Shown here: piece after piece, positions 1 to 24,150 of the stretch
How positions within the stretch are numbered: the stretch's first letter is position 1
Layout: each line of letters starts with the position of its first letter
DNA from: a virus
IMG/VR virus record: IMGVR_UViG_3300024262_000235
Span: 1-24,150 of that record
Length of the DNA stretch: 24,150 nt
Reading direction: 5' to 3' (one strand)
Translations under genes and position numbers: made by a program
Notes under the pieces: model-generated
The model's database searches: none
Told to the model about the DNA's origin: nothing
Seen by the model: only the letters and a program-made list of their open reading frames with translations

Positions 1-1505
1 GTTATCAGACACACGGAACCCCTATCACAGTAGGCACGATTCAGCCGGTGGTTACCCGGTCCTTATCAATTCAGCAGGATACAGTTTTAGGTGCACTAAT
101 GAAGCTCCGCGAAACAGTAGGCGGCTATATCTCAGTGAATACCGACAGAGAACTTGTCTGGATGGATGACATCGGCGAGGACAAAGGCCAACAAATAAGA
201 TATAAGAAAAACGTCAAAGGACTTTCCCGGACCCGGGAGTACACGAATTTTGGGAATAGACTCTACTGTTACGGCGCCGGCGAAGGCACAGCCAGGATAC
301 ACCTAAGCGATTCGGATGCTCTTGCTGTTGATTATATCGAGGATGCTGGTGCTGGCAGTTCACAAGAGACCTATGGGATGTGCATCAGGCAACTTGTGGA
401 CAAATCTATTACCGACCCGAACGTGCTCTATGCCTGGGCGGTTTTAAAGTTGGCTGAGATGAAAGACCCCAGGGCCAGCTATAGAGTCGACATGATAAAT
501 CTGGCCGCTATGGGATGGGACTTTGAGAAACTTCAGTTAGGCTCGATAGTTAAAGTTATCGATGAGGATTTGGGGATAGACATCTCTGCTCGCGTAGTCA
601 AGATTATTCGGGATTTAAGCGATCCTGAGAATATACAGGTAGAAATCTCAAACGTTACTTACGATATAGTCGACACCATGACAGGAGTCTATGGCAACCA
701 GCAATTCCAGGACCATATCGCCACCCAAATAGGCGCAGGCCAGGTTACAGTTTTAGGGGATTTCTATGTCTCTGATTGGGTGACAGGTGGGACAACTGCA
801 ATAAAAGGCGCTTACATACGAACAGGCAATATCGAATCAACAAACTGGGCAGCAGGAGCAGGCTCACAATTTAATTTAGACGATGGTACTTTCAAACTAG
901 GTGGCAGTGCAGCACCTAAACTTTCCTGGGATGGCGCCACCTTGGAAATTATAGGAACACTCAAAGCTACTGATATCGAAGCAGGACAGACATTGACAGT
1001 GAATGGGATTATTCGGTCAAATGATTATGTAGCTAATGTCGCTGGCTGGACAATCGATGGGGTAGGTAATGCCGAGTTCAATAGCATCATAGTCCGCGGA
1101 ACGATAAAAAATACAACCCTCGATGCTGCAAATACCTTGACTGTAAGCGGAACAATTAGTGCAGGGGGTGGCAAGGTTGCTATTGATACCACTGGTGTAA
1201 TTATCGGCAGCGTATCGGATGCCGTAGCGTCTCTATTTTTTAAGGACAAGGATGGCGTATTGGTAGGTATCATTTCAGCTTCTTCAGTAGGATTATATGG
1301 ACTATATCTCCAGTCCGAAGCGGGCAATAATATCTTTCTGAACAGTGGGCTTGATATAGAATTTGGTGGTCGTAATTTGAATATCCTCACAAAAGCAGCC
1401 GCACCCGCATTCCCATCAGAGGGCTCAATCTACATGAACACCACAACCCATAAACCCATGATATATTATAGCGCAGGTTGGCATGAATGGGGAGATGCTA
1501 CATAG
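1..1505 (+). CDS. Phage tail tip/fibre protein, 5'-truncated by window edge
   Basis: The reading frame is open from base 3 with no stop upstream. A GTG at 48 is only the first in-frame start codon inside the window, so the true start lies to the left. The N-terminal part visible here (a 'GGYISVNTDRELVWMDD' stretch, then 'TREYTNFGNRLYCYGAGEG') resembles the tail-associated structural proteins of siphoviruses that join the baseplate to the fibre. The middle is rich in Gly/Thr/Ala beta-type repeats ('GTLKATDIEAGQTLTVNG', 'GTIKNTTLDAANTLTVSG'), as in phage fibre shafts. The C-terminus 'SEGSIYMNTTTHKPMIYYSAGWHEW' is a common fibre ending. It probably binds the host surface. It is followed after 9 bases by an HNH gene. 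The family assignment comes from pattern recognition; the tail role is likely, the exact subtype is not determined. Confidence 0.75.
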   Translation, partial: YQTHGTPITVGTIQPVVTRSLSIQQDTVLGALMKLRETVGGYISVNTDRELVWMDDIGEDKGQQIRYKKNVKGLSRTREYTNFGNRLYCYGAGEGTARIHLSDSDALAVDYIEDAGAGSSQETYGMCIRQLVDKSITDPNVLYAWAVLKLAEMKDPRASYRVDMINLAAMGWDFEKLQLGSIVKVIDEDLGIDISARVVKIIRDLSDPENIQVEISNVTYDIVDTMTGVYGNQQFQDHIATQIGAGQVTVLGDFYVSDWVTGGTTAIKGAYIRTGNIESTNWAAGAGSQFNLDDGTFKLGGSAAPKLSWDGATLEIIGTLKATDIEAGQTLTVNGIIRSNDYVANVAGWTIDGVGNAEFNSIIVRGTIKNTTLDAANTLTVSGTISAGGGKVAIDTTGVIIGSVSDAVASLFFKDKDGVLVGIISASSVGLYGLYLQSEAGNNIFLNSGLDIEFGGRNLNILTKAAAPAFPSEGSIYMNTTTHKPMIYYSAGWHEWGDAT

Positions 1506-1514
1506 AGGAGGGAA

Positions 1515-2108
1515 ATGAACAACAAAGAACCGAAGATTGGTGATATTAAGAAAGGGCATAAAAAGACTCGTGGTTTTTTTATTTTCCAAGCTTGTGAACA
1601 ATGTGGCAAGGGACGTTGGGTAGAATTTCCAAAAGAAAAAACTCCATACCGCCTATGTAGACAATGCAGTAATCATATTAGAAGGGGTGAAAATAGTCGT
1701 AATTGGAAAGGTGGCCGTTTTCATGCTCGAGGATATATGTTCATCAAATTGCAACCCGCTGATTTCTTTTATTCTATGGCTAGTCCGAATGGGTATGTTT
1801 TAGAACATCGCTTGGTAATGGCGAGGCATCTTAATCGTTGTCTCTTGTCTTGGGAGATTGTTCATCATAAAAACAGTGTCAAAGATGACAATCGATTGGA
1901 AAACTTACAATTGATTAAAGCTTCAAGTAGTCATAATACTCATGTTGAACAAGAACTTAAAAGACAAGCTAAGAAAATTGAAATTTTACAGCAAAGAATA
2001 ACATTATTAGAAGCTGAGAATGTTTTATTAAAGGAGACTAATTATGGATTTAATGGAGAGAATCACCCTAAACCAGCAAAAGCTCACCGGCATTCAGGCA
2101 CGGCTTAA
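1515..2108 (+). CDS. HNH endonuclease (free-standing, homing-type)
   Basis: A 197-aa protein with an N-terminal Cys pair region (C-x2-C near residue 27, C-x2-C near 48), a 'NSRNWKGGR' segment often seen before HNH domains, and an HNH_3-type core: 'EHRLVMARHL' followed by 'EIVHHKNSVKDDNRLENLQLI', with the HH pair, the Asn/Asp and the 'N..LENL' ending. The C-terminus has a leucine-heptad coiled coil ('IEILQQRITLLEAENVLLKE'). The start follows a GAGGAGGG ribosome binding site at 1505-1512. The gene is visibly AT-rich (lines 1921-2040 are about 30% GC) compared with both neighbours. Its last 65 bases overlap the next small gene and carry that gene's ribosome binding site. Composition and position suggest a recent insertion between tail and downstream genes. 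Confidence 0.85.
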   Translation: MNNKEPKIGDIKKGHKKTRGFFIFQACEQCGKGRWVEFPKEKTPYRLCRQCSNHIRRGENSRNWKGGRFHARGYMFIKLQPADFFYSMASPNGYVLEHRLVMARHLNRCLLSWEIVHHKNSVKDDNRLENLQLIKASSSHNTHVEQELKRQAKKIEILQQRITLLEAENVLLKETNYGFNGENHPKPAKAHRHSGTA

Positions 2109-2211
2109 CGAACTAGAGGCCGAAAAGCAGGGGACAATCCAAGAGGCTTTGAGAATAGACGGCGAGCTCCGCATCCTTAATGAGCAGCTAAAAGAAAAGA
2201 AGGAGGCATGA
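2044..2211 (+). CDS. Small coiled-coil protein, 55 aa, unknown function
   Basis: ATG at 2044 preceded by AAAGGAG at about 2030-2036, inside the HNH gene. The product starts 'MDLMERITLNQQKLTGIQ' and is almost entirely charged/leucine-rich helix ('ARLNELEAEKQG', 'EALRIDGELRILNEQLKEKK'), a likely coiled coil of the type found near tail fibre and lysis genes. It ends TGA at 2209-2211, one base before the next ATG (2213), so it is translationally linked to the membrane protein downstream. The overlap with the HNH reading frame suggests this gene originally directly followed the tail gene. Function unknown. Confidence 0.6.
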   Translation: MDLMERITLNQQKLTGIQARLNELEAEKQGTIQEALRIDGELRILNEQLKEKKEA

Positions 2212-2212
2212 T

Positions 2213-2479
2213 ATGGATACATGGGCTATACAGTTAATTATCTCTTTGGCGGGTGTCATAGTCACCCTGGGCGCCGTTATCGGGTATATGCGCAATTCAC
2301 TCAAACCCAGCAATCCTAATGGGGCCAAGAAACTGAATGGAGAGTTTACCACCCAGGTTAAAGAATGTAACGACCGCTTCATGGAAATAGCAGAGGATAG
2401 GGGCGAGGTCAAGGCATCCCTCAAAAACATCGAAGTCGATATAGCAGATATAAAGGATAAGCTATCAAGGAGAAGGTAA
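2213..2479 (+). CDS. Small membrane-anchored coiled-coil protein
   Basis: An 88-aa product with one N-terminal transmembrane helix (residues about 6-26, 'IQLIISLAGVIVTLGAVIGY') and a charged C-terminal helix ending 'IEVDIADIKDKLSRRR'. This layout recalls XhlA/haemolysin-type phage accessory lysis proteins, which have a coiled coil plus one membrane span, although the order here is reversed. The ribosome binding site AAGGAGG lies at about 2199-2206. The stop TAA overlaps the next ATG by one base (2479). Neighbours are a coiled-coil peptide and a holin-like peptide, so a lysis or membrane role is plausible but not shown. Confidence 0.6.
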   Translation: MDTWAIQLIISLAGVIVTLGAVIGYMRNSLKPSNPNGAKKLNGEFTTQVKECNDRFMEIAEDRGEVKASLKNIEVDIADIKDKLSRRR

Positions 2480-2685
2480 TGTTGAAAGAAATATCAGATA
2501 ATCCAGAGGCCATAAAAACCCTTGTAAGGCCAATTATAAGTATTATACTTGTTATAGGATGGGTTATAATGATTATAATGCAGGTACAAATACACTGGCT
2601 ATATCACTAAGCAACCGCTATTATGGTATTGGAGTGGGCAAGCGAGCGGGCGATCCTGAGACTGAAGGAGATATTGATGAGGTGA
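2479..2685 (+). pseudogene. Holin-like small membrane protein interrupted by in-frame TAA
   Basis: From ATG 2479 (TAATG overlap with the preceding stop) the frame encodes 43 aa with one hydrophobic span ('RPIISIILVIGWVIMIIMQV'), then TAA at 2608-2610. The same frame continues 'ATAIMVLEWASERAILRLKEILMR' to TGA at 2683-2685. The second part matches the usual end of small phage membrane proteins in which a second span is followed by a '(F/E)W..ER' motif and a basic helix. A single base change, TTA (Leu) to TAA, would explain the stop ('WLYH-L-ATAIM'). Alternatives are a genuine 43-aa peptide, or reinitiation at ATG 2623, which has no clear ribosome binding site. Holin identity is inferred from size, topology and place only. 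Confidence 0.5.
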
Positions 2686-2765
2686 GTAAAGAAAAAGTCC
2701 GGGCAAAGCGTCTCAAAAGGCGGGCGGCTGCTAAGAAGGCCAAAGGGAAACTTGACAAAAGGTAG
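2682..2765 (+). CDS. Short basic peptide, 27 aa
   Basis: GTG start at 2682 overlaps the TGA of the holin-like frame, with GAAGGAGA about ten bases upstream. The peptide is almost all Lys/Arg/Ala ('VRAKRLKRRAAAKKAKGK'). A longer version could start at ATG 2559 (68 aa), but its first 41 codons lie antiphase to the membrane protein and look unlike a conserved protein. The highly basic end could bind nucleic acid or be the cytoplasmic tail of a membrane protein. Its stop lies inside the promoter region of the ERF operon. Low confidence as an independent gene. Confidence 0.35.
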   Translation: MSKEKVRAKRLKRRAAAKKAKGKLDKR

Positions 2766-2780
2766 AAAATAGTTTATTCT
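2752..2780 (+). promoter_or_regulatory. Sigma70-type promoter before the ERF operon
   Basis: TTGACA at 2752-2757, a 17-base spacer, then TATTCT at 2775-2780. It is followed by a leader ending GAATTAGGAAATAGGAGG, a strong ribosome binding site for the ERF gene at 2813. Nearly the same leader occurs downstream of the promoter at 7139. This probably starts the early recombination/replication transcript. Confidence 0.7.
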
Positions 2781-2812
2781 TTTCTTAGGAATTAGGAAAT
2801 AGGAGGGAACAG

Positions 2813-3445
2813 ATGGACAAGTCGGAAAACATCACTACGCTAGCCAAATCTTTGAGTGCCTTACAAAGTGAACTTAAGCCAGTACCCAAAGATGCAATCA
2901 ACCCCTTTTACAAGTCAAGGTATGCAGACCTCTCAGCTATCTGGGAATCAAGCCGAGCATTACTTTGTAAGCATGGCTTTGCAATCTCCCAGCTCCCCCA
3001 GGCCAAGGAAGGCCAGATTGTTCTCACTACGCTCCTATTGCATATATCTGGGGAATGGTTGTCAAGCGATTTATTGGTAACGCCGAGCAAGCAGGGTGAC
3101 CCTCAGTCAGTAGGGAGTGCGTTAACTTATGCCAGACGCTATGCCTTGTCTGCAATCCTTGGTATATGCTCTGAGGAAGACGATGATGCTGAAGATGCGA
3201 TGGGGCGAACCAGGAAAGCTGCCCAGCCAGCAAGGACAGATAGCATTGGGATAGAATCAAAACAAAAACCAGCGACAAAAACAAAGCAATTTAACACCGC
3301 CGGCGAATTCCTGGCCGCCTGCATGGACCCGCCAATCAAAATGAACAGAACCCAGGTACTAGAAGCATTGGGGACGCCTTCTTTGGATGGCGTAAACTTC
3401 GATGATGCCTATGTCTTTTTGGCCGAGGCTGGAAGTCCACTTTGA
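2813..3445 (+). CDS. erf: ERF-family single-strand annealing recombinase
   Basis: A 210-aa protein carrying the ERF signature. Residues 6-40 contain 'LAKSLSALQSELKPVPKDA', then 'NPFYKSRYADLSAIW', the conserved substrate-like segment. It continues 'LCKHGFAISQLP' and 'GDPQSVGSALTYARRYALSA' followed by an acidic 'EEDDDAED' stretch at about 120-130. ERF proteins bind single-stranded DNA and anneal complementary strands, supporting recombination and often circularisation of phage genomes. The C-terminal 80 residues are variable. The start follows GGAGGG about 7 bases upstream. The stop overlaps the TTG start of the HNH gene by two bases. Neighbouring replication and NinB-like genes fit a recombination module. 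Confidence 0.9.
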   Translation: MDKSENITTLAKSLSALQSELKPVPKDAINPFYKSRYADLSAIWESSRALLCKHGFAISQLPQAKEGQIVLTTLLLHISGEWLSSDLLVTPSKQGDPQSVGSALTYARRYALSAILGICSEEDDDAEDAMGRTRKAAQPARTDSIGIESKQKPATKTKQFNTAGEFLAACMDPPIKMNRTQVLEALGTPSLDGVNFDDAYVFLAEAGSPL

Positions 3446-3687
3446 AAATCGATAAAATCCTCTGCGAGCGGGCAGGTGGTATATGGGTAGACAATAGATG
3501 CAATGATGCTCTCTGTGAAACCTGCCACGGACTCGGAGACTGGCGCGGTCTAAGCAGAAGCCATATAATCCCAAAGAGCAGAGGGGGTAAGGATACCACA
3601 GAGAACGTGTTGATTGAATGCTATCCCTGCCATGAGAAAAGACATGGAATAATAAAAGGAGGCCATTATGGCAAAAGGAACAACTGA
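3442..3687 (+). CDS. Small HNH endonuclease domain protein
   Basis: An 81-aa protein starting at TTG 3442, overlapping the ERF stop. It contains C-x2-C ('LCETCHG'), then 'SRSHIIPKSRGGKDTTENVLIECYPCHEKRHG', with the HII pair, the Asn of the central strand, and C-x2-H..H of a classic HNH fold. HNH proteins in phage early regions cut DNA and may act in packaging, recombination or homing. The protein's small size and the operon-tight junctions (overlap upstream, 20-base overlap downstream) suggest it is a resident phage gene and not a recent insert. Nuclease family assignment is strong; biological role is open. Confidence 0.85.
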   Translation: MKIDKILCERAGGIWVDNRCNDALCETCHGLGDWRGLSRSHIIPKSRGGKDTTENVLIECYPCHEKRHGIIKGGHYGKRNN

Positions 3688-3979
3688 AATATGCAATGTC
3701 TGCGATGCAAGAATAATCTTAAAAACAGTCGGAGAGGACTTACTATCCTTTAATCCTGATGGTACTTTGCACCGCTGCAGGCTGGAATCCGAGACAAAGC
3801 CCATCGGCCCGGCTATCACCGGTAGAATCATCGAAAGCTTTTCTCTTAGAAAGGGACGAGTAACCCTTGTGCTCTCAGATAACATAGTGCTGGAGATTTC
3901 GTCAAGCTTGGATGATGAGCGGGTAGCTATGAATTTAAGGCTGGTAAGTCCTGAAGGTATATTTGAGGAAAACAGGTAA
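3668..3979 (+). CDS. Zinc-finger-like protein, unknown function
   Basis: A 103-aa protein starting at ATG 3668 after AAAGGAGG; it overlaps the HNH gene by 20 bases. C9 and C12 ('ICNVCDA') and H35/C37 ('LHRC') can form a C2-HC zinc site. The rest is beta-rich ('GRIIESFSLRKGRVTLVLSDNIVLEISS'). No enzyme motif is visible. Such small Zn-ribbon proteins are frequent in phage replication regions. It is followed by the repeat-rich intergenic region. Function unknown. Confidence 0.7.
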   Translation: MAKGTTEICNVCDARIILKTVGEDLLSFNPDGTLHRCRLESETKPIGPAITGRIIESFSLRKGRVTLVLSDNIVLEISSSLDDERVAMNLRLVSPEGIFEENR

Positions 3980-3992
3980 TGGAAGGGACACT

Positions 3993-4059
3993 ACTCCCTA
4001 GGAGTGTAACATTGTGTGTAACTTTGTTACAACCTATTGTGTAACATTGTGTGTAACTT
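3993..4059 (+). repeat. TGTAAC iteron-like cluster with upstream palindrome
   Basis: A 21-base unit occurs twice without mismatch, at 4004-4024 and 4039-4059, 35 bases apart. Each unit holds two TGTAAC hexamers 12 bases apart (4005, 4017; 4040, 4052). An inverted copy, GTTACA, sits between the units at 4026-4031. Just upstream is the inverted repeat ACTCC-CTA-GGAGT (3993-4005). A pyrimidine-rich stretch with several CTTAT words (about 4074-4115) follows, then the replisome-organizer-like gene at 4160. This layout fits initiator-binding iterons of a phage origin, or a repressor operator. Confidence 0.6.
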
Positions 4060-4159
4060 ATGTACCATTTTCCGTCTTATCTAATCTTATATAGTCTTTT
4101 CTTATCTTTTCTTGGAGGGGTGGGGGTTTCAGCGGCAATGATTTTGAAAGGGGTAAATT

Positions 4160-4567
4160 ATGAGAGGTCAGTCACAAAGGCGATGGATAAAACTCCACAT
4201 CAACGGCTTACTAATGGGGAGTGTCCGGTGGCAGCTCACCCCTGCGGAGCGGTCGGTATGGATAGATTTGATTTGCCTTGCGGGATTTGGTGCTACATCC
4301 GGGGTTGTCGCGGATAACGATGGCCGCCCATATCCGCATAGTTTTATAGCCAACCGGCTAAATATCCCACAAGCTTTACTGGAGAGCACCCTGAAGAAAT
4401 GCAAAGATGAGGGGCGCATAACTGAGGATGATACCGGCATCCATGTTACCCATTGGGAGAGCTACCAGTCGGAATACCAGCGCCAGAAGCCTTCCCGGGA
4501 CAAGAAAAAAGAGAGAAAACAAGATGACTATGTTAAGGGTAAATATGGGCATCTTGTTCAGCGATAG
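4160..4567 (+). CDS. Replisome organizer-like replication initiator
   Basis: A 135-aa protein beginning 'MRGQSQRRWIKLHINGLL' and continuing 'LTPAERSVWIDLICLAG', 'YPHSFIANRLNIPQALLESTLKKCKDEGRI' and 'IHVTHWESYQSEYQRQKP'. This is the pattern of phage replisome organizer N-terminal domains, a winged-helix DNA-binding fold that recognises origin repeats. The C-terminal end 'KGKYGHLVQR' is also typical of this group. It starts at ATG 4160 after AAAGGGG. The protein is short, with the DNA-binding domain but no separate helicase-loader domain. The TGTAAC repeats immediately upstream are the natural candidates for its binding site. Family call from pattern; binding is inferred. Confidence 0.75.
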   Translation: MRGQSQRRWIKLHINGLLMGSVRWQLTPAERSVWIDLICLAGFGATSGVVADNDGRPYPHSFIANRLNIPQALLESTLKKCKDEGRITEDDTGIHVTHWESYQSEYQRQKPSRDKKKERKQDDYVKGKYGHLVQR

Positions 4568-4581
4568 GAGGTATAGACAAA

Positions 4582-5091
4582 ATGTGTAACCATGAATGGA
4601 CAGGCAAAAGCGGGGTCGTTCAGTGCAAACTGTGCCAGGCTGTGGCACTATTTGATACAGAGAAAGACCCCTTTGGGGAAGGTGAAGTTGTTATTTTGAG
4701 GCCGCCGCAAGAGGACTGGCTAAGGCTTAACAAAAAGCAGAGGCATGCTATTATAGAGAACAATAGATACCATATTTTAGTCGATATTAAAAATATGGGC
4801 AGACCAGCAACAGGGAGGAAATGGTCACTTTCAAAAGCGGTTGTATATAAGTTTTTGGCTCGGCATGAAGTTCTAAAAAAAGAGCCATCCCCTGATTCTC
4901 CTATTATTGAGAAAACAACAGGCACTAACAGGACTTATAAATCGAGCCTTCCGCCACTACCACCCTTTGACAGCAACTGGTCACCGGAGGTTCAGCTCAA
5001 ATGGCTGGAGGTTTACGGAAATGTGGCAACAAATGTTACCGCAACTTTCCTGAGTACCAATGCTACTTCATATATCAGTTCTTCATGCTAA
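4582..5091 (+). CDS. Zn-ribbon plus helix-turn-helix-like protein
   Basis: A 169-aa protein. The N-terminus 'MCNHEWTGKSGVVQCKLCQA' supplies C2, H4, C15 and C18, a likely zinc ribbon. Residues about 50-95 ('RLNKKQRHAIIENNRYHILVD', 'GRPATGRKWSLSKAVVYKFLARH') look like a helix-turn-helix segment. A Pro-rich linker leads to 'WSPEVQLKWLEVYGNV'. The last 25 residues are Thr/Ser/Asn-rich and run to a TAA, after which the same frame holds further stops and then a zinc-ribbon fragment, so the original 3' end may have changed. It follows the replisome organizer by 14 bases with a GGAGG site. It is probably a DNA-binding early protein; function not known. Confidence 0.6.
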   Translation: MCNHEWTGKSGVVQCKLCQAVALFDTEKDPFGEGEVVILRPPQEDWLRLNKKQRHAIIENNRYHILVDIKNMGRPATGRKWSLSKAVVYKFLARHEVLKKEPSPDSPIIEKTTGTNRTYKSSLPPLPPFDSNWSPEVQLKWLEVYGNVATNVTATFLSTNATSYISSSC

Positions 5092-5223
5092 GCTCTTTAG
5101 CAGTGTATAAAGTGCCAGAAATACAGACCCATGGGGAAGATGATTAAGGTTACCTTTGGTGGAACGAAAGCTACCTATGGGTATATCTGTAAGAGCTGCT
5201 TGGATAAATTGGAGAAGGAATGA
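5085..5223 (+). pseudogene. Remnant of a small zinc-ribbon gene (frameshifted)
   Basis: In the frame ending TGA 5221-5223 the sequence reads 'QCIKCQKYRPMGKMIKV', then 'GTKATYGYICKSCLDKLEKE', a compact four-Cys ribbon (two C-x2-C pairs). That frame is closed by TAG at 5098-5100 just before the first Cys and has no start codon ahead of it. ATG 5085 opens the adjacent frame ('MLSSLA') and would join the ribbon if one base near 5100 were removed. Starts at 5131 or 5140 would give only half a ribbon. The simplest reading is a small gene broken by an indel, or a sequencing error. Confidence 0.4.
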
Positions 5224-5325
5224 AGCCATATTATCAGCAAAGCCCTAGATGAGGCCAATGAGCAATGTGCAAAAAATGCACAATATGGGGTTATAGCTTC
5301 TTCTTTAAGTAATGGAGTTAGAAGA
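5224..5325 (+). other. Open but start-less stretch before the NinB-like gene
   Basis: The frame of the gene at 5326 remains open back to the TGA at 5221 and encodes 'ISKALDEANEQCAKNAQYGV', which looks protein-like, yet it contains no ATG, GTG or TTG. A 6-base inverted repeat TGTGCA/TGCACA with an A5 loop lies at about 5265-5281 and lacks a T-run. No clear ribosome binding site precedes ATG 5326. The stretch may be the 5' remnant of a longer gene. Confidence 0.3.
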
Positions 5326-5715
5326 ATGAAACCCTTATTCCGTGGTATTGTAAAGCAAGGCAAAATTAAGCTCGATGCCCCAGATAAATATTTGGTTTAC
5401 CTTTCAGGGCTAGAGGGGAAGCGCATAGAGCTAACCCTTGAGAAAGAGCGCCATGCCAGAACCCTCAGCCAGAACGCCTATTATTGGGGCGTAGTTATTG
5501 AGATTCTAAGGAATTACTTTGGTTATGAATCAGACGAGATGCACGAAGCCATGAAATTCAAATTCCTTAAAAAGCATGAGGATGTCCTGGTAACTGTAGG
5601 CAGCACCACCAAACTAAATACAATAGAATTTGGGGAGTACCTGGATAGAATTATGGAATGGGCGGTTAGCGAATATCAAATCTATATCCCTTCACCGGGG
5701 GAATATATTTATTGA
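5326..5715 (+). CDS. NinB/Orf-like recombination mediator
   Basis: A 129-aa protein with the NinB/lambda Orf layout: a beta-rich start ('MKPLFRGIVKQGKIKL', 'GKRIELTLEKERHARTLSQN') and the conserved 'R(T/S)LSQNAYYWGVVIEIL' helix. It continues 'GYESDEMHEAMKFKFL', a 'TTKLNTIEFGEYLDRIMEWA' segment and a short 'YIPSPGEY' end. Orf-type proteins bind single-stranded DNA and SSB and help load annealing proteins, so co-occurrence with ERF makes sense. No convincing Shine-Dalgarno site precedes ATG 5326, and the open stretch upstream leaves the start uncertain. The TGA stop (5713-5715) lies inside the -35 box of the next promoter. Confidence 0.7.
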   Translation: MKPLFRGIVKQGKIKLDAPDKYLVYLSGLEGKRIELTLEKERHARTLSQNAYYWGVVIEILRNYFGYESDEMHEAMKFKFLKKHEDVLVTVGSTTKLNTIEFGEYLDRIMEWAVSEYQIYIPSPGEYIY

Positions 5716-5740
5716 CAAAGAGGCTTTAACAGCATACAAT
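5712..5740 (+). promoter_or_regulatory. Consensus promoter overlapping the NinB-like stop codon
   Basis: TTGACA at 5712-5717, 17-base spacer, TACAAT at 5735-5740. The stop codon of the upstream gene is contained in the -35 hexamer. A GAGGAGG ribosome binding site at about 5751-5757 and ATG 5766 follow closely. This separates the membrane/peptidase pair from the replication genes and allows them to be expressed on their own. Confidence 0.75.
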
Positions 5741-5765
5741 AATATTTTAGAGGAGGAATAAAACA

Positions 5766-6554
5766 ATGAATTTTCAACTAGAAGGTAAGAAAAAATTTAT
5801 CGCCACTGTAACTGCTATCGTGGCATCAGGGCTAGCCCTGTTCCTTACGCCATCGCAGGTAGCGCCATTAACACAAACACTTGCGGTTTTGTCTCCGCTT
5901 GTGTTGGGCTTCATCTACGATCTACTTCAAGCTAAGCATGACGACAAGAAGGAGCAGGTGAAGGTTGAGGTTGAAAAAGCCAAGGTTGAGGTTGAGAAAA
6001 CCAAGAGAATGGACTCTGGTAAAGGGCTCCAAATTGTAGTTGATGAAGTCGTTGAACTCCAACAGGATTTAGATTCATTGAAGCAAGAGGCTTATTACGA
6101 GCCTTTTGATGCTGAAGCCTTTGGTAAGAATCTAGAGACAAGGGCAGCGAAGACATCGGGAGTAGTGAACCCTGCAACCATACTTTATGCTGCGGAGAGT
6201 AAGGGGAAGATAACTAAATGCTATGACCTCGATAACGCACTCCTTTATTGGGATATGCTTTGTACCAAGACAGAGGATGCCTTTAGTTTTATCTTTGGCT
6301 ATCCTTATAGCGAGGCTGAAAAACATCTGGCAGATGATAAGACCTGCCCCTATTACTCAGTTGACAATATGGCAAGGCAAAAAGGAATAGAATACTGGGC
6401 GATGCTTAGAAACTATCGCTGGCATTATGAGAAGGTTGCAGACCTTGAGGCTTTGGTAGAATCAGATATTGACTGGGGAGCTAAACTCTCCAAACAGAAC
6501 CAGACATTATTCGGGCTAGGAGCATTGGCTGGCGAACTTCTGGGAGGAAAATAA
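5766..6554 (+). CDS. Membrane-anchored coiled-coil protein, possible holin or entry factor
   Basis: A 262-aa protein. Residues 10-27 ('FIATVTAIVASGLALFL') and about 33-56 ('PLTQTLAVLSPLVLGFIYDLL') are hydrophobic and can form two membrane spans. They are followed by a highly charged helix with the repeated heptad 'VKVEVEKAKVEVEKTK' (residues about 65-81), then a mixed soluble domain with several Tyr/Trp residues ('KCYDLDNALLYWDMLC', 'KGIEYWAMLRNYRWHYEKV'). The N-terminus resembles phage holins, but the protein is two to three times longer than typical ones. It is stop-start coupled (TAATG at 6552-6556) to a cysteine-peptidase-like gene, so the two products probably act together at the envelope. 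Identity of the soluble domain unknown. Confidence 0.6.
   Translation: MNFQLEGKKKFIATVTAIVASGLALFLTPSQVAPLTQTLAVLSPLVLGFIYDLLQAKHDDKKEQVKVEVEKAKVEVEKTKRMDSGKGLQIVVDEVVELQQDLDSLKQEAYYEPFDAEAFGKNLETRAAKTSGVVNPATILYAAESKGKITKCYDLDNALLYWDMLCTKTEDAFSFIFGYPYSEAEKHLADDKTCPYYSVDNMARQKGIEYWAMLRNYRWHYEKVADLEALVESDIDWGAKLSKQNQTLFGLGALAGELLGGK
5961..6002 (+). repeat. 21-bp tandem repeat inside the coiled coil
   Basis: Two tandem 21-base copies (5961-5981 and 5982-6002) differ at two positions and encode KVEVEKA/KVEVEKT. The repeat extends the charged helix by exactly seven residues, one coiled-coil heptad, so copy-number change would preserve the helix register. Confidence 0.7.
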
Positions 6555-7051
6555 TGTGGGAAAAGATTGCTCAAATTTTGAGACGCATACTCGCTATCCT
6601 GAACGGTGAAGTAGAAGTGATAAAAGATGAATCTGTTCCACCCCCTACTCCAATCAACTGGCATGTAATATCCGCACAGCAGGTTCTCCACTTTCTAAAG
6701 GAGAACAAGCTTGAGCATATTGGATTCAGAGATAACTTCTATTGGGGAACTGATATAGACACCTGGAGAGACTGGGCATTTGAGGCATTGCTAGGGTGTC
6801 CTCCATATCAGACTGAATCTGCCACACATAGAGGCTTTGACTGTGATGACTTTGCCGAGGAGTACCCATCCTATTGTAAGAGAACATATATGGGCAATGC
6901 TGTTTGGGCAGTGTGGGGACACACTCCTCGAGGCTATCATGCTTGGTGCTTAGTAAAAGCTGCTGACGGCTGGTATGAGTTTGAACCACAGACAGGAGAA
7001 GTATGGGTATTCGGGACAAACAAAAAATACCAGGCAGACAAAAGGCTTTAG
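6554..7051 (+). CDS. Transglutaminase-fold cysteine peptidase-like protein, possible endolysin
   Basis: A 165-aa protein with a possible catalytic triad in the order of the transglutaminase/papain-like fold: C97 in 'GFDCDDFAEEY', H129 in 'GYHAWCLVK', and E144 in 'WYEFEPQTGE'. Residues 66-80 ('TDIDTWRDWAFEALLG') form a helix before the Cys. There is no cleaved signal peptide; the first 18 residues are amphipathic ('MWEKIAQILRRILAIL'), which may bind membrane. Proteins of this fold cut peptide bonds, including cell-wall cross-links, so an endolysin role paired with the preceding membrane protein is a reasonable guess. Other roles (protein maturation, host interference) are possible. No separate wall-binding domain is visible. 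Confidence 0.55.
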   Translation: MWEKIAQILRRILAILNGEVEVIKDESVPPPTPINWHVISAQQVLHFLKENKLEHIGFRDNFYWGTDIDTWRDWAFEALLGCPPYQTESATHRGFDCDDFAEEYPSYCKRTYMGNAVWAVWGHTPRGYHAWCLVKAADGWYEFEPQTGEVWVFGTNKKYQADKRL

Positions 7052-7082
7052 GCATAACTGACTATCTGATGCTATTACTGTA

Positions 7083-7125
7083 CTTCTGCCTAAAGCCTCT
7101 TGAGCAGAAGATATTGAGGCGTTAG
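7083..7125 (+). other. Two interleaved hairpins: possible H-type pseudoknot
   Basis: Stem 1 pairs 7083-7089 (CTTCTGC) with 7104-7110 (GCAGAAG), a perfect 7-bp stem. Stem 2 pairs 7090-7099 with 7116-7125, ten positions with one mismatch (CTAAAGCCTC against GAGGCGTTAG). Each 5' arm precedes the other's 3' arm, which is the geometry of an H-type pseudoknot; otherwise the stems are mutually exclusive. It lies after the peptidase-like stop and just before the promoter at 7139. There is no T-run, so it is not an ordinary intrinsic terminator. Confidence 0.45.
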
Positions 7126-7138
7126 CTTCACTACCCCC

Positions 7139-7167
7139 TTGACAAGTCCCCCTATATATGTTATATT
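7139..7167 (+). promoter_or_regulatory. Consensus promoter before the small-gene operon
   Basis: TTGACA at 7139-7144, 17-base spacer, TATATT at 7162-7167. The leader GAATTAAGGAAATAGGAGG, almost identical to the one before the ERF gene, supplies the ribosome binding site for ATG 7203. Confidence 0.75.
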
Positions 7168-7202
7168 TTATATAGAATTAAGGAAATAGGAGGAAACAAG
7201 GC

Positions 7203-7418
7203 ATGACACTAAATATCAATGACTTACCACCTGGGCAGCAAGACAAGGTTAGGAAGCAGCTAGGCAATGGTCGAAAGGTCAAGAGCTACAGCAAGGCTCA
7301 AGTGGTAGGGGCAGCCTCATCCGCCTTAGCAGCTATGCGTTCAAGTGACCTTCCCATAGATGGGATGCGTGAGGCTCTTGAAATGGCAAAGCGCTGGCTG
7401 AAGGGACTCAAAAACTAA
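7203..7418 (+). CDS. Small helical protein, 71 aa, unknown function
   Basis: Starts at ATG 7203 behind AGGAGG. It begins 'MTLNINDLPPGQQDKVRKQL' and continues with basic and alanine-rich helices ('SKAQVVGAASSALAAMRSS', 'MREALEMAKRWLKGLKN'). It is the first gene after a strong promoter and precedes a larger protein by 11 bases. The basic charge and helices would fit nucleic-acid or protein binding. No family recognised. Confidence 0.65.
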   Translation: MTLNINDLPPGQQDKVRKQLGNGRKVKSYSKAQVVGAASSALAAMRSSDLPIDGMREALEMAKRWLKGLKN

Positions 7419-7429
7419 AGGAGGAAAAC

Positions 7430-8041
7430 ATGAAAGAAACACCAGAAGTCGCAATCCAGCAACTTACTACACAAGACCAGGAGATGCTCGAATGGATAGC
7501 CAAATGTGAGGTTACCGACGCAAACTCTCAGAACAACGCTGAGAACCTACTCATCGGCGCCAGGGTAGCCTTTAAGCGGGCTGATGGAAAGCGAAAGGAA
7601 CTGTTAGAGCCGCTCAGGGAAGGCGAAAAGCGGATAACGGATTTGTTCAAACCTTATTTGGGCCACTTAACAGAGTGTATCGACAGGCTCAATTCCACAC
7701 TCCAAACCTATCACCGCGAACAAGTGCGGATAGCCCAGGAAGAAGAAAACTACCGCCTGGCAGAGCAAGCCCACAAATTAGCAGAGGCCCAAGAAACAGG
7801 CGAGATAGTGGAACTTCCTGTAGTGGACATACCAGTACCAGCTAAAACTTCACGACCAGAGATGGGGACAGTTACCTATCGGGATGACTATGATATAAGA
7901 GTCGTGCAGCCCGACCTCGTTCCTAGAGACCTTTGTGAGCCCTCGCTACCCAAAATAAGGGCAAGAGTAAAGAGTGGCGTCAAAGAGATTCCCGGGGTGC
8001 TGATTAGCCAGAAAGTTATTACGGTAACGAAGGCGCAATGA
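7430..8041 (+). CDS. Conserved phage coiled-coil protein of recombination regions
   Basis: A 203-aa protein with ATG 7430 behind AAAGGAGG. Residues about 28-120 form a long helix ('NAENLLIGARVAFKRADGKRKELLEPLREGEKRI', then 'LQTYHREQVRIAQEEENYRLAEQAHKLAEAQ'). A Pro/Val linker follows, then a C-terminal beta domain with 'TYRDDYDIRV', 'VPRDLCEPSLPKI' and 'GVKEIPGVLISQK'. This helix-linker-domain plan ending in '(I/V)PR..' and 'IPGV' is common in phage early proteins near ERF/RecT and exonucleases. Its biochemical role is not known to me; a Gam-like or scaffold role is only a guess. Its stop overlaps the next start (ATGA at 8038). Confidence 0.65.
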   Translation: MKETPEVAIQQLTTQDQEMLEWIAKCEVTDANSQNNAENLLIGARVAFKRADGKRKELLEPLREGEKRITDLFKPYLGHLTECIDRLNSTLQTYHREQVRIAQEEENYRLAEQAHKLAEAQETGEIVELPVVDIPVPAKTSRPEMGTVTYRDDYDIRVVQPDLVPRDLCEPSLPKIRARVKSGVKEIPGVLISQKVITVTKAQ

Positions 8042-8355
8042 ATGACCTCTTAGCAATCCTAAAGCTTCACCGTGGCCGGGACCAAGCTATCACAGCCAAA
8101 GAGTTAGCCCGCTTCCTTAACGAGGAAGACCGCACCATAAGAAAAGAGATACGAGCTCTTATTAGCCAGGGGGCCCCGATAGCCTCGACCACGCAATTCC
8201 CTTATGGGTATTTTTTAACAGAGACCATGGTGGAAGCCCATGAATATATGCAGAGCTTAAGGAATCGGCTAATCGAAGACGCCTTGCGGCGCCGCGACTT
8301 CAAGCGAGCCGTTGCTAAAGCTTTTGATGGGAGCGGGCAGTTAAAGATGTTTTGA
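8038..8355 (+). CDS. Winged-helix DNA-binding protein
   Basis: A 105-aa protein translationally coupled to the previous gene. Residues 1-62 follow the HTH_11/DeoR-type pattern: 'LLAILKLHRGRDQAITAKELARFLNEEDRTIRKEIRALISQG', helix-turn-recognition helix with the basic 'RTIRKEIRAL', then the wing ('PIASTTQFPYGYFL'). The C-terminal basic helix ends 'GQLKMF', which resembles a beta-clamp or protein-interaction tail. Likely a transcription regulator or accessory replication protein. Operators are not identified. Confidence 0.7.
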   Translation: MNDLLAILKLHRGRDQAITAKELARFLNEEDRTIRKEIRALISQGAPIASTTQFPYGYFLTETMVEAHEYMQSLRNRLIEDALRRRDFKRAVAKAFDGSGQLKMF

Positions 8356-8365
8356 TGGAGGAGAT

Positions 8366-8581
8366 ATGAAAGTTTATGAAGGCATATTCTCAGAGAAAGA
8401 ATACCTGAGACATTCCTGGGTGGTACTCATTACTAAGAGAGGTACATTTGGGATAGAGGGCATCTTTGAAAAGTATGTTGGCAGTGGGAGAGTCTATAGA
8501 GTAACCATTGAGGAAATCAAAGAGGAAAAGGAGAATCGGTCCTTACCTATCACAGCAGAAAGGGAGTATGTGCCGGCATGA
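8366..8581 (+). CDS. Small beta-rich protein, unknown function
   Basis: A 71-aa protein, ATG 8366 behind GGAGGAG. It has alternating hydrophobic strands ('KRGTFGIEGIFEKYVGSGRVYRVTIEEI') and a charged end. It is linked by an ATGA overlap (8578) to the next gene. No family recognised. Confidence 0.6.
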   Translation: MKVYEGIFSEKEYLRHSWVVLITKRGTFGIEGIFEKYVGSGRVYRVTIEEIKEEKENRSLPITAEREYVPA

Positions 8582-8781
8582 TAAAACTTGAAGGAACTTT
8601 TAGAATCGAACTCAGCCCATTTGGGCTACAAGCCCGGCGGGATGTTGGAATGCAAGACACTGCTATAATACACGAATCGCTAGAAAACCTCTTGAATCAG
8701 TTAGACCCAGCAACCAGGAAGAGCATCAGCTTTTCGGACTGCGAAATCAAAGAATCCAAAGAGGGGAAACTGCCCTTTTGA
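8578..8781 (+). CDS. Small protein, 67 aa, unknown function
   Basis: Begins at ATG 8578 overlapping the previous stop by four bases. It starts 'MIKLEGTFRIELSPFG' and has a helix 'HESLENLLNQLDPATRKS' followed by 'SFSDCEIKE' and a Lys-rich C-terminus ending 'GKLPF'. Operon position indicates a real early phage gene. No domain recognised. Confidence 0.6.
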   Translation: MIKLEGTFRIELSPFGLQARRDVGMQDTAIIHESLENLLNQLDPATRKSISFSDCEIKESKEGKLPF

Positions 8782-8867
8782 ACTGGATACCGAAGAACGA
8801 AGTGACGCTCATGCGGTCTGACTCATAGACTACTATGACAGGCAGAGGAGAGAAGGGAGGATTAGGT

Positions 8868-9296
8868 ATGTTAAAGAAAGAGAACGAATTTTTCAGCATC
8901 ATAAAGAGAGCCGAGTTAACTGATTGTGAGGAATCAATAGTGCTATACCGAATATGTAATTGGGTTGGTAAGAGTAGAGTTCTTGATGCAGAACAAATTG
9001 TGACGTTTAGGAGAATGTTAATAAGCATCATCGAAATAATGAAGGAGGAGATTATGAAAACAACAGTGACGTGCCCCAACTGTGGGGAGGAAATTCCCAG
9101 TCTTGAGAAATGTTACATCTCAACTCAAGAAACAACTCTGCGATATATCAAAGGGGATAAGTACGTATTGGGAGACCAGCTTGAATTTGATATGCCTGAA
9201 ATTGAAACAGACTCCGAGTATTATCAGTGCCCTCTATGCAGGGAATCGGTATGCTCATCTGATGAGCGTGCATTGGAATTCCTGAAAGGGGAGTAG
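8868..9296 (+). CDS. Helical domain fused to zinc ribbon; possible internal start
   Basis: From ATG 8868 (GGGAGG upstream) the frame encodes 142 aa. Residues 1-62 are helical ('NEFFSIIKRAELTDCEESIVLYRICNW', 'FRRMLISIIEIMKEE'). Residues 63-142 hold C-x2-C pairs ('TCPNCGEE', 'YQCPLCRESVC'), a zinc-ribbon-type region. An ATG at 9054 inside the frame has its own strong AAGGAGGAG site, and the residues after it look like an independent small Zn protein ('MKTTVTCPNCGEEIPS'). So this may be one fused gene, or a gene that also yields a shorter C-terminal product. A start at 8835 is possible but lies ahead of the better site. Confidence 0.6.
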   Translation: MLKKENEFFSIIKRAELTDCEESIVLYRICNWVGKSRVLDAEQIVTFRRMLISIIEIMKEEIMKTTVTCPNCGEEIPSLEKCYISTQETTLRYIKGDKYVLGDQLEFDMPEIETDSEYYQCPLCRESVCSSDERALEFLKGE

Positions 9297-9512
9297 CCAG
9301 CAGGGCAGGCTGAATAAGAAAGGAGGAAAGAGACATGAATGTACTTTGTGAATCAACTGATTGCAGCTTCGTTAAATGGAATATATTTTCTGGGTGGATA
9401 TGTGGGAAGAACTATATCAAGGTAGATAATAAAAGAAAATGCAAGTCTTACGAAAAAGGCAAAGAAAGAAATTGGATGCAGCCAGCAGGGTAGAGCTGGA
9501 ATAAGAAAAGAG
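9296..9512 (+). repeat. Duplicated leader sequence (copies at 9296 and 9481)
   Basis: The segment starting GCCAGCAGGG at 9296 recurs at 9481. Both continue with an AG..GCTG half and AATAAGAAA, run about 32 bases, and end just before a small gene's ribosome binding site. Each copy can form a small CAGC/GCTG hairpin (CCAGC/GCTGG in the second). The duplication brackets the small Cys-rich gene at 9335, as if the leader plus gene had been duplicated or inserted. Confidence 0.5.
9335..9493 (+). CDS. Four-Cys mini-protein, 52 aa
   Basis: ATG 9335 behind AAAGGAGGAAAG. Cysteines at 5, 10, 23 and 36 in the pattern 'CESTDCSFVKW', 'GWICGKNYIKV', 'CKSYE' match the spacing of short metal-binding proteins (DUF1540-like) found in bacteria and phages. 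It is flanked by the two copies of the leader repeat; the second copy starts inside its 3' end. Metal binding is inferred from spacing; function unknown. Confidence 0.55.
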   Translation: MNVLCESTDCSFVKWNIFSGWICGKNYIKVDNKRKCKSYEKGKERNWMQPAG

Positions 9513-9520
9513 ACGGAGAG

Positions 9521-9670
9521 ATGAACAACAAAGAAAAAGAAGAACTGATATATGAAGTAGCATTGGTACTCAGGAAAGTTGCGGTAACAAAAGAGCTTAG
9601 CATATTGTTCTATCGTACCTTTGCGTTGCAAATCATCGCTCTTTTTAAGGAGAAGGAAGGAGAAAAATGA
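9521..9670 (+). CDS. Small helical protein, 49 aa
   Basis: ATG 9521 follows a GGAGAG site. It begins 'MNNKEKEELIYEVALVLRKV' and continues 'ELSILFYRTFALQIIALFKEKEG', a charged N-terminus followed by an aromatic-rich helix that could be amphipathic or membrane-associated. It sits in a run of tightly spaced small genes. No family recognised. Confidence 0.4.
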   Translation: MNNKEKEELIYEVALVLRKVAVTKELSILFYRTFALQIIALFKEKEGEK

Positions 9671-9707
9671 GGTTACTTAAGGGGGTGCTTTGGAAGGAGT
9701 TATATCG

Positions 9708-9914
9708 ATGAATATATTCAGTCAAGCAATCTTAAAAGGGGCTTTATTGCCAGCCCATCTAGCGGCCGGGATAGAGCTGTATGAGCCTGATGACCACCTG
9801 TTAGTCCTCAGGTGCAAGGGGGAGGCCATAGCTACCTATCCATCCACCGGAGTTTTTGTTACAAAGATAAGAGAGGATGCCACCGAATGGCTAGAGAGGA
9901 AAAGAAATGGATAA
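9708..9914 (+). CDS. Small protein, 68 aa, unknown function
   Basis: ATG 9708 was chosen over the earlier TTG at 9690 because AAGGAG lies 8 bases before it. The product ('MNIFSQAILKGALLPAHLAA', 'DDHLLVLRCKGEAIATYPST', 'IREDATEWLERKRNG') is a mixed alpha/beta mini-protein. It overlaps the next gene (9907) by eight bases. No family recognised. Confidence 0.6.
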   Translation: MNIFSQAILKGALLPAHLAAGIELYEPDDHLLVLRCKGEAIATYPSTGVFVTKIREDATEWLERKRNG

Positions 9915-10080
9915 AACGACCATCGCTATTAGCAAAGAGACCAAAGACCGCCTTGACAAAGCGGACACAAAAGGGCACTCTTATAACGACATTATAATCG
10001 ATTTACTGGATGCAAAGGAAATCAATGTTAAGGTTCAAAAAACAGATGGCAATATCATCTGGCGATTCTTCAAAAGTTAA
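9907..10080 (+). CDS. Ribbon-helix-helix (antitoxin-like) DNA-binding protein
   Basis: A 57-aa product starting at ATG 9907, overlapping the previous gene by eight bases. 'KTTIAISKETKDRLDKADTK', then 'GHSYNDIIIDLLDAKE', is the strand-helix-helix pattern of RHH antitoxin/regulator proteins: beta strand 'TTIAIS', helix A 'KETKDRLDKA', helix B 'SYNDIIIDLLDA'. The tail 'VKVQKTDGNIIWRFFKS' is variable. RHH proteins dimerise and bind operators, repressing their own operon; no toxin partner is recognisable next door. It may be a phage regulator and not part of a toxin-antitoxin pair. Confidence 0.7.
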   Translation: MDKTTIAISKETKDRLDKADTKGHSYNDIIIDLLDAKEINVKVQKTDGNIIWRFFKS

Positions 10081-10207
10081 GCCCTTCGACAAAATTGTCA
10101 CTCTGATAACCCCTTTCTTTGGGATAGTGTTTAGATTTGATGGCCTATTCTGGAGAAGGAAAGAGTGGCAATGGGCTGTTTTATTTAGGGACTGGAAGGA
10201 GAAATAA
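10025..10207 (+). CDS. Small basic/aromatic protein overlapping the RHH gene
   Basis: A 60-aa frame with ATG 10025 behind AAAGGA (10014-10019); ATG 10010 and ATG 10046 are alternatives. It overlaps the RHH gene by 56 bases. The product is Phe/Trp-rich ('VTLITPFFGIVFRFDGLFWRRKEWQWAVLFRDWKEK') and may be membrane-associated. Its stop comes one base before the next gene's ATG, which supports translation. No family recognised. Confidence 0.45.
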   Translation: MLRFKKQMAISSGDSSKVKPFDKIVTLITPFFGIVFRFDGLFWRRKEWQWAVLFRDWKEK

Positions 10208-10208
10208 G

Positions 10209-10550
10209 ATGTCTCATGGCGACTATAACTGCTGCGCGGTCTGCGACTCCAAGCTAGAGTACAGCGCCGGCACCGCCAACACCAAGGCTAGGATATGTGA
10301 TGCCTGCCTGGTTAGATTAAGGGATTGTGGCCTTAATATTCTAACCACCGGGGAGCTGATAGAGTGGTTGAAAACAACCGACAAACTGACGTTAAAGATA
10401 GCCCTTAAAAAGATAGGGTTCAGCTTCTGCTATTACGAGAACCTTGTGGACGATGCTTTATTAGAAAGGGGACTGGATGATATAGTGGCAGGCCGGCCCC
10501 AACAGCCTGCTCTTGAGGAGAAGGTGAAAAATGGAAATCCAAACGATTGA
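10209..10550 (+). CDS. Zinc-ribbon protein with helical tail
   Basis: ATG 10209 is preceded by GGAAGGAG; the more upstream ATG 10137 lacks such a site. The N-terminus 'NCCAVCDSKLEYSAG' and 'ARICDACLVRL' give two C-x2-C pairs about 20 residues apart, a treble-clef or zinc-ribbon arrangement. The remainder is helical ('LIEWLKTTDKLTLKIALKKIGF', 'DDALLERGLDDI'). It overlaps the methyltransferase start by 20 bases, so the two are coupled. Function unknown. Confidence 0.65.
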   Translation: MSHGDYNCCAVCDSKLEYSAGTANTKARICDACLVRLRDCGLNILTTGELIEWLKTTDKLTLKIALKKIGFSFCYYENLVDDALLERGLDDIVAGRPQQPALEEKVKNGNPND

Positions 10551-11661
10551 AATAACCAAGCTCCGCCCTCACCCTCAGAATCCCAGAACACACCCAGACT
10601 CAGCCATTGACAAATTAGTTAAAAGCCTTACTGAGTTCGGTTTTACCAATCCCATCTTAGTCTCAGCCGACAATTACGTTTTGGCTGGTCATGCCCGCCT
10701 CAAGGCCGCTCAGAAGGCAGGATTAAAGGAAGTACCTGTGATTCAGTTACCTTTGAAAGGAAGTAAAGCCCTGGCCTACATGATAGCCGACAACCGCCTA
10801 CAAGACGAGACCGACTGGGACTTTCCCCTGCTCAAAGACTTATTTGGAGTGCTGGATACTGGGGAGCTGGATTTAGAGACTACAGGCTTTGACCTGAGTG
10901 AGATAGAGGCACTACTCACTAACGTTTCCGATGGCTTGACTGATGATGATGAAGTCCCCGAACCAAAAGAATCTATCTGTAAGACTAGTGACCTGTGGAT
11001 ATTAGGCAATCATCGGCTCTTATGCGGAGATGCTACCAAGAAAGAGGATGTGGCAAAATTGATGGGTGATGAGAAGGCAGACATGGTATTTACAGACCCG
11101 CCGTATGGAGTGAAACGAGATAAAGGTTTTGAAGGTTTTGGAGGCTTTGGGAAACCAATAGCTAGGCGTAGATATGAGGAAGGTAATTGGGATAATGAGT
11201 CACCATCAAAAGAAACATTCAATTTAATTATTCAGTTAGCTCAAAACTTGCTTATATTCGGGGCTAATTTCTTTTCAGACCGATTACCATTAGGCAAGCA
11301 TTGGATAGTGTGGGATAAACTTACCACGATGCCAACTTTTGGTGATTGTGAGTTAATATGGACAAATAGTCAAAGACTATCGATTAAAAAGTATACTTTT
11401 GAATATAATGGTCTTATTGGCAAGGAAAAGGAACGCTTCCATCCTACACAAAAACCAATAGGACTTCTTGTTGCTATTTTGACTGATTACTCAAAATCTA
11501 ATTATAAAGTTCTTGACCTCTTCGGTGGTTCAGGCTCTACCCTAATAGCCTGTGAGAAGCTAAACCGAAAGTGCTACATGATGGAGATAGAACCTTATTA
11601 TTGTGATGTGATTATAGAGCGATGGCAGAACTTCACTGGGAATCGGGCTGTAAAATGCTAG
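10531..11661 (+). CDS. ParB-like domain fused to DNA (N4/N6) methyltransferase
   Basis: A 376-aa protein. Residues 1-95 are a ParB/Srx-like domain: 'KLRPHPQNPRTHPDSAI', 'GFTNPILVSADNYVLAGHARLKAA', 'MIADNRL'. After a linker, the amino-methyltransferase has motif IV 'TDPPYG' (D189-Y192) before the SAM motif 'DLFGGSGSTLIACE' (D329 onward), the order of beta-class enzymes, with 'FHPTQKPIGLL' just before. It transfers a methyl group from SAM to adenine or cytosine amino groups. No partner nuclease is present, so it is an orphan, perhaps protecting phage DNA. Bases about 11161-11520, encoding the region between the motifs, are hand-counted at about 35% GC against 45-52% in sampled flanking lines, suggesting an exchanged recognition domain. 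Confidence 0.9.
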   Translation: MEIQTIEITKLRPHPQNPRTHPDSAIDKLVKSLTEFGFTNPILVSADNYVLAGHARLKAAQKAGLKEVPVIQLPLKGSKALAYMIADNRLQDETDWDFPLLKDLFGVLDTGELDLETTGFDLSEIEALLTNVSDGLTDDDEVPEPKESICKTSDLWILGNHRLLCGDATKKEDVAKLMGDEKADMVFTDPPYGVKRDKGFEGFGGFGKPIARRRYEEGNWDNESPSKETFNLIIQLAQNLLIFGANFFSDRLPLGKHWIVWDKLTTMPTFGDCELIWTNSQRLSIKKYTFEYNGLIGKEKERFHPTQKPIGLLVAILTDYSKSNYKVLDLFGGSGSTLIACEKLNRKCYMMEIEPYYCDVIIERWQNFTGNRAVKC

Positions 11662-11990
11662 ATACTCGATTAGTAAGGCTACTCGATAAAGAAACGTGCT
11701 TGGAGCACCAGGAAGCTTATCGAAAGGAGCTTGACCTTACCGACCGACGCCTAGAGAGGCTACGGAAGAAACAAGAGCAAAACCCTAACTTCTCTGCTTA
11801 CGACGTATATGCTGATGACCAGGTAGATATTTGCACCCGCATCGAAGAATTTGAAGCAGTAAAAGATGAATTAGAGTGGTATCTAGAACTCATAGAAGAA
11901 CAGCTAAGTATCCTTAAACTAAAGGAAAACCACCCAGGCTGTAAAGTAGTAAAGCACGGCGCTCAGTTAAGCCTACTAGACAAAACCTAA
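11655..11990 (+). CDS. Coiled-coil protein between methyltransferase and terminase
   Basis: ATG 11655 overlaps the methyltransferase stop by seven bases; an alternative ATG 11622 lies deeper in that gene. The 111-aa product is charged and helical: 'LEHQEAYRKELDLTDRRLERLRKKQEQ', then 'RIEEFEAVKDELEWYLELIEEQLSILKLKE', ending 'GAQLSLLDKT'. It is probably a coiled coil. The C-terminal 'QLSLLD' resembles a beta-clamp-binding motif, which is only suggestive. Function unknown. Confidence 0.55.
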   Translation: MLDTRLVRLLDKETCLEHQEAYRKELDLTDRRLERLRKKQEQNPNFSAYDVYADDQVDICTRIEEFEAVKDELEWYLELIEEQLSILKLKENHPGCKVVKHGAQLSLLDKT

Positions 11991-12004
11991 AATTGTGCTA
12001 TAAT
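11977..12004 (+). promoter_or_regulatory. Extended -10 promoter before the terminase genes
   Basis: TAGACA at 11977-11982, a 16-base spacer, then TATAAT at 11999-12004 preceded by TGC (extended -10). It overlaps the stop of the coiled-coil gene and sits 20 bases before the small terminase start, so it probably opens the late packaging/head operon. Confidence 0.65.
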
Positions 12005-12024
12005 AGTCTTTGAAAGGTTTTGAA

Positions 12025-12444
12025 ATGGCTAACTTCAGTGCTAACCGCGGACACCGCAAAAGAATAGAGCTTGACTGGAAACAATTTGAGGGCTTCTGTA
12101 TGATTCAGTGTACCCTGACTGAGATAGCGGCCTTCTTTTGTTGCTCTGAGGATACTGTTGAGACACGAGTTAAAGAGCATTATGGAGTTTCATTTTCGGA
12201 GGTTTTCGCTAAAAAGAGAATAGGTGGGCTTGTATCACTTCGCCGCAATCTGTTCAAACTTTCCGAGAAGAACGCAGCCGTAGCCATATTTCTAGCAAAG
12301 AACTGGTTAGGGATGGCTGATAAGCAGGAATTTGAACATAGTGGTAATATCAAGAGAACAGTTGAAGACTATAGTACCGAGGAACTCATCGCTATTATGG
12401 AGCACGAGCGAAGCCGTCTTGCGGCGCACCCTGGCCAAAAATAG
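12025..12444 (+). CDS. terS: Terminase small subunit-like protein
   Basis: A 139-aa protein from ATG 12025 with GAAAGG eight bases upstream; a TTG at 12010 is a weaker start. It has the HTH pattern of small terminases: 'DWKQFEGFCMIQCTLTEIAAFFCCSEDTVETRVKEHYGVSF', 'KRIGGLVSLRRNLFKLSEKNAAVAIFLAKNWLGM' and 'KQEFEHSG'. Small terminases recognise the packaging site and hand DNA to the large subunit. The next gene encodes the large subunit and overlaps this one. The pac/cos site is not located. Confidence 0.8.
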   Translation: MANFSANRGHRKRIELDWKQFEGFCMIQCTLTEIAAFFCCSEDTVETRVKEHYGVSFSEVFAKKRIGGLVSLRRNLFKLSEKNAAVAIFLAKNWLGMADKQEFEHSGNIKRTVEDYSTEELIAIMEHERSRLAAHPGQK

Positions 12445-14617
12445 GCTACTTCCCTTCTGCCAGTACACGTTCCCCGGCTATCAGTCCGCACCGCACCTAA
12501 CAGCGCTATCAGATGCCTTAGAAGCTGTAGAGCGGGGTGAAATCAAAAGGCTTATGGTTCTTATGCCCCCGCGTCATGGGAAAAGTGAGTTAATATCCTT
12601 ACGTTTCCCGTGCTGGTATATGGCTAGGCACCCTGAAGACTATATCGTTCAAGCGGGTTATGCTGAGTCGATTGCCTTAACGCACTCACGCAAAGCCAGG
12701 GATATATTCTGTTCTGTCGAGATGATGCGGTTGTTTCCCTCTATCCACCACCGACCAGAAAGACCAGGGCAGGAGATAGTAATTCCAGAGAGACAGGCAG
12801 CCCATGAGTGGGGTACGAAACAAGGCGGCTCATACTACGCCGTGGGCATTGGCGGTGGCTTAACTGGCCGGGGATTTAATATCGGGATAATCGACGATCC
12901 TGTCAAAGATGCCGAGGAAGCCGCCAGTGAGACTATCAGAGAGAAAGTGTGGGATTGGTACAGAACAGTCTTTAGAACCCGGGCTCAACCCGATGCAGCC
13001 ATAATTGTTGTGATGTGCATGACAGGGGATACACCCGTGCTCATGGGTGATGGTACTGAGCGTTTGTTACGTGAAATTAAAGTAGGTGACCAGGTGGCAA
13101 CCTACGATAACGGCAAACTGGCAACTTCTATGGTACTAAATCACACCAGCAATGGTGCTGATTACATCTTGAAAATTAGGACGACTTGTGGTAGAATAGT
13201 TAAAGCGAACGAACGACATCCGTTTCTAGTTGAGGAGAATGGGCAACTCAAATGGATAAGACTGAAAAACTTGACTACACACCACAAAATCGTAACCGTA
13301 AGGGGCAGTGGGGCAAGTGGAAAGGCAAGATTTGTTCCGTCGAGGGTTGCGAAGAGCCTGTTAGATGTCGGGGATATTGCTCGTCACACTACGAAAAGAA
13401 GAAGTGGGCAGATAGGCATCGCTCTCCATCTTATAATGCAGAATCCCTTCGGGATAGACGCCTCAAGCATCGCTACGGAATCACCGCTGTGGAATATGAT
13501 GCGATGTACGAAGCACAGGGCGGCAAATGCGCTATTTGCAAACAACCCCCAGGAGATAATGTCCGAGCGCATTGGGGAGGAAAACTGTGTATTGACCATT
13601 GCCACGAAACTAATACAGTTAGAGGACTCCTGTGTAACGACTGCAATCTCGCCGCTGGATATGCTAAGACAGAAGCAACAGCACTCGCTATTGGCGAATA
13701 TCTCCGACTTCACAACAGAATCGATTGAAAGCATTGAACCTGCTGGTATCGAAGAAGTATTCGATATTCAAGTCGAGCGTACCGAGAACTTTATTGCCAA
13801 CGGTATGGTGAGCCACAATACTCGATGGCACCCCGACGACCTTGTTGGGAGATTATTGAACCAGGCTAAAGGCGACCCCGCCTCAGACCAATGGGAGGTT
13901 TTGCACTTCAAGGCCCTAACTGATGGGAAAGCATTATGGCCGGCTATGTATCCATTACCGACCTTAGAAGGTATTAAGGCCTCAATAGGCAGTCGTGCTT
14001 TTGCGGCACTTTACCAGGGCGAGCCGACTGTAGCTGAAGGCCAGATAATCAAAAGAGAATGGTGGCAGTATTTCAAAGAAGTACCCACGTTCCAACGGAC
14101 AATCCATAGCTGGGATACCGCCTTCAAAGACAAAACCCAAAACGACTATTCGGTGTGTACTGTATGGGGAGAAACATCAAACGGCTATTACTTGCTAGAT
14201 GTATGGCGAAGCAAAGTTGAATTCCCTGAGTTGAAACGTGTAGCTATTTCGTTGTATAATAGAGACAGACCAAATGTGGTTATAGTCGAGGACTTAGCGA
14301 GCGGACAGTCTTTGATTCAAGAGATACAGCGCAACACTGCTATACCGGTACTGCCGATAAAGGTGGACAGCAACAAAGTGGCTAGAGTGAACTCGGTTAC
14401 TCCACTAATAGAAGCGGGTAGAGTTTTTCTGCCTGAGAACGCTCCGTGGTTATACGACTACATCGAAGAGTTATCAGCCTTTCCAAATGCAGAACATGAC
14501 GACCAGGTTGACAGCACGACTCAGGCATTATCTTTTATGAGAGGGCTACCCGGCCCAGTAGAAAAAGTCGTCTACTATGACGCTATGAAGGAATTAGAGG
14601 AGGATATAGATTTTTAG
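12332..14617 (+). CDS. terL: Terminase large subunit interrupted by an intein
   Basis: A 761-aa precursor. The ATPase has Walker A 'PPRHGKSE' (residues 79-86) and Walker B 'IGIIDDP' (184-190). The coupling motif 'VVM/TRWHPDDL' is split by the intein (residues 229-496). The nuclease domain follows: 'SWDTAFKDKTQNDYSV', 'VIVEDLASGQSL', 'HDDQVDSTTQAL'. Excision would leave 493 aa, a normal size for this family. The protein powers DNA packaging and cuts the genome. The start is uncertain: TTG 12332 gives a 113-base overlap with terS, and TTG 12419 is a plausible shorter start just before 'LAKNRLLPFCQYTFPGYQ'. The portal gene follows after GGAGG. Confidence 0.93.
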   Translation: MNIVVISREQLKTIVPRNSSLLWSTSEAVLRRTLAKNRLLPFCQYTFPGYQSAPHLTALSDALEAVERGEIKRLMVLMPPRHGKSELISLRFPCWYMARHPEDYIVQAGYAESIALTHSRKARDIFCSVEMMRLFPSIHHRPERPGQEIVIPERQAAHEWGTKQGGSYYAVGIGGGLTGRGFNIGIIDDPVKDAEEAASETIREKVWDWYRTVFRTRAQPDAAIIVVMCMTGDTPVLMGDGTERLLREIKVGDQVATYDNGKLATSMVLNHTSNGADYILKIRTTCGRIVKANERHPFLVEENGQLKWIRLKNLTTHHKIVTVRGSGASGKARFVPSRVAKSLLDVGDIARHTTKRRSGQIGIALHLIMQNPFGIDASSIATESPLWNMMRCTKHRAANALFANNPQEIMSERIGEENCVLTIATKLIQLEDSCVTTAISPLDMLRQKQQHSLLANISDFTTESIESIEPAGIEEVFDIQVERTENFIANGMVSHNTRWHPDDLVGRLLNQAKGDPASDQWEVLHFKALTDGKALWPAMYPLPTLEGIKASIGSRAFAALYQGEPTVAEGQIIKREWWQYFKEVPTFQRTIHSWDTAFKDKTQNDYSVCTVWGETSNGYYLLDVWRSKVEFPELKRVAISLYNRDRPNVVIVEDLASGQSLIQEIQRNTAIPVLPIKVDSNKVARVNSVTPLIEAGRVFLPENAPWLYDYIEELSAFPNAEHDDQVDSTTQALSFMRGLPGPVEKVVYYDAMKELEEDIDF
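13016..13819 (+). mobile_element. Intein in terL (268 aa), all splicing residues present
   Basis: It starts with Cys229 (codon 13016-13018) in 'CMTGDTPVLMGDG', followed by 'LLREIKVGDQVATYD' (block A). Block B 'VKANERHPFLV' carries His296 (codon 13217-13219). The C-terminal blocks F/G read 'EEVFDIQVERTENFIANGMVSHN', ending His-Asn at 13814-13819. The next residue, Thr, is the +1 nucleophile and restores 'VVMTRWH'. The splicing domain is about 85 residues at the N side plus about 31 at the C side. The central 140 residues or so show no known endonuclease in this frame, because that DNA codes for an endonuclease in another frame. Splicing competence is inferred from conserved residues. Confidence 0.93.
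13252..13728 (+). CDS. Endonuclease VII/HNH nuclease nested out of frame in the intein
   Basis: A 158-aa protein in frame 1, while the intein and terL use frame 2. Residues 28-50 form a first Cys/His cluster ('ICSVEGCEEPVRCRGYCSSHY'). Residues 75-150 are a clear endonuclease VII domain: 'YGITAVEYDAMYEAQGGKCAIC', 'LCIDHCHETNTVRGLLCNDCN' with zinc Cys pairs CAIC/CNDC and the catalytic DHCH, then 'AIGEYL'. A TGA at 13231 in this frame precedes ATG 13252, so it is not a frameshift extension; the nearest Shine-Dalgarno-like sequence (GAGGAG, 13232-13237) is 14 bases away. It is likely the homing enzyme that spreads the intein. Its target would be the empty terL site. Confidence 0.9.
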   Translation: MDKTEKLDYTPQNRNRKGQWGKWKGKICSVEGCEEPVRCRGYCSSHYEKKKWADRHRSPSYNAESLRDRRLKHRYGITAVEYDAMYEAQGGKCAICKQPPGDNVRAHWGGKLCIDHCHETNTVRGLLCNDCNLAAGYAKTEATALAIGEYLRLHNRID

Positions 14618-14628
14618 GAGGTGAAACT

Positions 14629-16023
14629 ATGAATGGTTATGAAACCTTTGACGAATGTTACCGAGAGGCTACGAGGGTCATTGACAGAACGTTCCTTGAA
14701 GCCACTACATCGGTTGAAAGGGACTTAGCCACTGAAGACAAGGGCTGGATAAACTTCACCGTTACAGGCGGGGGTGTAACGCCAGCCAAGCGTATCGATA
14801 CAGTGAAACTAAGCCGTCTCTACTATTTCTTTGACCCACTGGCAGCCCAGGTGATACGGATATGGACTGACTATGCTTTCGGTAAGACGGGCATGACCTG
14901 GGAAGTGGAGGAGGAGCCGACCAAGAAAGCCCTTGAGGACTTCTGGTTCTCTCAGGACAACCAGCCGATATTCGGTGCCAAAGGGCAGCGCCGGTGCAGC
15001 GATAAATACTTAGTTGACGGTGAGATATTCTTTGCCATATTTCTGGGGAACGAGTCCTGCATCCGGACAATAGACCCCCTTGAAATCACCGAGATAATCA
15101 CAGACCCCGACGACATCGAACATCCTATGTATTACAAGCGAGAATGGAGCGACCGACAAGGCAAACCACACATTGACTTTTATCGGAGCCATTTGAACCC
15201 CAAAGACAAAGGAACTATGGATGCTGCGGGTAAACCTGTCAGAATGACGGAAGGTGCCAAAGATGCCTTAGTCTATCATTTAGCTCGCGGTACTGGACAG
15301 AGGGGAACAGGGCTGTTAGTCCCTGGCTTAGATATACTGAAATACAGCAAGAAGTTCGTGGCCGCTAGAGTAGCTATGATGTTAGCCCGAACACGCTGGG
15401 CTAGTAAGCTCACAGTCGAGGGAGGTCAGACTGCCGTTGATGCGGTGAAGGCGGCTATTGATGATAAGACCCCCCAGGCTGCCTCTACAATGGTAGTGAA
15501 CAAGGCCGTTAAAGAAGAGCCTATCGAACCACCCCAGGATGCCAAAAACGCTTACGATGACTACCGGATGCTCAAGCTCCAGTTCTGCTCTGCCGTAGGA
15601 ATACCAGAACAGTATTTTGGCGACATAGCCACTGGGAACCTGGCCACTGCCAAGACCGTTGAATTGCCCATGCTAAAGCAATTCCAGAGCTATCAGTCGG
15701 TATGGAGCGATGTCTTTCAGGATATATTCGAGCTAGTGTTCGAGTACAACAAACTGGCGCCTGATAAGTGGTATGTAGACAAAGACTTCCCGGCCATAGC
15801 TCCAGAGGATGCCTTTGCCGCTGCTCAGGCTATAGTGCAGATAACTACCGCCTTCCCTGAGTTCGCATCCTCACCTGATGTTCAGCAACAAGCGCTGTTA
15901 GCGTTAGGAATAAACGACCCCGCTCATGTCATAGACCAATTAGCGAAGGAAAGCAAAGGAGATGTGAACATTAAACTTGCTAAGGCATTAAGAGAATTGA
16001 AAAAGATAGTGGAGGTAAAATGA
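14629..16023 (+). CDS. Portal protein
   Basis: A 464-aa protein with ATG 14629 behind AGGAGG. It matches phage portal layout: N-terminal helices, 'LSRLYYFFDPLAAQVIRIWTDYAFG', 'YLVDGEIFFAIFL', 'IRTIDPLEITEI', 'HLARGTGQRGTGLLVPGLDILKY', and a long C-terminal helix region with 'CSAVGIPEQYFGDIATGNLATAKTVELPMLKQFQ'. The portal ring forms the DNA entry vertex of the head and docks the terminase, encoded just upstream. The stop overlaps the next ATG (ATGA at 16020). Confidence 0.92.
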   Translation: MNGYETFDECYREATRVIDRTFLEATTSVERDLATEDKGWINFTVTGGGVTPAKRIDTVKLSRLYYFFDPLAAQVIRIWTDYAFGKTGMTWEVEEEPTKKALEDFWFSQDNQPIFGAKGQRRCSDKYLVDGEIFFAIFLGNESCIRTIDPLEITEIITDPDDIEHPMYYKREWSDRQGKPHIDFYRSHLNPKDKGTMDAAGKPVRMTEGAKDALVYHLARGTGQRGTGLLVPGLDILKYSKKFVAARVAMMLARTRWASKLTVEGGQTAVDAVKAAIDDKTPQAASTMVVNKAVKEEPIEPPQDAKNAYDDYRMLKLQFCSAVGIPEQYFGDIATGNLATAKTVELPMLKQFQSYQSVWSDVFQDIFELVFEYNKLAPDKWYVDKDFPAIAPEDAFAAAQAIVQITTAFPEFASSPDVQQQALLALGINDPAHVIDQLAKESKGDVNIKLAKALRELKKIVEVK

Positions 16024-16235
16024 AGAAGAAAGTAACCAGAAAGCGAATCGCTAAATCTATACCAGAGATAGCAAAGGAAGCCCAGGAAGTAGTACATAGC
16101 GCCCAGGAGATACTAAAGCCCTGCGCCTGTGGCGGTAAGGGATACGTAGACCTGGACAAGATAGGACAATATCGTGAGTTTTGTGATTGCGAAATTGGTA
16201 GACGACTAAAGGGGGAAATTGAAAGAACTGGATGA
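16020..16235 (+). CDS. Small basic Cys-rich protein
   Basis: A 71-aa protein coupled to the portal by an ATGA overlap. It has a basic N-terminus ('MKKKVTRKRIAKSIPEIAKE'), then 'CACGGKGYVDLDKIGQYREFCDCEIGRR' with C-x-C at both ends, a DnaJ-type or short zinc motif. Function unknown. The next gene starts at TTG 16219, inside its 3' end. Confidence 0.6.
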   Translation: MKKKVTRKRIAKSIPEIAKEAQEVVHSAQEILKPCACGGKGYVDLDKIGQYREFCDCEIGRRLKGEIERTG

Positions 16236-16407
16236 GCTAATAGCAGTCCTTGAGGCAGAGATACCAGCCAACCCAAACTCGCCCAAAAACCAGAAACTTT
16301 CAGATGCCTTAGAGCGAGACCTCCAGAAGTATTTTGGGAAGCTGGAGAAAGCGTTACCTATGGGAAAGCTGGAGCAAATCTATAATAAATATGTGGAGAA
16401 GGAATAA
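16219..16407 (+). CDS. Small helical protein, 62 aa
   Basis: TTG start at 16219 just behind GGGGGA, with a 17-base overlap with the previous gene. The product is helical and acidic ('KELDELIAVLEAEIPANPNS', 'LSDALERDLQKYFGKLEKAL', 'KLEQIYNKYVEKE'). The position between portal and head morphogenesis genes suggests a minor head or assembly factor. No family recognised. Confidence 0.6.
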   Translation: MKELDELIAVLEAEIPANPNSPKNQKLSDALERDLQKYFGKLEKALPMGKLEQIYNKYVEKE

Positions 16408-16409
16408 AA

Positions 16410-16817
16410 ATGCTAACAATGGAACAGGTAAAAAAACATAGCCAGCTTTTTCTCGAAAGCGAACCACCAATTGGATTGAAATATCAGGATTTTGTTAGAT
16501 GCCGTGCCCGATTACTTTATCTTTTTAATAAGCGTTTGAATAAGTTGGACATTATTTGTGCATTGCCAACCATGATACCTAGAGTTGATATCTGGGAACT
16601 CAACCAAGAAGATGTCTCGCTATTTATTGAGTGGGAAAAGTTTACCGAATTTGTTAATAAGTATGATGACCTTAGTGAGGAGATGCTTTTAATGCCAGAA
16701 GAATATTCAGATTACCTGACAAAACACCGAAAAGAAAGAGGTATCATGGGCAGAAATGGTACTTTGAATTATATACAAGATAAAGTAATTGATTATGGAA
16801 AGATGGTGTTAGTGTAA
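16410..16817 (+). CDS. AT-rich orphan protein inside the head operon
   Basis: A 135-aa protein, ATG 16410, GAAGGA just upstream. It contains 'QVKKHSQLFLESEPPIGLKYQDFVRCRARLLYLFNKRLNKL' and 'ELNQEDVSLFIEWEKFTEFVNKYDDL'. No recognised domain. Hand-counted lines give roughly 28-38% GC, clearly lower than the portal and gp7-like genes on each side. It fits its slot exactly (stop TAA immediately precedes ATG 16818). It may be a cargo ('moron') gene acquired by the operon. Function unknown. Confidence 0.65.
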   Translation: MLTMEQVKKHSQLFLESEPPIGLKYQDFVRCRARLLYLFNKRLNKLDIICALPTMIPRVDIWELNQEDVSLFIEWEKFTEFVNKYDDLSEEMLLMPEEYSDYLTKHRKERGIMGRNGTLNYIQDKVIDYGKMVLV

Positions 16818-17420
16818 ATGTCCCTAAATTCAGACCTTGATAATACCTTAGAGCCCATGGTAAGGGTGCTATCCGAAGCCCTTACTGCCACCATTGAAGG
16901 GCATCTGGTGACTGCTTATATTTCAGGCGACCGTGAGCTGATGACCTGGGGCATGACTAAGTCTGGCATCCCGATAGCCTATGAAGGCCCACCAATGGAG
17001 CAAGCTATAAACTACGCTAAGAAGCACGGTGCTAAAATGGTGACCAATATGGATGAGGAGACAAAACGCCGTCTAGCCAAAATAGTGAGCGATGGGATAA
17101 AAAATAAACGTGGTGTCGCTGGATTAGCTAGAGACCTTCGGGGTGAGTTTAAGGATATGAGCAAGGCTCGTTCTTTAGTAATTGCCCGGACTGAGACAGC
17201 CAATGGTTTAGAAACTGCTTTTATGGAGCGGTCAAAGGCAATGGGGGTGACTGGCAAAGAGTGGCTTTTTTTCGGGGGGGAATGCGGAATCTGTGCTGAC
17301 TGTGCAGGTCAAGGGAAAGTCCCTATTGATTTTGAATATTCTCATCTTGGAGAAGACCCCAAAAGACCACCAGCCCATCCAAATTGCCAATGCGCCCTGG
17401 CGCCGGTGATGTTAAAATGA
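16818..17420 (+). CDS. Phage head morphogenesis protein (SPP1 gp7/Mu F-like)
   Basis: A 200-aa protein with the minor head protein signature: 'GIKNKRGVAGLARDLRGEF', then 'ARSLVIARTETANGLETAFMERSKAMG', 'GKEWLFFGGECGICADCAGQGKVPI' and the C-terminal 'PPAHPNCQCALAPV'. Proteins of this family associate with the portal and are packaged in low copy; some take part in DNA ejection. It is short for the family, so it may hold only the C-terminal domain. It is preceded by an exact TAA/ATG junction and followed by an ATGA overlap. Confidence 0.88.
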   Translation: MSLNSDLDNTLEPMVRVLSEALTATIEGHLVTAYISGDRELMTWGMTKSGIPIAYEGPPMEQAINYAKKHGAKMVTNMDEETKRRLAKIVSDGIKNKRGVAGLARDLRGEFKDMSKARSLVIARTETANGLETAFMERSKAMGVTGKEWLFFGGECGICADCAGQGKVPIDFEYSHLGEDPKRPPAHPNCQCALAPVMLK

Positions 17421-17569
17421 CTCTTGACAAACCCAACCCAAATAAATTACAATTAAAGGAAGTCATACAGAAGATTGACTGGGGTATTCAGTATGGGTGG
17501 GTGAAGGTCAAAATAACCAATGGAAAGCCCACCTTGCTAACAGTAGAGACAAGCGATAGAATAGTTTAA
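17417..17569 (+). CDS. DUF2292-like small protein, 50 aa
   Basis: ATG 17417 overlaps the preceding TGA. The product 'MTLDKPNPNKLQLKEVIQKI' continues 'DWGIQYGWVKVKITNGKPTLLTVETSDRIV'. The 'YG.v.vkI.nGkP' core resembles the small DUF2292 family, which has no known biochemical function. It is the last gene before the terminator at 17596. Confidence 0.6.
   Translation: MTLDKPNPNKLQLKEVIQKIDWGIQYGWVKVKITNGKPTLLTVETSDRIV
17424..17453 (+). promoter_or_regulatory. Possible internal promoter before the protease-scaffold operon
   Basis: TTGACA at 17424-17429, 18-base spacer, TACAAT at 17448-17453, within the DUF2292-like gene. Both hexamers are near consensus. If used, transcripts would immediately meet the terminator at 17596 before the protease gene, so it may make a short RNA or allow regulated readthrough. 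Confidence 0.4.
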
Positions 17570-17595
17570 CAATAGAATAATCACAAACGGATGAG

Positions 17596-17625
17596 AACCG
17601 TAGGCGAAAGCTTGCGGTTTTTTTT
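17596..17625 (+). terminator. Intrinsic terminator, GAAA tetraloop and T-run
   Basis: A 10-bp stem pairs 17596-17605 (AACCGTAGGC) with 17610-17619 (GCTTGCGGTT), closed by a GAAA loop and followed by T's to 17625. Two G-T wobbles occur. It closes the terminase-portal-gp7 operon and ends three bases before the ATG of the next gene. Confidence 0.85.
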
Positions 17626-17628
17626 ATT

Positions 17629-19572
17629 ATGCCATATACAGTTCAAAGTCCGCCAGAACAACTAAAGGGGCTGCCCAAGCACTTGATAGAGATATGGGTA
17701 GCTGCCTTTAATGCTGCCTTTAAGCAGTATAGCGGAGACGAAGGGAAATCCGCCGGCACAGCATGGGCTGCTGTCAAAAACAAATACAGGAAAAACGAAC
17801 AAGGCCAATGGGTTGCAAAGGAGGCCGCTATGATAAGTGATGAACAGAAGCGCAATCTTTTACAGACTGCTTTAATCTCTGAGTATGGGCTAAAAATAGA
17901 AGACCCGGTCCCAAAGAATGTGTCTATCGAGGAAGTGTTCGATAGCGAAATCATCTATAACATCGATGGGCAGCTCTATCAGTCCAGTTATGAGCTAGGT
18001 GAGGCAGGAGCCGTATTCGGTGAGCCAAAGAAGGTTTTGAGTACCAAGATATTTAAGCCCATGGAATCACTTCAGGAGAGGTACTCTGAGCTTATACAAG
18101 AAGCTGGCAAGCGCAATGCTAATCTTGACTCAGCCCGAATCAAGAAAATCGTTGAGCTATGCCAGGAGCTCCTATCATCTGATGAAGCGGACGAAGGGAA
18201 AACCAAAGAAGCCTTAGTGGAAGCGGATACCGTACTGACCTGGCTAAAAGAGCAGGCAGTAATGAAAACTGAAGATGGGGTTAAATTCCCTGCCTCTGCT
18301 TTCGCTTACGTCCCCAATACAGAGGATGCTTCAACCTGGAAACTCCGGGTCTGGGAGAATCCCGAAAAGAAGGTCACCAGGAATCAACTCCGACTAGCCT
18401 CTGCTTCCCTTAGTGCAGGTGGGCGTGATGGCAAGAAGGAAAACATACCTGCTGCTGATCTGGCTGCCATTAAGCGCAAGATTAGAGCCGAATATCGCAA
18501 GCTAGGTGTTGAGGAAGCCGATATACCTCCATGGATGAAAGAATCAGAGACACGAGAGTTAGTCTTTAGCTATACCCCTCTTACTGAGGCTAAATTCGAC
18601 AAAGGCCGGGCTACAGTGATTGTTATTAAGCCTGGCTTCAATGCCACTGAGGACCGGTATTATCCGGCGGAAATGTTGAAGCGGGACTATAAGATTTTTG
18701 AGGGTCAAAAGATGTACGCTGACCATCCTACTGAAGCGGAAGATGAAGCACGTCCCGAAAGGTCGATTAAGGACTGGGTTGCCACCTTATCCGAGGTAAC
18801 GTGCGATGAAGCCGGAGTAGTTACTGGAATCGCTGAGATTGTTGAGCCCTGGCTGATGCAAAAACTAGCTTCGCTGCGAGATAAGAATATGCTCTCAGAA
18901 ATGGGTATCTCTATCAATGCAGTTGGAAGCGCAACTAAAGGCACCATCGAGGGCAAGGAAACCTTAGTGATTGAGAAACTTGTAGCCGCTCGCTCGGTTG
19001 ATTTTGTTACCGAGCCCGGCGCTGGCGGAATAGTCACGATGTACGAATCGAAAGGTCAAGATATAGACTTGATAGAGTTAGCAACCTTAAAGGAACGCCG
19101 CCCTGATTTAATTAAAACTGTCGAGGCTAATATCAGGGCAGACATTGCGAAGGAGGTCAAGAAAGCTATGGAGAATGAAGACAAGATTAAGGATTTGGAA
19201 GGCCAGATTGCGACACTAACTACCGAGCGCGACTCTCTTAAAGAAGCCGCTGAGAAAGCAGAAAAGGACAAAGTGAAAGCCGAAGCACAAGCCACTATTA
19301 AAGAGGCTGTAGACAAGGCCGAGCTACCCGATGCTGCCAAAGCGCGACTTATTGAGAGGTTCAAAGATGCCGAAACCGCAGATGGGATCACAGAGGCAAT
19401 AGAGGACAAGAAAGCCGAAATTGCCGAGCTCGCTGAGGCCGGTCATGTCAAGGGCTTGGGCGGAAGTAAACCCGATACCGAGAAGGACAAAGAAGCTCTG
19501 AAAGAGAGCTTCAAGCGGCTAAACCCCGAATGGACTGATGCGCAGGTAGAAACTGCCGTCACTGGCCGCTAA
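17629..19572 (+). CDS. ChaB-prohead protease-scaffold fusion protein
   Basis: A 647-aa protein. Residues 1-62 are a ChaB domain ('PPEQLKGLPKHLIEIWVAAFNAAF', 'AWAAVKNKYRKNEQGQWV'). Residues 217-305 resemble DUF6582 ('VKFPASAFAYVPN', 'RNQLRLASASLSAG', 'AAIKRKIRAEYRKLGVE'). Residues 320-470 look like a capsid maturation protease with His366 in 'MYADHPTEAE' and Ser456 in 'ARSVDFVTEPGAGG'. Residues about 500-620 are a coiled coil typical of scaffolds. The product would organise head assembly and then cleave itself and the capsid. ATG 17629 sits right after the terminator and has no Shine-Dalgarno; ATG 17830 (residue 68, behind AAAGGAGG) is a strong alternative start that would drop the ChaB domain. 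Confidence 0.8.
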   Translation: MPYTVQSPPEQLKGLPKHLIEIWVAAFNAAFKQYSGDEGKSAGTAWAAVKNKYRKNEQGQWVAKEAAMISDEQKRNLLQTALISEYGLKIEDPVPKNVSIEEVFDSEIIYNIDGQLYQSSYELGEAGAVFGEPKKVLSTKIFKPMESLQERYSELIQEAGKRNANLDSARIKKIVELCQELLSSDEADEGKTKEALVEADTVLTWLKEQAVMKTEDGVKFPASAFAYVPNTEDASTWKLRVWENPEKKVTRNQLRLASASLSAGGRDGKKENIPAADLAAIKRKIRAEYRKLGVEEADIPPWMKESETRELVFSYTPLTEAKFDKGRATVIVIKPGFNATEDRYYPAEMLKRDYKIFEGQKMYADHPTEAEDEARPERSIKDWVATLSEVTCDEAGVVTGIAEIVEPWLMQKLASLRDKNMLSEMGISINAVGSATKGTIEGKETLVIEKLVAARSVDFVTEPGAGGIVTMYESKGQDIDLIELATLKERRPDLIKTVEANIRADIAKEVKKAMENEDKIKDLEGQIATLTTERDSLKEAAEKAEKDKVKAEAQATIKEAVDKAELPDAAKARLIERFKDAETADGITEAIEDKKAEIAELAEAGHVKGLGGSKPDTEKDKEALKESFKRLNPEWTDAQVETAVTGR

Positions 19573-19599
19573 GTAAATAATAACTAGGAGGTAATTAAA

Positions 19600-20727
19600 A
19601 TGCCAGATACAGGAACAGGAACAGCCGTTTATGCGGCTAACGAAACTGCTGGAACTGAGGTAAGTTCCACATATGAGGGGAGGCATTTAACCTTCCTACT
19701 TTCAGAGCTCGCTACTGTTGTAAGCGGAACAGTTGTAAAAGGTGAGCCAGTTTGCGTTAGGGATGGGCGTGGGGATATTGTAGGTGTCGCTTTTACAAGT
19801 AGCACTACTGCCGCTGACCGAATTGCTATTGATACCGAGGGCATCTGGAATCTACTCGTATATGCCGATGATGACCTTGGCGAGGTAGCAGTTGCGGTTG
19901 GTGATGCACTTTACATTGATACTGACGATGGTGGGTGTACGATCTCAAGGAGACACGACCCCGAACAGCATACACTATTCGGTTATGCTCTTGGTGCGGT
20001 CAATAGTGGAGAAGAGGCTATCATAGCGGTAAAAGTCCATTGGGGGCCGAGCGAAGACCGTATCCTTATGGGGATTGACGCCAATGGCGGCACTCGTTAT
20101 ACGGAGGCGGTTACTGGAATGCCTCGTGTTCAAATCAACAGTGACTATTCAGGGGCTTCGGGGATACATATAAACCAGTATCCCTCCGCAGCTCTCGCAG
20201 CAGCCTCTACTGCTGCCTCCCTATACACGATTAGGGCGATAGCTGATGTGTCTGCTGCCACAACTATGACTGATGGTAACCTGCACGGTGTTCATGGTTA
20301 TGCAAGGGTTTATGGCACACTTGACGGAGGCGGACTTGGTGGTGTCAGGATTGCTGGTGTCAAAGGTGAGGTTTACTCCGATGCTGCTGTCATCACCGCT
20401 TGCGACTTTATCTCTGGTGTTATGGCTTTTGCCACACTGGACGTAAGACCCACTGCTGGAGTCTATGCAGCCTATATAGCATACTCAGCTAGTGGTGTTA
20501 TCTATCCTGATGCGATGTTCTACGGTTATGGGAGATTCATGAATGGCATCGACCTGACAGGTTGGAATGCTACAAATGCAGGAGATAACCATACTATCGT
20601 TCTTGATAATTCCTTCGGTTATGATGCAAGTGTAGCCGCAGTTGGTGGTGGTGCTACGATTGCCTGTATCAGAGTAGAAATTGGGGGAGTTGATGGATGG
20701 GTACCAGTGCTTGCAGCTGCACTTTAA
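19600..20727 (+). CDS. Capsid decoration-like protein (DUF2190-like N-terminus)
   Basis: A 375-aa protein, ATG 19600 behind AGGAGG. Residues about 45-150 follow the DUF2190 pattern: 'KGEPVCVRDGRGDIVGVAFTS', 'RIAIDTEGIWNLLV', 'VGDALYIDTDDGG', 'LFGYALGAVNSGEEAIIAVKVHWG'. DUF2190 proteins are trimeric capsid decoration proteins. The C-terminal 200 residues are Gly/Ala/Ser-rich beta sequence ('HGVHGYARVYGTLDGGGLGG') seen on phage surface proteins. Position just upstream of the capsid gene agrees with a decoration or spike role. Confidence 0.72.
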   Translation: MPDTGTGTAVYAANETAGTEVSSTYEGRHLTFLLSELATVVSGTVVKGEPVCVRDGRGDIVGVAFTSSTTAADRIAIDTEGIWNLLVYADDDLGEVAVAVGDALYIDTDDGGCTISRRHDPEQHTLFGYALGAVNSGEEAIIAVKVHWGPSEDRILMGIDANGGTRYTEAVTGMPRVQINSDYSGASGIHINQYPSAALAAASTAASLYTIRAIADVSAATTMTDGNLHGVHGYARVYGTLDGGGLGGVRIAGVKGEVYSDAAVITACDFISGVMAFATLDVRPTAGVYAAYIAYSASGVIYPDAMFYGYGRFMNGIDLTGWNATNAGDNHTIVLDNSFGYDASVAAVGGGATIACIRVEIGGVDGWVPVLAAAL

Positions 20728-20759
20728 TCTAGCGTAAATAAAAAAGGAGTGAAAAGAAA

Positions 20760-21101
20760 ATGCGTAAACTAAACTTAAAAAACTACACGGTAAAAGTCGA
20801 TGTCCCTGACCAGATGAATCCAGGCAGGTTGATAAAGACTGAATTTCCTTACCATGTCAAGGATTCAATTCTTAATCTAATGTTTATTCCTGACTTGCAG
20901 TTGAACGGTGCTGAACTGGTCAAGCAAAATGTGCTGGCTATGAAGCTAGAACAGTGCAAGGAGGATGTAATCCTGTTGGAAGATGAAGAGTATGCCAGGA
21001 TTAAACAAGCAATAGATACCTTTAAGGGATTCGGCCGAAACGATGTAGAGTTAGTGACACGCATTAACGAAGCAGAGGTAGCAGAGGTGAAAACAAAGTA
21101 A
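20760..21101 (+). CDS. Conserved small phage protein upstream of the capsid gene
   Basis: A 113-aa protein, ATG 20760 behind AAAGGAG. It starts 'MRKLNLKNYTVKVDVPDQ', continues 'FPYHVKDSILNLMFIPDLQL' and 'EDVILLEDEEYARIKQAIDTFKGFGRNDVELVTRI', and ends in a basic tail. The pattern is familiar from environmental phage head modules, but I cannot assign a function. It may be a minor head or capsid-assembly protein. Confidence 0.6.
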   Translation: MRKLNLKNYTVKVDVPDQMNPGRLIKTEFPYHVKDSILNLMFIPDLQLNGAELVKQNVLAMKLEQCKEDVILLEDEEYARIKQAIDTFKGFGRNDVELVTRINEAEVAEVKTK

Positions 21102-21119
21102 CTATAAGGAGGTTCTATT

Positions 21120-22256
21120 ATGGAACTTATGAAGTTAATGGAAGACTGGAAAGGTTATACGTCCCTAACCGAAATGGGAGCACGGCATACTGATGCAGAA
21201 ATTGCTGCTTTCAACAACCTGATCGGTAATGCCCGTAACTATCCAGCCTATAAACATGAATACCTATTAAGGGAAGCTATGACTACATCCGACTTCCCCT
21301 ACCTGTTCGGCGATGTAACCGATAGACAGATGCTTGCTGCATATCAGGCAATCGAACCTGAATGGAAGAAATACATGAGGATTAAGACCGTCAATCGGTT
21401 ATACCCGTGGGTCGGTGGTCGCCGATTTGCAATCACTTTAGGCGGGATGTATCTCGGAGAGGTGGGTGAAAAAGGAGAATACTTAGCCCTGGAGAAAACG
21501 GAGAAAAAGTACGATGTCTATGCTCGCAAATACGGTAATCAAATAGACATCTCATGGGAGACCATGATAGCTGACGACCTGGGGGCATTGAAGGATTCGC
21601 CGTCCGAGATGGCATGGCTGGCAGCTAATACCGAGCACTACACAGCCGTAAACCTTTATGCGGACGATATTGGCACTCATGTTGTTGGTGGGAACTTGTA
21701 CGAGAATGGAGTTAATGCTGATGTTCTGCCTCTGACCATTGCGAACCTTGAGGCTTCAGTGGCAGCGATGGCGGCAATCCGGCATCCCAGTGGGCAACCC
21801 ATCAGGAACCGTGCCAAATATCTGGTTATCTCCGATGGAGGGCTGGAATTTACGGCTCGACAAATCCTGACCTCGGCCAACAAGATGTGGACTCAAACTA
21901 CTGCGCTGGCTGCCCCAGTCGCCTACCCAACCGCCAATGTGATTAGTCAATACGGACTACAGCTTATAGTTGACCCGTGGCTATCGATTGCGGGTACGGC
22001 TGGATGGACAGCTAACTCGTGGTATCTGTTTGCCGACCCAGCGAATATCGCAGCCATAGAGTGCGACTACCTCAAAGGACATGAGAGACCGGAGGTTTGC
22101 ATGAAGGCAAGCGATAAGGTGACTATTGGTGGTGGAGCACTCAACCCGATGAGCGGAGACTTTGCTACTGATAACATCTTCTATCGAATCCGTCAATGCT
22201 TCGGTGCAAATAAGCTGGATTGGAGAGCTACTTATTATAATAGAGTCGCAGACTAA
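21120..22256 (+). CDS. Major capsid protein (HK97-fold, Mu gpT-like)
   Basis: A 378-aa protein, ATG 21120 behind AAGGAGG. It has the capsid order: N-arm ('HTDAEIAAFNNLIGNARNYPAYKHEYLLREAM'), E-loop region ('MRIKTVNRLYPWVGGRRF', 'GEYLALEKTEKKYDVYARKYGNQIDISWETMIADD'), P/A-domain ('GQPIRNRAKYLVISDGGLEFTARQIL') and C-end ('SWYLFADPANIAAIECDYLKGHERPEV', 'FYRIRQCFGANKLDWRATYYN'). Gene order protease-scaffold, decoration, capsid supports it. It forms the icosahedral shell. Confidence 0.9.
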   Translation: MELMKLMEDWKGYTSLTEMGARHTDAEIAAFNNLIGNARNYPAYKHEYLLREAMTTSDFPYLFGDVTDRQMLAAYQAIEPEWKKYMRIKTVNRLYPWVGGRRFAITLGGMYLGEVGEKGEYLALEKTEKKYDVYARKYGNQIDISWETMIADDLGALKDSPSEMAWLAANTEHYTAVNLYADDIGTHVVGGNLYENGVNADVLPLTIANLEASVAAMAAIRHPSGQPIRNRAKYLVISDGGLEFTARQILTSANKMWTQTTALAAPVAYPTANVISQYGLQLIVDPWLSIAGTAGWTANSWYLFADPANIAAIECDYLKGHERPEVCMKASDKVTIGGGALNPMSGDFATDNIFYRIRQCFGANKLDWRATYYNRVAD

Positions 22257-22280
22257 ATAAGTAGACTAAACTAAGCTTGT

Positions 22281-22319
22281 CGGGGTGAGGGGGTTTGTTA
22301 CTCCTTCCCCCTTGCCCTG
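22281..22319 (+). other. GC-rich hairpin after the capsid gene
   Basis: The 5' arm 22281-22293 (GGGG-TGA-GGGGG core) pairs with 22307-22319 (CCCCC-TTG-CCC core). It gives 13 positions with three G-T wobbles and a 13-base loop. No T-run follows, and the next gene's GGAGG is at about 22327, so it is probably an mRNA-stability, attenuation or processing element and not a full terminator. Confidence 0.55.
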
Positions 22320-22336
22320 GCTCTTTGGAGGTGAAT

Positions 22337-22639
22337 ATGTCAAATCCGGTGCTTGACTATCCATGGGATAAAGTAAACGTTATTGCAGATGCAATCGTGC
22401 ACACCGGGGCGTGTGTATTGCACTCAATAACTTTTAATGGCATGACTGCTGTAGGGGATGTTGCGATATATGATGGCATTGATAATACAGGAACGTTAAT
22501 CGGGACGCTTATTTTAAGAAGCGCTATCCATGTTTCCTGTCAGCCGTTTACGCTAATCCTTGACTGCGAAATGGAAACTGGTATATTTTTTGATTATGAT
22601 GCTGCCTTCGCTGGCAATTTTACAGTGACCTTTAAGTGA
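22337..22639 (+). CDS. Small beta-type structural protein
   Basis: ATG 22337 is chosen over 22295 because of the TTTGGAGGTGA site just upstream. A 100-aa product with beta pattern ('VHTGACVLHSITFNGMTAVGDVAIYDGIDNTGTLIGTLIL', 'CQPFTLILDCEMETGIFF'), like small capsid-surface or head-tail proteins in this location. Stop TGA at 22637-22639. Function inferred only from position. Confidence 0.6.
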   Translation: MSNPVLDYPWDKVNVIADAIVHTGACVLHSITFNGMTAVGDVAIYDGIDNTGTLIGTLILRSAIHVSCQPFTLILDCEMETGIFFDYDAAFAGNFTVTFK

Positions 22640-22645
22640 GGAGAA

Positions 22646-22813
22646 ATGGACAGAGAACCTTATAACTCGAAATACTGCAAAGAGGTAAAGTGTGCCTTGC
22701 GGTCTGGGAACAAGTGTACTGTGGAAGCATGCACGCGAAAGGGTGCCGAAAAATGGCCGGCTTATTTTACAGAGTATGGCGTTCTGGCGGATGGAGATGA
22801 GATAGATGCCTGA
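22646..22813 (+). CDS. Four-Cys mini-protein, 55 aa
   Basis: ATG 22646 behind GAGGAG. 'YCKEVKCALRSGNKCTVEAC' places cysteines at 12, 17, 25 and 30, a compact metal-binding or disulfide pattern, followed by an aromatic/acidic tail ('WPAYFTEYGVLADGDEIDA'). It overlaps the next gene by eight bases (22806). Unknown function; a structural-operon location is unusual for such a protein. Confidence 0.55.
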   Translation: MDREPYNSKYCKEVKCALRSGNKCTVEACTRKGAEKWPAYFTEYGVLADGDEIDA

Positions 22814-23117
22814 CCCAAGAATATGGCCAATAGAAAATGTAAACGACACCTTCGTTGCCGTTGGTGCTGTATCTACTCTGGTTTTAGTAGCCAACGCTAA
22901 TAGGGGTGATTCCGACCTTACAAATGACGGTGACGGTATTATCTATCTTGCCAGAGGAAACGCTGCTGTTATCGGTTCGGGAATACGCCTCAATCCCAAT
23001 GGTGGCACTTATCATATTGGAACTAACAACCTATTCCATGGTGAGGTTTACGGCATTTCAACCTGTGATGAGCAGGAGACTATTAATCTGGCTATAAGTG
23101 AGGGCAATCGACCATGA
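22806..23117 (+). CDS. Small structural beta protein
   Basis: A 103-aa protein, ATG 22806, overlapping the previous stop. It has beta-type sequence 'NVNDTFVAVGAVSTLVLVANANRGDSDLTNDGDGIIYLARGNAAVIGSGIRLNPNGGTYHI', reminiscent of small virion decoration or head-tail proteins. It is ATGA-coupled to the next gene. Function by context only. Confidence 0.6.
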   Translation: MPDPRIWPIENVNDTFVAVGAVSTLVLVANANRGDSDLTNDGDGIIYLARGNAAVIGSGIRLNPNGGTYHIGTNNLFHGEVYGISTCDEQETINLAISEGNRP

Positions 23118-23587
23118 GCGGTGAAGGTGTACATAATCCTGCAGCTATTGATACTTTAGCGCTAGAGGCAAGCGTGCAAGCTCTCCAGGCTGATATTGAT
23201 TTACTTCAGTTAGATGTTGACGCCATCCGGGAAGTCACTGATTCAGAGGCTATTTTAACTGAGACAAGCGGACAGATAACGACCGATGGTACCGAGCAGA
23301 CTGTTTATACTAATGAAGCTCCTGCGGGCATATTTGAAGCCAAGCTCTTTTCGTTAGATTTTACCAACCAGACTGTAACTGAAACATTGCGGGTGCGAGT
23401 TTACCGCCGCATAGTACCAGGAGGGGTCATGCTAAAGTTTGGTGATACCACTTTCAATGCTGTGCAAGACCCCTTAGGGAAAGATGTAACTCTACCCCCG
23501 AATAGATATGGAATCCGGGTAACAATTCAATCGACAGGGACTAAGAGAGCCTATAATTGGGAAGTATTTTACAAGGAGGCTCCGTAA
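23114..23587 (+). CDS. Coiled-coil plus beta virion protein
   Basis: A 157-aa protein, ATG 23114. Residues 10-40 form a short leucine-heptad coiled coil ('IDTLALEASVQALQADIDLLQLDVDAI'). Residues 50-157 are beta-rich ('TDGTEQTVYTNEAPAGIFEAKLFSLDF', 'TLRVRVYRRIVPGG', 'NRYGIRVTIQSTGTKRAYNWEVFYK'). This trimer-forming stalk plus beta head is common in phage virion surface proteins. Its stop TAA shares a base with the next ATG (23587). Confidence 0.6.
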   Translation: MSGEGVHNPAAIDTLALEASVQALQADIDLLQLDVDAIREVTDSEAILTETSGQITTDGTEQTVYTNEAPAGIFEAKLFSLDFTNQTVTETLRVRVYRRIVPGGVMLKFGDTTFNAVQDPLGKDVTLPPNRYGIRVTIQSTGTKRAYNWEVFYKEAP

Positions 23588-24150
23588 TGAGCGTGCATTA
23601 TGACGCCTTGGCTATAAACAGGAATATGGCATTAGACCTTCCGTTCAGGGAAGGTATTGGAGCTATTACTCACAGCATAGCCAGGACAAAGCCTGTAGTT
23701 ACAATAATAGGCGCTCCTTGGTCAACCCTTGATTCAAACTTACCCTTTCTTACTCTTGATGGAGCTACTGAGTATTTATGGGCTTCTGCTGCGGATACTG
23801 GGAATTTGGACTTTACCAATACGGACTACAGCCTTGGGGGTTGGTTTCGGATTGACAGTGGTGGAGATGACGACAAAACACTAATGAGCCGTTTTCTATT
23901 AAGCAATACTGGGTGGGAAATGTATCATTATACTACCTTGACGCTTCAGATGCGGCACCATCATTTGAGCCTAGCTCCAACGCTTCGTTCATCTGCTTAT
24001 TCCCATGGATGGGCTTATGGTAATTGGTATTTTATGGGCTTTAGCCGGCTTCAGGCTACTCAGAGTGCGATATTCTATCGTGGTGATGTGACTGGTTTTA
24101 GTGCCATTACCACGATATGCAATGGTGGCTTACTAGACCCCGACACATCA
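23587..24150 (+). CDS. LamG/concanavalin-like virion protein, 3'-truncated
   Basis: ATG 23587 opens a frame with no stop up to the window edge (188 codons). 'YDALAINRNMALDLPFREGIG', then 'LTLDGATEYLWASAADTGNLDFTNTDYSLGGWFRID', 'KTLMSRFLLSNTGWEMYHY', and 'WYFMGFSRLQATQSAIFYRGD' is the pattern of LamG-type jelly-roll domains on phage virions: a value domain with 'S.GGWF' and 'NWY' strands. It probably binds carbohydrate on the host surface or decorates the capsid. The rest lies beyond the window. Confidence 0.75.
   Translation, partial: MSVHYDALAINRNMALDLPFREGIGAITHSIARTKPVVTIIGAPWSTLDSNLPFLTLDGATEYLWASAADTGNLDFTNTDYSLGGWFRIDSGGDDDKTLMSRFLLSNTGWEMYHYTTLTLQMRHHHLSLAPTLRSSAYSHGWAYGNWYFMGFSRLQATQSAIFYRGDVTGFSAITTICNGGLLDPDTS

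Follow-up and report, generated by a model that had tools for sequence, protein, structure and literature searches.

The gene for the large terminase subunit (terL) in the viral contig IMGVR_UViG_3300024262_000235 raises the question of where the homing nuclease of an intein can be encoded. Inteins are taught as one polypeptide combining splicing and homing. A sequence-only reading of positions 1 to 24,150 of this contig (24,150 nucleotides, the whole stretch analysed here and referred to as the window) had placed a complete endonuclease VII (EndoVII) gene out of frame inside a TerL intein, and this was borne out with exact coordinates by ORF and Pfam analysis. The terL ORF (12332-14617, frame 2) matches Terminase_6N, Intein_splicing and Terminase_6C along its length (Pfam) and is uninterrupted across the whole nested EndoVII ORF; the true start codon of TerL may lie downstream of TTG 12332. 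The features of the locus are collected in Table 1.

Table 1. Positions of the terL, intein and nested endonuclease features in the window.
Feature	Positions	Strand	Evidence
TerL N-extein, ATPase part	12332..13015	+	Terminase_6N, E 8.8e-9; phrog_4758
Intein, 268 aa, C1...HN, +1 Thr; site VVM/TRWH	13016..13819	+	Pfam Intein_splicing 1.4e-16; 144 distinct same-site homologues; empty sites
N-terminal splicing (Hint) domain	13016..13309	+	AlphaFold pLDDT ~90, residues 1-100; solved DnaB and other intein relatives
Shine-Dalgarno-like GAGGAG (13232-13237) and TGGG (13240-13243), upstream of the EndoVII start	13232..13243	+	Best anti-SD duplex -8.8 kcal/mol
EndoVII start ATG (13252-13254), sharing two bases with TGG (13253-13255), the conserved Trp codon of the intein	13252..13255	+	(A/G)TG in 116/116 scored relatives
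Nested EndoVII (His-Me finger/HNH) gene, 158 aa, frame 1	13252..13728	+	Endonuclease_7 1.7e-19; invariant residues in A3
Intein linker, predicted disordered, overlapped by the EndoVII frame	13310..13699	+	pLDDT < 50, residues 102-231; linker codon position 2 fastest
C-terminal splicing block, ESIEPAGIEEVFDIQVERTENFIANGMVSHN and a few preceding residues	13700..13819	+	pLDDT 81-96 over most, ~63 in the last block; invariant columns in A1
TerL C-extein, nuclease part	13820..14617	+	Terminase_6C, E 7.8e-24

The intein met the criteria for a class 1 Hint intein (C1, HN followed by Thr, an Intein_splicing match and confidently predicted Hint halves). The nested product scored above the gathering cut-off for Pfam Endonuclease_7 and also matched PHROG endonuclease VII families. 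Residues C93, C96, D115, H116, C128, C131 and N132 are invariant in A3 and H118 is nearly so; the criteria for PF02945 (two CxxC zinc pairs, a catalytic D-H-x-H and N) were met, and all 21 members match PF02945. Modelled alone, EndoVII reached a pLDDT of 75.5, only moderate confidence, and the top Foldseek matches of this model, to T4 EndoVII, were weak (E = 0.02). T4 endonuclease VII (gp49) is a sequence relative by profile search (5.3e-7 to 1e7d) and shares the CxxC, DHxH and CxxCN motifs. Unlike gp49, the nested EndoVII has one or more extra N-terminal cysteine-rich segments and lies inside an intein, and no resolvase role has been shown for it. Two forms were observed across the family, a short one of ~155 aa and a long one of ~190 aa (e.g. 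L078 and L116); the latter has an extra N-terminal cysteine-rich segment resembling a zinc finger, which is perhaps a DNA-specificity module.

Elsewhere in the window, a free-standing HNH_3 endonuclease gene (1515-2108) adjoins a Prophage_tail gene, and a protein with ParB_N and N6_N4 DNA methylase domains is encoded upstream of terL (10531-11661). An Rfam search of the window and of the related contig L011 found no RNA family.

Homologous TerL inteins, a search for which the sequence-only reading had proposed, were collected by protein and collection scans together with a DNA-pattern scan for the HN/TRW junction that is blind to the linker. This gave 144 distinct complete inteins that share the TerL insertion site. 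All have C1 and +1 Thr, both being part of the selection rule, and 143 have HN. EndoVII was present in 140, always in one register (shift 2 of the intein); within the subset of 44 inteins first found by the linker-blind scan, it was present in 40. Homologues with EndoVII in frame with the splicing domains would have refuted the nesting and none was found; the defining feature of canonical inteins with a homing endonuclease (HEN), a nuclease in frame, is thus absent from 140/140. As most queries were related to the window, these counts apply to its intein family and not to all TerL inteins. The family occurs in many phages and several bacterial phyla, in IMG/VR records, cultured Gordonia and Mycobacterium phages and bacterial genomes that include Anaerolineae, Bradyrhizobium, Nonomuraea and Mycolicibacterium. 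Neither this spread, which takes in cultured actinophages, nor the shared Trp/start codon and the conserved Shine-Dalgarno (SD) signal described below had been noted in the sequence-only reading.

The four exceptions among the 144 are L245 and three mini-inteins, two of which (L260 and L311) retain scraps of the gene, namely its start and its last residues plus stop. L245 (minus strand, reverse complement of 1786-2844) is a 353-aa intein at the same site with its extra sequence in frame; by eye, without a profile, this sequence is LAGLIDADG-like, and two nuclease types may be competing for one site. In L121 and L074/L075 the TerL ORFs are very long (1023-1140 aa), with an apparent second insert upstream besides the intein with nested EndoVII; that of L121 ends ..HN/SELASIRF near the P-loop. 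In L087 and L101 the intein frame is broken near the C-terminal block and EndoVII is intact, sequencing error not being excluded.

The probability that the intein frame would stay open across EndoVII by chance had been put at about 0.0005 on the assumption of equal codon use. With EndoVII codons drawn from the phage's own usage, 4.8 stops are expected in the intein frame across the gene and P(open) = 0.00225. Shuffling EndoVII's own synonymous codons gave P(open) = 0.525, which is uninformative as a test of chance because these codons already avoid stop-making choices. The decisive evidence comes from the whole family: over 116 dereplicated loci, no intein-frame stop was observed against ~367 expected from each phage's TerL codon usage, in agreement with the earlier proposal that selection holds the frame open. 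In each of the 19 EndoVII loci that lack the intein, the equivalent frame contains stops within the matched stretch. The register itself is permissive. When the intein frame is at +1 of EndoVII, it acquires a stop only where a codon of the form N-T-A or N-T-G is followed by particular bases, and the structure of the genetic code lets codon choice avoid most such combinations; in the other alternative register stops come from common codon pairs, with a mean of 13.2 per gene.

The substitution pattern identifies the selected protein. Codon position 3 of EndoVII was the most diverged in 69/69 close pairs (means for positions 1-3 of 0.136, 0.077 and 0.302). Read in the linker frame, the same divergence makes codon position 2 the fastest, the opposite of what a constrained protein would give. 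Fourfold-degenerate sites diverged by 0.30 in the overlap and by 0.37 in the splicing domain, which is single-coded; the extra constraint from the linker is therefore only modest. AlphaFold predicted the Hint halves with values of ~90 and linker residues 102-231 with a pLDDT near 30. The linker was rejected as a conserved protein: its rates by codon position and its predicted disorder allow at most weak constraint, as do the BLOSUM scores of changes that are synonymous in EndoVII (-1.34 observed, -1.52 expected). The selected protein is EndoVII; the linker evolves as its by-product and mainly needs to be free of stops. The criterion for an overlapping gene pair (both frames open beyond chance and at least one under purifying selection) was met. 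The suggestion that every base serves two proteins needs correcting for the linker; such coding is plausible only at the ends, in the EndoVII start region (a splicing-domain strand) and at the EndoVII C-terminus near the intein C-block.

Signals for initiation within the intein were observed throughout the family. The EndoVII start was ATG in 93 and GTG in 23 of the 116 scorable loci, (A/G)TG being formed by a purine before the TGG codon of the conserved intein Trp. Where the residue before Trp could be encoded with a final T or C (20 cases), a purine was found in 20/20 (P = 9e-7). This single shared start site suggests one origin, which is an inference. An upstream intein Gly codon is GGA or GGG in 100 of 112 loci (89%) compared with 35% in TerL of the same phages (binomial 2.5e-33, no phylogeny correction), a bias that points to a Shine-Dalgarno site and internal initiation. 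Predicted SD pairing was -6.4 kcal/mol versus -5.4 kcal/mol in codon-resampled controls that preserve the intein residues (Wilcoxon 2e-8). These P values are descriptive, because the sequences share ancestry and are not phylogenetically independent. The GAGGAG and TGGG motifs of the window lie 14 and 8 nt upstream of the EndoVII ATG, respectively; the SD is nearly absent in L067, L069, L179 and L121. That EndoVII is made by internal initiation is inferred from these sequence signals, translation not having been shown.

Sequence comparison shows that the intein and its EndoVII transfer horizontally between TerLs that are only ~31% identical. Between the window and L003, EndoVII is 84% and the TerL C-extein 31% identical, and in other pairs EndoVII reaches 99.5% versus 66% for the C-extein. 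Across close pairs fourfold-site divergence was 0.30 for EndoVII versus 0.65 for TerL. By Spearman correlation of the identities, the splicing domain could not be told apart from TerL (EndoVII-splicing domain 0.54, EndoVII-TerL 0.56), so the claim of transfer rests on the specific pairs and on the fourfold divergence. An empty site, VVMTRW, was found in close TerL relatives of the window (L006 and L008-L012). One of them, L011, with an empty intein site in its terL, has a different 186-aa HNH-like ORF (1797-2357) further downstream that breaks the TerL frame.

Decay of the two frames is asymmetric. EndoVII is truncated or broken in L118, L121, L210, L230, L260, L269, L311 and L334, and the intein frame is open in 8/8. 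L230 has a single premature EndoVII stop (..HYRR*MWADG..) in an intact intein frame, as for a nuclease early in decay. The asymmetry matches the homing cycle, in which the nuclease is dispensable and the intein frame is not. Support for EndoVII being a homing endonuclease is nevertheless indirect (horizontal transfer, empty sites and decay), and cleavage and homing are inferred.

On sequence evidence, and in the absence of expression, cleavage or homing data, we consider it highly probable that a mobile TerL intein here carries its homing nuclease as a separate gene overprinted on the linker, the intein being at +1 of the nuclease. Ribosomes translating terL would read through the intein, and the Hint domain would then splice itself out. 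Other ribosomes would initiate internally, at the (A/G)TG that overlaps the Trp codon, helped by the upstream SD, and would release free EndoVII. EndoVII would presumably cut intein-free terL at the TRW coupling motif, and repair of the cut gene would copy the intein together with the nuclease.

Four other explanations were weighed against this one. EndoVII could be reached from the intein frame by programmed ribosomal frameshifting, in which case it would exist only as part of a TerL-intein-EndoVII fusion. The EndoVII frame is indeed open for 12-42 codons upstream of its start in ~51 of 116 loci, but a stop lies within six codons in ~65, and the stop codon directly before the start, in the EndoVII frame, in eight loci argues against frameshifting, as do the conserved start codon and SD; we regard it as very unlikely. 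That the gene was merely inserted where the alternative frame was open by chance, EndoVII being untranslated or a relic, could draw on the permissive register and on the own-codon shuffles of the window, and is hardly credible given the absence of stops family-wide, the purifying selection on EndoVII and the synonymous choices that conserve the start and SD. Practically no weight is left for the view that indels or assembly errors have shifted what is really an in-frame HEN domain, even though textbook inteins hold their HEN in frame and L245 has a long nuclease-like sequence in frame at the same site. The window locus is identical in a second public contig (L002), the EndoVII-bearing inteins all share one register and the complete isolate genomes of Chandler, Phlyer, Vivi2 and Affeca carry the nested arrangement; an assembly or frameshift error at the window locus was ruled out by the homologues and isolates.

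The remaining possibility is that the nested EndoVII primarily serves the phage and not homing, for instance by resolving Holliday junctions before packaging. T4 EndoVII (gp49) is a packaging-linked resolvase, and the nested gene, lying within terL, would share its transcript. Set against this are the patchy presence of EndoVII, the empty sites in close relatives, the excess of horizontal transfer and the decayed copies in otherwise open terL genes; moreover, an annotated RuvC-like resolvase near terL in Phlyer and Vincenzo would make EndoVII redundant there. We consider a service role improbable and retain the overprinted homing nuclease as the preferred reading.

Canonical HEN-bearing inteins (LAGLIDADG or HNH in frame) likewise place the nuclease between the N and C blocks of a Hint domain; here it is read in a different frame and would form a polypeptide of its own, the linker being disordered filler. 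Fractured genes, in which split inteins have a free-standing endonuclease between the halves, were reportedly described by Dassa and coworkers in 2009; the nuclease is likewise decoupled from the intein, but gene and intein are split there, whereas the window intein is contiguous and its nuclease overprinted. The C block of the window intein (~40 residues) is close to the usual HEN position, ~35 residues from the intein C-end (PMC6801210).

The nearest published precedent is ShiLan (PMC11855218). Arsenault et al. (2025) described out-of-frame HNH genes in methylase insertions without splicing domains and with no detectable ribosome-binding site (RBS), and leaderless GTG initiation was proposed for ShiLan (PMC11855218). 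The likeness lies in a hidden out-of-frame HNH endonuclease, an insertion open in the host frame and a patchy, homing-like distribution. The ShiLan insertion has no splicing domain that could be found, no EndoVII-family nuclease and no detected RBS, whereas the window has a splicing intein as carrier and a conserved SD; the window does not fall under the ShiLan type, defined by an out-of-frame HNH whose insertion lacks a splicing domain.

A member of the family has already been handled experimentally. According to the main-text passages of Kelley et al. (2016; PMC5050341), TerL6-f inteins occupy the ATPase coupling motif of TerL6 in cluster B3/B4 mycobacteriophages, the Chandler TerL6-f intein (gp6) splices in the MIG reporter and endonuclease activity was assayed for TerL1-b and TerL1-c only. 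The Chandler intein is homologous to that of the window and has the same nested EndoVII (KP027207, 3757-4215; 152 aa, GTG start); its DNA differs by one base from that of Phlyer. Neither EndoVII nor an out-of-frame ORF in the Chandler intein is mentioned in those main-text passages, supplements aside. A preprint cited in PMC11855218 (bioRxiv 10.1101/2025.01.02.630785) concerns actinobacteriophage inteins with a 'non-canonical architecture'; it may already report the nested architecture in actinophages, so the novelty of the full statement is evenly balanced.

With that reservation, it is about as probable as not that the family represents a further, global and hitherto undescribed homing-intein architecture, in which a nuclease overprinted on the linker begins at the conserved Trp codon of the Hint domain and one stretch of DNA independently yields a protein for splicing and a protein for mobility. 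The same permissive register has been reported for the ShiLan insertions, and this hints at a general rule for nuclease genes that invade a coding sequence without breaking it. A nuclease may lie hidden in inteins thought to be nuclease-free, one of which has already been cloned in the laboratory, and surveys of mini-inteins and of homing activity therefore need to search all frames. The overlap also offers a clean natural system in which one frame is selected and the other is mainly stop-free, with a decay series for comparison. In this large and widespread family splicing and homing would be separated although the same DNA encodes both, and the codons bear traces of internal initiation.
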